DNA of 64,000 nt from assembly GCF_002911665.1 (NCBI RefSeq), contig NZ_MTBP01000002.1, forward strand, positions 1,116,001 through 1,180,000, in the 5' to 3' direction. Source of the stretch: Actinomadura rubteroloni (GTDB lineage: Bacteria > Actinomycetota > Actinomycetes > Streptosporangiales > Streptosporangiaceae). Shown piece by piece: positions 1 to 64,000 of this stretch (its first letter is position 1; every line of letters begins with the position of its first letter). Both the position numbers and the translations under genes were made by a program. The notes beneath the pieces were generated by a model. It worked only from the letters and a program-made list of their open reading frames with translations, was not told the origin of the DNA and searched no databases.

Positions 1-884
1 AGCCGGAACCGGTGCCGTCCGTCGGGCTGGACGCGGGTGCGGGGCAGCAGCGGCGTCCAGCCGGCGGGGTCGCCGGCGCGCGCGTCCCGGCCGTCCAGGG
101 TGACGTGGCCGGGCGCGTTGAACTTCAGGTGGGTCGTGTCGATCTCGGCGAGCCGGACGATCCCGGGCGCGGCGAGCCGGACGACCGCCCAGTCGTGCCC
201 GCCGTCCCGGCGCCGCGCGGTCTCCCAGCCGCCGGACTGGTCGCGCGCCGAGCCCGGGTACAGCATCCGGTCGGGCGCGGAGTAGAAGCTGTCGGAGCAA
301 TCCACGACGCGGGCGCCGTTCTCCAGCGCGGCGAGGTCCACGGTGAGGCCGGTGAGCGGGCGGGGGTCGGGCACGACGTCGCCGTGGACGCGCAGCCGCG
401 CCACCCCGCCGTCGGGGAAGATGTTGAGCCGGACGTGCGTGAACCGCCGCGCGACCGTCACCGGGAACGCGTGGGCGGTGCCGCCCTGGAGCGCGGCGCG
501 CGGGACGATCTCGGTCCAGTCGGCGGCGGCCAGCTCGTCCGGTGACGGGTGGCCGTCCACCCCGCACGCCTCGACGGACGCGTGCGGCGGGTAGTTCCCG
601 GTGAACCAGGCCGTGTCGATCACGACGCCCCGGACCACGCCGGGCAGCCCGAGCCGGACGACCGCCCAGTCGTGGCCGTAGTCGCCGGACGGGCCGGGAC
701 GGCGCCGCGCGGTCTCCCAGCCGTCGTACTCCTGGCCCTTCGGCCCGAACGTCGCCGGGCGGAACTCCGGCGCCCACGGGTTGATCAGGTTCTCCTTCTC
801 CTCGAAGGACTCGTCGCTGGCCGCGACCACCGAGCCGCCGAGGGTCCGGACGGCGAGGTCGGGCAGGTCGGGGAAGTCGCTCAC
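1..884 (-). CDS. alc: Allantoicase, C-terminus cut by window edge
   Basis: Allantoicase hydrolyses allantoate to ureidoglycolate and urea in the cytoplasm. The reading frame is open from a GTG at 884 to the window edge (about 294 residues seen), so the stop lies outside. The protein is an internal duplication, as in the family: two jelly-roll halves each contain a GWETARRR segment followed by HDWAVVRL, near residues 60 and 220. The N-terminus contains [10 protein letters not shown], typical of the family. The start overlaps the allantoinase stop by four bases (GTGA), so the two are translationally coupled. It is the last visible gene of the purine operon. The identification is firm; only the 3' end is unknown. 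Confidence 0.93.
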
Positions 885-2188
885 GGGGCTCCGTTCCGGG
901 TCAGCAGGGCGCCGCGCGGGGTGTCGTCCACCGGGACGCCGCGCAGCCAGGTCGCGGCGGCGCGGCCGGCGAGTTCGCGGCCCGCGTAGGCGGTGACGGG
1001 GTTGCGGTGGTGGAGGTCGGCGGGGTCCACGACGCGGACGGCGTCCGGATCGAACGCGACCAGGTCGGCGTCGTTCCCGGCGGCGATGACGCCCTTGCGC
1101 GTCAGCCCGGCGAGGGCGGCGGGCGCGGCGGACATCCAGCCGGTGACGTCGGCGAGCGTGCGCCCGCGCTCGCGCGCCGCCGTCCAGACAGCCGCGAACC
1201 CGAGCTGGAGCGAGGACACCCCGCCCCACGCGGTCGCGAAGTCGCCTTGTTTCAGGTCGGGCGTGCAGGGCGAGTGGTCGGTGACGACGCAGGAGATCAC
1301 GCCGGCCGCGAGCCCGTCCCAGAGCGCGTCGCGGTTGGCGGCGTCGCGGATCGGCGGGCAGCACTTGAACGCGGGCGTGACGGCGTCCTCGGCCGACAGC
1401 GTCAGGTAGTGCGGGCAGGTCTCGGCGGTGATCCGGACGCCGCGCGCCCGCGCCGCCGCGAGCGGTTCCAGGCAGTCGGCGGCCGACAGGTGCAGGACGT
1501 GGGCGCGGACGCCCGTCCGCTCGGCGAGGGCGATGACCCGTTCGACCGCGCGGCGCTCGGCCGACGGCGGCCGGGACGCCAGGAACGCCGGGTACGCGCC
1601 GGACGCGGGCTCGGTGAGGACGGCCGGGTCCTCCGCATGGACGATCATGAGCCCGTCGAACGCCGCGACCGCCGCGAACGCCGCCGCCATCTCCGCAGCG
1701 TCCAGCGGCGGGAACTCCGGCACGCCCGAGTCGGACATGAAGCACTTGAACCCGTACACGCCCGCGTCGTGCAGAGCCCGCAGGTCGGGCAGGTTGCCGG
1801 GCACCGCGCCGCCCCAGAACCCGACGTCCACGTGCACCTGGTCGCGGGCCGCCGCACGCTTGATCCGGAGGGCGTCCACGGTCGTGGTGGGCGGCAGCGC
1901 GTTGAGCGGCATGTCGACCAGCGTCGTCACGCCCCCGGCCGCCGCCGCGCGGGTCGCGGTCGCGAAGCCCTCCCACGCCGTGCGGCCGGGCTCGTTGACG
2001 TGGACGTGGGTGTCCACCAGGCCGGGCAGCAGCGCGAGATCGCCGAGGTCGCGGTCGGCGGCGGCGGGCAGGACGGCGTCGTAGGCGGTCACGGCGCTGA
2101 TCGTCCCGGCGCGGACGGCGACGGCGGCGGGCCGTTCCCCGTCCGGCAGCACGGTCCGCCGGGAGCGCAGCACGAGGTCGTGGGTCAC
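881..2188 (-). CDS. allB: Allantoinase
   Basis: Allantoinase opens the hydantoin ring of allantoin to give allantoate. The 435-residue product is a full-length cyclic amidohydrolase: the HVH metal pair is at residues 61-63, the lysine that would be carbamylated is in GFKCFM at about 148, further metal histidines lie in MIVHAEDP (about 184) and HVLHLS (about 233), and the catalytic aspartate is in VVTDHSPC. It overlaps glycerate kinase upstream and allantoicase downstream by four bases each. Dihydropyrimidinase or dihydroorotase are family alternatives, but the operon context makes allantoinase much the best call. Confidence 0.95.
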
Positions 2189-3315
2189 CAGGGTCCTCCC
2201 GGGAGGTCGCGGGCGATCGAGGCGGCGAGCGCCCGGAGCATCTGCGCCGGCCCGTTCGCGACGATCCAGGCCAGCGGGTCCCCGGCGCCGGGCGGGACGA
2301 GCGAGGTCAGCGTGCGTACGGCCGCGAACCCGGCCTGCCGCGCCTCGGCCGCGCCCAGCTCGCTCCGCCCGGCGAGCGCCACGACCGGGACCCCGGCGCG
2401 GGCGGCGGCGCGGGCCACGCCGTAGGGCGCCTTGCCGCGCAGCGACTGGTGGTCCAGCGACCCCTCACCGGTGATCACGACGGTCGCGTCGGCGAGCTTT
2501 TCGGCGAAGCCGATCAGGTCGAGGAGGTAGTCGATGCCGGGCCGGACCGTCGCGCCGAGGAACGCCAAGGCCGCGAAGCCCGCGCCGCCCGCCGCGCCCG
2601 CGCCGGGCCGCCGGGCGGCGGCCGGGTCGGGCGCCAGCGCGGCGAGCCGGGCCAGGCCCGCCTCCAGGACGGCGACGTCGCCGGGCGTCGCGCCCTTCTG
2701 CGGGCCGAAGACGGCGGCGGCGCCGTCCGGGCCGAGCAGCGGGTTGTCCACATCGGTCGCGACGACGATCTCGGCGCCGCGCAGCCGCGCCCGCACGGCC
2801 CCGAGGTCGAGGTCGGCGAGGTCGCGCAGCGCGGCGCCGCCCGGCGGCAGCGGGTTCCCGGCGGCGTCGCGGAACCGGGCGCCGAGCGCGGCGGCCAGGC
2901 CCGCGCCGCCGTCGGTGGTGGCGCTGCCGCCGAGGCCGAGGACGATCCGGGTCGCGCCGCCGCGCAGCGCCGCGTCGACCAGCTCGCCGGTGCCGCGCGT
3001 GGTGGCGGTCAGCGGGCACGGCCGCCCGCCGGGCAGGCGGCGCAGCCCGGACGCCTCGGCCAGCTCGATCACGGCGGTCGTCCCGCGCACGGCGTAGGAC
3101 GCGGCGACGGGACCGCCCGCCGGGCCGGTGACGGTCGCGGTGCGCCGCGCGAACCCGGCCGCGGCGACGGCGTCCACGGTGCCGTCGCCGCCGTCGGCGA
3201 CGGGCATCCGGACGACCGGCAGGCCCAGCCCGGCCAGCCCGTCGGCGATGGCCTCGGCGGCCTCGGCGGCGGTCAGCGTGCCCTTGAACTTGTCGGGCGC
3301 GACGAGGATCGTCAC
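2185..3315 (-). CDS. glxK: Glycerate kinase (GarK/GlxK family)
   Basis: The 376-residue protein begins with [12 protein letters not shown], the signature of the glycerate kinase type 1 family, and carries the late motif [11 protein letters not shown]. It phosphorylates glycerate to 2-phosphoglycerate (or 3-phosphoglycerate in some members). In this operon it would drain glyoxylate released from ureidoglycolate into central metabolism, together with the isomerase immediately upstream. It is coupled to both neighbours by four-base overlaps. Glyoxylate carboligase and tartronate semialdehyde reductase, which normally connect glyoxylate to glycerate, are not visible and may lie beyond position 1. 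Confidence 0.93.
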
Positions 3316-4067
3316 CAGCCCGCCAGCCAGCCGAAGTCGTCGGGGCCGACGTACTCAAGCGAGATCCAGCCGTCGTAGCCGACGTCGTCCAGCGCGGCCA
3401 GGACGCCCGGGAAGTCGACCGTGCCCGTGCCCGGACGCCCCCGGCCCGGCGCGTCCGCTACCTGCACGTGCCCGAGCGTCGGCTCGGCCGCCGCCTTCAC
3501 CGGGTCGTCGCCGTTGCTCGCGAGGTGGAAGGTGTCCAGCAGGAACGCGGCGTCGGCGCCCGCGTCCCGCGCCCGCTCCACGACGGCGACCGCGTCGGCG
3601 GCCGTGGCCAGCGCGTACCCGCCGTTGAACGCGCGCGCCAGCGGCTCGATCAGCACGGTCCCCGGCAGCACGTCCGCCATGTGGACGAGGTTGGCGGTGG
3701 CCGTCGCCGCGTCGGCGTCCGCCTGCCCGTAGAGAGTGTTGAAGCGGCGCACGCCCGTCCGCTCGGCGATCCCCGCGAGGACGGGCAGGCTGGACCGGAA
3801 CTCGGCGACCCGGCCGGGATGGGCGAGCACGCCGCGCTCCCCGGCGGGCATGTCGCCCGCGTAGGCGTTGAGCGCGACCAGCTCGACCCCGGCGCCGGTG
3901 ACGGCCGCGCAGAACGCGTCCACCTCGGCGGCGCCGGGCACGGGCACGCCCGGCCACGGCCACCAGAACTCGACGGCACGGAACCCGGCCGCAGCGGCGG
4001 CGGCCGGGCGGTCCAGCGGCGGCAACTCCGTGAACAGGATCGAGCAGTTGACCGCGAAGCGTCTCAT
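3312..4067 (-). CDS. hyi: Hydroxypyruvate isomerase-like TIM-barrel protein
   Basis: This 251-residue protein starts FAVNCSILFTELPPLDR and keeps AVEFWWPWP and VLIEPLARAF, features of the hydroxypyruvate isomerase branch of the xylose isomerase-like TIM barrels. Hyi interconverts hydroxypyruvate and tartronate semialdehyde. It usually sits with glyoxylate carboligase and glycerate kinase in allantoin operons, which matches its position here. It overlaps the kinase by four bases and follows the molybdenum subunit gene after a 13-base gap. Another sugar-acid isomerase activity is possible, since this fold is promiscuous. Confidence 0.87.
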   Translation of the reverse strand: MRRFAVNCSILFTELPPLDRPAAAAAAGFRAVEFWWPWPGVPVPGAAEVDAFCAAVTGAGVELVALNAYAGDMPAGERGVLAHPGRVAEFRSSLPVLAGIAERTGVRRFNTLYGQADADAATATANLVHMADVLPGTVLIEPLARAFNGGYALATAADAVAVVERARDAGADAAFLLDTFHLASNGDDPVKAAAEPTLGHVQVADAPGRGRPGTGTVDFPGVLAALDDVGYDGWISLEYVGPDDFGWLAGW

Positions 4068-4080
4068 GGCGGGCCTCCCG

Positions 4081-6381
4081 TCAGCCCACGAGGTGTTCCG
4101 GCCGGACGGGCACCCGCGTGAGCGCCTTGCCGGTCGCGTCGCGGAGGGCGGCGACGATCGCGGGCGTGGACGACAGCGTCGGCGGTTCGCCCGCGCCGCG
4201 CAAGCCGTAGGGGGCGTGCGGGTCCGGGTGCTCCAGGATGTCCAGGCGCATCGGCGGCATGTCGAGGATGGTCGGGATGAGGTAGTCGGTGAACGACGGG
4301 TTCCGGATCGCGCCGCCGGCCACGACGATCTCCTCCATCACCGCGAGCCCGAGGCCCTGCGCGGTGCCACCGTGGATCTGGCCCTCCAGCGACTGCCGGT
4401 TCATGATCCGTCCGACGTCCTGGACGGCGGCCAGCTCGACCACCTTCACCAGGCCGAGTTCGACGTCCACGTCCACGACCGCGCGGTGGACGCACAGCGC
4501 GAGCTGGGTGTGGCTGGAGCCCTGGCCGGTCACCGGGTCGAGCGGCGTCGTCGGCCGGTGGTGGAACTCGCGGGTCTCCTCGATCGGGTCGGCGCCGAGG
4601 ATCTCCGCGACCGTCGCGACCTCCCCCGCCGCCCGCGACACGATCACGCCGTGCCGCACCGACAAATCACTGCGGCCCGTCCGGCGCGTCGCCCGCGCGA
4701 GCAGTTCCGCGCGCACCGCCTCGCACGCCGCCTTCACCGCGCCGCCCGTCATGTACGACTGCCGGGACGCACTGGACGACCCCGCGTTGCCCACCGCGTT
4801 GTCGGCCGGGGCGATCGTCACCCGGTCCACGCCGAGTTCGGTCCGCGCGATCTGCGCCTTGAGCGTGACGAGCCCCTGCCCGACCTCGGCGGCGGCGGTG
4901 TGGACGAGCACGGTCGGCTCCCCGCCGATCGCCTCCAGCCGGACGCGCGCCGTGGACAGGTCGTCGAACCCCTCGGAGAAGCAGATGTTCTTGATCCCGA
5001 CGCCGTAGCCGATCCCCCGCACGACGCCCTCGCCGTGCGTGGTCTGCGCGACGCCGCCGGGCAGGTTCCGCAGGTCGGACGTGTCGGCGACGGGCGGCAG
5101 CGGCATCGCCTCCAGCCGCTCCAGCATCGGCGCGAGCGGGGCCGGGGAGTCGATGATCTGCCCGGTGGCCAGCCGCGACCCCTGCGTGACGGCGTTGCGG
5201 TGCCGGATCTGGACGGGCGTGAGCCCGCACGCGGCGGCCAGCCTGTCCATCATCGACTCGTAGGCGAAGCACGCCTGGACGGCCCCGAACCCGCGCATCG
5301 CGCCGCACGGCGGGTTGTTGGTGTACGCGCCGTACCCGTCGATGCGGATGTTCGGGAACTCGTACGGCCCGACGCCGAGCGACGCCGCGTTGCCGACCAC
5401 GTTCATGGACGACGACGTGTACGCGCCGCCGTCCAGGACGATCCGGACGTCCGCGTACAGCAGCCGTCCCTCCTTCGTTGCGCCGTACTCGTACCGCATC
5501 CACGCCGGGTGCCGGTGGACGTGCCCGAAGAACGACTCCCGCCGGTTGTAGGACATCTTCACCGGGCGTCCGGTGCGCAGCGCGAGCATCCCGGCGTGGA
5601 TCTGCATCGACAGGTCCTCGCGTCCGCCGAACGCGCCGCCGACCCCGGCCATCGTCATCCGGATCTTCTCGGCGGGCAGGGCGAGGCACGGCGCGACCTG
5701 CTCGACGTCCCGGTGGATCCACTGCGTCGAGACGTACAGGTCGAGGCCGCCGTCGTCGGCCGGGACGGCGAGCCCCGCCTCCGGGCCGAGGAACGCCTGG
5801 TCCTGGATGCCGACCTCGTACTCGCCGGTGACGACGACGTCGGCCTCGGCGCGGGCGCGGTCCACGTCCCCGACCCGGACGGGCTGGTGCCGCACGATCC
5901 CGCCGTTCTCCTGCACCCGGTACCGCTCGGGGTCGGCGACGACGGCGCGGGCGTCGGTGACCGGTTCGAGCACGTCGTAGTCCACGACGATGCGGTCCAG
6001 CGCGCGGCGGGCGATCTCGGGATGGTCGGCGGCGACGAGCGCGACCGGCTCGCCCTGGTAGCGGACCTCGTCCACCGCGAGGACCGGCTGATCGGGCAGG
6101 TCGAGGCCGAACACCTTGGCGCCGGGCACGTCCTCGTGCGTCAGGACGGCGTGGACCCCGGGCGTCGCCAGCGCCGCCCCGACGTCCACCGACCGGATCC
6201 GGGCGCGCGGGTGCGGGCTGCGCAGCGTCGCGCCCCACAGCATCCCGCTCATCCACAGGTCGGAGGCGTAGGCGAACTCGCCGGTGACCTTGAGCGTGCC
6301 GTCCGGACGCGGCGGGCTGTCGCCGACGCGGCCCCGGCCGGGCGCCTCGACCCGGCCCGGCGCCTTCACGGGCGCGGCCAT
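4081..6381 (-). CDS. xdhA: Xanthine dehydrogenase, molybdopterin-binding subunit
   Basis: This is the large catalytic subunit (766 residues) of a three-subunit xanthine dehydrogenase that oxidises hypoxanthine and xanthine to urate. The N-terminal a/b hammerhead domain contains WGATLRSPHPRARI. The molybdenum-cofactor region has GGAFGGRE and GAMRGFGAVQ, and the C-terminal GAGEPPTL holds the active-site glutamate. The start codon follows directly after the TAG of the upstream deaminase with no gap. The FAD and 2Fe-2S subunits are encoded separately upstream, the bacterial PucCDE-type arrangement. No maturation factor of the XdhC/PucA type is visible in the operon. Confidence 0.93.
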   Translation of the reverse strand: MAAPVKAPGRVEAPGRGRVGDSPPRPDGTLKVTGEFAYASDLWMSGMLWGATLRSPHPRARIRSVDVGAALATPGVHAVLTHEDVPGAKVFGLDLPDQPVLAVDEVRYQGEPVALVAADHPEIARRALDRIVVDYDVLEPVTDARAVVADPERYRVQENGGIVRHQPVRVGDVDRARAEADVVVTGEYEVGIQDQAFLGPEAGLAVPADDGGLDLYVSTQWIHRDVEQVAPCLALPAEKIRMTMAGVGGAFGGREDLSMQIHAGMLALRTGRPVKMSYNRRESFFGHVHRHPAWMRYEYGATKEGRLLYADVRIVLDGGAYTSSSMNVVGNAASLGVGPYEFPNIRIDGYGAYTNNPPCGAMRGFGAVQACFAYESMMDRLAAACGLTPVQIRHRNAVTQGSRLATGQIIDSPAPLAPMLERLEAMPLPPVADTSDLRNLPGGVAQTTHGEGVVRGIGYGVGIKNICFSEGFDDLSTARVRLEAIGGEPTVLVHTAAAEVGQGLVTLKAQIARTELGVDRVTIAPADNAVGNAGSSSASRQSYMTGGAVKAACEAVRAELLARATRRTGRSDLSVRHGVIVSRAAGEVATVAEILGADPIEETREFHHRPTTPLDPVTGQGSSHTQLALCVHRAVVDVDVELGLVKVVELAAVQDVGRIMNRQSLEGQIHGGTAQGLGLAVMEEIVVAGGAIRNPSFTDYLIPTILDMPPMRLDILEHPDPHAPYGLRGAGEPPTLSSTPAIVAALRDATGKALTRVPVRPEHLVG

Positions 6382-7731
6382 CTACAGCACCTCCCGCGCG
6401 AGCGCCATGAGGCGGCGGTGGGCGGCGGCGCCGCGCCGTCCGGCCTCATCCTGCGCGACGGTGACCAGCTCGTCGCCCCGTACGACCGTCGCGCCGCCGA
6501 CCAGCAGCCGTTCCAGCGGCGGCGTCGCCCCGTAGGCGAACGCGAGGACGGGATCGTCGGCGGCGGCGTGGAACCCGTCCACCCGCCACAGCGCGACGTC
6601 GGCGAGCTTGCCGGGCTCCAGGGAGCCGATCTCGTCGGCGCGGCCGAGGCAGCGGGCGCCGCCGAGCGTGGCGATCTCCAGCGCCTGCCGGGCGGTGAGC
6701 GCTCGCGGCCCGTAGCGGGCGCGCTGCATGTAGAGCGCCTGGCGGATCTCGCCCGCGAGCGGGACGAACTCCGCCGACGCCGCCCCGTCCACGCCGAGCC
6801 CGACCGGGGCGCCCGCCGCGAGCAGGTGGGACACGCGGGCGATGCCGGAGCCGAGCCTCGCGTTGGAGCTGGGGCAGTGCGCGGTGCCGGTGCCGGTGTC
6901 GGCGAGCCGCTTCACGTCGTCGTCGTGCAGGTGGACGCAGTGCGCCAGCCACACGTCCTCGCCGAGCCAGCCCAGCGTCTCCATGTACTCGACGGGGGTC
7001 TGCCCGAACTCGCGGCGCGTGAAGTCCTCCTCGTCCAGCGTCTCGGCGAGGTGGGTGTGCAGCCGGACGCCCTTGTCCCGCGCCAGCGTCGCCGACTGGA
7101 CGAGCAGGTCCCGCGTGACCGAGAACGGCGAGCACGGCGCGACCGCGACCCGCAGCATCGACCCCGGCGACGCGTCGTGGTGCGCGTCGATCGCGGCGGC
7201 CGTCGCGGCGAGGATCGTGTCGAGGTCCTCCACGATCTCGTCCGGCGGGAGGCCGCCGCGCGACGCGCCGAGGTCCATCGACCCCCGGCACGGGTGGAAC
7301 CGGACGCCGACCTCCCGCGCCGCGTCGATCTCGGCGGCGAACAGGTCCCCGCGCCCCTTCGGGAAGATGTAATGGTGGTCGGTCGTGGTCGTGCAGCCGG
7401 ACTTGGCCAGCCACGCCAGCCCGGCCGTCGCGGCGCCCGCGACGACCTCGGCGTCCATCTTCGACCACGGCCGGTACAGGGTCTTCAGCCACTCGAACAG
7501 CGTCGCGTCGGGCGCGAAGCCCTGGCTGGCCCACTGGTACAGGTGGTGGTGGGTGTTGACGAGGCCGGGCGTCGCGAGGCAGCCGGTGCCGTCGATCCGC
7601 TCCCCGCCGACGGCCGGCGCCGGGCCGGGGCCGACGGCCGTGATCCGGTCGCCCTCCACGACGATGTGGCCGCCCGGGTGCTCCGCGCCGGACACCGTGA
7701 CGACGTGCGCGTTCTCGATGACGACGGTCAT
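6382..7731 (-). CDS. 8-oxoguanine deaminase (amidohydrolase family)
   Basis: The 449-residue protein is an amidohydrolase of the guanine/cytosine deaminase group. It has NTHHHLYQW at residues 59-67 with the HxH metal pair, HLAETLDEEDF later, and the LGVDGAASAEF aspartate motif. The pattern matches 8-oxoguanine deaminases, which convert 8-oxoguanine to urate and feed the pathway below xanthine dehydrogenase. The frame stays open further upstream, but the ATG at 7731 overlaps the 2Fe-2S subunit stop as ATGA and begins the family N-terminus, so I take it as the start. Guanine deaminase is the main alternative. Confidence 0.88.
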   Translation of the reverse strand: MTVVIENAHVVTVSGAEHPGGHIVVEGDRITAVGPGPAPAVGGERIDGTGCLATPGLVNTHHHLYQWASQGFAPDATLFEWLKTLYRPWSKMDAEVVAGAATAGLAWLAKSGCTTTTDHHYIFPKGRGDLFAAEIDAAREVGVRFHPCRGSMDLGASRGGLPPDEIVEDLDTILAATAAAIDAHHDASPGSMLRVAVAPCSPFSVTRDLLVQSATLARDKGVRLHTHLAETLDEEDFTRREFGQTPVEYMETLGWLGEDVWLAHCVHLHDDDVKRLADTGTGTAHCPSSNARLGSGIARVSHLLAAGAPVGLGVDGAASAEFVPLAGEIRQALYMQRARYGPRALTARQALEIATLGGARCLGRADEIGSLEPGKLADVALWRVDGFHAAADDPVLAFAYGATPPLERLLVGGATVVRGDELVTVAQDEAGRRGAAAHRRLMALAREVL

Positions 7732-8201
7732 GCGTCCCCCCGCCGGCGCGCGGCGGCGAGGCGCACCGCGTCGAGGATCTTCTCGTAGCCCGTGCAGCGG
7801 CACAGGTTGCCCGCCAGCGCCTCGCGGATCTCGGCGTCGTCCGGCGCGGGGACGCGCGCGATGAGGTCGTGCGTCTGGACGACCAGGCCCGGCGTGCAGA
7901 ACCCGCACTGCACGGCGCCCGCGTCCACGAACGCCCGCTGGACGGGGTCCAGGCCGCCGGCGCCCGCCAGGCCCTCGACCGTCCGGACGGCGCGGCCCTC
8001 GGCCTGCCCCGCCGCGACCAGGCACGAGCAGACCGGCAGGCCGTCCAGATAGACCGTGCAGGACCCGCATTCGCCCTGCTCGCAGGCGTTCTTCGAGCCC
8101 GGCAGCCCCATCCGCTCGCGGAGCAGGTAGAGCAGGCTCTCGCCCTCCCAGACGTCGTCCACGGTCGCGGCGGACCCGTTCACGGTGACGTTCACGCGCA
8201 T
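7728..8201 (-). CDS. Xanthine dehydrogenase, 2Fe-2S subunit
   Basis: This 157-residue iron-sulfur subunit has both expected cluster sites. The plant-type 2Fe-2S motif is in the N-terminal half (CEQGECGSC then CSC), and the second cluster is in the helical C-terminal domain (CGFCTPG then GNLCRCTGYEKI). It passes electrons from the molybdenum site to the FAD subunit. Its length is normal for the family. It starts one base after the stop of the FAD subunit gene and overlaps the deaminase start by four bases. Confidence 0.94.
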   Translation of the reverse strand: MRVNVTVNGSAATVDDVWEGESLLYLLRERMGLPGSKNACEQGECGSCTVYLDGLPVCSCLVAAGQAEGRAVRTVEGLAGAGGLDPVQRAFVDAGAVQCGFCTPGLVVQTHDLIARVPAPDDAEIREALAGNLCRCTGYEKILDAVRLAAARRRGDA

Positions 8202-8202
8202 G

Positions 8203-9078
8203 TCAGGACGCCTCCCTTCGCGTCTGGCCGATGTGTTCGCTCCACGCCCAGCCCAGCGTCCGGCGGGCCAGCACGCCGAGCGCGTGCGTGCGGTACGCGG
8301 CGGTGCCGCGCACGTCGTCGATCGGGGACGCCGCGCCCGCGACGAGTGCGCCGAACTTGCGGGCGACGACGTCGTCCAGCGGGCCGCCGCCGTCCCAGTC
8401 CAGGTGAGCGGCGAGGAAGTCCTCGGCCTCGCGCGCCCGCAGCGGCGTCGGCCCGGCCGATCCGATCCCGGTGCCCGCGCGCCGCCGCGCCGGGTCGAGG
8501 GCGACCGCGAACGAGCACACGGCGATCACCATCGCGTTCCGCGTGCCGATCTTGGCGAAGTACTGCGGGCCGGGCGCGGCCGGGACGCGGACCGCGCGGA
8601 TCAGCTCGTCCGGCTCCAGCGCGCTGCGCTTCGGCCCGGTGTAGAACTCGCCGGCCGGGATCTCCCGGACGCCGCGCGCGGCGGACTCGGCCTCGACCGT
8701 CGCGCCGGACGCCAGCAGCGGCGGATGGCTGTCGCCCGCCGGGGACGCCGCGCCGAGGTTGCCGCCGACCGTGCCCCGGTTGCGGATCTGCGGGGAGCCG
8801 ACCGTCCGCGCCGCCTGGGCCAGGCCCGGCAGCCGTCCGCCCAGCTCGGCGATGATCCGCGCGTACGGGACGCCCGCGCCGATCCGGACCGCGTCGCCGT
8901 CGGCGTCCCAGCGGCGCAGTTCGGCGACGCGGGTCAGGTCCAGCAGCGCGGCCGGGCGCCGGACGTCGAAGTTCAGCTCGACCATGACGTCGGTGCCGCC
9001 TTGGAGCGGCAGCGCGCCGGGGTGGGCGGCGCGGGCGGCGAGCGCGTCGTCCCAGGTCGTGGGCCGCAGGAATTCCAT
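8203..9078 (-). CDS. Xanthine dehydrogenase, FAD-binding subunit
   Basis: The 291-residue protein is the FAD subunit of the xanthine dehydrogenase complex. The flavin-binding signatures LPLQGGTDVMVE near residue 25 and TVGGNLGAASPAGD near residue 105 are intact, followed by the CO-dehydrogenase flavoprotein C-terminal domain. It would hand electrons to NAD. It lies 15 bases after urate oxidase and just before the 2Fe-2S subunit, so the complex is translated in the order FAD, FeS, (deaminase), Mo. Confidence 0.93.
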   Translation of the reverse strand: MEFLRPTTWDDALAARAAHPGALPLQGGTDVMVELNFDVRRPAALLDLTRVAELRRWDADGDAVRIGAGVPYARIIAELGGRLPGLAQAARTVGSPQIRNRGTVGGNLGAASPAGDSHPPLLASGATVEAESAARGVREIPAGEFYTGPKRSALEPDELIRAVRVPAAPGPQYFAKIGTRNAMVIAVCSFAVALDPARRRAGTGIGSAGPTPLRAREAEDFLAAHLDWDGGGPLDDVVARKFGALVAGAASPIDDVRGTAAYRTHALGVLARRTLGWAWSEHIGQTRREAS

Positions 9079-9093
9079 ACCGTCCAGCTTTCC

Positions 9094-9978
9094 TCAGTTC
9101 CAGGCGAACGACGCGTCCGGCGCGTCGCCGGTCAGGACGGTTCCCTCGATCAGCCCGTACGGACGGTCGGCCGCGAGGAACACCTCGTTCGGGTTGTCGA
9201 GGCCGAACGGGCTGAGATCGACGTCGAAGTGGTGCTTGTTGGGCATCGCCATCCGCACCTCGCACAGTTCCGGACGCTCCGTCAGCGCCTTGCGCCCCAT
9301 CGCGTACAGCGTCTGCTGGAGGGACAGGCTGTACGTCCCGGCGAACGCCTCCAGCAGGCAGCGCCGCGTCTCGCGGAACGACTCGGCGTAGTCGGCGGTG
9401 GCGGTGTCGCGGTGCCGCCAGCGCGCGGTGACCTCGGTCGCGAGGACGCGGTCGCGGGTGGGCGGCAGCGTCGTGTACTCGTCCTCGATGTAGCCGTGGA
9501 ACTCGCTGGCCGTGGAGTTGAGGACGACCAGGTTCTTCAGCCCCGACACGACCGTCTCGGCCGCGCCGGTCCCCTCGCTGTGGACGAGCGCGGTGCGGAT
9601 CTCCGTCCCGGCCCGGACGAACGAGTGCCGTTCCTCGCTGCCCGGCACGACCACCCGCTCCCACGCGTACTCCTCGATCTCCACGCGGGCGTGGTGGATC
9701 GTGGGCTGGGAGTCCGCGAAATGGCGGGCGAGCAGGAACGCGAAGTCCTCGATCTCCCCGATGCCGTGCTTGCGGGCGAACGCGAACACGGTGTTCTTCT
9801 GGCTGTCGGTGGGCAGGACGGGCGCGTTGTCGCCGGACAGGAACACCTCGTCCAGGTCCCCCGCGAGCGCCACGCTCACGTTGAGGTCCTTGAGGGAGTG
9901 GACGGGGCCGTCGCGGTCCACGCGGACGACCCGCGTCTCCGCCTTCCCGTAGCGGTTCGGACCGAGAACGATGGACAT
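9094..9978 (-). CDS. pucL: Urate oxidase
   Basis: Urate oxidase converts urate and oxygen to 5-hydroxyisourate without a cofactor. The 294-residue sequence keeps NRYGKAETR near the N-terminus (catalytic lysine), VLPTDSQKNTVFAFA (catalytic threonine) and MPNKHHFDVDL with the active-site histidine. Length is that of a single-domain bacterial uricase; there is no fused UraD domain, in agreement with a separate uraD gene two genes upstream. Only two bases separate it from hiuH. Confidence 0.96.
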   Translation of the reverse strand: MSIVLGPNRYGKAETRVVRVDRDGPVHSLKDLNVSVALAGDLDEVFLSGDNAPVLPTDSQKNTVFAFARKHGIGEIEDFAFLLARHFADSQPTIHHARVEIEEYAWERVVVPGSEERHSFVRAGTEIRTALVHSEGTGAAETVVSGLKNLVVLNSTASEFHGYIEDEYTTLPPTRDRVLATEVTARWRHRDTATADYAESFRETRRCLLEAFAGTYSLSLQQTLYAMGRKALTERPELCEVRMAMPNKHHFDVDLSPFGLDNPNEVFLAADRPYGLIEGTVLTGDAPDASFAWN

Positions 9979-9980
9979 TC

Positions 9981-10283
9981 CTAGCTCCCTCGGTAGGTCG
10001 AGTAGGCGAACGGGCTCAGCAGCAGCGGGACGTGATGGTGCCCTTCCTCGGCGACGACGAACGCGACCGCGACCTCCGGGTAGAACGCCGAGTGCGCCGA
10101 GGTGTCGAAGGTCAGCCGGTGGACGCCGGGATGGACGGGGCCGAAGTCGCGGACCCGTCCGTCGTCGTCGGTGACGGCCGTCGCGAGGACCGTCCAGCCG
10201 TCGTCGCGGCGCTCCAGCGTCACCGCGACCCCGGCGGCGGGGCGTCCGGCCGCCGCGTCGAGGACGTGCGTGGACAGCGTCAT
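9981..10283 (-). CDS. hiuH: 5-hydroxyisourate hydrolase (transthyretin-like)
   Basis: This 100-residue protein has the full hallmark set of HIU hydrolase: STHVLD at residues 4-9 with the active-site histidine, DGRVRDFG around 41-48, and the C-terminal YRGS tetrapeptide. It hydrolyses 5-hydroxyisourate to OHCU, acting directly after urate oxidase. The frame is open far upstream, but the ATG at 10283 begins the conserved N-terminus and overlaps the uraD stop by four bases. Confidence 0.95.
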   Translation of the reverse strand: MTLSTHVLDAAAGRPAAGVAVTLERRDDGWTVLATAVTDDDGRVRDFGPVHPGVHRLTFDTSAHSAFYPEVAVAFVVAEEGHHHVPLLLSPFAYSTYRGS

Positions 10284-10783
10284 CGGTCCCCTCCGGTGAG
10301 CCGGTCGAGCCGCAGCGCGGTGATCTTGGCGAGTTCGGCGCGGACGACGGCGCGCTCGGCGCCGGGGTCGTTGCCGAGCCGGACGCGCAGCGCCGCGAGC
10401 AGCGCGCCCGGCCCGAGCCCGGTGGCGCAGACCAGGTAGACGTGGCCGAACCTCGCCTCGTAGGCGCGGTTGCCCTCGGCGAGGGCGCGGCGCAGGTCGG
10501 CGTCGGCGTCGTCCATCCCGGACTGCTCGGCGCGCGACCAGGCGGCCTCGCGGCCGGGCCCGGCGGCGCGGTCGCCGATGCGGGGGTGAGCGGCGAGGGC
10601 GTCCGCGATGTCGTCCCAGTCGAGCCGGGCCAGCGTCGCGGCGGCGACGCGGTGCAGGTCGGCGCCGTCGCGGTAGGGGCGCCGCGCGGTCACCTCGGCC
10701 GCGAACACCGGGGACGCGCAGCAGGCGAGCAGCGCGGCGTGGGCGGCGTCGCCCGGCAGCGCGTTGAACGCGTCCACGGTCAA
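10280..10783 (-). CDS. uraD: OHCU decarboxylase
   Basis: OHCU decarboxylase produces S-allantoin, the third step of urate breakdown. The protein (167 residues from a TTG start) has the family motif AAHPRIGD with the catalytic histidine at 66 and SRAEQSG at 83-89. The TTG at 10783 is chosen because a strong Shine-Dalgarno (GGAGGAGG) sits about five bases before it; a GTG six bases further in is the alternative. It is the first gene of the purine operon, so the operon promoter should lie between 10784 and 10919, where I see no convincing consensus. Confidence 0.92.
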   Translation of the reverse strand: MTVDAFNALPGDAAHAALLACCASPVFAAEVTARRPYRDGADLHRVAAATLARLDWDDIADALAAHPRIGDRAAGPGREAAWSRAEQSGMDDADADLRRALAEGNRAYEARFGHVYLVCATGLGPGALLAALRVRLGNDPGAERAVVRAELAKITALRLDRLTGGDR

Positions 10784-10919
10784 GGGGCCTCCTCCTCCCG
10801 GTCTCCTTGCAGTAGATCGCCGCGCGGGCGGCCGGGTCGAGGGACGAACTTCCGAACCCGCGTCCGCCGCGCCGCCGCCCTTCGTGCGTTGCTCCAAGCG
10901 TGCGGGGTAAGGGCCGTCC

Positions 10920-11174
10920 ATGCCGCACGAGACGCCGCACCACAAATGCCGCCACGCCCACGTCCAGGGCGAGAGCGACGGCCTGATCGAGACGCAGGGC
11001 ATCAACGCCGGCCCGCCGATCGACGCCCCGCCGCCGCCCGCCGCCGCGCCCGAGCCCGCCGAGGAGCCGCCCGAGCACCCGGCGACGGCGGGCGACCTCT
11101 ACGACGAGCGCGTCGGCCTGCCGGGGCAGAAACCCGGCTATCCGGGCCAGCAGAACTCGATCGAGACGAGCTGA
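10920..11174 (+). CDS. Hypothetical proline-rich small protein
   Basis: I do not recognise this 84-residue protein. Its codons are almost uniformly G or C at the third position, which argues that it is real. The N-terminus is rich in histidine (HETPHHKCRHAHV), followed by a proline/alanine stretch at residues 38-56 and a hydrophilic tail with GLPGQKPGYPGQQ. There is no membrane segment or signal peptide, and it is probably disordered. It is transcribed divergently from uraD and ends one base before the convergent Ole-like operon. The Shine-Dalgarno is weak. Confidence 0.6.
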   Translation: MPHETPHHKCRHAHVQGESDGLIETQGINAGPPIDAPPPPAAAPEPAEEPPEHPATAGDLYDERVGLPGQKPGYPGQQNSIETS

Positions 11175-11175
11175 C

Positions 11176-12108
11176 TCACCAGCGCGCGGCGCCCGCGAAC
11201 GACGTCGGGGCCGGGCGCAGGCCGAGGACGGTCCGGGCCGCCGTGAGGTCCAGCGTCCGCTCGACGGCCAGGTGCGCGAGCGCGTACCGGGTCAGGCGCG
11301 GCGGTTCGCTGCGCCCGGCGAGCAGGTACGCGCCCTCGGCCGCCGCCGCGAGCGGGCGCAGCGCGGCGTGCGGCAGGTAGACCGGACGGGCGCGGACGCC
11401 CCGCTCGGCGAGGATCGCGCGCAGGGCGTCGTCCAGCGCGACCGGCTCGGCGTCGGCGACGTTGAACACGCCGCGCACCGCCGGGCCGGTCGCGGCCAGC
11501 ACGCAGGCGGCGGTGAGGGTGGCGATCGAGGTGAGGCTGACGCGCTGGCGGCCCGTCCCGACGGCGGGCAGCACCGGGCCGCGCACGGCCGCCAGCACGC
11601 GCGGCAGCAGCGTCGTGTCGCCGGGGCCGTAGACCGCGTGCGGACGCAGGACGACCGCGTCCGGCCGCGCGGCGAGGACCGCCCGCTCGGCGGCGGCCTT
11701 GGACGCGCCGTACGCGTCGGGGTACCGCGCGACGGGCGCTTCGTACTCCTTCGCCCGGACGGTCGGCCGGCGCGGGTCGTACACGCTGGCCGTGCTCACG
11801 TGGACGAACCGGGCCGCCGGGAACGCCGCGAGCACCCGGCGCGTCCCGAGCAGGTTGGCGGCGAACAGCCCGGCCGCGCTCCCCCAGTCCGTGACGCTCC
11901 CCGCGCAGTGGACGACGGCGTCGACGTCCGGCGCGTCCGGCGGCGGCCCGGCCGTCATGTCCCACGACCGGTACGGCGCGCCGCCCAGATGCCCGGCGGG
12001 GACGCGGGCGCGGCGCCCGAACGCGAGCACCGCGACGCCGTGTTCGGCCAGCGCCCGGCACACCGCCCCGCCGACGAACCCGGACGCGCCCGTCACCGCG
12101 ACCCTCAT
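11176..12108 (-). CDS. NAD(P)-dependent reductase, OleD-like (3-beta-HSD family)
   Basis: This 310-residue extended short-chain dehydrogenase has the Rossmann motif TGASGFVGG at 6-14 and the catalytic YGASK at 133-137. Segments HCAGSVTDWGS, LRPHAVYGPGD and EPPRLTRY correspond to positions I associate with OleD, which reduces 2-alkyl-3-ketoacids to beta-hydroxyacids. It is the last gene of the five-gene operon; its ATG overlaps the ligase stop as ATGA. The frame remains open upstream, but that part is in the shadow of the ligase. A generic sugar epimerase is possible, but the neighbouring OleA-like and OleC-like genes favour an OleD role (inference). Confidence 0.8.
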   Translation of the reverse strand: MRVAVTGASGFVGGAVCRALAEHGVAVLAFGRRARVPAGHLGGAPYRSWDMTAGPPPDAPDVDAVVHCAGSVTDWGSAAGLFAANLLGTRRVLAAFPAARFVHVSTASVYDPRRPTVRAKEYEAPVARYPDAYGASKAAAERAVLAARPDAVVLRPHAVYGPGDTTLLPRVLAAVRGPVLPAVGTGRQRVSLTSIATLTAACVLAATGPAVRGVFNVADAEPVALDDALRAILAERGVRARPVYLPHAALRPLAAAAEGAYLLAGRSEPPRLTRYALAHLAVERTLDLTAARTVLGLRPAPTSFAGAARW

Positions 12109-13592
12109 CGGACCAGCTCCCGGAGCGCGGCCCGGTCCAGCTTGCGGGACCGTCCGGTGCGCGGCAGCGCGGGCAGCACGACGATCTCGTCGGGCAGCGC
12201 GGCGTGGTCCAGGACGCCCGGGAGGCGGCGGCGCAGCGCGGCGGGCGTCGCCGTCCCGGTGATCGCGAGGACGACCCGCTCGTCGCCCGTCGCGGGGTCG
12301 GGGACGCCCGTGATCGCCGCCTCGTCCACGCCGGGCAGCGCCGCGACCGCCGGTTCGTACAGGCCGGGGTAGAGGTTGAACTTGCCGCGGATCAGCATGT
12401 CCTTCTTGCGGCCGGTGAGGACGAGCCGTCCCCCGTCCAGCCGGGCGAGGTCGCCGGTCGCGAGCCGGTCCAGCGGCGGGTCGCCGAGGTAGCCCCGGCA
12501 CAGGTTCGGGCCGGACAGCAGCAGTTCCCCGTCGGGCGCGAGCGTCGCGTCCGCGAGCGGCGTGCCGACCAGGTCGCCGTCCGCGCCGGACGCCGTGTGC
12601 GCCAGTTTCTCGGCGGCCGTCGCGAGCGCCACCGGCAGGATCTCCGTCATCGCGTACACCGACAGCACCTCGGCGGCGGGCGCGGCGGCGACGGCGCGGC
12701 GCAGGATCGCGGCCGGGGCGGGCGCCGCGCCCAGCAGGACGTACCGGAGCGAGTCCGGCAGCCGGGGCGCGACGTCCAGGATCTCCGCGAGATGGACCGG
12801 CACGCAGAACGTGTGCGTCGCGCCGCGCGCGGCCAGGTCCCGCGCGAACCGCTCCGGGGACCCGCCGAGCGGCGGCAGCGACCAGCGCGCCCCCGCGATC
12901 AGCGCGGGCAGGCCCAGCATGAGCTGGTCGGTGTGGACGACGTCGCCCGGCCCGAGCGGCAGCCGCGCCCGGAACAGGTCGAGCGCGGCGGCCAGCGAGC
13001 CCTGCGTGTGGACGACCGCGCGCGGGTGCTCGGTCGTGCCCGACGTGAAGATCACGGCGGCGGGGGCGTCCGGATCGCCGTCCGCTCCGGGCTCGGGCGA
13101 CGGCCCGCGCTCCAGCGCCGCGAGCGACAGCGCACCGCGCGGCACGCCCGGCAACCATCGTCCGGCCCGGACGTGATGCGGAATCCCGAGGTCGGCGAGG
13201 TTCGGCAGCAGCAGCCCGCGCCGCCGCGCCCACGCACGGACGGGCGCCAGCCGCGTCCCGGCGTACAGCAGCGACTCGGCCGCCGACCAGCGCGGACGCG
13301 CCAGCCGCAGCCGCGCCGCGAACATCTCGGGCCCGGCCCCCGGGTCGGCGAACACGACCACGCCGCCCGCCGCGACGACGCCGAGCGCCAGCACCAGAGA
13401 CTCCGGCGACGGCCGCACCGAGAACAGCATCCGGTCGCCGTCGCGCAGCCCCGCCGCGAGCAGCCCGTGCCGGACGGCGAGCACCCGCCGCCGCAGCTCC
13501 CCGAAACTCAGCGGCGCCCCGTCCGCCGCGACGAGCGCCACGGCGTCCGGCGTCGCAGCGGCCTGATCGAGCAACCGACGAACCAGCGTCAC
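12105..13592 (-). CDS. AMP-dependent synthetase/ligase, OleC-like
   Basis: This 495-residue ANL-superfamily enzyme has a P-loop IFTSGTTEHPRAVV, a variant of the usual TSGTTGxPK, the acidic core motif YAMTEILPVA, the hinge region TGDLAR...LTGRKKDM, and the A10 motif PRTGRSRKLD with the catalytic lysine at about 484. The segment VVVFADPGAG resembles the VDPGMG region of OleC beta-lactone synthetases. By analogy it would adenylate a beta-hydroxyacid and close a beta-lactone; ordinary acyl-CoA or acyl-AMP ligase activity cannot be excluded. The GTG at 13592 overlaps the P450 stop by four bases. Confidence 0.82.
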   Translation of the reverse strand: MTLVRRLLDQAAATPDAVALVAADGAPLSFGELRRRVLAVRHGLLAAGLRDGDRMLFSVRPSPESLVLALGVVAAGGVVVFADPGAGPEMFAARLRLARPRWSAAESLLYAGTRLAPVRAWARRRGLLLPNLADLGIPHHVRAGRWLPGVPRGALSLAALERGPSPEPGADGDPDAPAAVIFTSGTTEHPRAVVHTQGSLAAALDLFRARLPLGPGDVVHTDQLMLGLPALIAGARWSLPPLGGSPERFARDLAARGATHTFCVPVHLAEILDVAPRLPDSLRYVLLGAAPAPAAILRRAVAAAPAAEVLSVYAMTEILPVALATAAEKLAHTASGADGDLVGTPLADATLAPDGELLLSGPNLCRGYLGDPPLDRLATGDLARLDGGRLVLTGRKKDMLIRGKFNLYPGLYEPAVAALPGVDEAAITGVPDPATGDERVVLAITGTATPAALRRRLPGVLDHAALPDEIVVLPALPRTGRSRKLDRAALRELVR

Positions 13593-14737
13593 GACGCCTC
13601 CCGAGCGGGCTGTACGAGCAGGTGGCGGTAGGCGGGGATCAGGACGTTGCGGGCGGCGGTGCGGGCGGTGACAGTGAGGGGCGCGGCGTCCAGCAGCGTT
13701 CCGGCGACGGCTCGGATCTCGGCCTGCGCGAGCGGGTAGCCGAGGCAGAAGTGCGGCCCGGCGCCGAACCAGAGCCGCCGCAGCTCCGGCGGGTGCGGAC
13801 GGTCCAGGTCGAACGGGCCGTACGCGCGGCAGCAGTTGTGGGTCGCGATGAGCACGCGGTCGCCGGGCTTGACCGCCACTTTGCCGATCTTCGCCGGACG
13901 GGCGACGCTGCGGAGCATCACCGGCGTCGGCGTCGTGACGCGCATCGCCTCGTCGATCGCCGGGTCCAGCAGGTCCCGGTCGCGGGCGACGGCCGCAAGC
14001 GTCCCGGTGTCGTGCAGCAGGGCGAACAGGCGCGGCAGCAGCGTCGCGACCGTCTCGGTGCCGGTGAGGAAGAACGCCCCGGCCGCGCCGCGCGCCTCGT
14101 CCGCCGAGAGGCCGAGCGCGCGCATGCGGCCCATGACCGTCCGGTCGTCCCCGGCGGCGTAGGACGCGGCGGCGGCGTCGCCGAGCGGGTCCAGGACGGC
14201 GCGGGCGCGGGCGACCTGCGCCGGGGACAGCGTCCGGGTGCGGAGCGAGACCATCGCGACGATCCGCTCGCCGTCGGCGAACAGCCGCCGGTGGTCGACG
14301 TCCGGCAGCCCGATGACGGTGGCGATCACGGCGCCCGCGACGGTCTTGGCGACGTCCACCAGGTCCACCGCCGCGCCCCGGTCGAGGCGGGCGGCGAGGT
14401 CGGCGAGCGGCCCGGCCAGCACGCGCCCGCACAACGCGGCCGTGGACGCGGGCGTGAACAGCCCCGTCAGCCGGGCGCGCAGCGCGCGATGCGCCTCCCC
14501 CTCCATGTTGAGCAGGACGGACGGCCCGAGCACCGGCGTCCACAGGTCCCCCGGCGAGCCGGGCCCGTCCTTCCGGAACACGGTTCCGTTCATGAGGACG
14601 TCCCGCGCCGCCGCCGCGTCGTTCACCACCACGCCGACGCCGGGCACGCGCACGACCGGCCCGGCCTTGGCCAGCCCGCGCAGGAACGGGTACGCCACCG
14701 GATGCGCGGCCAGGTACAGCCGCCGCTCCCAGTTCAC
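13589..14737 (-). CDS. Cytochrome P450 of the Ole-like operon
   Basis: This 382-residue P450 has the heme motif WFGAGPHFCLGYP with the cysteine ligand at about 331, the ExxR helix in IDEAMRV, and the oxygen-activating helix segment FFLTGTETV. It is soluble, with no membrane anchor. The GTG at 14737 overlaps the glycosyltransferase stop by four bases and gives a normal P450 N-terminus. Its position between the condensing enzyme and the ligase suggests that it oxidises an intermediate or product of the pathway (inference). The electron donor is not in the operon; the nearest ferredoxin gene is at 24107. Confidence 0.92.
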   Translation of the reverse strand: MNWERRLYLAAHPVAYPFLRGLAKAGPVVRVPGVGVVVNDAAAARDVLMNGTVFRKDGPGSPGDLWTPVLGPSVLLNMEGEAHRALRARLTGLFTPASTAALCGRVLAGPLADLAARLDRGAAVDLVDVAKTVAGAVIATVIGLPDVDHRRLFADGERIVAMVSLRTRTLSPAQVARARAVLDPLGDAAAASYAAGDDRTVMGRMRALGLSADEARGAAGAFFLTGTETVATLLPRLFALLHDTGTLAAVARDRDLLDPAIDEAMRVTTPTPVMLRSVARPAKIGKVAVKPGDRVLIATHNCCRAYGPFDLDRPHPPELRRLWFGAGPHFCLGYPLAQAEIRAVAGTLLDAAPLTVTARTAARNVLIPAYRHLLVQPAREAS

Positions 14738-15486
14738 CGGACGTCCACGACGTCGGGCCGGTAGCGGTGGTCGGCGTACCAGCCGAGCGTCCGGACGAGC
14801 CCGAACGCCCGCAGCCGCCGCACCGACCCGTGCACGACCACGTCGGGCCGCAGCCCGTACGCCGAGGTCAGCCGCCGGACGCGGTTGACGAGCGCCCGGT
14901 CCTCGTGGACGTCCTCGATCCGCGTGCGCGGGAACCCGCCCGACAGCTCGTACAGCGCGGCCGTGATCGCCATGTTGCAGCCGGGCATCATCACGTACGG
15001 GCCGAGCGCGAGCGGGTCGCGGTTGCCGGGCCGCAGCCGTCCGAACAGCGCGGCGACGCCGATCACGGCGGGCAGCAGCCGCCGCTCCCACAGCCGCAGC
15101 GGGAACTCGTCGGTGCGCGGGCGCAGCGGGCCGCTCACCATCTCCAGCCCGTCGTCGAACGCGCGCTTGACCGCCGCGACCCAGTCCGCCGCGGGCAGGC
15201 AGTCGGCGTCGGTGCGGGCCAGATGGGTCGCGCCGGAGCGGATCGCGTGCCGCATCCCGGTGTCGGCGGCCGAGCCCGTCCCCTTCTCGGCCTCACCGAC
15301 GAGCCGCAGGTCCAGCTTCGGGTGCGCGGCGGCGAACGCGCGGACGACGGCGGCCGTCCCGTCCCGGCTGCCGTTGTCCACCACCAGCACGGTGAAGTCC
15401 GGGTCGGTCTGCTCGGCGAGCCGCGCCAGCGTCGCGCCGATGGACCGTTCCTCGTCGTAGGCCGGGACGACCGTCCAGAGCCGCAT
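14734..15486 (-). CDS. Family 2 glycosyltransferase
   Basis: The 250-residue protein is a GT-A fold family 2 transferase. It begins LWTVVPAYDEERSI, has VLVVDNGSRDGT, the DxD-type metal motif RTDADC near residue 115, and an acceptor-site IEDVHEDRALV near 205. There are no clear membrane helices. The start overlaps the stop of the condensing enzyme gene (TGATG). A transferase inserted between OleA-like and OleC-like genes is unusual and suggests that a sugar is added to the pathway product, though the donor and acceptor cannot be read from the sequence. Confidence 0.88.
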   Translation of the reverse strand: MRLWTVVPAYDEERSIGATLARLAEQTDPDFTVLVVDNGSRDGTAAVVRAFAAAHPKLDLRLVGEAEKGTGSAADTGMRHAIRSGATHLARTDADCLPAADWVAAVKRAFDDGLEMVSGPLRPRTDEFPLRLWERRLLPAVIGVAALFGRLRPGNRDPLALGPYVMMPGCNMAITAALYELSGGFPRTRIEDVHEDRALVNRVRRLTSAYGLRPDVVVHGSVRRLRAFGLVRTLGWYADHRYRPDVVDVR

Positions 15487-16487
15487 CACAGCTCCGCGAA
15501 CAGCACGCCGAGGCTGACGCCGCCCGCCAGCCCGAGCAGCGCGACCCGGTCGCCGGGACGGCAGCGGCCCGTCCGCAGCGCGGTCGCGAGCTGGAACGGC
15601 AGGCTCGCCGACGCCAGGTTCCCGTGCTCGGGCAGCGTGACGACGAGCTTGCCCGCCGGGATCTCCAGCATCGCCCGCAGCAGTTCCAGGTAGGGCATCG
15701 TCACCTGGTGGACGGCCACGATCGCGAAGTCGTCCCAGGTCAGGCCGGTCTTCTCCAGCGCCGTCCGGAAGATCTCCGGCCCGGCGGCGACGAAGACGTC
15801 CTTCAGCCGCCGGCCGTCGCCGCTGAAGTAGGTGAACTCGGGGTCGCGCGGATGCATGGACCCGCCGCCCGGGAGCGTTCCGACACGCCACGCGGACGAG
15901 ACGGCGGCGAAGTCCCGGTAGAAGATCCCGCCGTCGGGGGCGGCCTCCAGCAGCACGGCCGCGCCGCCGTCCGACAGCGTGTAGCCGGCGAAGGCGTCCA
16001 CGAACGCGGCCCGGTCGGCGACGTTCCACCGGATCGCCCGCGACGGGGACTCGCCCGTGCAGACGAGCGCCCGCTCGGCCTGGCCCGTGCGGATCAGCGC
16101 TTCCGCCGTCTGGACGCCGTTGAGGAGGCTGTTGCAGGCGTTCTTGACGTCGAAGACCGGGCAGGACGCGCCGAGTTTGGCCGCGACGATGTGCGCGGTC
16201 GCCGGTTCGATGAGGTCCTGCGACGCCGACCCGAAGACGAGCAGGTCCAGCGCGTCCGGGGTGAGCCCGCGGTCGGCGAGGGCCGTGCGGGCGGCGGCGA
16301 CCGCGAGGTCGGACGCCTGCTCGCCGGGCCCGAGGACGTGCCGGGACCGGATCCCGGTCATCCGCTCCACGATCGTCGGCAGCGGCCGGAACCCGCCGCT
16401 CGCCGCCGCGACGCGGGCCTCCACCTCGGCGCTGGTCAGCGTGGCCGCGGGCAGGTGCGCCGCCGCCGCGGTGATGCGGGCTCTCAT
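15486..16487 (-). CDS. Thiolase-fold condensing enzyme, OleA-like (KAS III family)
   Basis: This 333-residue protein carries a Cys-His-Asn triad: C118 in VKNACNS, H260 in VAVHQVT and N290 in EHGNLAS. The spacing (142 and 30 residues) equals that of Xanthomonas OleA (C143, H285, N315) and differs from E. coli FabH (132 and 30). Glutamate 94 in DLIEPATA aligns with OleA Glu117, the residue needed for head-to-head condensation of two acyl-CoAs. FabH has no glutamate there. It is the first gene of the operon, with GAGAGG ahead of the ATG at 16487. The alternative is a FabH-like starter enzyme. Confidence 0.87.
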   Translation of the reverse strand: MRARITAAAAHLPAATLTSAEVEARVAAASGGFRPLPTIVERMTGIRSRHVLGPGEQASDLAVAAARTALADRGLTPDALDLLVFGSASQDLIEPATAHIVAAKLGASCPVFDVKNACNSLLNGVQTAEALIRTGQAERALVCTGESPSRAIRWNVADRAAFVDAFAGYTLSDGGAAVLLEAAPDGGIFYRDFAAVSSAWRVGTLPGGGSMHPRDPEFTYFSGDGRRLKDVFVAAGPEIFRTALEKTGLTWDDFAIVAVHQVTMPYLELLRAMLEIPAGKLVVTLPEHGNLASASLPFQLATALRTGRCRPGDRVALLGLAGGVSLGVLFAEL

Positions 16488-16625
16488 GCTCGGCCTCTCG
16501 GGGTCGGGCTCATGGGTCGTTCTCCTCGTGCTCGGTGCCGCCGTGTTCAATCCGCCGTGTTCGATGCCGCCGGTGACACCCTCGCCGGACCGCGCGTCCG
16601 GCGGCAGAGCACCCGGACGCAGGGA

Positions 16626-16673
16626 TGAGTACGCAAAATAACCCGGTTTGTCGTGAGTACGAGAGCTGAGTAC
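16626..16673. repeat. Three direct copies of TGAGTAC upstream of the Ole-like operon
   Basis: TGAGTAC occurs at 16626-16632, 16654-16660 and 16667-16673, all in the same orientation, 140-190 bases before the first gene of the operon. Three 7-mers in 48 bases are unlikely by chance in this composition. They could be regulator binding sites; the regulator is unknown. Confidence 0.5.
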
Positions 16674-16870
16674 CCGGTCCGGGCCGGGTGAAGACCGCCG
16701 CCGACGCGCCCGCGCCCCGGCGGCGGCGCCCGGCCCCGGGCCGCGAATACAAGATAAAAGAACACGATATTTACCACCTCCAGAGCGCATGCGCGCTTAA
16801 TCCGACATGGCGTCGCACGGGCGTCCGGCTTGGACCGTCCCGGTGCGGGACGACCCCAGGTGGCGGGGTC

Positions 16871-16898
16871 TTGTCGCGTCGGCCCGAAAGCATTTACT
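16871..16898 (+). promoter_or_regulatory. Candidate promoter of the small zinc-protein gene
   Basis: TTGTCG at 16871-16876 and TTTACT at 16893-16898 are separated by 16 bases, resembling a housekeeping sigma promoter (four of six matches in each box). Transcription would start near 16905, just before the Shine-Dalgarno of the gene at 16931. Confidence 0.4.
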
Positions 16899-16930
16899 GT
16901 GTCCACGACTTTTCGGAGAGGAGCGGCGTC

Positions 16931-17056
16931 ATGGGAAAGCACAGCAAGCCGGAGGAATGCGCGGACTGCGGAGGAACGGGAATACGCGCCGAAACGGAAG
17001 AGGGCACGCCCGTCGAGGCGCCATGTCCGGTGTGCAATGGTTCGGGGCAGAACTGA
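16931..17056 (+). CDS. Small DnaJ-type zinc-finger protein
   Basis: This 41-residue protein contains two CxxCxGxG-type knuckles, CADCGGTG and CPVCNGSG, the zinc-binding unit of the DnaJ cysteine-rich domain, and little else. A strong GGAGAGGAG ribosome site lies seven bases before the ATG. Four cysteines in two pairs could bind one zinc ion. There is no J domain, so it is a stand-alone miniature zinc protein, possibly a chaperone accessory or RNA/protein-binding factor. The function is not known to me. Confidence 0.8.
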   Translation: MGKHSKPEECADCGGTGIRAETEEGTPVEAPCPVCNGSGQN

Positions 17057-17145
17057 ACGGGCACGGACCCGCACCTCCCTCCGCTTTTGCGCAACCTGGG
17101 GGATTTCCCGGGTCGGCGACCGCTTCGCGACGGTGAGCGATCGGT

Positions 17146-17174
17146 GACGCGCGGACGGGCCCCGTCCGCGCGTC
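17146..17174 (+). terminator. Hairpin between zinc protein and DUF5709 gene
   Basis: GACGCGCGGACGGG (17146-17159) and its exact reverse complement (17161-17174) form a 14-base stem around one central base; in practice the loop would take up a few stem pairs. There is no U tract, as is usual for actinomycete terminators. It lies 90 bases after the zinc-protein stop. Confidence 0.5.
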
Positions 17175-17282
17175 CGTCCGCCCTTTCCGGGACGCGAATT
17201 CCCCGCCCCCCGCGCCCCGCGAAGTTTGCGCCGCCGCCCAGCGGCGAGGGAGAGGGCAGATGCGAAGGGAGGGCACGGAGAC

Positions 17283-17789
17283 ATGGCACGACAGAACGAC
17301 GATCCCGACTTCGTGAACGACGGGATCCTCGACCCCGGCCTCACACTGGACGGCACGCCCGACGACGACCCGCTCGACCAGGGGATCACCGTCCCCGACC
17401 GCTGGTCCACCGCCGAGCGCTTCGGCGCGACCGCGGGCGAGCAGCAGAGCGGCGAGACCCTCGACCAGCGGTTCTGGCAGGAGGAACCCGACCCGGCCCT
17501 GGACACCGCCGCCCCCGGGGACGACGCGTGGGCGTCGGACACCGAGCAGCCGCCGGGCCGGATCCAGCCCGACGCGTCCGCCGACGGGCAGGTCCTCGCC
17601 GACGAGCTGCCCGGCGGGGCGCTCGGCGCCGGGCCCGAGGAGAAGGCGCTGAACTACACCGACGAGGACACCGACCGCGCGGCCGTCCAGGACGATCCGC
17701 CGGGCGAGCCGCTGGAGCAGGCCGAGGAGAGCCAGGCCCTGGACATGGCGCGCGACGCCGAGCCCCGGGACCCGCACGTCAGCGACTGA
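17283..17789 (+). CDS. DUF5709 family acidic protein
   Basis: This 168-residue, strongly acidic protein matches the actinobacterial DUF5709 pattern: GILDPGLTLDGTP, DDPLDQGITVPDRW and GETLDQRFWQEEPD. It has no membrane segment or signal peptide and is probably largely disordered. The ATG at 17283 is preferred over an earlier in-frame ATG because it starts the conserved region and has a purine-rich ribosome site. It converges on the membrane protein gene at 17797 with a seven-base gap. Its role is unknown. Confidence 0.85.
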   Translation: MARQNDDPDFVNDGILDPGLTLDGTPDDDPLDQGITVPDRWSTAERFGATAGEQQSGETLDQRFWQEEPDPALDTAAPGDDAWASDTEQPPGRIQPDASADGQVLADELPGGALGAGPEEKALNYTDEDTDRAAVQDDPPGEPLEQAEESQALDMARDAEPRDPHVSD

Positions 17790-17796
17790 CGCCGGC

Positions 17797-18525
17797 TCAG
17801 GCCGCCGCCCGGCACCGCGCCGCGCGGCGGCCGTCCGCCGGGCCGAAGTCGGGACGCAGCCGCGCCCCGGCGCACCGCGCGCCCGTGGCCGTGAACCCCG
17901 ACCGCTCCAGCCGTAGCGTGACGGCCGGTCCCACGCGCCGGATCGTGATCACGGTGACGCGCCGGACGGCGACGCGCCGCACGGCCCCGGCGTCGTACGG
18001 CGGCCGGACGGCGTAGACGTACCGGTGGTCGGCCCGCACCCGCACGACCGACGGCCCGGCCCGCCGCGCGGTGATCGTCCCGCGGACCTTGACGGTCCCG
18101 GTGACGGGCACGGCGGTGCCCGCGACGAACGCGGTGATCCACGTCCGGCCGCGTCCGCCGGTCAGTTCCGGCCGCTGCGCGGGTTCCAGCAGCCCGGCGA
18201 GCGGCCCGGAGTCGCCCCGGTAGACGGTGCGCGGGTCGAGGCTCGCCGCCGACAGCATCCGCCGGACGTGCCAGTACGCGAGGTCCAGTTCCTCCCGCGT
18301 GAACCCGGCCATCGGCCGCGCGCGGGGCGTGACGAGCCCGAACTCGCCGTCGGCGTACCGGGCGGCGGCCGATCCGGCGAACGGCGCGGCCGGGTCGGCG
18401 AACCGTCCGGCCTGCGGCGCGTCGCCGCGCGAGACGGGCGGCTCCCACGGCCGGGCGAGCCACATGGCCGCCGAGAGGGCGGCGACGAGCAGCCCGACGA
18501 TCCCCGCCCGTCCGGCCTGCCGCAC
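17797..18525 (-). CDS. Membrane-anchored protein of unknown function
   Basis: I do not recognise this 242-residue protein. A short positive N-terminus (VRQAGRAG) is followed by a hydrophobic segment at about residues 8-24, so it is anchored or secreted with the bulk outside. The extracellular part contains ELDLAYWHVRRML and a beta-rich C-terminal half. The GTG at 18525 is chosen over an upstream in-frame GTG because GGGGAGG lies five bases before it and the membrane segment then falls at the terminus. Confidence 0.75.
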   Translation of the reverse strand: MRQAGRAGIVGLLVAALSAAMWLARPWEPPVSRGDAPQAGRFADPAAPFAGSAAARYADGEFGLVTPRARPMAGFTREELDLAYWHVRRMLSAASLDPRTVYRGDSGPLAGLLEPAQRPELTGGRGRTWITAFVAGTAVPVTGTVKVRGTITARRAGPSVVRVRADHRYVYAVRPPYDAGAVRRVAVRRVTVITIRRVGPAVTLRLERSGFTATGARCAGARLRPDFGPADGRRAARCRAAA

Positions 18526-18665
18526 CCGTTCCTCCCCTGCCGCCTCCGCCGAACAGTAGCGCCCGTCCGCCCGGTTCGCCGGATCTGTCCCGCACGGGAC
18601 GAAGGGGTGGATCCACGGCGAAACCACCGACTAGACTCGCGTCTCATTCCGGGAGGGAGTCGTCC

Positions 18666-19877
18666 ATGACCGAGTCCGCCGACATCCCGCGCGACTTCGA
18701 CTTCGCCGCCGCCGACCTGCTGGCCGAACGGGTCCCGCTCGCCGAGTTCGCGGCGCTGCGCGCGTCCGGACGTCCCTGGTGGAACCCTCAGCCGCGCGGC
18801 ACGACCGGCTTCGACGACGACGGCTTCTGGGTCGTCAGCAAGCACGCCCATATCCGCGCGATCAGCCGCGACCACGAGTTGTTCTCCGCGAACGCCAACG
18901 GCGTCGTCGTCCGGTTCAACGGCGTCGACCCCGACGAGCTGGCGCTCCAGCGCGAGGCCCTGCTGCTGAACCTCGATCCGCCCAAGCACACCAAGCTGCG
19001 CCGGATCGTCGCGCGCGGCTTCACGCCCCGCGTCATCGACGGGCTGCGCGGCGCCCTGGCCGAGCGCGCCGACCGGATCGTCGATGCCGCGCGGGCGAAA
19101 AGCGGCGGCGACTTCGTCTCCGAGGTGGCCGCCGAGCTGCCGCTCCAGGCGATCGCCGACCTGCTCGGCGTCCCGCAGGACGACCGGGGACGGCTGCGCG
19201 ACTGGTCCGACCGGATGCTCGGCGAGGAGGACCCGGCCGTGCCCGCCGCCGAGCTGGTCGGCTACGCGATGGGCCTGGCCGAGCGGCGGCGGGCCTGCCC
19301 GGCGCACGACATCGTGACCCGGCTCGTCCAGGCGGACGTGGACGGACGCGGCCTCACCGACGACGAGTTCGGCTACTTCATGATCCTGCTGGCCGTCGCG
19401 GGCAACGAGACGACCCGCAACGCGATCACCCACGGCATGATCGCCTTCCTGGAGAACCCGGACCAGTGGGAGCTGTTCAAGGCCGAGCGCCCCGCCACGA
19501 CGGCCGACGAGATCATCCGCTGGGCCACGCCCGTCACCGCCTTCCAGCGGACGGCCACCGAGGACACCGAGCTGGGCGGCGTCCCGATCCGCGCGGGCGA
19601 CCGCCTCGCGCTCTACTACAGCTCCGCGAACTTCGACGAGGACGTCTTCGAGGCTCCCGAAACGTTCGACATCACGCGCGACCCGAACCCCCACCTGGCC
19701 TTCGGCGGCACCGGCGCCCACTACTGCCTGGGCGCCCACCTCGCCCGGCTGGAGGTCGCGCTGATCTTCGAGGCCGTCGCCGACCGCATGCCCGGCATCC
19801 GCGCCGCCGGACGCCCCGAACGGCTGCGCTCGGCGTGGGTCAACGGCATCCGGACGTTCCCCGTCGCGTACGCGTGA
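18666..19877 (+). CDS. Cytochrome P450, CYP125-like
   Basis: The 403-residue P450 has the heme motif FGGTGAHYCLGAHLAR with the cysteine at about 354 and the I-helix motif VAGNETTRN. The C-terminal ERLRSAWVNGI closely follows the pattern of CYP125, the mycobacterial enzyme that oxidises the terminal carbon of cholesterol side chains. A steroid or branched-lipid terminal hydroxylase is therefore likely, although no cholesterol-degradation cluster is seen here. A GGGAGGGAG ribosome site precedes the ATG. The 3Fe-4S ferredoxin at 24107 is of the type that reduces such P450s. Confidence 0.9.
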   Translation: MTESADIPRDFDFAAADLLAERVPLAEFAALRASGRPWWNPQPRGTTGFDDDGFWVVSKHAHIRAISRDHELFSANANGVVVRFNGVDPDELALQREALLLNLDPPKHTKLRRIVARGFTPRVIDGLRGALAERADRIVDAARAKSGGDFVSEVAAELPLQAIADLLGVPQDDRGRLRDWSDRMLGEEDPAVPAAELVGYAMGLAERRRACPAHDIVTRLVQADVDGRGLTDDEFGYFMILLAVAGNETTRNAITHGMIAFLENPDQWELFKAERPATTADEIIRWATPVTAFQRTATEDTELGGVPIRAGDRLALYYSSANFDEDVFEAPETFDITRDPNPHLAFGGTGAHYCLGAHLARLEVALIFEAVADRMPGIRAAGRPERLRSAWVNGIRTFPVAYA

Positions 19878-20119
19878 ATCGGACGATGTGACGTTCGTCC
19901 CGTACTCGGAACTAACGTAGTTGACGGAAAGCGACTGATTCCGGTCTCCCGGGCCGCCCGGGTTGCGTCCGGCCTTCCAAACACTCTTAGACACCCTGCC
20001 CAATACGGGGTCGCCGGGTACCGTAAGGTCTGATTTCGACATCCACTCGCGGGGACTCCGGTGCGGACGCGCAGGGCGGCCACGCGACGGACGGGAGTGA
20101 CTCGTGACAAGGGGCTTGC

Positions 20120-21415
20120 GTGGCTGAGGCAGTTGAGCCGTCGGATCGTCCACTGCGCGTGGCCCTGCTCTCCTACCGGAGCAAGCCGCACTGCGGCGGC
20201 CAGGGCGTGTACGTGCGGCACCTGAGCCGCGAACTGGTCGATCTCGGGCACCGCGTCGAGGTGTTCTCCGGGCAGCCGTACCCGGACCTCGACCGCGACG
20301 AGATCACCCTGACGAAGGTCCCGTCGCTGGACCTCTACCGCGACGACGACCCGTTCCGGACCCCGGCGCGCGAGGAGTTCCGCGACTGGATCGACGTCCT
20401 GGAGTTCGCCCACATGAAGTCGGGCGGCTTCCCCGAGCCGCTGACGTTCAGCCTCCGCGTGCTGCGCGAGCTGCGCCGGCGGCGGCGCGACTTCGACGTC
20501 GTCCACGACAACCAGGTCCTCGGCTGGGGCAACCTCGCCATCCCCCGGACCGGCCTGCCGATGGTCACGAGCATCCACCACCCGATCAGCGTGGACCGGC
20601 GCATCGAGCTGGAGGCCGCAGAGAACGGCCTCGCCCGGTTCGGCAAGCGCCGCTTCTACAGCTTCGTCGGGATGCAGGCGCGGGTCGCGCGGCGCGTCGG
20701 CCCGGTGCTGACGGTGTCCGGCTCGTCCAAGTTCGACATCGTCCGCGACTTCCGCGTGGACCCGTCCGACATCGAAATCCTTCCGCTCGGCGTGGACACG
20801 TCCGTCTTCCATCCGCGCGGCGAGCGCGTCCCGGGCCGGATCGTGGCGATGGCGAGCGCCGACGCCCCGATCAAGGGCGTGGACGTCCTGCTGCGCGCCG
20901 TCGCCAAGGTCGCCACCGAGCGTGACGTTCATCTCGTCGTCGTCAGCCGGCCCCGCGAGGACGGCCCGACCGAGCGCCTCGTCCGCGAGCTGGCCCTCGG
21001 CGATCGGGTACGGTTCGTGAGCGGCATCAGCGACGATGAGCTGGGCGAGCTGCTCGCCTCCGCGGAGATCGCGGTGGTCCCCTCCCGGTACGAGGGCTTC
21101 TCGCTCCCCGCCGTCGAGCACATGGCGTCCGGGACTCCGCTGGTCGCGAGCCGGGCGGGCGCGCTGCCCGAGGTCGTCGGCGACGCGGCGCCGCTGGTCG
21201 AGCCCGGCGACGTCGAGGAGCTGGCGGCGGTCCTGCTGCGGCTGCACGACTCCCCCGCCGAGCGGGAGCGGGTCGGCGCGGCGGGCCTGGAGCGCGTCCT
21301 GGAACGCTACGCCTGGCGCGCCGTGGCGCAGGCCACCGTCGACCACTACCGCGCCGCGATCGAGCGGCGGGACTACCTGCGGCGGGCCGCGGCCGGGCGC
21401 ACGTCCGCGCGTTGA
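20120..21415 (+). CDS. GT4-family glycosyltransferase
   Basis: This 431-residue GT-B protein has an N-terminal acceptor domain with GGQGVYVRHLSRE and a C-terminal nucleotide-sugar domain with PSRYEGFSLPAVEHMASG and the EPGDVEEL region, typical of GT4 retaining transferases. It is the first gene of a three-gene plus-strand unit with a methyltransferase and a prenyltransferase-like protein. A GTG start at 20120 is used. The product is unknown; the conserved trio suggests modification of a lipid or cell-surface metabolite (inference). Confidence 0.9.
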   Translation: MAEAVEPSDRPLRVALLSYRSKPHCGGQGVYVRHLSRELVDLGHRVEVFSGQPYPDLDRDEITLTKVPSLDLYRDDDPFRTPAREEFRDWIDVLEFAHMKSGGFPEPLTFSLRVLRELRRRRRDFDVVHDNQVLGWGNLAIPRTGLPMVTSIHHPISVDRRIELEAAENGLARFGKRRFYSFVGMQARVARRVGPVLTVSGSSKFDIVRDFRVDPSDIEILPLGVDTSVFHPRGERVPGRIVAMASADAPIKGVDVLLRAVAKVATERDVHLVVVSRPREDGPTERLVRELALGDRVRFVSGISDDELGELLASAEIAVVPSRYEGFSLPAVEHMASGTPLVASRAGALPEVVGDAAPLVEPGDVEELAAVLLRLHDSPAERERVGAAGLERVLERYAWRAVAQATVDHYRAAIERRDYLRRAAAGRTSAR

Positions 21416-21416
21416 G

Positions 21417-22212
21417 ATGGAGGGGCCGCCCCGGCGGCCCCCGTACGGAAGGAGCACGACCCTGCTGACCGTGGATTTCCAGCGGTTCCGCGTGGCACCC
21501 GGCGAACGCGTCCTGGACATGGGCTGCGGCGCCGGACGGCACGCGTTCGAGCTGTACCGCAGGGGTGCCGACGTGGTCGCCTTCGACCTCGACCCCGGGG
21601 AGCTGGACGGCGTCGAGAAGATGTTCGGCGCGATGCGGCTGGAGGGCGAGGTGCCCGCCGGGGCCGCCGCGACGACCGTCCAGGGCGACGCCCTGGACCT
21701 GCCGTTCCCCGACGACCACTTCGACAAGATCATCGCGTCCGAGGTGCTGGAGCACATCCCCGACGACATGCGGGCGATGCGCGAGCTGCTGCGCGTCCTC
21801 AAGCCGGGCGGGCGCCTCGCGGTGACGGTGCCGAGCTGGCTGCCCGAGCGGCTGTGCTGGGCGCTGTCGGAGGACTACCACACCGCCCCCGGCGGGCACG
21901 TCCGCATCTACACGCGGGCGGAGCTGGAGGCCAAGCTGAAGTCCCTCGGGTTCCGGGTCGGGGGGCACCACCACGCCCACGGCCTGCACGCGCCCTACTG
22001 GTGGATCAAGTGCGCGGTCGGCGTGAACAACGACGGGCACCCGCTGGCGAAGGCCTACCACCAGGTGCTCGTCTGGGACATCATGAAGCGCCCGCTGGCG
22101 ACCCGCCTCGCCGAGCGCGCCCTGAACCCGGTGATCGGCAAGAGCGTCGTCGTGTACTTCACCAAGCCGGCGAACCCCGAGCGTCCCGCCGAGGCGGACA
22201 GGGAGATCGCGG

Positions 22213-22223
<11 letters not shown>
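21417..22223 (+). CDS. Class I SAM-dependent methyltransferase
   Basis: The sequence contains motif I VLDMGCGAGRHAFELY, the acidic motif II end AFDLD and ASEVLEHIPDDM, followed by VLKPGGRLAVTVP: a complete UbiE-like methyltransferase fold. The start is uncertain. The ATG at 21417 lies one base after the upstream stop but has no ribosome site. A good GGAAGGAG at 21447-21454 points instead to CTG at 21462 or GTG at 21471, where the conserved LLTVDF begins. It overlaps the next gene by 11 bases. Substrate unknown. Confidence 0.88.
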
Positions 22224-24065
<1,842 letters not shown>

Positions 24066-24106
24066 TTATCCTGCGTGGCACGTCCCGAGCGAGGGGAGGC
24101 CGGCCG

Positions 24107-24298
24107 GTGCGGGTGAGCGTCGATCCACTGGCGTGCGAGGCGAACGGCGTCTGCGCGGGCATCGCGCCGGACGTCTTCGATCTGGACGAGAACGACGAGC
24201 TGGTGATCCTGCGGCCCGAGGTCCCGGCGGCGGACGCCGACCGGGTGCGGCACGCCGTCCGGTCCTGCCCGAAGGCCGCGCTGCGCGCCGAGGATTAG
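24107..24298 (+). CDS. 3Fe-4S ferredoxin
   Basis: This 63-residue ferredoxin has cysteines in CEANGVC and a final cysteine in SCPKAAL. This three-cysteine pattern lacks the fourth ligand of 4Fe-4S clusters and matches the small 3Fe-4S ferredoxins that serve actinobacterial P450s. GAGGGGAGG precedes the GTG start. The nearest P450 genes are the CYP125-like gene at 18666 and the Ole-operon P450 at 13589; either could be its partner. Confidence 0.9.
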   Translation: MRVSVDPLACEANGVCAGIAPDVFDLDENDELVILRPEVPAADADRVRHAVRSCPKAALRAED

Positions 24299-24412
24299 CC
24301 GGAATGTTGCGCCGCTGAGCGCGCGCGCCGGTTTTCCCTGCGCCGCGCGCGATGCGGGGCGGCGGCGTCCGTGCTGGAATGGACGCCCCTACGAAGTGAT
24401 CATGGAGGCGGG

Positions 24413-26266
24413 GTGGAGCGTCCACGCGGACGGCGGCTGGTGGCGGCGGCTCTCGTCGCGGGGCTGCCCGCGGCGCTCGTGCCGGGCGGGCCCGCCGACG
24501 CGGCGGCCCCGCAGGTCCGGATCCACGACGTCCAGGGCGGCCGGGCGGTGTCGCCGCTGGACGGCCGGACGGTCCAGGCCGTGCCGGGCGTCGTGACGGC
24601 CGTCGTGCCGAACGGCTTCTGGATGCAGGACGAGCACCCGGACCGCAGCGAGGCGACGTCCGAGGGCGTGTTCGTCCACACCGTCACCCCGCCGCGCGCG
24701 ACCGTCGGCGACGCGGTGCGGGTGACCGGGCGGGCCGGCGAGTACCGTCCGGGCGGCCCGGCGTCGGCGAACCTGTCGCGGACCCAGATCGAGGCGGCGG
24801 CCGTCACGGTGGAGCGGCACGGCGTGCCGCTGCCGCCGCCGGTCGTCGTCGGTCCCGGCGGCCGTCGGCCGCCCGCCGCGCTCTACCGGGGCCCGGCCCG
24901 CGCCGCCGAGGGAACGGCGCGGCTCGACCCGCGCCGCGACGCCCTGGACTTCTACGAGGCGCTGGAAGGGATGCGGGTCCGCATCAAGGACGCGGTCGCG
25001 GTCGGCCCGTCGCGCGGCGGCGAGGTGCCGGTGCTGCCCGCGAACGGCCGGGGCGTCCCGGGCCGGACGGCGCGCGGCGGCGTGCGCAGCGAGACCGGCC
25101 CCTCCCCCGCCCGGATCGTCCTGGACGACGCGCTCGCCCCGCTGCCCTCGCTGGACGTCGGGGACCGGCTGCCCGGCGCGTCCGACGGCGTCCTGGACTA
25201 CGGCTTCGGCGACTACACGCTGCTGCTCACCGCGACGCCGCCGCGCGTGGCCGCCGAGCCGTCCCGCGAGACGACCCGCGTCCAGCGCGCCGGGGAGCTG
25301 GCGGTCGCGACGCTCGCGCTGGACGGCGTCAACCCCGACACCCCCGCCGACCGGCTCGTCGCGCTCGCCGCCGACATCGTCCACGGCCTGAACGCGCCCG
25401 ACCTCATCACCGTCTCGGGCCTCCAGGACAACACCGGCCCCGACGACGACGGCACGACCGCCGCCGACCAGTCCGTCGCCGAGCTGATCAACGCGATCAG
25501 CGCGCTCGGCGGGCCCGCCTACGACTGGCGGTCGGTCGATCCGCGCGACAACGCCGACGGCGGGCGGCCCGGCGAGAACGCGCGCCTCGGGTTCCTGTTC
25601 CGGACGGACCGGGGGCTCGCGTTCACCGACCGTCCGGCCGGGCCGTCCGCCGGGACGCTCGGGGACGGGCCCGGCGAGCTGCCGCGCACGCCCGTCCGGG
25701 TCGTCGCGGCCGGGAAGGGCGTGCGGCTGTCGCGCAGCCCGGGCCGCGTCGACCCCGCCGACCCGGCGTGGAACGGCACCCGCAAGCCGCTCGCCGGGGA
25801 GATGACCTGGCGCGGGCGGCAGATCATCGTGGTGACGACGCAGTGGTACCCGACGACGTCCGACGACCAGCCCTGGTACGGGCGCCGCCAGCCGCCCGCG
25901 CGGCCGTCGGCGTGGCGGCGGGACGCGCAGGCCAAGGTCATCGCGGGGTTCGTCCGGTCGGTGCGGCGCGCGGACTCCGACGCGGCCGTGATCGTCACCG
26001 GGGACCTCAACGAGCCGTCGTCGGGCGGCGCGGTGCGGACGCTCGTCCGCGAGGGGGGGCTGACCGACACGGCCGCCCGGATTCCGCTGAAGCGGCGGTA
26101 CACCTCGGTGGGCGGGGGCATCGCGCGCCAGCTCGACCACATTCTCGTCAGCCCGGCGCTCGTCCGGCGCGTGACCGGCGCGGACGTCGTCCACCGCGTG
26201 GCGGAGTTCGCCGAGAGCGACGGGGAGCGGGATCCCTCACTCGTCCGGATCGACCTCGGTGAGTGA
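24413..26266 (+). CDS. Secreted endonuclease/exonuclease/phosphatase-fold protein, active site altered
   Basis: This 617-residue protein has an N-terminal signal peptide (LVAAALVAGLPAALV, cleavage near ADAAA), an OB-like N-terminal part and a C-terminal EEP nuclease fold resembling ExeM-type extracellular nucleases. GRPGENARLGFLFR, VIVTGDLNEPSSGG and ARQLDHILVS are present. However, the conserved LEEIQDN glutamates are replaced in VSGLQDNTG, and the final SDH catalytic histidine is missing (ESDGERDPSL). It may be a binding protein or dead enzyme. The GTG at 24413 follows GGAGG; an earlier in-frame start would not give a signal peptide. Confidence 0.82.
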   Translation: MERPRGRRLVAAALVAGLPAALVPGGPADAAAPQVRIHDVQGGRAVSPLDGRTVQAVPGVVTAVVPNGFWMQDEHPDRSEATSEGVFVHTVTPPRATVGDAVRVTGRAGEYRPGGPASANLSRTQIEAAAVTVERHGVPLPPPVVVGPGGRRPPAALYRGPARAAEGTARLDPRRDALDFYEALEGMRVRIKDAVAVGPSRGGEVPVLPANGRGVPGRTARGGVRSETGPSPARIVLDDALAPLPSLDVGDRLPGASDGVLDYGFGDYTLLLTATPPRVAAEPSRETTRVQRAGELAVATLALDGVNPDTPADRLVALAADIVHGLNAPDLITVSGLQDNTGPDDDGTTAADQSVAELINAISALGGPAYDWRSVDPRDNADGGRPGENARLGFLFRTDRGLAFTDRPAGPSAGTLGDGPGELPRTPVRVVAAGKGVRLSRSPGRVDPADPAWNGTRKPLAGEMTWRGRQIIVVTTQWYPTTSDDQPWYGRRQPPARPSAWRRDAQAKVIAGFVRSVRRADSDAAVIVTGDLNEPSSGGAVRTLVREGGLTDTAARIPLKRRYTSVGGGIARQLDHILVSPALVRRVTGADVVHRVAEFAESDGERDPSLVRIDLGE

Positions 26267-26326
26267 GGGCCGCCTTACCGCGGCAGTCATAGACGCTTCG
26301 GACAAACCGGGGCTAATTTCCCACTC

Positions 26327-26407
26327 ATGAGCAAAGGTGCATGCAGTTGCGGACACGCCAGCGGTTGTTCCTGCCCGAAGGGATGCGGCTGCCGCTGTAA
26401 CGGCTAG
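26327..26407 (+). CDS. Cys-rich 26-residue peptide, metallothionein-like
   Basis: The ORF encodes 26 residues of which seven are cysteine and one histidine, arranged CSCGH, CSCPKG and CGCRC (C6, C8, C14, C16, C20, C22, C24). Such CxC clusters are the hallmark of metallothioneins. There is no Shine-Dalgarno, but a TAATTT hexamer ends seven bases before the ATG, so a leaderless transcript is plausible. It overlaps the convergent propeller gene by four bases. Its codons are less GC-biased than the neighbours. It is too short for routine gene callers. Confidence 0.6.
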   Translation: MSKGACSCGHASGCSCPKGCGCRCNG

Positions 26408-28785
26408 CGGGACGGGAGCGGCGCGCGCCACAGGAAGGGCACGTCCCCCCGGTGGCCCGCCGCGCTCCCGACGGCGACCAGGTCGCGGCCGACGACCGTC
26501 AGCGCGGTGACCGTCCCTTCGCCCTTCGCCGCGACCCGTCGCCAGGCCGTGCCGTCCCGCGACACGAGCACCGTGAGCCGTCCGCCGGAGGTCCCGGCGA
26601 GCGCGAAGCCGTGCGGGGTCACCGCGGCCGTGGCGCCCGGCTCGGGGCGGATCTCGGCCGTCCAGTGGGCGCCGCCGTCCGCCGAGGTCGCGACGAACCC
26701 GGCCGGACCGGCCGCCGTCGCGCCCCGGCCCACCGCCACCAGCCTGTCGCCCGCCGCGACGACCTGCGCGAACGACCCGGTGACCAGGCCCGGCGGAAGC
26801 GGCGGCGGGGTGCCCTCGGTCCAGGTCAGGCCGTCGGGGGACGTCCACAGCAGCGGCGCGTCCCGGCCCGCCGTGCGCCGGCCGCCGACCGCGACGTAGC
26901 CGGACGCGGTCGCCGCGACCCCGGCCAGCCACGTGCCCTTCGCCGTGCCCTTGGGCGCTACGCCGCCCTTCCAGCTCACGAGATCGGCCGTGCGCCACGC
27001 GGCGGCCGTGCCGTACCCGGTGCCGACGGCCACATAGCCCGCCGGGCCGTACGCGACGGCCGCGACGCGCGCGTCGGTGGCCGTCTTGGTGCGCCACGCG
27101 GCCGCGTCCCCGGACGTCAGCAGGACCGAGTCGGTGGGACGGGCGTCATCGCGGCCCGCGACCAGCCATCCGGCGGGGCCGTGCACGACGGCGGTCAGCT
27201 CGGTCGCCGCCGCGTCCGGCCGCGCCGCGCCGGTCCACGCGCGGGTCCAGCGGACGCCGTCGGCCGACGTCCACAGCGCCGCCGCGCCGTTCGTCCCGCC
27301 GACCGCGACGACGCGGCCGGGGGCGGCGGCGAGCGCGGCCACGTCCCGGCGGACCCCGATCGCGCCCGGCACGGCCCGCAGGTCCACCGGGGCGCCGACC
27401 GCGAGGTAGGGGTCGTCGGCGGCGCGTCCGGCGAGGACGGGCACGCCGCCCGCCGTCACGCCGAGGCCCGCGACGGCCGGAGCGGTCCCGGGGACGGCGG
27501 ACGGGCTCCAGGTGCGTCCGTCGGTGCTGCGCAGCGCGGTGAGCACGCCCTTGGCGCGGACGACGGCCGCGAGCCCGCCCGCCGCGCCGCCGAAGCGCTC
27601 GACGCGTTCCAGGCCGTCCACGCCGAGCCGTCCGGCCGGGGCCCAGCGGGCGCCGTCGGGGGCGGCGAACACGACGCCGTCGGCGACCGTCCTGCGGTGC
27701 TTCTTCGATCCGGTCGCGCGGCGGGCGTCGCGGACGGCGTAGAACCCGCCCGGCCCCGCCGTCAGCCCGCGCACCGGCCCGGTGGAGCCGTCGGCCTGCG
27801 GGACGGTCACGGGCGTCCAGGACCGTCCGGCGTCGGTGGAGCGCCACAGGCCGTCGGCGGTCGTGCGGACGGGGCGCTTCTTTCCCCGCTTCCGGACGGT
27901 CGCGACCGCCGTGCCGTGCGCGACGAGCGTCGTCCCGGACGCGGCGACGGCGTCGAGGGCCGTCGCCGGGGGCGCCGCGGCGTGCTGCCACGTCCGGCCG
28001 TCGGGCGACGTCCACACGACCGCGCGGGCGCCGTCCGTGCCGACCGCCGCGAAGCCCTGCGCGGTGCGGGCGAGGGCGGACACGCGTCCGCCCGGCCCGG
28101 AGCCGCGCAGCGTCCAGGTGCGGGCGTCGGGGCTCGTCCACAGGGTGGTGCCGTCGGCGCCGAGCGCGGCCCACGCGCCGGGCGCCCCGGCGAGCAGGGC
28201 GGGCGCGGGCCCGCGCGGGGACTCCGCGCCGTCGGGGGTGCGGACGTCGGCGAGCGTCCAGGTCCGTCCGGCGTCGCGGGAGACGAGGAACTCGGCGCGG
28301 GCGGCCTGCGCCCCCGGGGCGGTCTCGGCGCCCGCGACGACGATCACCTGGCCCGCGACCGCGACCGCCCGCAGGTCCTGGACGAGCCCGTCCGGGAGCG
28401 CCGCGTCGGCGGTGAAGAGGGCGTCCGCCGGGCGCGCGGCCGGGACGGGCGGGGCCTCGGGACCGCCGCGCGCGACCGCGTACGCCGCGCCGCCGGCCGC
28501 CAGCACGACGACCGCGACGGCGCCGGTGACGAGCCGTCCGCGCCGCGCGACGGGCTCGGGCGCCGGGGCCGGGGCCTTGGGCGCGGGGCGGGACGTCACG
28601 AGGGCCGGGCCGTCGTGCCAGCTGATGCCCGCGTCCTGCCAGGCGTCGTGGGAGCGGCGCCAGGGCGAGCGGGCGTCGTCGTCGGCGGGGACGTCCCCGA
28701 AGGCCAGGAGGCGCCGGACGTGCCGCGATCCCGGAGCGTCCGCGCCGACCCGGGCGGAGCCGTCCCGGGGGATCCTCGCTGCCAC
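26404..28785 (-). CDS. Membrane-anchored Asp-box (BNR) beta-propeller protein
   Basis: This 793-residue protein has an N-terminal cytoplasmic region of about 80 residues, one transmembrane helix at about 82-105 (LVTGAVAVVVLAAGG) and a large extracellular part. I count twelve Asp-box-like repeats of the S-x-D-x-x-x-W type, for example SRDAGRTW, SPDGRTW, STDAGRSW and SADGGAHW, which indicate beta-propeller blades as in sialidase or sortilin folds. No catalytic sialidase residues are evident, so a binding or scaffold role is more likely. The GTG start has GGAGGAG five bases ahead. The cytoplasmic part contains WHDGPALVTSRPAPK and may be a docking tail. Confidence 0.82.
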   Translation of the reverse strand: MAARIPRDGSARVGADAPGSRHVRRLLAFGDVPADDDARSPWRRSHDAWQDAGISWHDGPALVTSRPAPKAPAPAPEPVARRGRLVTGAVAVVVLAAGGAAYAVARGGPEAPPVPAARPADALFTADAALPDGLVQDLRAVAVAGQVIVVAGAETAPGAQAARAEFLVSRDAGRTWTLADVRTPDGAESPRGPAPALLAGAPGAWAALGADGTTLWTSPDARTWTLRGSGPGGRVSALARTAQGFAAVGTDGARAVVWTSPDGRTWQHAAAPPATALDAVAASGTTLVAHGTAVATVRKRGKKRPVRTTADGLWRSTDAGRSWTPVTVPQADGSTGPVRGLTAGPGGFYAVRDARRATGSKKHRRTVADGVVFAAPDGARWAPAGRLGVDGLERVERFGGAAGGLAAVVRAKGVLTALRSTDGRTWSPSAVPGTAPAVAGLGVTAGGVPVLAGRAADDPYLAVGAPVDLRAVPGAIGVRRDVAALAAAPGRVVAVGGTNGAAALWTSADGVRWTRAWTGAARPDAAATELTAVVHGPAGWLVAGRDDARPTDSVLLTSGDAAAWRTKTATDARVAAVAYGPAGYVAVGTGYGTAAAWRTADLVSWKGGVAPKGTAKGTWLAGVAATASGYVAVGGRRTAGRDAPLLWTSPDGLTWTEGTPPPLPPGLVTGSFAQVVAAGDRLVAVGRGATAAGPAGFVATSADGGAHWTAEIRPEPGATAAVTPHGFALAGTSGGRLTVLVSRDGTAWRRVAAKGEGTVTALTVVGRDLVAVGSAAGHRGDVPFLWRAPLPSR

Positions 28786-28917
28786 TCCCGCTCCTCCACC
28801 CGTCGGCCTGTGTTCCGGGGCACATTACTCCCGCACGGGCCGATCCCGCCGAACCCGGTTCAGGCGAGCTGTAGAGCGAACATCACCCCATAACTCGCCG
28901 GAAAGGTTCATATCACT

Positions 28918-29481
28918 TCAGGCGCGGGCGGCGTGATCCTTCACCGTGATCGACCCCTTGTAGCCGAGCCCCTTCACGCGCAGCACCGGGGCGCCGTCGC
29001 GGGCCGCCGCGCGCACGTCGGACGACACCCCGACGCCGTCCGCCTCCACCCGCACGCCCGGCGGCACGATCAGCTCCACGCCCGACTTGTAGGCGATGAC
29101 GCGCAGCCGCGTGAGCGCCCCGGCGAACTCGGCGGACGTCAGGTCCAGCACGCCCGAGCCCTTGTAGACGACGACCGTCGCCCGCTCCGCCAGCGTCCAC
29201 CGCCCGGTGCGGCTCAGCGCGCCCTTGTACGCGAGGTGGAGCCGCGCGCCGCGCCCCACCGGAGACGAACCCCGCGCGCCGGCGGGCGCGGCCGGCAGAT
29301 CGGCCGAGACGACGCTCAGCTCGCCGTGCGTGCGGGAGGCGAGCGTCCGCTCGATGCGCTCGTCGAGTTCGCGCTCGTCCAGACGGCCTTCGGCGAACGC
29401 GGTGTGCAGCCGGACGAGAACGGCGTCGCGATCGCCGTCCGACGCGCGGGCGAGCGGGTCGGCGGGCGTGTCCAGGCTCAT
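28918..29481 (-). CDS. DUF1707 domain protein with C-terminal beta domain
   Basis: The 187-residue protein starts with a DUF1707 domain (SDGDRDAVLVRLHTAFAEG, LDERELDERIERTLASRT), a short helical module found at the N-terminus of many actinobacterial proteins. The C-terminal half, with ERATVVVYKGSGVLDL and VIAYKSGVELIVPPGVRVEA, resembles the cell-wall-active DUF2154/LiaF-type beta-helix. No membrane segment is present. GGAGGA precedes the ATG at 29481; the frame is open upstream but without a ribosome site. Role unknown, perhaps envelope sensing. Confidence 0.85.
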   Translation of the reverse strand: MSLDTPADPLARASDGDRDAVLVRLHTAFAEGRLDERELDERIERTLASRTHGELSVVSADLPAAPAGARGSSPVGRGARLHLAYKGALSRTGRWTLAERATVVVYKGSGVLDLTSAEFAGALTRLRVIAYKSGVELIVPPGVRVEADGVGVSSDVRAAARDGAPVLRVKGLGYKGSITVKDHAARA

Positions 29482-29624
29482 GATCTGTCCTCCGGGAGCG
29501 GGGATTGTGGCCTGTGGCTCTCCGGTCCATGCCGGGAAGTCGAGATGTATCGTAACTTGTCCGCCACAGGGCACGGCGGCCGTCAGGCCGGGTCCGGCCA
29601 CGCGCCGCCCCTAGGCTGGGGACC

Positions 29625-30296
29625 GTGCTCCTGACGACGCTCGAAGCCTGGCGGACCGCCGCCGCATCCCGTCTCCCGCTCGCCGGCGCCGTCTGGGCGC
29701 CGGACGAGCCCGCCGCCGCCCTGGAGGCCGCCGACGCGGCCTTCCCCTCGGGCCAGGTCGTCGCCGTCGACCTGGCGCCCGTCCCGACCGACACCGTGGA
29801 CGTCGCCGCCCTGGACGGCACCGTGCTGCGCTACCTGCGGCGCGCCCCGGACGGACGCCACAGCGCCCTGCTGGACCGTCCGGCCACCGCCGCCGCCCTT
29901 GACCTGCTCCCCCACCCCGAGGGCGGCTGGTTCCGCGAGACCTGGCGGACGGCGCCCCGCTTCACCCCGTCCGGCTACCCCGGCGAACGCGCCGCGGCGA
30001 CCGCCATCCACTTCCTGCTGCCCCCCGGCGAAGAGTCGATATGGCACGCCGTGCGCTCCGACGAGCTGTGGCTGTGGCACCACGGCGGCCCGCTGACGCT
30101 GCTGCTCGGCGGCACCGGAGACCGTCCCGGCACGCCGACGGCGCTCACCCTCGGCCCCGACCTCGCGGCCGGGCACGCGTTCCAGGGCCTCGTCCCCGCC
30201 GGGCACTGGCAGGCCGCACGGCCCGCCACCGCCGAAGAGGTCCTGGTGAGCTGCGTCGTCTCCCCCGGCTTCGACTTCGCCGACTTCCGCGCCTAG
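29625..30296 (+). CDS. Cupin protein, DUF985 family
   Basis: The 223-residue protein consists of an N-terminal segment of about 85 residues of unknown type and a C-terminal DUF985 cupin domain marked by LLPHPEGGWFRETWR, ATAIHFLLPPGEESIWH, DELWLWHHGGP and the final SCVVSPGFDFADF. DUF985 cupins are metal-dependent or sugar-binding proteins of uncertain activity. A GTG start at 29625 is used. It converges on the conservon with a strong hairpin in between. Confidence 0.85.
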   Translation: MLLTTLEAWRTAAASRLPLAGAVWAPDEPAAALEAADAAFPSGQVVAVDLAPVPTDTVDVAALDGTVLRYLRRAPDGRHSALLDRPATAAALDLLPHPEGGWFRETWRTAPRFTPSGYPGERAAATAIHFLLPPGEESIWHAVRSDELWLWHHGGPLTLLLGGTGDRPGTPTALTLGPDLAAGHAFQGLVPAGHWQAARPATAEEVLVSCVVSPGFDFADFRA

Positions 30297-30304
30297 CCGG
30301 ACGA

Positions 30305-30338
30305 GCCGTCCGGCGCGGGACTTCCCGCGCCGGACGGC
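30305..30338. terminator. Strong bidirectional hairpin terminator
   Basis: A perfect 16-base stem, GCCGTCCGGCGCGGGA at 30305-30320 and its complement at 30323-30338, lies between the convergent cupin and conservon genes, just after both stops. It should terminate both transcripts. Confidence 0.85.
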
Positions 30339-30344
30339 CGACGG

Positions 30345-30950
30345 TCAGCGGCCCACGGCCTGGCGACCGCTCATGGAGCGCATGATGTGCTCGACGAGCG
30401 TGATGAGGACGTGCTTGGCCGACTCGCGGTCGCGCACGTCGCAGTCGATGACGGGGATGTCGGCGGGCAGGTCCAGCGCGTCCCGGACCTGGTCGGGCGT
30501 GTGCGCGCCCGCGCCGTCGAACCGGTTCACGCCGATGATGAACGGCACGCCGCGCCGCTCGAAGTAGTCCACCGAGGGGAAGCAGTCGGCGAGCCGCCGC
30601 GTGTCCACGAGGACGACCGCGCCGAGCGCGCCCTTGGCCAGCTCGTCCCACATGAACCAGAAGCGGTCCTGGCCGGGCGTGCCGAACACGAACAGCACGA
30701 GGCCGTTCGGGAGCGTGATGCGCCCGAAGTCCATCGCGACGGTCGTCGTGGTCTTCTGCGAGACCGCCGACGTGTCGTCGATCCCGATGCTCTTCTCGGT
30801 GAGCGCCTCGTCGGTGCGCAGCGGCCGGATCTCGCTGACCGCGCTCACCAGGGTCGTCTTGCCGACGCCGAAGCCGCCGGCGACCAGGATCTTCACGGTC
30901 AACGCGGAATCGCCCTGCCGGGGGCCTGGGTCAGAGCGCACGGATTCCAT
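30345..30950 (-). CDS. cvnD: Conservon GTP-binding protein CvnD
   Basis: This 201-residue small Ras-like ATP/GTP-binding protein has the Walker A motif AGGFGVGKTTLV, the switch-II motif GTPGQDRF and a GVNRFD guanine-specificity motif, an NKxD variant. It belongs to the CvnD family, which acts with CvnA-C as a membrane-associated G-protein-like switch in actinomycetes. It overlaps cvnC by 20 bases, so the operon order is A-B-C-D. A cvnE P450, found in some conservons, is not present here. Confidence 0.92.
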   Translation of the reverse strand: MESVRSDPGPRQGDSALTVKILVAGGFGVGKTTLVSAVSEIRPLRTDEALTEKSIGIDDTSAVSQKTTTTVAMDFGRITLPNGLVLFVFGTPGQDRFWFMWDELAKGALGAVVLVDTRRLADCFPSVDYFERRGVPFIIGVNRFDGAGAHTPDQVRDALDLPADIPVIDCDVRDRESAKHVLITLVEHIMRSMSGRQAVGR

Positions 30951-31341
30951 CGATCACTTCCTTGAGTACGCGCTCGCCGGGGAAGCGGGCCACCGGCGCG
31001 GGCCGCCGGACCTCGATCAGCGAGCGGTCGAGCAGGTCGCCGAGCAGGACCCGGACGACCCCGAGGGGGAGTTCCAGTTCCGACGCTATCTCGACCACCG
31101 ACAGCGGAGTGCGGCAAAAGCCCAAGATCATCTCATGTTCGGGATCGGGAGACCAGATCGGCGGCGGCGCACCGGGCGGAACGGGACGAACCTCCGCCGC
31201 CTCGGTGTCCTCGCCGTCCCGGGTGACGATCAGCGCGACCATGTCGAAGACGTCCGCGTCGTACGTCGTCCGGCCGCCGGTGAGCGCGTACGGGCGCACC
31301 ACCGGACCGGCGTCGTCATCGAACCAGGCGGAACCGGGCAT
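30931..31341 (-). CDS. cvnC: Conservon DUF742 protein CvnC
   Basis: The 136-residue DUF742 protein begins with VVRPYALTGGRT and has a winged-helix-like C-terminus (CRTPLSVVEIASELELPLGV, LLDRSLIEVRRP). In conservons CvnC links the sensor CvnA and roadblock CvnB with the GTPase. It lies one base after the cvnB stop and overlaps cvnD. Confidence 0.92.
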   Translation of the reverse strand: MPGSAWFDDDAGPVVRPYALTGGRTTYDADVFDMVALIVTRDGEDTEAAEVRPVPPGAPPPIWSPDPEHEMILGFCRTPLSVVEIASELELPLGVVRVLLGDLLDRSLIEVRRPAPVARFPGERVLKEVIDGIRAL

Positions 31342-31342
31342 G

Positions 31343-31774
31343 TCACGCGTCCGGGTCGGCGGTGCGGGGGTCGGCGGACAGATGGCGTCCGACGCGGGTG
31401 ACGAGCATCGCCATCTCGTAGGCGATGAGGCCGAGGTCGGCGTCGGCGTCGGACAGGACCGCCAGGCACGCGCCGCGCCCGGCCGCCGTGACGAACAGGA
31501 ACGCCGACTCCATCTCCACGATCGTCTGCCGCACCGCGCCGCCGCCGAACGCCTCCCCGGCGCCGCGCGCGAGGCTCTGGAAGCTCGCGGCGACCGCCGC
31601 GACGTGGTCGGACTGGGCGCGGTCCAGGCCGCTGGACGACGCGATGCGCAGCCCGTCGCTGGACAGCACCACCGCGTTCTGCACCTGGGCGACGCGCTGG
31701 ACGAGGCTGTCGAGCAGCCAGTTCAGGTCGTCGGCGCCCGCGGTCTCGGGACCGGCCTGCTGGGCTTGTGTCAT
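31343..31774 (-). CDS. cvnB: Conservon roadblock/LC7 protein CvnB
   Basis: The 143-residue protein is a roadblock/LC7 domain: NWLLDSLVQRVAQVQNAVVL, SSDGLRIASSSG, then FVTAAGRGACLAVLS and the closing helix LIAYEMAMLVTRVG. Roadblock proteins act as GTPase-activating or scaffolding partners for small G proteins, here CvnD. The ATG at 31774 overlaps the cvnA stop by four bases; the longer upstream frame is cvnA shadow. Confidence 0.92.
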   Translation of the reverse strand: MTQAQQAGPETAGADDLNWLLDSLVQRVAQVQNAVVLSSDGLRIASSSGLDRAQSDHVAAVAASFQSLARGAGEAFGGGAVRQTIVEMESAFLFVTAAGRGACLAVLSDADADLGLIAYEMAMLVTRVGRHLSADPRTADPDA

Positions 31775-34197
31775 CGGGTCTCGTCCTCCTCGGGGTGGAT
31801 CGGCTCGTCGGGGGCGGGACCGGGTTCGGACCGGCCGCGCTCCCAGCCGCGCTGCATGGCGGACAGCTTGGACCGCATCGCCTCGGGTGAGCGCGGCGGT
31901 TCCTGCGGGGGTGCCGCGTCGTCGGCGACGGGCGCGGCGAGCGGGACGGGCGCCTCGGCGACGGGCGCGCGGTGGCGGCCCGTCCCGGCGTCGCCCTGCG
32001 CGTCCAGGCGCTCGCGCAGGGCGGGCGCCAGGTTGGCCTGGCGGCGGCGGCGCGGCAGTCCCGCGTCCGTCGCCTCGTGGACGGCGGGCCGCTCGGCGAC
32101 CGGCGCGGGCTCGGGCTCGGGTTCGGGCTCGTCCGCGACGGGCTCGGCGACGAGCCGCACGACGCCCTTCTCCGCCCGTTCGGCCGCGACCGCCATCGCC
32201 GGGCCGGGCGTGAGCGCCAGCGGCCCGGACCGCCGCGCGGCGGGCTCGGGCTCGGGCACCGCCACGAGCAGTTCGCCGGGGATGAGGGCGATGGCCGTGA
32301 CGCCCCCGTACGCCGACGCCCGCAGCGTCACCCGGATCCCGTGCCGCCGCGCGAGCCGCGCGACGACGAACAGGCCGAGCTGGGCGCTGTCGGACGGGTC
32401 GAACTCCGGCGGGTCGGCGAGCCGCGCGTTGGCCGCCGCGATCGCGGCCTCCTCCATGCCGAGGCCGCGGTCCTCGATCTCGATCGCGCAGCCCTGCCCG
32501 ACGCGGTGCCCGTCGATGACGACGGGCGAGCCGGGCGGCGAGAACGCGGTGGCGTTCTCCACGACCTCGGCGAGCAGGTGGACGACGTCGGCGACGGCCG
32601 TCCCGAGCAGCGCGACGCGCGGCAGCGGGCGCACCCGGACGCGCGGGTAGTCCTCGACCTCGGCGACGGCGCCGCGCACGACGTCCACCAGCGGGACGGG
32701 ATGCCGCCAGCCGCGGCCCGCCGTCTTGCCCGCGAGGATGACCAGGCCCTCGGCGTGCCGCCGCATCCGGGTGGCGAGGTGGTCGAGCCGGAACAGGTCG
32801 GCCAGCTCGGCGGGGTCCTCGGTGCGGTGCTCCATGCGGTCGAGCAGGCTGAGCTGGTGGTGCAGCAGCGACTGGTTGCGGCGGGCGAGGTTGACGAACA
32901 CCTCGCTGATCCCGCGCCGCGCCGCGATCTCGCCCGCGGCGGCGAGCAGCACCGCGTCGCGGGTGACGACGAACGCCGCCGCGATCCGCTCGATCTCGGT
33001 GATCGTGAAGTCGGGCGTCGACAGGTCGACGTCCTCGGGGTCCACGGTCTCCCCGGACCGGACGCGCGCCGACAGATCGGGCAGCTTGCGGTGGGCGAAG
33101 TCGACGACGGCGTCGGCGAGCGTCCGGCACTCGCGCAGCAGGCGCCGTCCGACCCGGTAGGCCAGCAGCGCGGACGCGATCACCGCGAGCAGGCCGAGCC
33201 CGCCCGCGATGGCGAGGCGCGCGAACGCGCCGACCGCGATGTCGGTCGCGCGCTTGGTCACGCCCGACAGCGTCGCGTTCTCGAACTCGTAGAGGCCGTG
33301 CTCGACCGCGTCGGCGGTGGACCACCACTGCCGGACCGTCAGCGGCTCGCGCGCCGCCGGGGTCCGCGCGGCCTTGCGCCCGCCGGCGGGCTGGACGGTC
33401 CGCGCGCCGCGCACGATCTCGTCCTCCCACAGCCGCAGCCGCGCGAACTCGGGGCCGGCGACGAGCCGTCCGTAGCGGGCGCGGTCGGGCCCCGGCAGGT
33501 TCGGGACGGCGTCGAGGTAGGTGTACCGCTGCGCGCCGACGAGCTGCGCGAAGTCGGCGCGTTCGGCGCCCGTCAGGCGCCCGGCGGCGAGCGCGCCGGT
33601 GAGCAGGGCGTCCTCGCGGGCCACGTACTCGTGGGCGCGGCCGATGGCGGTGAGGGCGCGGGCGTCGCTGGTGATGCGGCCGTCCGGGGCGACGACCGAG
33701 GAGTACACGCCGAACGCGGCGTCGATCATCCCGTCGTACTCGCGCAGGACGTCGGCGCGCACGGCGCGTCCGGTGTCCAGGTCGCGGCGGATGGCGCCGA
33801 GGGCGCCGAGGCCGCGCACCAGCGCGTCGATGTGGGAGAGCAGCGCGGGCCGGGACGCGGCGAGGTCGCGCAGGCCCGAGTCGTTCGCGCTGGTGCGGAC
33901 CTTCTCGCGGACCTGGTCGGTCTCGCGGCGGCGGGCGGCCAGCTCGGCGTCCTCGGCGCGCGTCACGCGACCGGCGCCGGCCCGCCACATCGACAGCCGC
34001 CGCTCCCTCTGCAGCGCGGCGACGAGGCCCTGGGTGGGCAGCAGCGACTTCTGCTCGAACGTGCGGCTGCGCAGGAGCTGGTCGGCCTCGCCATAGGTGA
34101 TCCCGGTCGCGAAGACCCACAGTCCGCCGAGCGCGAGCAGCGGCACGAGGGTCAGCAGGGTGATCCGCGCCCGGATCGAGGAGAGGCGCCCCTTCAT
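31771..34197 (-). CDS. cvnA: Conservon sensor kinase-like protein CvnA (nitrate/nitrite-sensor type)
   Basis: The 808-residue membrane protein has a first membrane helix at about 12-32 (LLTLVPLLALGGLWVF), an extracellular NIT-type helical sensor domain, a second helix near 305-330 (LAIAGGLGLLAVIASALLA), a HAMP-like linker, the conserved ARRNQSLLHHQLSLLD helix and a HATPase domain (LLAEVVENATAFSPP, IEDRGLGM, GLFVVARLARRHG). The C-terminal 180 residues are proline/alanine-rich and variable, as in other CvnA proteins. No classical phospho-acceptor H-box is seen. ATG at 34197 chosen because it starts the membrane anchor. Confidence 0.92.
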   Translation of the reverse strand: MKGRLSSIRARITLLTLVPLLALGGLWVFATGITYGEADQLLRSRTFEQKSLLPTQGLVAALQRERRLSMWRAGAGRVTRAEDAELAARRRETDQVREKVRTSANDSGLRDLAASRPALLSHIDALVRGLGALGAIRRDLDTGRAVRADVLREYDGMIDAAFGVYSSVVAPDGRITSDARALTAIGRAHEYVAREDALLTGALAAGRLTGAERADFAQLVGAQRYTYLDAVPNLPGPDRARYGRLVAGPEFARLRLWEDEIVRGARTVQPAGGRKAARTPAAREPLTVRQWWSTADAVEHGLYEFENATLSGVTKRATDIAVGAFARLAIAGGLGLLAVIASALLAYRVGRRLLRECRTLADAVVDFAHRKLPDLSARVRSGETVDPEDVDLSTPDFTITEIERIAAAFVVTRDAVLLAAAGEIAARRGISEVFVNLARRNQSLLHHQLSLLDRMEHRTEDPAELADLFRLDHLATRMRRHAEGLVILAGKTAGRGWRHPVPLVDVVRGAVAEVEDYPRVRVRPLPRVALLGTAVADVVHLLAEVVENATAFSPPGSPVVIDGHRVGQGCAIEIEDRGLGMEEAAIAAANARLADPPEFDPSDSAQLGLFVVARLARRHGIRVTLRASAYGGVTAIALIPGELLVAVPEPEPAARRSGPLALTPGPAMAVAAERAEKGVVRLVAEPVADEPEPEPEPAPVAERPAVHEATDAGLPRRRRQANLAPALRERLDAQGDAGTGRHRAPVAEAPVPLAAPVADDAAPPQEPPRSPEAMRSKLSAMQRGWERGRSEPGPAPDEPIHPEEDETR

Positions 34198-34476
34198 CGC
34201 GGCTCGCGGGTCGGGCCGCCGGCCGGGGGCTGTGCGACGAAATGGCGCGACATGCGGGGGGATCCCTCCCGAGACGGGCGTGCGGGGATCTGCGGAGCCT
34301 ACTACGTCGCCGTGAAGGCCCGGCGGAGCGCGCGGTCCCGCGAAGCGACGTCTTCCGCGATTTCTGCCGTACGCCGATAAATAACCCGGTTCTGACCGGG
34401 GTCGGGCGCGCCACACTTCGCGTCGGCGGAGCAGCGGAATCTCCGCGGCGGGCCGCGCGGCGTTACGATTCCCGCC

Positions 34477-35325
34477 GTGAGTCCCGAAAGCCAGGCATCC
34501 GAGGCACTTCCGTCGCGTCGCCGCCGCGCCCCGCGCGGCGGACGGCACCGCGGCGACGAATCCTTCCTGCTGCCCCCCGACTCCCCCGCCCTGGTCCTCG
34601 CGGTCCCCGGACCCGCGGACGGTCCCGGCGCGGCCATCGCCGCCGAGGTCGCCCGGCTGGTGGAGATCGAGCACACCGGCCAGCCCGCGCGCATCGGCCA
34701 TCTGGCGGGCGACCGGGCGGCGCTCGGCCCGCTGCTGGCCGGGTTGACGCGGCACCGGCCGGACGAGCCGGCGGCGGTCGTCGTGCCGTTCGCCGCGCTG
34801 CCCGACCCGGGCGTCGCGGCGGCCGTCGGCGCCGCCGCGGCGGGCGCGCCGGTCCCGGTCGTGGCGGCCGATCCGCTCGGCCCGCATCCGCTGCTCGCCG
34901 AGGCGCTGCACGACCGGCTCGCCGACGCGGGCCTCGCCCGCGCCGACCGGATCCGCATGATGACGATGGTGACGGTCGCCGGCGGCGTGATCGTCGCCGC
35001 GCCGGGCGCCGGTCCGGACGCGGCGGCGCAGGCCGAGGTCACCGGCGTGCTGCTGGCGTCCCGGCTGGCCAGCCCGGTGTTCACGGCGCCGCTCGGCGAC
35101 CCGGCCGCGCTGCGCGCCGCCGCCGACCGGCTCCGCGCGTCGGGTGCGGCCTCCGTGGCGATCGCGCCGCACCTCATCGGCCACGAACCGGAGCTGGCGC
35201 TGCTGGCCGAGGCCGCCGCCGCCCTCGGCGCCGGGCACTCCGCGCCGATCGGCGCGCACCCGGCGCTGGCCCGCCTCGCCGCGCTCCGCTACGTGGAGGC
35301 CCTGGCGGGGGCCCTCGCCACCTGA
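34477..35325 (+). CDS. CbiX/SirB-like chelatase-family protein, His motif not seen
   Basis: The 282-residue protein resembles actinobacterial sirohydrochlorin/cobaltochelatase-like (CbiX) proteins: two similar halves with LVLAVPGPADGPG, VVVPFAALPDPGV, GPHPLLAEALHDRL and SVAIAPHLIGHEPEL. The catalytic N-terminal HGS motif of true chelatases is replaced by PGP, and no siroheme or cobalamin genes are near. It may have a different role. Start is GTG at 34477. It is divergent from cvnA across about 280 bases. Confidence 0.65.
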   Translation: MSPESQASEALPSRRRRAPRGGRHRGDESFLLPPDSPALVLAVPGPADGPGAAIAAEVARLVEIEHTGQPARIGHLAGDRAALGPLLAGLTRHRPDEPAAVVVPFAALPDPGVAAAVGAAAAGAPVPVVAADPLGPHPLLAEALHDRLADAGLARADRIRMMTMVTVAGGVIVAAPGAGPDAAAQAEVTGVLLASRLASPVFTAPLGDPAALRAAADRLRASGAASVAIAPHLIGHEPELALLAEAAAALGAGHSAPIGAHPALARLAALRYVEALAGALAT

Positions 35326-35343
35326 TCCGCCCCGCACCGCCGT

Positions 35344-35372
35344 CCGGCCCCGGAACCGCCGTTCCGCGCCGG
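35344..35372. terminator. Imperfect hairpin between convergent genes
   Basis: CGGAAC (35351-35356) and GTTCCG (35361-35366), extended after a small internal bulge by CCGGC/GCCGG, form a hairpin between the CbiX-like and SDR stops. It probably serves both genes. Confidence 0.5.
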
Positions 35373-35407
35373 GCGGCGTGCGCGGCGGCGTGAAGCGTGC
35401 GCGCGGG

Positions 35408-36310
35408 TCAGGACGTGAGCTGCTGGATCAGCGGCCCCATCTGCTCGCCGACGTTGCCGAAGACCGCGAGCGGCTCGGCGGCGTTGATCGCGTCCCAGTT
35501 GTCGCGGACGGACTCGACCGAGAGCGTCTCCTTGGTGCCCCAGCCCGGCCCCTCGGCGACGAAGATCTTGGCGATCCGGCCGCCGCCGACGGTGTAGACC
35601 TGCCCGGACTCGGCGACGCTCTCGTGCGCGAGGAAAGCCACCAGCGGCGTCACCTGCTCGACGCCGAGCGCGGCGGCGAAGTCGGCGGGCAGCAGGTCCT
35701 CGGTCATCCGCGTCCACGCGACGGGCGCGATGGCGTTGGCCTTGATTCCGTACTTGGCGCCCTCGTGGGCGAGCGTCTTGGTGAACCCGACGAGGCCCAT
35801 CTTGGCCGTCGCGTAGTTGGCCTGGCCGAAGTTGCCGAACAGGCCCGCCGGGGACGAGGTGTTGACGACGCGCCCGTAGCCCTGCTCGCGCAGGTGCGGC
35901 CACGCGGCGCTGGTGACGAGGAACGAGCCGCGCAGGTGGACGGCGATGACGGCGTCGAACTCCTCGACGGTCATGTTCTTGAACGACTTGTCGCGCAGGA
36001 TCCCGGCGTTGTTGACGACGATGTCGACCTTGCCGAACGCGTCCAGCGCCGTCGCGACGATGCCCGCCGCGCCCTCGGGGTCGGCCACGTTGCCCGGGTC
36101 GGCGACGGCCTCGCCGCCCGCCTTGGTGATCTCGTCCACGACCTCCTGCGCCGGACCGGCCGACGCGCCGACGCCCGACCGGTCGCCGCCGAGGTCGTTG
36201 ACGACGACCTTGGCCCCGCGCGCGGCCAGCTCCAGCGCGTGCCGGCGGCCGAGCCCGTGCCCGGCGCCGGTCACGATCGCGACCCGCCCGTCGTAGCGCA
36301 GTTCCGACAT
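35408..36310 (-). CDS. Short-chain dehydrogenase, MFE-2-like
   Basis: This 300-residue SDR has the cofactor motif TGAGHGLGRRHALELA, NNAGI and the catalytic Ser-Tyr-Lys set in NTSSPAGLFGNFGQANYATAKMG. The pattern (VVVNDLGGD, KVDIVVNNAGILRDKSF) is that of the dehydrogenase domain of peroxisomal multifunctional enzyme type 2, so it probably oxidises 3-hydroxyacyl-CoA or hydroxysteroid substrates. The ATG at 36310 has GAGGAG before it; an ATG 27 bases earlier lacks a site. An operator-like region lies upstream (36375-36407). Confidence 0.9.
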   Translation of the reverse strand: MSELRYDGRVAIVTGAGHGLGRRHALELAARGAKVVVNDLGGDRSGVGASAGPAQEVVDEITKAGGEAVADPGNVADPEGAAGIVATALDAFGKVDIVVNNAGILRDKSFKNMTVEEFDAVIAVHLRGSFLVTSAAWPHLREQGYGRVVNTSSPAGLFGNFGQANYATAKMGLVGFTKTLAHEGAKYGIKANAIAPVAWTRMTEDLLPADFAAALGVEQVTPLVAFLAHESVAESGQVYTVGGGRIAKIFVAEGPGWGTKETLSVESVRDNWDAINAAEPLAVFGNVGEQMGPLIQQLTS

Positions 36311-36374
36311 CCCTGTCTCCTCACATCGCCGAGTCACTGCGGTCGTCCGCCGGTCGTCCGGCCGGACGTCCCCA

Positions 36375-36407
36375 GGTAACCACCAAAGGGTTACCCAGTG
36401 GTACCAC
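36375..36407. promoter_or_regulatory. Inverted repeats upstream of the SDR gene
   Basis: GGTAACC (36375-36381) and GGTTACC (36389-36395) form an inverted repeat with a seven-base spacer, followed by the perfect 10-base palindrome GTGGTACCAC at 36398-36407. They lie 65-97 bases before the SDR start and look like a TetR-type operator region. Confidence 0.5.
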
Positions 36408-36482
36408 CTGACCGAATCCGACTCGGTGACGACCCCGCCCGGACGACCCGCGCGGCGCGGGAGGCCCCGCGCGAGGACGCCG

Positions 36483-37145
36483 TCAGCGCGGGACGGGAGT
36501 GTCGTGGCCGGCGTCCTGCTGGGCCTCGTCCTCCTCCTGCGCCTCGCGGCGGCGCTTGCGGACGCTCCACACCACGACGCCCACGACGACGAGCACGGCC
36601 AGCGCGATCGCCAGGCCCCGGCCGACCATCGTCGCGGCCCGGTCGAACGCCTGCCCGGCGAAGTAGCCGCCGAGCGTGTAGGCGACGACCCAGGTCACCG
36701 CGCCGATCGCGTTGAAGACCAGGAAGCGCGGATACGGCATGCGCGAGGCGCCGACCAGCGCGGGCATCAGGGCGCGCAGCAACGCGGTGAACCGGCCGAG
36801 GAACACCGCGAACGCGCCCCGGCGGCGGATGAGGTCCTGGGCCTTGGCCACCTTCGCCGTGTGTTTCTCCATCGGACGGGTGGCGAGCAATCGCGTTCCG
36901 TACTTGCGGCCGATCTCGTACCCGACCGAGTCGCCGGTGATCGCCGAGCCCACCGCGATGACCAGCAGCAGCGGCAGCGACAGGTGGCCGCTCGCGGCGA
37001 GCACCCCGCCCACCACGATCGCGGTCTCGCCGGGGAAGAGGAACCCGAAGAACAGGGCCGCCTCGGCGAACACGAGCGCGCCGATGATCAGATAGACCAC
37101 CGCAGGCGGCAGCCCGTCCACCAGGGCGTTGAAGTTCTCCAGCAT
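36483..37145 (-). CDS. DedA family membrane protein
   Basis: The 220-residue integral membrane protein has the DedA signature elements FPGETAIVVGG, GDSVGYEIGRKYG and FLGRFTALLRALMPALVGAS with the conserved arginine, and GAVTWVVAYTLGGYFAG. DedA proteins are lipid scramblases or transporters linked to undecaprenyl phosphate recycling and membrane potential. The charged C-terminal tail (VRKRRREAQEEDEAQ) is cytoplasmic. The ATG at 37145 starts the family N-terminus (MLENFNAL); an ATG at 37202 is a possible longer form. Confidence 0.9.
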   Translation of the reverse strand: MLENFNALVDGLPPAVVYLIIGALVFAEAALFFGFLFPGETAIVVGGVLAASGHLSLPLLLVIAVGSAITGDSVGYEIGRKYGTRLLATRPMEKHTAKVAKAQDLIRRRGAFAVFLGRFTALLRALMPALVGASRMPYPRFLVFNAIGAVTWVVAYTLGGYFAGQAFDRAATMVGRGLAIALAVLVVVGVVVWSVRKRRREAQEEDEAQQDAGHDTPVPR

Positions 37146-37377
37146 CAGGCCCCCCGAGCCTTCGTGCGGCTTCACCAGGACCCGATTCGGCCCACTCGCC
37201 ATCGTAGCCGGGGGTCTCCGCCGGTCCTTCCCCTTGCGGGAGGATTGCCGGGGCCCACCGCAGGGACGACCCTCGTCGTCTCGGAGGGGGACCCGATCAG
37301 CCTTCAGGAGGACGGATCCTGTCACCGGACGTCCCTAGGCTGACGTCTCCACGTCCGAAACCCCAGCAAGGAGCGCC

Positions 37378-38046
37378 ATGCGCAGCCCGTTCTTCAACAA
37401 CATGGACCAAGGGCAGGTCCCCGGTCACTTCGTCCTCCAGAACCCGAAGATGCTCCGCGTCCACCTGAACGGCGACGTGATCGCCCGCCAGGGCGCGATG
37501 GTGGCGTTCCAGGGCCAGATGGACTTCGAGTACCAGGGCGCGGGCGGCGTCGGCAAGTTCATCAAGAAGATGATCACGCAGGAGGGCGCGCCCCTGATGC
37601 GCGCCAACGGCCAGGGCCTGCTGTTCCTCGCGCACAACGCCGAGGACATCCACCTCTTCTACCTGGAGAACGAGTCCCTGACCGTCAACGGCGCGAACAT
37701 CCTCGCCTACGACTCGCACCTGGCCACGGACATCAAGCGGGTGCAGGGCGCGGGAATGATGGCGGGCGGCCTGTTCAACACCACGCTGACGGGCACGGGC
37801 TGGGTGGCGCTGCACACCCACGGCACCCCCGTCCTGCTGGACGCGGGCCGCGCCCCCACCTTCGCCGACGCCCAGTCCGCCGTGGCCTGGAGCACGGCCC
37901 TCCAGACAGGCGTCAACCGCACGATCAAGGCCGCCGCCCTGATCGGCCGGGGCAGCGGCGAGGCGGTGCAGCTCTCCTTCCAGGGCCAGGGCTTCGTGCT
38001 CGTCCAGGCCAGCGAAGGCCCCACCGTCCCCACCCACACCCACTGA
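37378..38046 (+). CDS. AIM24 family protein
   Basis: The 222-residue protein is of the AIM24 (formerly DUF124) family, with VIARQGAMVAFQGQMDFEY, GQGLLFLAHNAEDI and the double beta-helix pattern NGANILAYDSHLATDIK. The mitochondrial member shapes inner-membrane organisation; the bacterial role is not known. A clear AAGGAG ribosome site lies just ahead of the ATG. It is followed by a 419-base intergenic stretch before kgd. Confidence 0.9.
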   Translation: MRSPFFNNMDQGQVPGHFVLQNPKMLRVHLNGDVIARQGAMVAFQGQMDFEYQGAGGVGKFIKKMITQEGAPLMRANGQGLLFLAHNAEDIHLFYLENESLTVNGANILAYDSHLATDIKRVQGAGMMAGGLFNTTLTGTGWVALHTHGTPVLLDAGRAPTFADAQSAVAWSTALQTGVNRTIKAAALIGRGSGEAVQLSFQGQGFVLVQASEGPTVPTHTH

Positions 38047-38465
38047 CACCCGCACCAACACACCACCCGCGCAGCGGGCGCAGACCATGCGTGTGCACGC
38101 CCGCGCAGCGGACGCAGACCGCATGTGCGGGCACGAACCGCGAGCGGACGCATGTTCGCGCGCGGCGTCGTCCGGGAGGTCGAGGGCGAGCGCACGCGCC
38201 CGCGCGCGGGTTCGGCGCGGCGGCGAGCCGTCAGGCGAGCCGCCGCGCCGGGGATCCGACCTCGGTCGGCGCCGCGCGCCGGGTGAGTGATCTTGCCTTG
38301 GCGCGAGCCCCGGGGTGAGATCGGGCGGTGTGGGGCGTATTGCCCGGGACGGAGGGGGATCCACCGGCCAAGGGCGATGAGCTGGCAGATGTGCGGCGTC
38401 AGTGCGAGTAGCCTTGACGTGTTTCAGAACCCACCTGCGAGCTGCGGAAGAGGGCGATCTCCGCC
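38047..38465. other. Intergenic region with short tandem repeat before kgd
   Basis: There is no gene with convincing codon bias in these 419 bases. The first part holds a degenerate repeat (38066-38154). The second part should hold the kgd promoter; TTGACG at 38414-38419 could be a -35 box, but no good -10 box follows at the right distance. A short frame through the repeat is not supported. Confidence 0.6.
38066..38154. repeat. Degenerate tandem repeat, unit about 34 bases
   Basis: CCCGCGCAGCGGGCGCAGACC (one base over the quotable core, positions 38066-38086) recurs with one mismatch at 38100-38120, a period of 34. A partial third copy, CCGCGAGCGGACGCATG, is at 38138-38154. Each copy is followed by an ATG/GTGTG-like segment. 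The unit is not one I recognise. Confidence 0.6.
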
Positions 38466-41400
38466 GTGTCGACAGAGTCGTCGCAATCAAGTGCCGACCC
38501 CATGCACCCAGACTTCGGCGCCAACGAGTGGCTGGTCGACGAGCTGTACCACAAGTACCTCGAAGACCCGACCTCCGTTGACGAGGCCTGGTGGAACTTC
38601 TTCGCGGACTACCGGCCGGGCTCGCGCCCCGCCGCGACCGCCTCCCCCGAGGCGACGGTCCCCGCGAACGGTTCCGCCCCGGCGACGGCGGCGGCGCCGC
38701 CGACACCTCCGGCCCCCGCGCAGCCGGCCGAGCCCGCCGTCCGGACGACGGAGAAGCCGGCCGCCAAGCCGCAGGAGAAGGCGGTGGCGGCCAAGCCGGC
38801 CGCGACGCCCGTCCCGGCGGGCGCGGAGGAGGTGCGGCTGCGCGGCGTCGCGGCGCGCACGGCGGCGAACATGGAGTCGAGCCTCACGGTCCCGACGGCG
38901 ACGAGCGTCCGGGCCGTCCCGGCGAAGCTGCTGATCGACAACCGCATCGTCATCAACAACCACCTGAAGCGCGGACGCGGCGGGAAGGTCTCCTTCACGC
39001 ACCTGATCGGTTACGCGATCGTCCGCGCGCTGGCGGCGATGCCGGAGATGAACGCCGCCTACACCGAGGTGGACGGCAAGCCGGTGCTGGTGCGGCCCGA
39101 GCACGTCAACTTCGGTCTGGCGATCGACCTGCAGAAGGCCGACGGCCAGCGGCAGCTCGTCGTGCCGAGCATCAAGGCCGCCGACACCCTCGACTTCCGC
39201 CAGTTCTGGGCGGCGTACGAGGAGATCGTCCGCAAGGCGCGCAACAACAAGCTGACCCTGGAGGACTACCAGGGCACGACGATCAGCCTCACGAACCCGG
39301 GCACGATCGGCACGGTCCACTCGGTGCCGCGCCTGATGCCGGGGCAGGGGACGATCGTCGGCGTCGGCGCGATGGAGTACCCGGCGGAGTTCGCGGGGGC
39401 GTCGGGCGACACGCTGTCCCGGATGGGGATCAGCAAGGTCATGACGCTGACCTCCACCTACGACCACCGGATCATCCAGGGCGCCCAGTCGGGCGACTTC
39501 CTGCGCCGCATCAACGAGCTGCTGCTCGGCGCGGACGGCTTCTACGACGAGATCTTCGAGGCGCTGCGGATCCCGTACGAGCCGGTGCGCTGGGTGAAGG
39601 ACATCTCGGCGTCGCACGAGGACGACGTCGCGAAGGTCGCCCGCGTCCACGAGCTGATCCACGCCTACCGGGTCCGGGGCCACCTCATGGCCGACACCGA
39701 CCCGCTGGAGTACAAGCAGCGCCGCCACCCCGACCTGGACATCCTGCAGCACGGCCTCACCCTGTGGGACCTGGAGCGCGAGTTCGCGACGGGCGGGTTC
39801 GGCGGCGAGCCGACGATGAAGCTGCGCGACATCCTCGGCGTGCTGCGGATGGCGTACTGCCGGACGGTCGGCATCGAGTACATGCACATCCAGGACCCCG
39901 AGGAGCGCGCCTGGATCCAGGAGCGCGTGGAGGTCCCGCACGACAAGCCGTCGCGCGAGGAGCAGCTCCACGTCCTGCGGCGGCTGAACAGCGCCGAGGC
40001 GTTCGAGACGTTCCTGCAGACGAAGTTCGTCGGGCAGAAGCGGTTCTCGCTGGAGGGCGGCGAGTCGCTGATCCCCCTGCTGGACTCGGTGATCTCGGCG
40101 GCGGCGACGGACTCGCTGGACGAGGTCGTCGTCGGCATGGCCCACCGGGGCCGCCTGAACGTGCTCGCCAACATCATCGGCAAGTCCTACGGGCAGATCT
40201 TCGGCGAGTTCGAGGGCAACCTGGACCCGCGCAGCGCGCAGGGCTCGGGCGACGTGAAGTACCACCTCGGCGCGTCCGGCGACTTCACGGCCGCCGACGG
40301 GTCCACGATCCACACCGAGCTGGTCGCCAACCCGTCCCACCTGGAGACGGTCGACCCGGTGCTGGAGGGCGTGGTCCGCGCCAAGCAGGACCTGCTGGAC
40401 GTCGGCGAGGCCGGGTTCACGGTCCTGCCCGTCCTGATCCACGGGGACGCGGCGTTCGCCGGGCAGGGCGTGGTCGCCGAGACGCTGAACCTGTCGCAGC
40501 TCCGCGGTTACCGCACGGGCGGCACGGTCCACGTCGTGGTGAACAACCAGGTGGGCTTCACGACGGCGCCGGAGTACTCGCGGTCCAGCGTGTACTCGAC
40601 GGACGTGGCCCGGATGATCCAGGCGCCGATCTTCCACGTCAACGGGGACGACCCGGAGGCGTGCGCGCGGGTGGCGCGGCTGGCGTTCGAGTACCGGCAG
40701 ACGTTCAAGAAGGACGTCGTCATCGACATGGTCTGCTACCGGCGGCGCGGCCACAACGAGTCCGACAACCCGTCGTTCACGCAGCCGCTGATGTACGACC
40801 TGATCGACGCCAAGCGCTCGGTCCGCAAGCTCTACACCGAGGCCCTGATCGGGCGCGGCGACATCACGGTCGAGGAGGCCGAGGCGGCGCTGCGCGACTA
40901 CCAGGAGCAGTTGGAGCGGGCGTTCACCGAGACGCGCGAGGCGGTGAAGAAGCCGCTGGAGCCCGGTTCGGTGGTGAAGCCGGACGTCGAGGAGCGCATC
41001 CCGATCGACCACGCGTCGGTCCCGACCGCGATCCCCGCCGACGTCGTGAAGCTGCTCATCGACTCGCAGGTCAACCTGCCGGAGGGCTTCAGCGTGCACC
41101 CGCGCCTGCAGCCGATCCTCCAGCGGCGCGTGCAGTCCGTCGGCGAGGACGCGATCGACTGGGCGACCGGTGAGCTGCTGGCGTTCGGGTCGCTGCTGAT
41201 CGACGGCCGCCCGGTGCGGCTCGTCGGGCAGGACAGCCGGCGCGGGACGTTCGGGCAGCGGCACGCCGTCCTGGTCGACCGCAGGTCCGGCGAGGAGTAC
41301 ACGCCGCTCAAGCAGTTCGGCCAGGGCGTGTCGAAGTTCTACGTCCACGACTCGCTGCTCAGCGAGTACGCGGCGATGGGCTTCGAGTACGGCTACTCGA

Positions 41401-42179
41401 TGACCCGTCCGGACGCGCTCGTGGCGTGGGAGGCGCAGTTCGGCGACTTCGCCAACGGCGCGCAGTCGGTCATCGACGAGTACATCTCGTCGGGCGAGCA
41501 GAAGTGGGGCCAGCGGTCCTCGGTCGTGCTGCTGCTGCCGCACGGCTACGAGGGCCAGGGGCCGGACCACTCGTCCGCCCGCATCGAGCGGTACCTGCAG
41601 CTCTGCGCGCAGGACAACATGACGGTCGCCTACCCGACGACCCCGGCGAACTACTTCCACCTGCTTCGGTGGCAGACGCTGTCGGGGCGGGAGAAGCCGA
41701 TGGTGGTGTTCACGCCGAAGTCGCTGCTGCGGCTGAAGGCGGCGACGTCGCCGGTCGCGGAGGTCACCGAGGGCCGGTTCCAGCCGGTCATCCCCGAGGC
41801 GAACCCGGCGGTCGACCCGGCGGGCGTGACGCGGGTGCTGCTCACCACCGGCAAGATCTACTACGACGTGGCGAAGACGCGGGACGCCAAGGGCCGCACC
41901 GACACCGCGATCGTGCGGGTCGAGCGGCTGTACCCGCCGCCGGTGGACGAGATCCGCGCCGAGCTGGCCAAGTACCCGAACCACACCGAGGTCGTGTGGG
42001 TGCAGGACGAGCCGGCGAACATGGGCGCGTGGCCGTTCATGGCGCTGAAGCTGCCGCACCACATCGACGGCCTGCGGCTGTCGCGGGTGTCGCGGCGGGC
42101 GTCGTCGTCGCCGGCGGTGGGGTCGGCGAAGGTGCACCAGGCGGAGCAGGAGGCCCTGCTGGAGCGCCTGTTCGGATAA
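38466..42179 (+). CDS. kgd: Multifunctional 2-oxoglutarate decarboxylase/dehydrogenase (E2-E1 fusion)
   Basis: This 1237-residue protein is the actinobacterial Kgd fusion. Residues 10-50 are the E1 N-terminal peptide ([18 protein letters not shown]), followed by a Pro/Ala linker, an E2-type succinyltransferase domain at about 130-370 with [11 protein letters not shown] (catalytic His about 334), and the thiamine-diphosphate E1 domains with [14 protein letters not shown] and [13 protein letters not shown]. There is no lipoyl domain, as is normal for this form. It converts 2-oxoglutarate to succinyl-CoA (with E2/E3 partners) or succinate semialdehyde. The start is GTG at 38466. Confidence 0.97.
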
Positions 42180-42190
42180 CGGTGGACGAG

Positions 42191-42230
42191 CCGGGGGCTC
42201 CGGGGCGCGACGGCGCTCCGGAGCCCCCGG
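42191..42230 (+). terminator. Terminator hairpin after kgd
   Basis: A perfect 13-base stem, CCGGGGGCTCCGG (42191-42203) with CCGGAGCCCCCGG (42218-42230), extended inward by five more pairs including one G-T, forms 12 bases after the kgd stop. It would uncouple kgd from the small gene at 42251. Confidence 0.8.
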
Positions 42231-42250
42231 CCGTTCCGGGAGGGAACGGT

Positions 42251-42427
42251 ATGTACTTCACCGATCGGGGCATCGAGGAGCTGGCGGACCGGCGGGGCGC
42301 CGAGGACGTCAGCCTGGCCTGGCTGGCGGAGCGGCTGCGCGAGTTCGTGGACCTGAACCCCGAGTTCGAGACGCCCGTGGAGCGCCTGGCGACCTGGCTG
42401 GCGCGGCTGGACGACGAAGACGAGTGA
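42251..42427 (+). CDS. Small conserved protein, DUF6104-like
   Basis: The 58-residue protein starts MYFTDRGIEELADRR and ends RLATWLARLDDEDE, a sequence type I associate with the short actinobacterial DUF6104 family that is often found downstream of kgd. GGGAGGG lies six bases before the ATG. It is acidic, helical and soluble. The function is unknown; a regulator or partner of Kgd is a guess based only on position. Confidence 0.8.
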   Translation: MYFTDRGIEELADRRGAEDVSLAWLAERLREFVDLNPEFETPVERLATWLARLDDEDE

Positions 42428-42431
42428 CGTA

Positions 42432-42471
42432 ACGCGATACATCTTGACTTTCCAGCGTCGCGACATATCGT
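42432..42471 (+). promoter_or_regulatory. Promoter and likely operator of the DUF4097-PadR pair
   Basis: TTGACT (42444-42449) and TATCGT (42466-42471) with a 16-base spacer form a good promoter. An inverted CGATA (42435-42439) and TATCG (42466-42470) flank it, with the inner copy overlapping the -10 box. That is what one expects for autoregulation by the PadR protein encoded in the operon. Confidence 0.6.
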
Positions 42472-42523
42472 GTTGTCGGCGGGGCCGCGACGCGGGCGGC
42501 ACGGGACGTGAGAGGCGGCACAG

Positions 42524-43366
42524 ATGACGCGCTGGACGATCGAGGAGCCCGTCGAACTGGACTTCGACGGCGTGGTCACGCTGCGGGCGACCGTCCTGTC
42601 CGGCAGCATCGCGGTTCTGGCCAGCGACGCGCCCGGTGCGAAGCCGTCGGTCGTCGTCCACGAGGTCTCCGGGCCGCCGCTGGTGCTCGTCCACGAGGCG
42701 GGGCTGTTGACGATCACGCAGGAGAAGCTGGTCGAGAACCTGTTCGGCCTGCTGCGCGCCCCGAAGGCGCGCGTCGAGATGACGGTCACGGTCCCCCGCG
42801 AGTGCCCGGTCACGCTGAACCTCGTCGCGGCCGACGGCCTGGTCTCCGGACTCGGCGCCCGCGCGTCGATCAAGAGCGCGTCCGGGACGGTCACGCTCGA
42901 CGGCGTCACCGGGGACGTGGACGCCAACACGGTGTCCGGCGCCGTCGAGGCCACCGACCTGGACGGGACGGTCTCGTTCACGTCCGTCTCCGGGGACCTC
43001 GCGCTCGCGGGCGGGACCGTCGCGCGGCTCGGCGCCCGCACGGTCAGCGGACGCGTCACCGCCGACGTGGGGCTGCTCGCGTCCGGGCGGATCGACGTCC
43101 ACTCGGTGTCGGGCGACGTCGCGCTGCGGGTGCCGGAGGGCACCGGCGCGTCGGTCGCGCTGAACAGCGCCGCGGGCGTCATCGACACGACCTTCGCCGG
43201 GCTGCGGCGGCAGGAGGTCGGCATCATGAAGAACATCGGCGGCACGATCGGCGACGGCGCGGGCAGGGTGTCGGTCACGACCGTCTCCGGCGCCGTGACG
43301 CTGCTCGGCCGCGCCGCCGGCGACACGTCCGCGATCACCGTCCCCGGATCGGAGAACCCCCGTTGA
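42524..43366 (+). CDS. DUF4097 beta-helix protein
   Basis: This 280-residue protein is a DUF4097/adhesin-type right-handed beta-helix, visible as repeating strands: SASGTVTLDGVTGDVDANTV, SGAVEATDLDGTVSFTSV, SGDLALAGGTV, VSGRVTADVG, VSGDVALRVPEG. There is no signal peptide or membrane helix, so it is cytoplasmic here. It overlaps the downstream padR start (TTGA), a pairing seen repeatedly in actinobacteria. The molecular role is unknown. Confidence 0.85.
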   Translation: MTRWTIEEPVELDFDGVVTLRATVLSGSIAVLASDAPGAKPSVVVHEVSGPPLVLVHEAGLLTITQEKLVENLFGLLRAPKARVEMTVTVPRECPVTLNLVAADGLVSGLGARASIKSASGTVTLDGVTGDVDANTVSGAVEATDLDGTVSFTSVSGDLALAGGTVARLGARTVSGRVTADVGLLASGRIDVHSVSGDVALRVPEGTGASVALNSAAGVIDTTFAGLRRQEVGIMKNIGGTIGDGAGRVSVTTVSGAVTLLGRAAGDTSAITVPGSENPR

Positions 43367-44190
43367 GTCCCGTCTTCGGCCACGGCCGCCTGCGGCTGTA
43401 CCTGCTCAAGCTGCTGGAGGAGAGCCCGCGGCACGGCTACGAGGTGATCCGGCTGCTCCAGGACCGGTTCCTCGGCGTCTACTCGCCGTCGCCGGGAACG
43501 ATCTACCCCCGGCTGGCGCGGCTGGAGACCGAGGGCCTGGTCACGCACGAGATCGTCAAGGGCAAGAAGGTCTACTCGCTGACCGACGCGGGCCGCGCCG
43601 AGCTGGAGCGCCGCATGGACGAGCTGGCCGAGCTGGAGGACGAGATCTCCGCGTCCGCGCAGCAGTTCGCCCGCGAGGTGCAGCAGGACGTGCGGCAGAC
43701 CGTCCGGTCGCTGCGCGAGGAGCTGACGCAGGCCGCGCGGACGGTGCGCGAGCAGGGTCGGCAGGCGTCCCGCGAGGCGTGGCGCGAGTCGTCGGAGACC
43801 GGCCGCGACGCCTGGCGCGAGACGGCCGAGACGACCCGCGACGCCTGGCGCGACACCGCCGAGACGGCCCGGGACGCCTGGCGCGGCACCGCCGGGTCGA
43901 CCCGGGACGAGTGGAAGCGCCAGAAGGAGCACTGGAAAGAGCAGACGCAGGCGTGGAAGGAGGAGTGGCGGCGCAACTGGGAGGACGCCTGGCGCACCGC
44001 CACCGGCTCCCGCGAGGACATCGCCCGCCTCAAGCTGGAGCGCCTGCTGAGCACGTTCGTGACCGAGGTGCGCGCGGAGGCCGCGGGCGCGGGCCTGGCC
44101 GACGGCGGTCTCGACCGTGCCCGCGCCATCCTGAATGAAGCCCGTGCACGGCTGTACGCCGAGGCGTTCCGTCCCCGCGAGGACCGCTAG
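43363..44190 (+). CDS. PadR-family regulator with hendecad-repeat C-terminus
   Basis: The first 90 residues are a PadR winged helix: LYLLKLLEESPRHGYEVIRL, SPSPGTIYPRLARLETEGLV and KVYSLTDAGRAELERR. The C-terminal part is unusual. From about residue 125 to 190 it consists of 11-residue units of the type RDAWRETAETT, giving a long amphipathic, charged helix (five to six units) before a final helical domain. The product is 275 residues from a TTG at 43363 that overlaps the DUF4097 stop and has GGAG eight bases ahead. Typical PadR proteins are 110-180 residues. Confidence 0.88.
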   Translation: MSPVFGHGRLRLYLLKLLEESPRHGYEVIRLLQDRFLGVYSPSPGTIYPRLARLETEGLVTHEIVKGKKVYSLTDAGRAELERRMDELAELEDEISASAQQFAREVQQDVRQTVRSLREELTQAARTVREQGRQASREAWRESSETGRDAWRETAETTRDAWRDTAETARDAWRGTAGSTRDEWKRQKEHWKEQTQAWKEEWRRNWEDAWRTATGSREDIARLKLERLLSTFVTEVRAEAAGAGLADGGLDRARAILNEARARLYAEAFRPREDR

Positions 44191-45155
44191 GGAACGAAGA
44201 CGATCTTGCCGAAGACGTCGCCCTTCGCCATCGCCGCGAACCCGTCGCGCGCCTCGGCGAGGGGCAGGACGCGGTCGATGCGCGGACGCGTCCCGGTGGC
44301 GACGAGGAACCTGGCGAGCCGGTCCAGCTCGTCGCGCGTGCCCATCGTGGAGCCGACGACCTCCAGTTGCAGGAAGAACACCCGGTTCAGCTCGGCCGGG
44401 GGCAGTTGCCCGCTCGTCGCGCCCGACACGACGACCCGTCCGCCGGGCCGCAGCGACTTCAGCGAGTGCGACCAGGTGGCCTCGCCGACCGTCTCGATGA
44501 CGGCGTCGACCCGCTCGGGCAGCCGCGCGCCCGGCTCGACCGCCGCGACGGCGCCGAGTTCGAGGGCCTGCTCCCGCTTGGCGGCGCTGCGGCTCGTCGC
44601 GTAGACGCGCAGGCCCGCCGCCGCGCCGAGCGCGATGGCGGCGGTCGCGACGCCGCCGCCCGCGCCCTGCACGAGCACCGAGGCGCCCGGCTGCACGCCC
44701 GCCTTGGTGAACAGCATCCGGTAGGCGGTCAGCCACGCCGTCGGGAGGCATGCGGCCTCCTCGAACGTCAGTTCCGGCGGCTTGGCGACGAGATTGCGGC
44801 GCGGAACGGCCACCTTCTCGGCGAGCGTGCCCGGGTGGAACTCCGACAGCAGCGTCCGCTTCGGGTCCAGCGTCTCGTCGCCGCCGCCGCGCGCCGCGTC
44901 CGCGACGACCGCGTGGACGATGACCTCGTTGCCGTCCTCGTCCACGCCCGCCGCGTCGCAGCCGAGGATCATCGGGAGGTGCTCGGCCCGCAGCCCGACG
45001 CCGCGCAGCGACCACAGGTCGTGGTGGTTGAGCGCGGCGGCGCGGACGGTCACCGTCGTCCAGCCGTCGGGGGCCTCCGGCGCGGGCCGCTCGCCCAGCT
45101 CCAGTCCGTTCAGGGGCTCTTCCGCGTCGAACCGCGCGGCCGTGACAGCGAACAT
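44187..45155 (-). CDS. Zinc-binding-type alcohol dehydrogenase / quinone oxidoreductase
   Basis: This medium-chain dehydrogenase (322 residues) has ALNHHDLWSLRGVG, LGCDAAGVDEDG, the nucleotide-binding VLVQGAGGGVATAAIALG and FGKIVFVP at the C-terminus. The catalytic-zinc cysteine typical of alcohol dehydrogenases is not evident, so it is more likely a quinone-oxidoreductase-like enzyme using NADPH. The ATG at 45155 is preferred over a GTG three codons upstream because it begins the family MFAVTAARF N-terminus. It converges on padR with a four-base overlap. Confidence 0.87.
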   Translation of the reverse strand: MFAVTAARFDAEEPLNGLELGERPAPEAPDGWTTVTVRAAALNHHDLWSLRGVGLRAEHLPMILGCDAAGVDEDGNEVIVHAVVADAARGGGDETLDPKRTLLSEFHPGTLAEKVAVPRRNLVAKPPELTFEEAACLPTAWLTAYRMLFTKAGVQPGASVLVQGAGGGVATAAIALGAAAGLRVYATSRSAAKREQALELGAVAAVEPGARLPERVDAVIETVGEATWSHSLKSLRPGGRVVVSGATSGQLPPAELNRVFFLQLEVVGSTMGTRDELDRLARFLVATGTRPRIDRVLPLAEARDGFAAMAKGDVFGKIVFVP

Positions 45156-45189
45156 GGCGCCCACCCTACGCAGCGGCCCCGCGCCGGGA

Positions 45190-45957
45190 TCACAGCACCC
45201 GCGACAGGAAGTCCCGCGTGCGCGGATGCGACGGGTTCGCCAGCACCTCGCGCGGATCGCCCTCCTCCACGACCGCGCCGTCGTCCATGAAGACCAGCGA
45301 GTCGCCGACCTCGCGCGCGAACCCCATCTCGTGCGTGACGACGATCATCGTCATGCCGTCCAGGGCGAGCCGTTTCATGACCTCCAGGACGTCGCCGACC
45401 AGCTCCGGGTCCAGCGCGGACGTCGGCTCGTCGAACAGCATCAGCGCCGGTTCCATCGCGAGGGCGCGGGCGATCGCGACGCGCTGCTGCTGCCCGCCGG
45501 AGAGCTGCGCCGGGTAGCTGCCGGTCTTGTCGCCGAGCCCGACCCGCTCCAGCAGCGCGCGGGCCTGCTCGCGCGCTTCCGTCCGGCCCCGCCCCTTCAC
45601 CTGGACGGGCGCCTCCATCACGTTCTGGAGCGCCGTCATGTGCGGGAACAGGTTGAACCGCTGGAACACCATGCCGATCTCGCGGCGCTGCCGGGCGACG
45701 TCCCGCTCCGGCAGCTCGTGGAGGCGCCCGCCCTTCTCGCGGTAGCCGACGAGCCGCCCGTTCACCCACAGCCGCCCGCCGTCGATCTTCTCCAGGTGGT
45801 TGACGCAGCGCAGGAACGTCGACTTGCCCGAGCCGGACGGCCCGATGACGCACATCACCTCGCCCGGCCGCACCGCGAGGTCGACGCCGCGCAGCACCTC
45901 CGTCCGGCCGAACCGCTTGTGGACGTTCTCCGCGCGCACCATGAACTCGGGCGTCAT
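45190..45957 (-). CDS. Amino-acid ABC transporter ATPase
   Basis: The 255-residue ATPase has Walker [10 protein letters not shown], the Q-loop [17 protein letters not shown], the ABC signature [15 protein letters not shown], Walker [14 protein letters not shown] and the H-loop VVTHEM: the HisP/GlnQ polar amino acid subfamily. It is the last gene of a substrate-binding protein, permease, ATPase operon and overlaps the permease by four bases. Confidence 0.95.
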
Positions 45958-46886
45958 CGCGTCCCCTTCCCGGCGGGCCGCGCCGTCCGCAGGTTCGCCC
46001 ACAGCCGCTCCAGCATCGTCTGCCGCCGCGCCGCGCCGCGTCCGAAGTAGCGCTCCAGGTAGAACTGGCCGACCGTCAGGACGGAGGTCATGACCAGGTA
46101 CCAGGCGCTGGCCAGCAGCAGCAACGGGATCGTCTGATACGTCCGGCCGTAGATGATCTGCACCGAGTACAGCAGGTCCGCGACGGCGATCACCGACACC
46201 AGCGACGACGTCTTGAGCATCGAGATCGTCTCGTTGCCCGTCGGCGGGATGATCACCCGCATCGCCTGCGGCAGGACGATCCGGCGCATCGACTTCGCCC
46301 GGCTCATCCCGAGCGCGCACGCCGCCTCGTCCTGGCCCGGATCCACCGACAGGATGCCCGCCCGGACGATCTCGGCCATGTACGCGGCCTCGTTCAGCCC
46401 GAGCCCGAGGCAGCCCGCCACGAACGGCGTGATCACCGCGTTGGCGCTGAAGTCGGCGAACGTCGGACCGAACGGGATCCCGATCGAGAAGCGCGGGATC
46501 AGCGCGCTGATGAACCCCCACAGCAGGATCTGCACGAGCACCGGCGTGCCCCGGAACGCCCAGATGTAGAGCCAGGACGTCCCGGAGATCAGCGGGTTCG
46601 GCGACAGCCGCATCACCGCCAGCAGGACGCCGCCGACGACGCCCATGACCATCGCGATCGCGGTGAGGCCGAGCGTCGTCCCGATGCCCGACAGGACGGC
46701 GTCGGCCGTGAAGTACCGGCCCATCACGTCCCAGCCGAAGCGCTCGTTGTGCGCGACGCTGTAGACGGCCCACACGGCGACGTAGAGGATCAGCGCGGCG
46801 GCGACCCACCGGCCGTAGTGCCGGACGGGGACGGCCCGGATCTCGGGCCGTCCCGCCGGCTCGTTGTCCTTGACGAGGCTCGTCAT
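45954..46886 (-). CDS. Amino-acid ABC transporter permease
   Basis: The 310-residue membrane protein has about six hydrophobic segments, the first at 27-45 ([17 protein letters not shown]). The cytoplasmic EAA loop [20 protein letters not shown] contacts the ATPase. It belongs to the HisM/GlnP family. A single permease is encoded, so it probably works as a homodimer. The gene sits four bases after the binding-protein stop. Confidence 0.94.
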
Positions 46887-46890
46887 CGGA

Positions 46891-47862
46891 TCAGCTCTGC
46901 GCCCCGTTGATGCCCGGGGCGCCCAGCGATCCGCTCTCCACGCCCCACTTCTGGAGCAGCTTGGCGTAGGTGCCGTCGGCCTGGAGCGCCTTCAGCGCGC
47001 CGAGCAGCGCATCCTTGGTCGTCCCGAGGTCCTTGCCGACCGCGATGCCGTAGGGCGCGGTGTCATAGGTCGCGCCGGACACCTCGAACTGGCCGTTCGA
47101 CTGCTTGGCCGCGTAGTCGATCACCGGGGAGTCGGCGAGGACGGCGTCCGCGCGCCCGCTGGACAGCGCCAGGTTCGCCCCGTTCTGGTCGGGGTAGGGC
47201 AGCGCTACCGGGGCGGGCTTTCCGGCGTCCTTGCACTTCTTGGTGCGGGCGCCGGTGCCCTTGGCGGGGTCGATGACGTCCGACAGCTCGTCCAACTGGA
47301 CGGTGCCCTTCTCGACCGCGACCTTCTTCCCGCACAGCGACAGGTCGTCGGGCTTCAGCCCGGACGGGTTGGCCGCCTTCACCATCAGCGCCGACCCGGC
47401 CGTGAAGTAGGTGACGAAGTCGACCGTCTTCTCCCGGTCCTTGTTGTCGGTGAGCGACGACATGCCGAGCTGGTACGTTCCGGCCTTGATCCCGGGGATG
47501 ATCGCGTCGAAGCCCGCCTTCTGGAACGCGAACTCGACGCCGAGCTTCTTGCCGAGCGCCTTCCCGAGGTCCAGGTCCAGGCCGATGATCGTCTTGTTGT
47601 CCGCCGCGTAGAACTCGTTCGGCGCGTACGACGGGTCGGTGGCGACGGTCACCTTGCCCGCCGACGCGATGGACGCGGCGAGCTTGGCCTTGAGCGCCGG
47701 GTCCGGCTTGATCGCGGCGAAGACGTCCCCGACGTCCTTGCCGGGCGCCGTGGAACCGCCCTCGGTGCCGTCGTCGCCGCCGCAGGCCGACAGCGCGAGG
47801 GCGCCCGCCAGGACGAGGGACCCGACCGCAGCGGCGCGGCGGTGCAGAGAACCGGTCTTCAC
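46891..47862 (-). CDS. Amino-acid ABC transporter substrate-binding lipoprotein
   Basis: The 323-residue protein is an SBP_bac_3 family extracellular binding protein anchored by a lipobox (LAGALALSAC, cysteine near residue 25). The ligand-binding domain has VTVATDPSYAPNEFY, DLGKALGKKLGVEFAFQ and GFDAIIPGIKAGTYQLGMSS. Exact ligand unknown; the family binds glutamine, glutamate, arginine or histidine. The GTG at 47862 has GGAGGGA five bases ahead, and the frame upstream lacks signal-peptide character. Confidence 0.93.
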   Translation of the reverse strand: MKTGSLHRRAAAVGSLVLAGALALSACGGDDGTEGGSTAPGKDVGDVFAAIKPDPALKAKLAASIASAGKVTVATDPSYAPNEFYAADNKTIIGLDLDLGKALGKKLGVEFAFQKAGFDAIIPGIKAGTYQLGMSSLTDNKDREKTVDFVTYFTAGSALMVKAANPSGLKPDDLSLCGKKVAVEKGTVQLDELSDVIDPAKGTGARTKKCKDAGKPAPVALPYPDQNGANLALSSGRADAVLADSPVIDYAAKQSNGQFEVSGATYDTAPYGIAVGKDLGTTKDALLGALKALQADGTYAKLLQKWGVESGSLGAPGINGAQS

Positions 47863-48218
47863 AGGCTTCCCTCCAGGGGAGTACGTCGGATCGTGATACC
47901 CGAGGTCAGAGCGCATTTTTCCACTGCGAAAGTTTCGATCCGGTTAAACGGGGAGACACGATTCGGACACTGGGTGACCAAGGCGGCGTCCCGGACACCC
48001 GGTCGGGACGGGCCGCGACGACGGTGAGCAGCCCGTTCTGGACGGCGTCACGTGACGTCCACCACCCGTCCCGCCCCGGGGCGCCGCCACGCCCATGTGG
48101 CACAATCAGGTAACGGGTGACCCCCGTTACGTCGCGAGATGTCCCCGAGTGGTCGGCCACCAGACCATCACCACCGCGGCGGCATCGCAGAATTCCCATT
48201 TCTCTGACAGGGGTCGCT
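47863..48218. other. Divergent intergenic region, ABC operon and malic enzyme
   Basis: These 356 bases separate the ABC transporter operon (minus) and the malic enzyme gene (plus). The right part contains the promoter-overlapping inverted repeat at 48109-48129. No gene with supporting codon bias is seen. Confidence 0.6.
48100..48129 (+). promoter_or_regulatory. Inverted-repeat operator in malic enzyme leader
   Basis: GTAACGGG (48109-48116) and CCCGTTAC (48122-48129) are exact inverted copies around five bases. A -10-like CACAAT lies just upstream (48100-48105), so a bound regulator would cover the start of transcription. The repeat could also form an RNA hairpin. Confidence 0.5.
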
Positions 48219-49409
48219 GTGTCCGCTCAACCTCTCCCCACCGAACCGCACTCATTCGACGACGATCCGGCGTTCCGGCTGCACCGCGGCGGAAAGCTGG
48301 AGATGCGCTCCACCATCCCCGTCCGCGACGCCGACGACCTGTCGCTCGCCTACACGCCCGGCGTCGCCCGCGTCTGCACCGCGATCGCCGAGCGGCCCGA
48401 GCTGGCCTACGACTACACGTGGACGTCCAAGGTCGTCGCCGTCGTCACCGACGGGACCGCCGTGCTCGGCCTCGGGGACATCGGCCCGGCCGCGTCCATG
48501 CCGGTCATGGAGGGCAAGTCGCTGCTGTTCAAGGAGTTCGCCGGCGTCGACTCGGTGCCCATCGCGCTGAGCTGCACCGACACCGACGAGATCGTGGACA
48601 CGGTCATCCGGATGGCCCCGAGCTTCGGCGGCATCAACCTGGAGGACATCAGCGCCCCCCGGTGCTTCGAGATCGAGGACCGGCTGCGCGCCGCCCTCGA
48701 CATCCCCGTCTTCCACGACGACCAGCACGGCACCGCGATCGTCGCGCTCGCCGCGCTCCAGAGCGCCGCCCGGCTCGTCGGCCGTCCCCTGTCGGACCTG
48801 CGCGCGGTCGTGGCCGGCGCGGGCGCGTCCGGCATCGCCGTCTCCAAGATCCTCATCGAGGCGGGCATCGGCGACATCGCGCTGTCGGACAGCAAGGGCC
48901 TGATCTACGAGGGCCGCGACGGCCTCAACCCGATCAAGCAGCAGATCGCCGCGATCACCAACCGGTCGCTGCTCAAGGGCTCCACCGAGGAGGCGCTGCG
49001 CGGCGCGGACGTCTTCATCGGCCTGTCGGGCAGCACCGTCCAGGAGTCCTCGATCGCCACGATGAGCGACGACGCCATCGTGTTCGCGCTCTCCAACCCC
49101 ACCCCCGAGGTCCACCCCGAGGTGGCGCGGCGGCACGCCCGCGTCGTCGCGACGGGCCGCAGCGACTACCCGAACCAGATCAACAACGTGCTGGCGTTCC
49201 CGGGGATCTTCCGCGGCGCGCTGGACGTCCGCGCCCACTCGATCACCGAGGGCATGAAGCTCGCCGCCGCGTCGGCGCTGGCCGGCATCGTCGGCGAGGA
49301 CCTCTCCCCCGACTACGTCATCCCGAACCCGTTCGACGAGCGGGTCGCCCCGGCCGTGACCGCCGCCGTCGCGGCGCAGGCCCGCGCCGAGGGCGTCAAC
49401 CGGATCTGA
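48219..49409 (+). CDS. NAD(P)-dependent malic enzyme
   Basis: Malic enzyme decarboxylates malate to pyruvate. The 396-residue bacterial short form has AYTPGVARVC, VTDGTAVLGLGDIGPAASMP, the metal-binding VFHDDQHGTAIV and the cofactor loop VVAGAGASGIAVSKIL. Start is GTG at 48219 with AGGGG ahead; an in-frame ATG at 48117 would add 34 residues with no conservation. It is monocistronic, with a hairpin terminator. Confidence 0.94.
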   Translation: MSAQPLPTEPHSFDDDPAFRLHRGGKLEMRSTIPVRDADDLSLAYTPGVARVCTAIAERPELAYDYTWTSKVVAVVTDGTAVLGLGDIGPAASMPVMEGKSLLFKEFAGVDSVPIALSCTDTDEIVDTVIRMAPSFGGINLEDISAPRCFEIEDRLRAALDIPVFHDDQHGTAIVALAALQSAARLVGRPLSDLRAVVAGAGASGIAVSKILIEAGIGDIALSDSKGLIYEGRDGLNPIKQQIAAITNRSLLKGSTEEALRGADVFIGLSGSTVQESSIATMSDDAIVFALSNPTPEVHPEVARRHARVVATGRSDYPNQINNVLAFPGIFRGALDVRAHSITEGMKLAAASALAGIVGEDLSPDYVIPNPFDERVAPAVTAAVAAQARAEGVNRI

Positions 49410-49418
49410 GGCACCGCG

Positions 49419-49446
49419 CCCGCGTCCCCGGCTCCGGGGGCGCGGG
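49419..49446. terminator. Terminator after malic enzyme
   Basis: CCCGCGTCCCCG (49419-49430) and CGGGGGCGCGGG (49435-49446) form a 12-base stem with one G-T pair and a GCTC loop, 10 bases after the malic enzyme stop and before the convergent sodX stop. Confidence 0.75.
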
Positions 49447-49459
49447 TCCACCGCCGGGT

Positions 49460-49816
49460 TCACCGCCGGGCGCGGCGCAGCAGCCCCACCCGGCGCAGCG
49501 GACGGTAGCGGGCCACCGCGCGGCCCAGCACCCGGCCGTCCGGGACGGCGCCGAAGTCCCAGCTGTCTCGGCGGCCGGGCGCGTCCTGGTTGTCGCTCTC
49601 CAGCCACCAGCCGTCGCCGTCGCGGAACGTGGCGCGCTTCACGATGACGGTCTCCGGGTCGTCCGGCCGCCGCGCGACGACGAGGTCGCCGGCCGCCACG
49701 TCCCCGCCGGACAGGACGACGAGCCGGTCCCCGGGACGCAGCGCGGGCAGCATCGAGGCGCCCGTGACCTCGGCGCGGATCAGCGCCCGCCCCTTGATGA
49801 TCTTTGCCCAGTCCAT
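49460..49816 (-). CDS. sodX: Nickel-SOD maturation signal peptidase-like protease SodX
   Basis: The 118-residue protein is a small S24/S26-type serine protease: the catalytic serine is S21 in VTGASMLPALRPGDRLV and the general-base lysine about K60 in VIVKRATF. Proteins of this type adjoin sodN and remove its leader peptide to expose the N-terminal histidine. It has no membrane helix, unlike signal peptidase I. It is divergent from sodN across 150 bases, a conserved arrangement. Confidence 0.9.
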   Translation of the reverse strand: MDWAKIIKGRALIRAEVTGASMLPALRPGDRLVVLSGGDVAAGDLVVARRPDDPETVIVKRATFRDGDGWWLESDNQDAPGRRDSWDFGAVPDGRVLGRAVARYRPLRRVGLLRRARR

Positions 49817-49966
49817 GGCCGTCCCCCCGCATAAGCGCCGCCGCAGCGGTCAGAAAGCGGGCAGGGCTTAGGCCGAAATACCGAGCGCCCTGGGCGATCC
49901 CGCCCGGTCTCATCAGAGTAGTGTCGGTGCCCTGAGCATGATCCGTTACAAGGAAGGGAAGCACAG

Positions 49967-50368
49967 GTGTTCGTCAGCCTTCTGCGCCGCAGGACCACGG
50001 TCTCCGCGCACTGTGACCTGCCGTGCGGCGTCTACGACCCGGCGCAGGCCCGTATCGAGGCCGAGTCGGTCAAGGCGATCATCGAGAAGTACAACGCGAA
50101 CGAGGACCCGGCGTTCCGGACCCGCGCGATCGTGATCAAGGAGCAGCGCTCCAACCTCGTCAAGGAGCACCTGTGGGTGTTGTGGACGGACTACTTCAAG
50201 CCGCCGCACTTCGAGAAGTACCCGCAGCTCCACACGCTCTTCAACGAGGCGACCAAGCTCGCGGGCGCGGCCGGCACGAAGGGCGGCCTGGACGTCAAGG
50301 TCGCCGACGACCTGCTCGCGCGGATCGCCGAGATCGACAAGATTTTCTGGGAGACCAAGCAGGCCTGA
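49967..50368 (+). CDS. sodN: Nickel superoxide dismutase
   Basis: The 133-residue precursor has a 14-residue leader followed by HCDLPCGVYDP, the nickel hook. After cleavage before H15, the new N-terminal histidine, C16 and C20 bind nickel. The rest (four-helix bundle; VKEHLWVLWTDYFKPPH) is fully conserved. It dismutates superoxide in the cytoplasm. The GTG at 49967 has GGAAGGGAA ahead. Expression normally depends on nickel through Nur, but I could not identify a Nur box in the promoter. Confidence 0.97.
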   Translation: MFVSLLRRRTTVSAHCDLPCGVYDPAQARIEAESVKAIIEKYNANEDPAFRTRAIVIKEQRSNLVKEHLWVLWTDYFKPPHFEKYPQLHTLFNEATKLAGAAGTKGGLDVKVADDLLARIAEIDKIFWETKQA

Positions 50369-50387
50369 GCCTGTGATCTCCTGAGCC

Positions 50388-50422
50388 CGAAGGCCCGCTC
50401 CCGCTCCGGGGGCGGGCCTTCG
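50388..50422 (+). terminator. Terminator after sodN
   Basis: CGAAGGCCCGC (50388-50398) and GCGGGCCTTCG (50412-50422) form a perfect 11-base stem 19 bases after the sodN stop. Confidence 0.75.
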
Positions 50423-50478
50423 CGGTTCGCCCCGGGCGGCCGTGACGCAGCGTGCGGATTCGCGGATAACCTCGGAGC

Positions 50479-50958
50479 ATGATCCGCGAGGCCACCCCGG
50501 ACGACGTGCCGCTCGTCCTGCGGCTCGTCCACGAGCTCGCCGCCTACGAGCGCGCCCCGCACGAGGTGCGGGCCACCGAGGACGACCTGCGCGCCCAGTT
50601 GTTCGGCCCGGACGCGGCGGCGTCCGCGCTGATCGCCGAGCAGGACGGCGAGCCGGTCGGCTTCGCGGTGTGGTTCCGGACGTTCTCGACCTGGCTCGGC
50701 CGTCCGGGCATCCATCTGGAGGACCTGTTCGTCCGTCCGGAGGCGCGCGGCGGCGGGCACGGCCGGGCGCTGCTGCTGGAGCTGGCGCGGATCGCCGTCG
50801 CGCGCGGCTACGGCCGGGTCGAGTGGTCGGTGCTGGACTGGAACGCTCCGGCGATCGGCTTCTACGAGTCGCTCGGCGCGCGTCCGCAGGACGAGTGGAC
50901 CGTCTACCGGCTGACCGGCGACGCGCTGCGGGACGCGGCCGGAGCCCAGAGTTCATGA
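50479..50958 (+). CDS. GNAT family N-acetyltransferase
   Basis: The 159-residue protein is a GNAT acetyltransferase with the acetyl-CoA loop VRPEARGGGHGRALLLELAR and the C-terminal LDWNAPAIGFYESLGA. The sequence pattern (LVHELAAYERAPHEV, LEDLFVRPEARG) resembles the diamine (spermidine/spermine) acetyltransferase-like group, so a small amine substrate is plausible. It is monocistronic between sodN and the sigma factor operon. Confidence 0.88.
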   Translation: MIREATPDDVPLVLRLVHELAAYERAPHEVRATEDDLRAQLFGPDAAASALIAEQDGEPVGFAVWFRTFSTWLGRPGIHLEDLFVRPEARGGGHGRALLLELARIAVARGYGRVEWSVLDWNAPAIGFYESLGARPQDEWTVYRLTGDALRDAAGAQSS

Positions 50959-51098
50959 TCACCTACGCACCGGGCGAACCGGACACCGATGCTCACCGCA
51001 CGACGGAAGATCACCCGGAACCTCACGCGCGGCGATGCTCGCCGAGGTCGTGATTAGCGGTAGTTTCGGAGACAGCGGACCATCCCACGAGGAGTGAC

Positions 51099-51527
51099 GT
51101 GACCGAGGAAACCGCCGCGATGGCGGCCAGTACGGAGGATTCCGTGCGTGACGTCGTGACGGTGAAGCTCCCGGCCGCGGGCGCGTACCTGTCGGTGCTG
51201 CGCACCGCGACGGCCGGGCTCGCCGCCCGGCTCGACTTCACGCTGGACGAGATCGAGGACCTGCGGATCGCGGTCGACGAGGCGTGCGCGATGCTGCTTC
51301 CACAGGCCGTGCCGGGCACCGATCTGACCTGCGAGTTCGAGCTGACCGACGAGGCCATGAGCATCGCCGTGTCGGTGCTCACGGTGGACGGCGCCGTCCC
51401 GAGCCGCGACACGTTCGCCTGGACGGTGCTGTCGTCGCTCGCCGGCGAGGTGGACGCGAAGGCGGCCGCGGACGACCGGGTGATCGTCACGTTGCAGAAG
51501 CGCCGGTCGGGGGGCCTGGCCCTGTGA
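51099..51527 (+). CDS. rsbW: Anti-sigma factor, RsbW/UsfX-like
   Basis: The 142-residue protein is a GHKL-type anti-sigma factor. It has FTLDEIEDLRIAVDEACAML, the N-box region, but no obvious glycine-rich ATP-lid motif, like mycobacterial UsfX. It overlaps the sigma factor gene as GTGA, so it should hold the following SigF-type factor inactive until released by an anti-anti-sigma factor; none is encoded in the window. Start is GTG at 51099. Confidence 0.88.
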   Translation: MTEETAAMAASTEDSVRDVVTVKLPAAGAYLSVLRTATAGLAARLDFTLDEIEDLRIAVDEACAMLLPQAVPGTDLTCEFELTDEAMSIAVSVLTVDGAVPSRDTFAWTVLSSLAGEVDAKAAADDRVIVTLQKRRSGGLAL

Positions 51528-52342
51528 CGGAGAAGACGACGGTGGCCGGGGACAGCACCGGCAACGAGCGTTCCGACAGCGCGGTCCCCGACCGCGCCCG
51601 CGCCCGGGCGATGTTCGAGCGGCTCGCCGAGCTGCCCGACGGCGACCCCGAGCGCCAGCGCATCCGCGACCAGCTCGTCGAGCTGCACCTGCCGCTCGTG
51701 GAGTACCTGGCGCGGCGGTTCCGCAACCGCGGCGAGTGGCTGGACGACCTGATCCAGGTCGCGACGATCGGGCTGATCAAGTCGATCGACCGGTTCGACC
51801 TCGGCCGCGGGGTGGAGTTCTCCACCTACGCGACGCCGACGATCGTCGGGGAGATCAAGCGGCACTTCCGCGACAAGGGCTGGGCGGTGCGCGTGCCGCG
51901 CCGCCTCCAGGAGCTGAAGCTGTCGCTGACGAAGGCGATCAGCGACCTCGCCCAGCGGGAGGGCCGCGCGCCGACGGTCAGCGAGCTGGCCGCGCACCTG
52001 CAGATGACCGAGGAGGAGGTGCTGGAGGGCCTGGAGTCCGCCAACGCCTACTCCACGGTCTCGCTGGACGCGCCCGACTCCGGCGACGAGGACGCGCCCG
52101 CCGTGGCGGACTCGCTCGGCATGATCGACGAGTCGCTGGAGGGCGTGGAGTACCGGGAGTCGCTGAAGCCGCTGCTGGAGAAGCTCCCGGCGCGGGAGAA
52201 GCGGATCCTGCTGCTGCGGTTCTTCGGGAACATGACGCAGTCGCAGATCGCCGCGGAACTGGGCATCTCGCAGATGCACGTGTCGCGGCTGCTGGCACGG
52301 ACGCTGGCGCAGCTCCGCGACGGGCTGACGGCCGACGAGTAG
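51524..52342 (+). CDS. sigF: RNA polymerase sigma factor, SigF/SigB family
   Basis: The 272-residue sigma factor has region 2 (LVEYLARRFRNRGEWLDDLI, QVATIGLIKSIDRFD, FSTYATPTIVGEIKRHFRDK), region 3 (RVPRRLQELKLSLTKAI) and region 4 with the helix-turn-helix SQIAAELGISQMHVSRLL. It is of the SigB/SigF/SigG group that controls stress and differentiation. The frame is open upstream inside rsbW, but GTG at 51524 is the coupled start. Confidence 0.93.
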   Translation: MTEKTTVAGDSTGNERSDSAVPDRARARAMFERLAELPDGDPERQRIRDQLVELHLPLVEYLARRFRNRGEWLDDLIQVATIGLIKSIDRFDLGRGVEFSTYATPTIVGEIKRHFRDKGWAVRVPRRLQELKLSLTKAISDLAQREGRAPTVSELAAHLQMTEEEVLEGLESANAYSTVSLDAPDSGDEDAPAVADSLGMIDESLEGVEYRESLKPLLEKLPAREKRILLLRFFGNMTQSQIAAELGISQMHVSRLLARTLAQLRDGLTADE

Positions 52343-52346
52343 TCGC

Positions 52347-52379
52347 GGACGGGCAGCGCGGACCTTGCGGTGCCCGTCC
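52347..52379. terminator. Terminator after sigF
   Basis: GGACGGGCA (52347-52355) and TGCCCGTCC (52371-52379) form a 9-base stem between the convergent sigF and membrane-protein stops. Confidence 0.65.
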
Positions 52380-52384
52380 CGTCG

Positions 52385-52798
52385 TCAGGAGTCGGTTCCG
52401 GCGGGCTCGCGGTCGTCGTCGGCCTCGCGGGCGAGCCAGGCGGTGTTGGCCGGGCTGAGCAGCGCGACGAGCGCGGCGAGCGCGACGGCGCCGAGCGGGA
52501 GCGCGATCTCCGGCCGTCCGCTCTGCCACAGCGACCAGGCGACGGGCAGCGCGAAGAGCTGGGTGAGGACGCCGGGGGCGCGGCTGCGGGCGTCGCCGAG
52601 CAGGATCCCGCGCGCGACGGCGAGCATGGCGACGCCGCCGATCAGCGCGAGGACGGTGACGCCGACGGCGCTCACGGGGTCGACCGGGCTGCCGACGGCG
52701 GTCTCGACGCCGACGAACACGCCGATCCCGGTGGCCGTGAGCCCTTCGACGGCTTCGAGCGCGGCGGCGGCGTGGGCGAGGGCGGGTCGCTGGGACAC
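52385..52798 (-). CDS. Small integral membrane protein of unknown function
   Basis: The 137-residue protein has about four hydrophobic segments (GIGVFVGVETAV, VTVLALIGGVAMLAVARG, LTQLFALPVAWSLW, LPLGAVALAALVALLS) and a short charged tail. I do not recognise a named family beyond actinobacterial integral membrane proteins of this size. The GTG at 52798 is used as start; the ribosome site is weak. It is divergent from the diacylglycerol kinase gene. Confidence 0.8.
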   Translation of the reverse strand: MSQRPALAHAAAALEAVEGLTATGIGVFVGVETAVGSPVDPVSAVGVTVLALIGGVAMLAVARGILLGDARSRAPGVLTQLFALPVAWSLWQSGRPEIALPLGAVALAALVALLSPANTAWLAREADDDREPAGTDS

Positions 52799-52918
52799 AT
52801 CCGAAACCCTACTCGTCCGGTCCGGGTGGGGCCGACCGGGGAACGCGATGACGCCTTCGGCACGTTCCAAGCCGGGTTGTCGGTTCGGCGCACGGAGCGC
52901 GGTGGATAACCTGGCGCC

Positions 52919-53860
52919 GTGCGCGCCATGCTGATCGCCAATCCGAAGGCGACCTCCACCTCGCGGCAGGCCCGGGACACACTCGTCCGGGCGTTCGCCG
53001 GCGATCTCGACCTCGTCCTCGCCGAGACCGCGCACCGGGGGCACGCGACGGAGCTGGCGCGGGACGCGGCGCGCGACGGGTTCGACGTCGTGATCGCGCT
53101 CGGCGGCGACGGGACGGTCAACGAGACCGTCAACGGACTGCTCACCGACGGCCCGGACCTGAAGCTGCCCGCGCTGGCGGTGCTGCCGTCGGGCAGCGCG
53201 AACGTCTTCGCACGGGCGCTCGGGCTGCCGGGCGACCCGGTGGGCGCGACACGGCACGTCCTCGCGGCGCTGCGGGCGGGACGGCACCGGACGGTCGGGC
53301 TCGGCGCGGCGTCCCTCCCCGACGGCACCGAGCGCTATTTCACCTTCTGCGCGGGCGTCGGCCTGGACGCCGAGGTCGTGCGGGAGGTCGAGCGGCTGCG
53401 GCTGGCCGGCGCGAAGGCGGACCCGTCACTCTATGTGCGCGCCGCCGTGCGCCAATTCTTCGCCGGAACGGATCGGCGCCGCCCCGCGCTGACGGTCGAG
53501 GCGCCGGGCGCCGCGCCGATTTCCGGGGTCTTTCTCGTGTTCGTTTCCAACACCGCGCCGTGGACTTTCCTCGGCCCGCTTCCGCTCAATCCGAGCCCGC
53601 GCGCGAACTTCGCGCTCGGCCTGGACGTGTTCGGAACGCGTTCGCTGAGCGCCGGGACGGTGCTCTCGGCGTTCGCGAAGATGCTCGTCGCGCGGTCGCG
53701 GCCGATGGGCGGGCGGCACATCGTGAACGTGCACGACGCCGAGCACGTCACGCTGCGGGCGACGCGTCCGGTGGCGTTCGAGTTGGACGGCGACTACCTG
53801 GGCGAACACGCGACGATCACGTTCCGCGCCGTGCCGAAAGCCGTGCGGATCGTCATATGA
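52919..53860 (+). CDS. Diacylglycerol/lipid kinase
   Basis: This 313-residue DAGK-catalytic (LCB5-like) kinase has NPKATSTSRQARD at the N-terminus, the nucleotide motif ALGGDGTVNETVNGL and VLPSGSANVFARALGL, and a beta-rich C-terminal domain with TFCAGVGLDAEVV. It phosphorylates diacylglycerol or a related lipid at the membrane face. Length is usual. Start is GTG at 52919, with a weak ribosome site. Confidence 0.93.
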   Translation: MRAMLIANPKATSTSRQARDTLVRAFAGDLDLVLAETAHRGHATELARDAARDGFDVVIALGGDGTVNETVNGLLTDGPDLKLPALAVLPSGSANVFARALGLPGDPVGATRHVLAALRAGRHRTVGLGAASLPDGTERYFTFCAGVGLDAEVVREVERLRLAGAKADPSLYVRAAVRQFFAGTDRRRPALTVEAPGAAPISGVFLVFVSNTAPWTFLGPLPLNPSPRANFALGLDVFGTRSLSAGTVLSAFAKMLVARSRPMGGRHIVNVHDAEHVTLRATRPVAFELDGDYLGEHATITFRAVPKAVRIVI

Positions 53861-53908
53861 GGCTGGTCACAGCGTCCGTTAACAGGAAAGCAACCGCCCG
53901 GACCCACT

Positions 53909-53926
53909 GATGTGACACATCCGACA
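53909..53926. promoter_or_regulatory. Degenerate CRP-like site upstream of whiB1
   Basis: TGTGACACATCCGACA (53911-53926) matches the TGTGA-N6-TCACA consensus at eight of ten positions, and GATGTGACACATC (53909-53921) is itself a 13-base palindrome. It is about 230 bases ahead of whiB1. Confidence 0.4.
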
Positions 53927-53936
53927 TCCATACCTT

Positions 53937-53950
53937 GAGAAACGTTTCTC
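53937..53950. promoter_or_regulatory. 14-base perfect palindrome upstream of whiB1
   Basis: GAGAAACGTTTCTC is a perfect palindrome and AT-richer than the surroundings, typical of a dimeric repressor site. No consensus I know fits exactly. Confidence 0.5.
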
Positions 53951-54096
53951 GGAGGTCTTGCGTCGTCCTGCGCGGCCCTGACACGCTCAAAGTGCGTTCT
54001 CCGCCGGGGTCGCAACGCTGCCGCCCCGAGCACGGCCGGAACGCCGCCGAACAATCCACCTGACCAAACTTTTTGCGTCTCGGGGTGTTCGCGACA

Positions 54097-54112
54097 TGTG
54101 AAACCGTTCACA
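54097..54112. promoter_or_regulatory. Perfect CRP box upstream of whiB1
   Basis: TGTGAAACCGTTCACA is an exact match to TGTGA-N6-TCACA, the site of CRP-family regulators. It lies 41 bases before the whiB1 ATG. In Mycobacterium tuberculosis whiB1 is controlled by CRP (Rv3676) and cAMP. Confidence 0.8.
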
Positions 54113-54153
54113 AGTTGAGTGTCTTCCACCACCGCGACGAAGGAGTGGACCGC

Positions 54154-54414
54154 ATGGACTGGCGCCACCGCGCTGCCTGCCGTGACGTGGACCCCGAGCT
54201 TTTCTTCCCGATCGGGAACACCGGGCCCGCGCTCCTGCAGATCGAAGAGGCCAAGCAGGTTTGCCGCCGCTGCGACGTGACCGACGCGTGCCTGCGCTGG
54301 GCACTCGAATCCGGCCAGGACGCCGGCGTCTGGGGCGGGATGGGCGAGGACGAGCGCCGCGCCGTCAAGCGCCGCGCCGCCCGTGCCCGCGCCCGCGCGA
54401 ACGCGGGTCTCTGA
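54154..54414 (+). CDS. whiB1: WhiB-family 4Fe-4S regulator, WhiB1-like
   Basis: The 86-residue Wbl protein has the four cluster-binding cysteines C9, C37, C40 and C46, the GVWGG turn at 58-62 and a basic C-terminus (AVKRRAARARAR). The sequence MDWRHRAACRDVDPELFFPI and the pdtaS neighbour identify the WhiB1/WblE group, an essential nitric-oxide-sensitive partner of the primary sigma factor. AAGGAG sits eight bases ahead of the ATG; the longer open frame upstream includes the promoter. Confidence 0.95.
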   Translation: MDWRHRAACRDVDPELFFPIGNTGPALLQIEEAKQVCRRCDVTDACLRWALESGQDAGVWGGMGEDERRAVKRRAARARARANAGL

Positions 54415-54483
54415 CACCAGCCGATTGTTCCGGCGCGGCCTCCGAACCATTCGGCCGGAGAGCGCGACGCCGGCAGTACCGAA

Positions 54484-54520
54484 GAACGCCCGTGGGCAAT
54501 CCACGGGCGTTCGGCATTTT
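54484..54520 (+). terminator. Terminator after whiB1
   Basis: GAACGCCCGTGG (54484-54495) and CCACGGGCGTTC (54501-54512) form a perfect 12-base stem with a five-base loop, followed by TTTT at 54517-54520: one of the few terminators here with a U tract. Confidence 0.9.
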
Positions 54521-56187
54521 CAGCGCGGCGGCGGACCCGGCCGATGCTGCTGGTCGAGCGGCACATCGACGACGACTTCCGTCCCGCCTTCTTCACGGCG
54601 GCGAAATTCCAGCCGGCCGCCCAGTTCCCCGACGATGAGCGTGCGGACGATCTGCAATCCCAGGCTGTTGCTGCTCTCCACGTCGAAGTCCGGCGGCAGG
54701 CCCGCGCCGTCGTCCAGGACGACGACCACGAGCCGCCGCCCGTCGGCGTCGTCGGGGACGGCGCGGCTCGGCGGCCCGCCCTCGCTGCCCGGCCACTCCC
54801 CCCAGACCCGGACGCTCGGCAGCGCCGACCCGGCGGGCGAGGCGTCCGGCGGCGGCCCCTCGCCGTACCGGACGGCGACGACCTCCAGCGTCCCGAACCG
54901 GTCGGCGAGCCCGTGCTCCAGCGCGTTCTGGAGCAGTTCGGTCAGCGCCATCGCCAGCGGCGTCGCGATCTCGGCGGGCAGCACGCCGAAACTGCCCGTC
55001 CGCTTGGGCGCGACCTGGGTCTCGGGCGTCGACACCTCGCCCGCCATCATGATCACCCGGTCGGCGATGTCGTCGAAGTCGATCAGCTCGTCCGGGGTGT
55101 GCGACAGCGTCTCGTGGACGATCGCGATGGACCCGACCCGCCGGACGGCCTCGTCCAGCGCCGCCCGCCCCTCGGGGACGCGCAGCCGCCGCGCCTGGAG
55201 GCGCAGCAGCGCCGCGACGGTCTGGAGGTTGTTCTTGACGCGGTGGTGGATCTCCCGGATCGTCGCGTCCTTGGTCATCAGCTCGCGGTCGCGCCAGCGC
55301 AGTTCGGTGACGTCCCGGCACAGCGCGATCGCCGCGATGCGGTTCCCGCCGACGACCAGCGGGATCGTCCGGATCTGCAGGACCGTCCCGTGCGCCTCGA
55401 CCTCGACCTCGCGCGGCGCGCGTCCCGACAGGACGACGCTCAGCGCCTCCTCCTGCGGCTCCCCGGTGTCGCACAGCCCGGCGGTGACCTCGCCGAGCGA
55501 CGCGCCGACCAGGTCGGCCTGGAACCCGAGCCGCCGGTAGGCCGACTGGGCGTTGGGGCTGGCGTAGGTGACGCGGCCCGCGCGGTCCAGCCGGATCAGC
55601 CCGTCCCCGACGCGCGGGGACCGGACGAGGTTCGGGTCCTCCCCCGGCACCGGGAACCGCCCGTCGGCGATCATCTGGGCGAGGTCGCTGGCGCTCTGGA
55701 GATAGGTCAGTTCGAGCCGCGACGGCGTCCGCGCGGAGCTGAGGTTGGTGCTGCGCTGGATGACGCCGAGCAGCTTCGCGCCGCGCCGGACGGGGATCGA
55801 CTCCTCGCGGACGGGGATGCCGCTCCCCCACTCGGGGTCGCCTTCCCGGACGATCCGGCGCTCGCGCCACGCGACGTCGATGAGCCCGCGCCGTCCGGTC
55901 CGCACGACGCGGCCGACGAGGTCCTCGGAGTAGGCGGTCGGGCCGGTCGTCGGCCGCATCTGGGCGATCGCGACCCAGCCGGGGACGGTGTCGTCGGCGG
56001 GCGCGGGCGCGCGGCGGCGCGGATCCTCCGGCAGCGCGTCGGCGGACCGCAGCGGCACCCACAGCAGCAGGTCCGCGAAGGACAGGTCGGCGAGGAGCTG
56101 CCAGTCCGAGACGAGGGCGTGCAGCCATTCGAGGTCCGCCTCGGTGAGATCGGTATGGTCACGGACCAGATCGCTCAAGGTGGGCAC
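54520..56187 (-). CDS. pdtaS: Sensor histidine kinase PdtaS
   Basis: The 555-residue soluble kinase has an N-terminal GAF-like domain (HALVSDWQLLADLSFADLLL), a central PAS domain (GLIRLDRAGRVTYASPNAQ), a HisKA_2 dimerisation helix (KDATIREIHHRVKNNLQTVA; phospho-acceptor H314 or H315) and a HWE/HATPase domain (MALTELLQNALEHGL, LDDGAGLP). It matches mycobacterial PdtaS domain for domain, and its place beside whiB1 is conserved. The partner PdtaR, an RNA-binding ANTAR regulator, is not in the window. The GTG at 56187 is the family start; the ribosome site is weak. Confidence 0.93.
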   Translation of the reverse strand: MPTLSDLVRDHTDLTEADLEWLHALVSDWQLLADLSFADLLLWVPLRSADALPEDPRRRAPAPADDTVPGWVAIAQMRPTTGPTAYSEDLVGRVVRTGRRGLIDVAWRERRIVREGDPEWGSGIPVREESIPVRRGAKLLGVIQRSTNLSSARTPSRLELTYLQSASDLAQMIADGRFPVPGEDPNLVRSPRVGDGLIRLDRAGRVTYASPNAQSAYRRLGFQADLVGASLGEVTAGLCDTGEPQEEALSVVLSGRAPREVEVEAHGTVLQIRTIPLVVGGNRIAAIALCRDVTELRWRDRELMTKDATIREIHHRVKNNLQTVAALLRLQARRLRVPEGRAALDEAVRRVGSIAIVHETLSHTPDELIDFDDIADRVIMMAGEVSTPETQVAPKRTGSFGVLPAEIATPLAMALTELLQNALEHGLADRFGTLEVVAVRYGEGPPPDASPAGSALPSVRVWGEWPGSEGGPPSRAVPDDADGRRLVVVVLDDGAGLPPDFDVESSNSLGLQIVRTLIVGELGGRLEFRRREEGGTEVVVDVPLDQQHRPGPPPR

Positions 56188-56212
56188 CTTCCCATCATGG
56201 CAGGATGCGGGC

Positions 56213-57385
56213 ATGACCGACGTCACCGATCCGCTCGCCCGGTTCCGCGCCGCCGCGGCCGTCCGCGCCGAGGCGGGGCTGCGCCGCGCGCTGGCGCCCC
56301 GGACGGCCGATCACGACGGCCTCATCGACCTCGCGTCCAACGACTACCTCGGGCTGAACGGCGACCCCCGGCTGGCGGCGGGCGCGGTCGCGGCCGTCCG
56401 GGAGTGGGGGACGGGCTCGACCGGCTCCCGGCTCGTCACCGGGACGACCGCGCTGCACGCCGAACTGGACCGGCGCCTCGCCGCGCTGACGGGCTGCGCG
56501 GCGGGCCTGGTGTTCTCGTCGGGGTTCCTGGCGAACCTCGGGGCGGTCGCGGGCCTCGGCGGCCCCGGCGTGCTGGTCGTGTCGGACCAGGTCAACCACG
56601 CGTCGATCGTGGACGCGTGCCGCTTGTCACGGTCCCGCGTCGTCGTGACGCCGCACCGGGACGCGGCGGCCGTCGCCGAGGTCCTGGCCGCCCGCGAGGA
56701 GGAGCACGCGCTCGTCGTCACCGACGCGGTGTTCTCCGTGGACGGCGACCTGGCCCCCCTCGCCGACCTGCACCGCGCGGCCCGCGCGAACGGCGCCCTG
56801 CTGGTGGTGGACGAGGCGCACGCGCTCGGCGTCGTCGGCCCCGGCGGGCGGGGCGCCGCGCACGCCGCCGGGATCGCCGGGGAGCCCGACGTCGTCCTGA
56901 CCCTCACGCTGTCCAAGTCGCTGGCCGCGCAGGGCGGCGCGGTGCTCGGCGCCCCCGAGGTCATCGAGCACCTGGTCGACACCGGACGGGCGTTCATCTT
57001 CGACACCGGCCTCAACCCGGCCGCCGCCGGTGCCGCGCTCGCCGCGCTGGACGTCCTCGCCGCCGAACCGGACCTGCCCGGCCGCGCGCGGGCCAACGCG
57101 CGGCGCGTCCGGGACCTCGCCCGCGCCGCGGGCCTGGCCACCGCCGACCCGGCCGCCGCGGTCGTCCCGGTCTTCCTCGGCGAACCGCACGCCGCGCTGG
57201 ACGCCCAGCGGATCTGCCGCGACCACGGCGCCCGCGTCGGCTGCTTCCGTCCGCCGTCGGTGCCCAAGGGACGCGCGTGCCTGCGCGTCACGGCCCGTGC
57301 GACGCTCGGGGAGGCGGATTTCACGACACTCGCGGACGCCCTTCGCGCCGTGGCACGTTCTACCGGCCGTAGTCTGCACACGTAA
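56213..57385 (+). CDS. bioF: 8-amino-7-oxononanoate synthase
   Basis: BioF condenses pimeloyl-ACP/CoA with alanine, the first ring-forming step of biotin synthesis. The 390-residue PLP enzyme has LASNDYLGLNGDP, WGTGSTGSRLVTG, VVDEAHALGVVG with D200 and H203, and the cofactor lysine K235 in LTLSKSLAAQGG. The ATG is only 25 bases from the start of pdtaS on the other strand. The BioA aminotransferase that normally follows is absent from the window. Glycine C-acetyltransferase is a family alternative, made unlikely by the bioB/bioD neighbours. Confidence 0.93.
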   Translation: MTDVTDPLARFRAAAAVRAEAGLRRALAPRTADHDGLIDLASNDYLGLNGDPRLAAGAVAAVREWGTGSTGSRLVTGTTALHAELDRRLAALTGCAAGLVFSSGFLANLGAVAGLGGPGVLVVSDQVNHASIVDACRLSRSRVVVTPHRDAAAVAEVLAAREEEHALVVTDAVFSVDGDLAPLADLHRAARANGALLVVDEAHALGVVGPGGRGAAHAAGIAGEPDVVLTLTLSKSLAAQGGAVLGAPEVIEHLVDTGRAFIFDTGLNPAAAGAALAALDVLAAEPDLPGRARANARRVRDLARAAGLATADPAAAVVPVFLGEPHAALDAQRICRDHGARVGCFRPPSVPKGRACLRVTARATLGEADFTTLADALRAVARSTGRSLHT

Positions 57386-57421
57386 CATCGGGAGAACCGG
57401 TGATGAACGTGAGGAGAGACC

Positions 57422-58231
57422 GTGACGGAGGTCAGAGGCGGCGGCCCCCGGCACGGGGACGGCGCGCAACACCCCTACGACCGCGCCGCGCTCGCGGACC
57501 TGGGCAAGCACCACACCCCGTCCGCGCCGCGCATCCCCAAGTACTACAAGCTGAAAGAGCTGCTGGTCGAGCTGATCCAGTCGCTCCCGGCCGGCAGCCC
57601 GCTGCCGCCTGAGCGGACTCTCGCGGAGAAGTACGAGACGTCCCGGACGACCGTCCGGCAGGCCCTCGCCGAACTCGTCGTGGAGGGACGCCTCCAGCGC
57701 ATCCAGGGCAAGGGCACGTTCGTCGCCAAGCCGAAGGTCGCGCAGGAACTCCAGCTCGTCTCCTACACCGAGGACATGCGCCACCACGGCCTGCGTCCCG
57801 AGACCCGCATCCTGGAGATCGGCTACGTCAGCGCGGACGAGCGGCTGGCGGCGCTGCTGGCGATCCGTCCCGGCGGCCGGGTGCTGCGCATCCACCGGCT
57901 CCGGCTCGCCGACGGCGAGGCCATGTCCATCGACACCTCGCACCTGCCCGCCCGCCGCTTCCCGGGCCTGCGCCGCGAACTCCCCCGGCACCGCTCGCTC
58001 TACGAAACGCTCGCGACGGCGTACGACGTCCACCTCGCCGAGGCCGAGGAGACGATCGAGACCGTCCTCGCGACCCCGCACGACGCCCAGCTCCTCGCGG
58101 TGGACGTCGGCCTTCCTCTTCTTCTTCTCTCCCGCCACGCCGTGGATTCCACCGGCCAGCCCGTCGAATGGGCACAATCGCTTTATCGCGGCGACCGCTA
58201 CAAGTTCATCACGCGCCTCCGCCGCGACTGA
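57422..58231 (+). CDS. dasR: GntR-family regulator, DasR orthologue
   Basis: The 269-residue HutC-subfamily GntR regulator has a winged helix ([40 protein letters not shown]) and a UTRA effector domain ([52 protein letters not shown]). These segments match Streptomyces DasR almost position by position. DasR is the global repressor that responds to glucosamine-6-phosphate and controls chitin and N-acetylglucosamine use and antibiotic genes. The first 35 residues are a variable extension. The GTG is preceded by GAGGAGAG. Confidence 0.92.
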
Positions 58232-58326
58232 CGTCCTTCATCGGACGGCACGTCACAGAGCGCGACGAGATCCCACGTTCTGGGTACGCTCGTCTCAACC
58301 CGACCCTACGATGACGGGAGCAGATC

Positions 58327-59004
58327 GTGAGGGAGGAGTCACCTAAAGTGACAAAAGTGAAAATTCAGGAATATGAGGCGACGCTCCCGGACTCATTGCA
58401 CAAGCTATGGGTCAGCGGCGAACTCCACGACATCCTTCACCTCCCCGACGAAGGCCCCCGAGTCGAGATCATCGGAGGAGAGATCGTCGTGTCCCCCGCC
58501 GCCGCGCTTCGCCACAACTTCATCGTCGGCCGGATCGCTGAAACGCTGCGCCGCGCGAAAGACCATCGCGACGAGTTCCCCTGGACCACTGATCAGAACA
58601 CCGGGCTGACCATCGGGGAGGCGCTGGAAGAGTACATTCCCGACCTCGTCGTCTTGGACGAGGAGGTTCTCGACACGGCCAACGAGACGGGCGAGAACAT
58701 CCTCACCCCGGACCAGATCGAACTCGTCGTCGAGGTCACGTCGCAACGGAACGCCAAGAACGACCGCCCTCGCCCGTCGGGTTCGCGGACGAAGAGCAAG
58801 TGGGTCAGCTACGCCCGCGCCGGCATTCCTTACTACCTGCTGATCGACCGTGACCCGAAAATCGCCCGGACGATCTTGTACTCGGTTCCCGACGGTGGCG
58901 TCGGCGCATACCTCCACTCCGAGGAGTGGGAGTTCGGCAAGACGATCCACCTGCCCGAGCCGTTCGACATCGACATCGACACGAGCAAGTGGACGACCTG
59001 GTGA
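58327..59004 (+). CDS. Uma2-family (DUF820) putative restriction-fold endonuclease
   Basis: The 225-residue protein is a Uma2-family PD-(D/E)xK fold: the N-terminal GPRVEIIGGEIVVSP, the central IPDLVVLDEE with the metal aspartate, IELVVEVTSQRNAKND with glutamate and the final YARAGIPYYLLID. These abundant actinobacterial proteins have no settled function. Codon use is visibly less GC-biased than in neighbours, suggesting acquisition. Two starts are possible: GTG 58327 (GGGAG ahead) or GTG 58348 (GGGAGGAG ahead). It overlaps the next gene as GTGA. Confidence 0.85.
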   Translation: MREESPKVTKVKIQEYEATLPDSLHKLWVSGELHDILHLPDEGPRVEIIGGEIVVSPAAALRHNFIVGRIAETLRRAKDHRDEFPWTTDQNTGLTIGEALEEYIPDLVVLDEEVLDTANETGENILTPDQIELVVEVTSQRNAKNDRPRPSGSRTKSKWVSYARAGIPYYLLIDRDPKIARTILYSVPDGGVGAYLHSEEWEFGKTIHLPEPFDIDIDTSKWTTW

Positions 59005-59195
59005 GCGACGGCCCGGACATGAAGAGCTACAAGATCAGGTTCACGGGTGACACGAGGGTCCTTCTTCCGGACGAGCCCTTCAACATGTTCGCGTCCGGGG
59101 AGCTTCACGACTATCTGCGGATGCCCCACGACGGCACCCGCGTAGAGATCATCGGCGGCGTCATCCACGTGTCGTCGTACGGCGACGAGGACTGA
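59001..59195 (+). CDS. Truncated Uma2-like protein (N-terminal fragment)
   Basis: The 64-residue product from GTG 59001 (or ATG 59019) contains ASGELHDYLRMPHDGTRVEI and IGGVIHVSS, which copies the N-terminal segment SGELHDILHLPDEGPRVEII-GGEIVVSP of the upstream Uma2 protein. It then stops, lacking the whole catalytic half. It is therefore a partial duplicate that may be a relic or a regulatory partner. It is translationally coupled to the full-length gene and followed by a strong terminator. Confidence 0.75.
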   Translation: MSDGPDMKSYKIRFTGDTRVLLPDEPFNMFASGELHDYLRMPHDGTRVEIIGGVIHVSSYGDED

Positions 59196-59200
59196 CTCAT

Positions 59201-59237
59201 GACGGCCCGTCCCGCGGCGCGGGCGGGACGGGCCGTC
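59201..59237. terminator. Strong bidirectional terminator
   Basis: GACGGCCCGTCCCGC (59201-59215) and GCGGGACGGGCCGTC (59223-59237) form a perfect 15-base stem with a seven-base loop between the convergent Uma2 pair and bioB. Confidence 0.85.
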
Positions 59238-59248
59238 CAAGTGCGGGG

Positions 59249-60244
59249 TCAGAGGGTCTTGGACAGGGCCTTGATGGGCATTTCGAGTTCGGTCAGCAGT
59301 TCCAGGTCCTGCTCGGCGGGACGGCCCAGCGTCGTCAGGTAGTTGCCGACGATCACCGCGTTGATGCCGCCGAGCATCCCCTCGCGGGTGCCGAAGTCGC
59401 CGAGCGTCAGCTCGCGCCCGCCCGCGTAGCGCAGGATCGTCCGGGGCAGCGCCAGCCGGAACGCGCCGATCGTCTTCAGCGCCTCCGCGCCCTCCACCAG
59501 CGGACGGTCCGCGAACGGCGTGCCCGGACGCGGCGTCAGGAAGTTCAGCGGCACCTCGTCGGGCTCCAGCTCGGCGAGCTGCCCGGCGAACTCGGCGCGC
59601 TGCTCGCGCGTCTCGCCCATGCCGATGATGCCGCCGCAGCACACCTCCATGCCGGCGTCCTTCACCATCCGCAGCGTGTCCCAGCGCTCCTCCCACGAAT
59701 GCGTGGTGACGACGTTCGGGAAGTGCGACCGGGCGGTCTCCAGGTTGTGGTTGTAGCGGTGGACGCCCATCGCCGCCAGCTCGTCCACCTGCTCCTGCGT
59801 CAGCATCCCGAGCGAGCACGCGATGTTGATGTCCACGGCCGCGTTGATCGCCGCGACGCCCTCGCGGACCTGGTTCATCAGCCGCTCGTCCGGGCCGCGC
59901 ACCGCCGCGACGATGCAGAACTCGGTCGCGCCGGTCTTCGCGGTCTCCTTCGCCGCCTCCACCAGCTCGGGGATGTTCAGCCACACCGCCCGGACGGGCG
60001 ACTGGAACGTGCCGGACTGGGAGCAGAAGTGGCAGTCCTCCGGGCAGCCGCCGGTCTTCAGCGAGACGATGCCCTCCACCTCGACCTCGGGGCCGCACCA
60101 GCGCATCCGGACGTCGTGGGCGAGCGCGAGGAGGTCCTTCAGCCGGTCGTCGGGGAGGTTGAGGCAGTCGAGCACCTGGGACGCGGACAGGCCGCGGCCC
60201 TCGTCGAGCACCTGGCGGCGGGCGACGTCGAGGATGTCGGTCAC
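59249..60244 (-). CDS. bioB: Biotin synthase
   Basis: This radical-SAM enzyme inserts sulfur into dethiobiotin. The 331-residue sequence has the cluster motif [13 protein letters not shown] near residue 65, [14 protein letters not shown], and the C-terminal family region [17 protein letters not shown] [16 protein letters not shown]. The GTG at 60244 overlaps the bioD stop and has AAGGAG five bases ahead. Longer frames upstream are bioD shadow. The BsaP accessory protein encoded two genes upstream should support its cluster. Confidence 0.96.
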
Positions 60245-60975
60245 GGGATCTCCTTCTGGGGCAGACCGTGGGCGGCGTGGAACGCCACGGGGTCGAACGC
60301 TCCGCCGAACGCCGGGGCTAGGCCCCCGCGGGCGGCGAGCAGGAACTCGGCCGGGTCGAGCGCCCCCGCGCCCGCGGGCAGCGCCCCGGCGAGCGGACGG
60401 GCGGCGATCGTCTCCAGGTCGCGCAGGTTGCCGCGCATGGCGAGGTCCGGGTCGTCCGGCCACGCCCCGACGACGACCCCGGCGAGCTGGACGCCGCGGT
60501 GCGCGAGCGCCTCCAGCGTCAGCGCGGTGTGGTTGAGCGTCCCGAGGCCGGGCCGGGTGACGACCAGGACGGCCGCGCCGAGCCACCGCGCGAGGTCGGC
60601 GATGGTGCGGCCCTCGTCGTCGTAGCGGACGAGCAGCCCGCCCGCGCCCTCCACCAGCACCAGGGACCGGGACGCGGCGAGCGTCCCGACCTCCCCGGCG
60701 ACCTCGGGCAGCCGCACCGGGGGGAGGCCCGCGTGCCGCGCCGCCGCCGCGGGCGACAGCGGGTCGGGGAAGCGGGCGCACTCGTGCAGGTCGGTGACGC
60801 CGGCGAGCCGCCGGACGTCGTCGAGATCGCCGGGCTCACCGGGCTCGACGCCGGTCTGGCCGGGCTTCACCACCGCCACCGAGGCCCCACGCGCCGCCGC
60901 CAGCGCGGCCAGCGCGGCGGTGACGACGGTCTTCCCGACTCCGGTACAGGTACCGGTCACCACGAGCACACTCAC
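60241..60975 (-). CDS. bioD: Dethiobiotin synthetase
   Basis: BioD makes dethiobiotin from DAPA, CO2 and ATP. The 244-residue P-loop enzyme has [28 protein letters not shown] and [16 protein letters not shown]. The GTG at 60975 gives the usual N-terminus but has no Shine-Dalgarno; a -10-like TAGTGT lies seven bases before it, so a leaderless transcript is possible. A GTG at 60984 is an alternative. The frame continues upstream without conservation. Confidence 0.92.
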
Positions 60976-61050
60976 GTGCGGCACACTAGCGTGCGCCCCT
61001 AAACCGCTGTCGCTGCCGGATCCCACAGTGTTGGAGGCCCGGACTTTGTA

Positions 61051-61239
61051 TCAGCCGCGCGTCTCGCCGTGCTCGGAGCAGCGGGCCGTCCAGCCGAGCG
61101 GCGTCACCTGGACGATCATGCGGCGGCGGCACGCCGGGCAGTAGCGCGGCGGCTCCATCGCGCGGGCGGCGCGGCACGCGTCGTGCGGGCCGTCGGCGTC
61201 CGGAGTGCCGCAGCGGTCGCAGTAGGTCGTCGTCTCCAC
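61051..61239 (-). CDS. bsaP: Biotin synthase auxiliary protein BsaP
   Basis: The 62-residue protein has two zinc- or iron-binding cysteine pairs: TYCDRCGTP and [10 protein letters not shown], plus isolated cysteines and [22 protein letters not shown]. This pattern is that of BsaP, the small actinobacterial protein that keeps biotin synthase active and is encoded next to bioB in mycobacteria (Rv1590). Start is GTG at 61239. It lies 75 bases upstream of bioD on the same strand. Confidence 0.9.
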
Positions 61240-61254
61240 GGCGGCACCCTACTC

Positions 61255-61467
61255 TTACTCGATCACCGCGAGCAGGTCGCCCGCCTGGACCTGGGCGCCC
61301 GCGACGACGGCGAGCCGCGTGACCACGCCCGGCCCCTCCGCCTGCACGGGGATCTCCATCTTCATCGACTCCAGCAGGACGAGGGTGTCGCCCTCGTTGA
61401 CACGCTCGCCCTCGGCGACCGTGACCTCCAGCAGCTTCGCCACCATCTCCGCGCGGACCTCGGTCAC
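61255..61467 (-). CDS. Free biotin carboxyl carrier protein, TB7.3-like
   Basis: The 70-residue protein is a lone biotinyl domain with the ESMKMEIPV motif; K36 is the biotin attachment site. Length and sequence match mycobacterial TB7.3 (Rv3221c), which is also encoded near whiB1 and pdtaS. Its carboxylase partner is uncertain, but the biotin-carboxylase-like gene directly upstream is an obvious candidate. AAGGGAG precedes the GTG at 61467. Confidence 0.93.
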   Translation of the reverse strand: MTEVRAEMVAKLLEVTVAEGERVNEGDTLVLLESMKMEIPVQAEGPGVVTRLAVVAGAQVQAGDLLAVIE

Positions 61468-61517
61468 GGCGGGCTCCCTTCTCCATCGCAAGTGCCGCCC
61501 GGCGGGGGCGGCGCCGG

Positions 61518-62855
61518 TCAGGCGTCCCGCATCCGTCCGACGAGCGCGGTGTCGTGGCCGCCGTCCCGGAACTCGGGACGGTCGAGCAGTTCGAGGTAGA
61601 ACGGGATGTTGGAGCGCGGCCCCTCGACGCGGAACGCGCCGAGCGCGGCACGCGCCCGTTCCAGGGCCGCCGGACGGTCGGCGGCGTGGACGCAGAGCTG
61701 CGCCATGAGCAGGTCGTAGACGGGCGAGACCGCGCCGCCCTCGGCGTATCCGGCGTCGACGCGGATGCCGTCGCCGACCGGCTCCTCCCACACCCGGACG
61801 CGGCCCGGGCCGGGCAGGAAGCACTTGGGGTCCTCGGCGTAGATCCGGAACGCCAGCGCGTGGCCGCGCGGCGCGGTGCCGGTGAACGTGACGGGCTCGT
61901 CCGCGGCGACCCGGAGCTGCTGTTCGACCAGGTCGATGCCGGTGACCAGCTCGGTGACGGGATGCTCGGCGGACAGGCTCGCGCCCAGCTCCAGGAAGTA
62001 GAACTCGCGGGCGGCGGGCGCGACGAGGAACTCGACCGTCCCGGCGCCCCGGTAGCCGACGGCCTCGCCCGCGCGGACGGCCGCGTCCGCCATCCGGGCG
62101 CGCAGTTCGGCGTCCAGCGCGGGCGACGGGGACTCGCCGACGAGCTTCTGGTGCCGGCGCTGCACCGAGCAGTCGCGGTCGCCGAGGGCGACGACGGTGC
62201 CGTCCGCGAGCCCGAGGATCTGGATCTCGACGTGCCGCGCGCCGGTGACGAACCGTTCCAGCAGGATGTCGGAGCCGTCGAAGAACCGCTCGGCGCGGCT
62301 GCGGGCGGTGCGGTAGGCGGCGCGCAGGGCGTCCTCGGCGTGCGCGGCGCCCATCCCGACGCCGCCGCCGCCCGCCGCGGCCTTGACCATGACGGGGTAG
62401 CCGATCCGCTCGGCCTCCTCGACGGCGGTGTCCTCGTCCGGGACGGGCTCCCAGACGCCGGGGCAGACCGGGACGCCCGCCTCCTTCATGAGGTTCCGCG
62501 CGTTGATCTTGTCGCGCATCCGGGCGATGGCGAGCGGCGGCGCGCCGATCCAGCCGAGGCCCCGGTCGGCGACGGCGCGGGCGAACGCGGCGTTCTCGGC
62601 GAGGAACCCGTAGCCGGGGTGGATCGCCTGCGCGTTGGTGCGGCGCGCGGCCTCCAGGATCGCGGCGCCGTCGAGGTAGCTGCGCGACGGGTCGGCGGAC
62701 CCGATGAGGATCGCCTCGTCGGCCTCGGCGACGAACGGCGTCTCCGCGTCGGCCTCGGAGTACACCGCGACGGCCTTCAGCCCCATCGCGCGCACGGTGT
62801 GGACGACCCGGCTGGCGATCTGGCCGCGGTTCGCCACGAGGACGGACTCGAACAC
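61518..62855 (-). CDS. Biotin carboxylase-like ATP-grasp protein with altered active site
   Basis: The 445-residue protein has the full biotin carboxylase architecture: LVANRGQIASRVV, AIHPGYGFLAEN, ATP-grasp domain with VKAAAGGGGVGMG, RDCSVQRRHQK and C-terminal GIRVDAGYAEG. But the active-site strand that reads EMNxRxQVEHPVTE in real carboxylases is ELGASLSAEHPVTE here: positions equivalent to E. coli N290, R292 and Q294 are G291, S293 and S295. The glycine loop also has V166 for the usual R or K. It may be degenerate or use a different acceptor. GTG at 62855 with GAGGGAG ahead. Confidence 0.85.
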   Translation of the reverse strand: MFESVLVANRGQIASRVVHTVRAMGLKAVAVYSEADAETPFVAEADEAILIGSADPSRSYLDGAAILEAARRTNAQAIHPGYGFLAENAAFARAVADRGLGWIGAPPLAIARMRDKINARNLMKEAGVPVCPGVWEPVPDEDTAVEEAERIGYPVMVKAAAGGGGVGMGAAHAEDALRAAYRTARSRAERFFDGSDILLERFVTGARHVEIQILGLADGTVVALGDRDCSVQRRHQKLVGESPSPALDAELRARMADAAVRAGEAVGYRGAGTVEFLVAPAAREFYFLELGASLSAEHPVTELVTGIDLVEQQLRVAADEPVTFTGTAPRGHALAFRIYAEDPKCFLPGPGRVRVWEEPVGDGIRVDAGYAEGGAVSPVYDLLMAQLCVHAADRPAALERARAALGAFRVEGPRSNIPFYLELLDRPEFRDGGHDTALVGRMRDA

Positions 62856-63015
62856 GGAAACGGCTCCCTCTCGTCTGCCGGCAGGTCTTCGCGCCGAGAT
62901 TAGCCCGGTCCGGGCCGCCCCGGCGGCGGCGCGGACGACAAATACCCGCGCGTGGTTTTGTCGGTACCCGCCCTTCACCCGGCACACCCCGGCGCGACGG
63001 ACATGCCGGTCGGTG

Positions 63016-64000
63016 TCAGTGGCGGGGGCGGCGGTCCACGACGCGCGACAACGCCTCCACGACGGCCGGGTCGTACTCGGCCGCCGAGTCCAGCCGGAGC
63101 CGTTCCAGCACGGCCGCGCCCCGGTCCCGGTCGCGCGAGTCGCCGACGAGGTCGTCGTAGGCGTTGGCGACCTTGATGATGCGCCCGGCGAGCGGCGGGG
63201 ACGGCTCGGCGTCGCTCTGGCCCGTCCGGTACGGGTGGGACGAGAGCCGCACGATGGCGGCGACCCGGTCCAGCACGCCGGTCTGCTTGATGACCTCGGC
63301 GCCGAGTTCGGCGATGCGGCGCTGCTCGGCGGGCGAGGCGAGGACGGTCGCGCCGCCCGGGATCGGGTCGCCGAGCGCGAGCTGCCCGATGTCGTGCATG
63401 AGCGCCGCGTACTCCAGTTCGAGCAGTTCCTCCTCGGACATGCCGAGTTCGCGTCCCATCGCGACCGCGAGCCGCGACACGCGCCGCGAGTGCCCGGTCT
63501 CGACGTACCCGCCGACCTCGGTGACCCGCGACAGCGCCCGGACGGTCTGCAGGTACGTCGCGCGGATCCCGGCGTAGCGGCGGAACGCGAACTGGGTGAC
63601 GAGGATCGGCGCGGTGAACACCAGCAGCGCGGCGGGGCCCATGACGGTCGTCGCGACGGCGATGAGCATCGCGGTCGCGTTCGTCGCGGCGCACAGGGCG
63701 AGCTTGGCGCGGATCTCGTCCCGGACGGCGATCCCGAACCGCACCGACTCGGCCCGCAGCACCGCCGTGACCAGCACTTCCAGGAAGCACGACAGCACCA
63801 CCACGACGCCCATCACCGCGAGCAGCACCTGCCACGCCGGATGCAGTTCGAGGATCGGACGGAACAGGAACGCCACGATCGCAATCGTGAGCAGGCGCCG
63901 CGCCATCGCGTCCGGCCGCGGCGAGCGCCCGACGGCCAGGTGCGGGAGCGTCCCGACGAGCATCCCGGCGGCGGCGACCGCGACGACCTGGAACGCCGAG
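63016..64000 (-). CDS. HD-domain phosphohydrolase membrane protein, N-terminus outside window
   Basis: The visible 3' part (about 328 residues) has several membrane helices (LLTIAIVAFLF, VLLAVMGVVVVLSCFLEVLV, ATAMLIAVATTVMGPAALLVF) followed by an HD domain: TGHSRRVSRLAVAMGRELGM and YAALMHDIGQLAL. The frame is open to the window edge and still hydrophobic, so the ATG at 63963 is probably internal. The HD-GYP signature is degenerate (SSHPYRTGQSD instead of a GYP box), but AGRIIKVANAYDDLVG is present. It may be a signalling phosphodiesterase of cyclic di-GMP or another nucleotide. Confidence 0.82.
   Translation of the reverse strand, partial: SAFQVVAVAAAGMLVGTLPHLAVGRSPRPDAMARRLLTIAIVAFLFRPILELHPAWQVLLAVMGVVVVLSCFLEVLVTAVLRAESVRFGIAVRDEIRAKLALCAATNATAMLIAVATTVMGPAALLVFTAPILVTQFAFRRYAGIRATYLQTVRALSRVTEVGGYVETGHSRRVSRLAVAMGRELGMSEEELLELEYAALMHDIGQLALGDPIPGGATVLASPAEQRRIAELGAEVIKQTGVLDRVAAIVRLSSHPYRTGQSDAEPSPPLAGRIIKVANAYDDLVGDSRDRDRGAAVLERLRLDSAAEYDPAVVEALSRVVDRRPRH

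Follow-up and report, generated by a model that had tools for sequence, protein, structure and literature searches.

The closest described system is a region of Actinoplanes atraurantiacus reported in 2020, for which the available text of the paper (PMC7064751) gives the order OleA, GT, OleC, P450 and OleD, an identity of 29% between its OleA-like enzyme and Xanthomonas OleA, and a glycosylated beta-lactone as the guessed product. The window analysed here, a stretch of 64,000 nucleotides of the Actinomadura rubteroloni genome, carries five overlapping minus-strand ORFs with the same five domain types and likewise no OleB, as far as the two can be compared by description, but in the order KS-GT2-P450-ligase-SDR. 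An order like that of A. atraurantiacus was found in two distant relatives of the window's operon (L085/L086). Both the joint occurrence of these five domains and the proposal of a glycosylated beta-lactone are already in print (PMC7064751), whereas the breadth of the operon, a correction of the ligase assignment, the relatives that dissect the operon naturally and a dyad lying upstream of it are new. Beyond that paper, the partial listings of open-licence PMC articles that we searched held no other paper describing this gene order or what the operon makes.

All five ORFs proposed in the earlier note are present at 11176-16487 (table 1). Read from the sequence, the KS and GT2 genes overlap by one base and the remaining three junctions by 4, 4 and 4 bases. 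Pfam and NCBIfam assigned the five products to KAS III, GT2, P450, AMP-binding and epimerase/OleD-like SDR domains. The GT2 ORF as listed (P0002) is two residues longer upstream than the form started from ATG.

Table 1. Features of the five-gene operon and its upstream region (positions in the window).
Feature	Position	Strand	Remarks
OleA-like KAS III condensing enzyme (KS), 333 aa	15486..16487	-	C118/H260/N290 and E94
GT2 glycosyltransferase, 250 aa from ATG	14734..15486	-	TDADC motif; GT-A fold, pLDDT 87.6
Cytochrome P450, 382 aa, GTG start	13589..14737	-	intact heme-Cys motif FGAGPHFCLG
AMP-forming acyl ligase, 495 aa	12105..13592	-	A8 RKKDMLIRGKFNLYP, A10 Lys484; outside OleC clade
OleD-like SDR, 310 aa	11176..12108	-	YGASK
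Three direct TACTCA half-sites	16626..16672	-	144-185 bp upstream of KS start

The search for this gene order in other genomes, suggested in the earlier note, found it complete in 70 of the 80 best-ranking named relatives, which places the operon far beyond chance. The operon is also present in Catellatospora, Hamadaea, Streptosporangium, Planobispora, some Nonomuraea and further taxa. Within the genus, GT2 was present in 51 genomes, the window's included, and lacking in five among the genomes listed, while 178 genomes without a match stand outside that listing. Residue conservation, counted on the window and those of the 80 named loci with the gene at >50% identity and 85% length, was complete for the P450 heme Cys (76/76 rows) and for the SDR Tyr and Lys (73/73). 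We conclude that the five-gene pathway is real and widely conserved in Actinomadura and related soil bacteria.

Some relatives dissect the operon naturally. Three Nonomuraea keep KS-P450-SDR and have no GT2 genome-wide, indicating that glycosylation is not essential everywhere; their ligase is relocated and has a GNAT-fold and an ATP-grasp protein as neighbours. In the g66/g67 genomes, KS and ligase share a locus, with GT2-P450-SDR placed elsewhere (L079, L081, L078), the ligase of the KS-ligase loci standing alone in L040 and being fused to GT2 in L038 and L039.

The KS has the triad C118, H260 and N290, with the 142- and 30-residue spacings of OleA, and a glutamate (E94) in the segment LIEPATA. 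Both features had been pointed out before and hold well beyond the window, E94, P95, C118, H260 and N290 being kept in 80/80 rows. Aligned to OleA, E94-P95 is the counterpart of the Glu-Pro at E117, whose role in OleA is covered in the available text of PMC7064751. The proposed phylogeny of this protein separated it from FabH but did not place it inside canonical OleA: the 12 OleA rows (100/100) and the eight FabH-type rows (100/98) formed clades of their own, and the window group a separate one (97/91). This tree included five KAS III rows of the window's own genome (tblastn) and two PDB rows, and left out one long row (L223). Against the OleA model NF006720 the KS reached 173 bits, under the 285-bit cut-off and level with PRK09352 (174), and in phmmer a FabH (135.6 bits) stood slightly above Xanthomonas OleA (118.2 bits). 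OleA and FabH were almost tied in the structural comparison, which is weak evidence, the alignment having contained OleA and FabH rows. A KS from a PKS cluster also fell under the NF006720 cut-off (145.9 bits), making this cut-off a weaker test for the window KS. The nearest KS group outside type A belongs to the PKS-KS-OleC-OleD-OleB-like clusters, at about 41-48% identity.

The reading of the ligase as OleC was not supported. Two trees recovered an OleC-type clade (100/100) and, apart from it, a window-type clade (100/99 and 100/100) that adjoins OleC and stays with it at the split from FadD/MenE/EntE and other ordinary ligases; the second used 12 of 15 nearby ligase stretches, since L277, L278 and L280 gave no ORF under the motif filter, and left out six near-duplicate rows of the first. 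Grouping with ordinary ligases, named beforehand as a refutation, was not seen in the strict sense, but neither was grouping with OleC: the ligase falls in a third clade. The A10 motif P[VM]DxRHxxK occurs in 18/18 OleC-type ligases, 0/13 window-type and 0/8 reference ligases, and the window ligase has an acyl-CoA-synthetase-like A8 KD that is absent from all 18 OleC-type ligases (one, L217, has the hinge D and lacks the K). The OleC signature as used here, the A10 motif without the A8 KD, is an empirical one, defined in this analysis on those 18 rows. The A8 hinge and the A10 lysine have known roles in acyl ligases, the A8 KD being typical of two-step enzymes; D398 and K484 are kept in 70/70 rows and K397 in 69/70. 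With the Xanthomonas-type OleC model the ligase scored 72 bits, 15th of 17 matches in its own genome, in which no OleC ortholog was found. Across 396 genomes of the phylum the same model gave 23 listed places at 211-538 bits, a floor set by listing to E 1e-60; for OleC from one PKS-ole cluster the score was 554 bits.

The SDR has OleD as its best NCBIfam match, at 121 bits against a cut-off of 580, and is 31-36% identical to three OleD and six PKS-cluster or similar SDRs. The absence of OleB was upheld, no OleB-type hydrolase being encoded among the five genes. No OleB ortholog was found genome-wide either, the best match to a PKS-cluster OleB-like protein scoring 81.8 bits (32%) where the reference value, in genome G131, is 475 bits.

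Upstream of KS, many relatives have a TGAGT-N6-ACTCA dyad at a distance similar to that of the half-sites in the window. It occurs about once per genome and mostly before the five-gene operon (25/28 matches), and may be regarded as a candidate operator; the window's own genome lacks it. The sites come mostly from one genus, and their upstream regions are not independent; of the 25 draws of the shuffled-half control, the best 12 patterns were listed. BldM was discarded as the regulator, the consensus in PMC4125116 not being that of the dyad.

We infer the substrates, step order and product of the pathway as follows. The ligase would convert a fatty or other carboxylic acid to acyl-AMP and then to acyl-CoA, and KS would become acylated on C118. 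E94, which by analogy with OleA probably comes from the partner subunit, would deprotonate a second acyl-CoA at the alpha position, and condensation without decarboxylation would give a 2-alkyl-3-oxoacyl product, to be followed by ketone reduction (SDR), hydroxylation (P450) and sugar transfer from an NDP-sugar (GT2). The product we favour, with somewhat less than even confidence, is a lipid with a mycolate-like core, an alpha-branched beta-hydroxy-acyl compound that carries a sugar and is oxidised by the P450, from a dedicated pathway initiated by the OleA-like KS, and not a beta-lactone.

The oxidised, glycosylated beta-lactone proposed in the earlier note, and in the available text of PMC7064751 for the same domain set, would have a divergent beta-lactone synthetase in the ligase closing the ring. 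The OleA-like KS, the OleD-like SDR and the missing OleB are consistent with it. Motif and clade led us to reject the ligase as a beta-lactone synthetase, and we keep the reading as a rival since that clade adjoins OleC. A lactone-forming role could survive without the OleC signature, given this tree position, identities of 24-33% to OleC-type rows, slightly higher than the 21-28% to ordinary ligases, and a second-best NCBIfam match to PRK09274, a model also passed by a PKS-cluster OleC. On the other side, the ligase has the KD of two-step ligases and the low OleC-model score, and the top match to the ligase profile, self-matches aside, was OleC in one of seven OleC-bearing genomes among the matches listed (in six of the seven, 150 candidates were scored and listed to E 1e-15; an unlisted protein need not be dissimilar). 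With the ligase outside the OleC clade and without its motif, and neither OleC nor OleB orthologs found in the genome, a beta-lactone is not supported, and we consider it rather unlikely.

Less probable still is a long-chain ketone or secondary-alcohol glycoside, in which the beta-keto acid from KS loses CO2 and SDR acts on the ketone as a reductase, with P450 and GT2 as tailoring enzymes and the ligase only feeding acyl-CoA to KS. The beta-keto acids that OleA makes lose their carboxyl group readily, and the separation of KS-ligase from GT2-P450-SDR in the g66/g67 genomes would fit such a division, but the carboxyl loss is conjectural and OleD, the nearest match of the SDR, is annotated for 2-alkyl-3-oxoalkanoates. 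It seems quite improbable that KS is a CerJ-like acyltransferase or a priming enzyme, catalysing ester or amide formation on a glycosylated core with no C-C bond made: KAS III relatives do include acyltransferases, and the GNAT-fold and ATP-grasp neighbours in Nonomuraea would suit this, but the invariant OleA set of E94 and spacings argues against it, and chain 4v2p (CerJ) matched KS at 51 bits, a score well below those of OleA and FabH. Modification or use of steroids is very improbable, since the steroid 3-ketoacyl-CoA thiolases (635 bits beside L033, cut-off 515; similar ones in 9 of 41 named loci listed and in seven loci of another set) and further P450s that neighbour some relatives are not matched by any such thiolase at the Catellatospora, Hamadaea and Streptosporangium-type loci listed, and AACnnGTT, presumably the KstR-like core, lies upstream of KS in 3/80 regions only, which speaks against KstR control.

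The mycolate-like lipid remains our preferred reading, and the split and fused versions of the operon, together with two pathways co-occurring in one genome, make the product question testable. Frequent in the genus and present in others as well, the operon may give many species a lipid not yet described. We tentatively suggest, as a rather speculative extension, a third OleA-initiated pathway beside those to olefins and beta-lactones, with an unrecognised acyl-ligase family, a glycosylated mycolate-like lipid in actinomycetes outside the mycolate-makers and its own single-target operator.

The OleABCD olefin pathway, represented by actinobacterial clusters among L216-L234 and by the Xanthomonas OleA of the PDB, shares with the window the OleA residues, an SDR closest to OleD and an AMP-forming ligase; the window differs in its own KS clade, a ligase outside the OleC clade, the absence of OleB and the additional P450 and GT2. 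The PKS-KS-OleC-OleD-OleB-like clusters (L051, L052, L055-L065) have, unlike the window, a large reducing PKS, OleC, OleD and an OleB-like hydrolase, and neither GT2 nor P450; models were run on L061 only (OleC 554 bits, OleD 357 bits), the others being assigned by clustering. The lipstatin and nocardiolactone clusters, compared by their description in the available text of PMC7064751, resemble the window in lacking OleB and in their OleA- and OleD-like enzymes, but they have OleC. In the A. atraurantiacus region the ligase is named OleC, and the glycosylated beta-lactone prediction, as given in the available text of that paper, rests on this label, which the window's ligase, failing both motif and clade tests, does not support.

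As the earlier note had described, the operon consists of five minus-strand genes, each overlapping the next; they run head to tail with overlaps of 1, 4, 4 and 4 bases, a pattern as in a single, presumably translationally coupled, operon. The motifs reported for its condensing enzyme (KS) are also correct (C118, H260, N290, E94-P95). The heme site of the P450 is intact and the TDADC motif of the GT2 conserved. A structure model of the GT2 is confidently GT-A and most closely resembles sugar transferases, among them WrtF and PcManGT, a likeness that does not name the acceptor.

Operon genes and neighbouring features of the window
Feature	Position	Strand	Source
KAS III (KS)	15486-16487	minus	Pfam + NCBIfam
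GT2	14734-15486	minus	Pfam + NCBIfam
P450	13589-14737	minus	Pfam + NCBIfam
AMP ligase	12105-13592	minus	Pfam + NCBIfam
SDR	11176-12108	minus	Pfam + NCBIfam
Three direct TACTCA half-sites in place of the dyad, upstream of KS	16626-16672		
P450 + GT4 + methyltransferase, at the position of relatives' flanking genes	18666-22223		

We found KS matches at E 1e-60 or better in 65 of 200 same-family genomes (69 places), with identities of 65-100% in 51 places and 40-48% in 18. A genome-contig scan recovered 423 relatives, and the best 80 of these include Actinomadura, Actinocorallia, Catellatospora, Hamadaea and Thermomonospora, as well as Streptosporangium, Planobispora, Planomonospora, Nonomuraea, Sphaerisporangium and others. 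Among these best 80 of 423, the complete order KS-GT2-P450-ligase-SDR was present in 70, and the catalytic residues are conserved across relatives. The ten deviating loci comprise three with KS-P450-SDR, every one Nonomuraea, and one each with KS alone, KS-GT2-ligase, KS-ligase, an inverted ligase, a two-piece ligase match and, on short contigs, KS-GT2-P450 (5.5 kb) and a missing SDR match (7.6 kb). The closest named relative is Actinomadura rayongensis (KS 98%). In a phylum sample of 396 genomes, 1e-65 was passed only by the window's genome and two others, whose loci (L085, L086) read KS-GT2-ligase-x-SDR at 42-50% identity; the x of L085 scored 20.2 bits against the Pfam P450 model, just under the 22.8 cut-off, and that of L086 clusters with it.

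The reading of the ligase as OleC is not supported. In NCBIfam it scored 72 bits with the Xanthomonas-type OleC model and 138 bits with a general long-chain acyl-CoA ligase model, ranking 15th of 17 among its own genome's OleC-model matches. Across the 396 phylum genomes, 23 had a place over E 1e-60 for the OleC model, at 211-538 bits (the lower end fixed by this threshold), and most of 19 refetched places have OleA/OleB/OleD-type neighbours. Window-type ligases formed a clade apart (100/99; 100/100 once 12 of the nearest ordinary ligases were added), and OleC, OleBC and PKS-cluster ligases a single clade (100/100). Two motifs divide the types cleanly: the A10 signature P[VM]DxRHxxK, defined empirically on the OleC-type rows, occurs in 18/18 OleC-type, 0/13 window-type and 0/8 reference ligases, and A8 KD in 0/18, 13/13 and 7/8, respectively. 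When a window-type ligase profile was run against seven OleC-bearing genomes, OleC was, among the matches listed, the best non-self match in one (G081), third-best in G131 and sixth in G097; in the other four it was absent among the matches listed. Pointing the other way, both trees separate ordinary ligases from a side that contains OleC together with the window-type clade, and window-type ligases are marginally more similar to OleC-type rows (24-33% identity) than to ordinary ligases (21-28%). The window-type clade and OleC may share a common ancestor.

We propose that the ligase would supply acyl-CoA, the KS would couple two acyl groups, the SDR and the P450 would carry out a reduction and an oxidation, and the GT2 would attach a sugar. 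We infer that the product is a glycosylated alpha-branched beta-hydroxy-acyl lipid. The earlier note had suggested an oxidised, glycosylated beta-lactone or related lipid and reported OleB as absent; a genome-wide search indeed revealed no OleB ortholog in the window's genome. For a beta-lactone the ligase would have to close the ring without the OleC signature.

In the g66/g67 genomes the operon lies in two places, the KS part apart from GT2-P450-SDR. The former holds KS and ligase alone in locus L040, and KS with a GT2-ligase single ORF in L038 and L039 (777-807 aa in L038, L039 and L195), suggesting that a single polypeptide can serve as both GT2 and ligase. The latter (L078-L081) adjoins genes also flanking the window operon or its relatives. 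The three Nonomuraea with KS-P450-SDR (L211, L212, L214) have no GT2 genome-wide (best 51-54 bits), compared with 449 bits in a fourth, GT2-bearing Nonomuraea. Their ligase is relocated (L272-L274; 699-713 bits) beside GNAT-fold and ATP-grasp proteins (Pfam on L273 only), in a group downstream of a phosphoglucomutase-family gene. KS, P450 and SDR therefore constitute a separable core, and the glycosylation step can be missing. In these Nonomuraea, an amino-acid head group may take the place of the sugar. In genome G089, KS stands at its usual site (L035, a MAG contig) and GT2-P450-ligase-SDR on a different contig (L082), either a rearrangement or a binning artefact.

A second, divergent P450 (34-41% identity to the operon P450) lies upstream of KS in 42 of the 80 named loci, such as L137; it is missing in A. 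rayongensis (L136) and, in the window, beside KS. In L033, L037, L137, L183 and others, genes for an MBL-fold protein, a P450, a GT4, a methyltransferase and a thiolase flank the operon; the thiolase of L033 is of the steroid 3-ketoacyl-CoA type (635 bits). In the Streptosporangium-type group (L197, L199, L200, L202-L214, L043-L050, L069), the gene next after the SDR encodes a glycopolymer transferase of the LytR-CpsA-Psr family (Pfam on L043 only).

In 81 regions upstream of KS, a TGAGT-N6-ACTCA dyad had 24 exact matches and 38 within one mismatch; the other shuffled-half patterns listed gave 0, and spacings of 3-11 other than N6 yielded no more than 1 exact match and 4 near ones. In 40 same-genus genomes, the pattern TRAGTGNNNNTACTCA had 28 matches in 26 genomes (7 for its reversed control), 25 of the 28 standing 112-187 bp before a KS gene. 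Such a distribution, about once per genome and mostly ahead of the KS operon, suggests a dedicated regulator with the dyad as candidate operator. The window's own genome has no dyad match.

Of 18 loci fetched for the KS group with 40-48% identity, thirteen (L051, L052, L055-L065) share a conserved cluster of a reducing PKS (2224-2564 aa, cut by the locus end), OleA-like KS, OleC, OleD and OleB-like hydrolase (models run on L061 only), suggesting polyketide-derived olefins or beta-lactones. The top NCBIfam match of the window SDR is OleD at 121 bits, compared with 357 bits for a PKS-cluster OleD. The window-type operon and PKS-ole clusters coexist in genomes G028, G131 and G081, which argues for the window-type operon as a distinct pathway. 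Our searches of the open-licence PMC literature turned up no account of how widespread the operon is, of its window-type gene order, of the corrected reading of the ligase, of the natural dissections or of the candidate operator. The five-domain set and the beta-lactone proposal appear in the published account of one organism, Actinoplanes atraurantiacus (PMC7064751).
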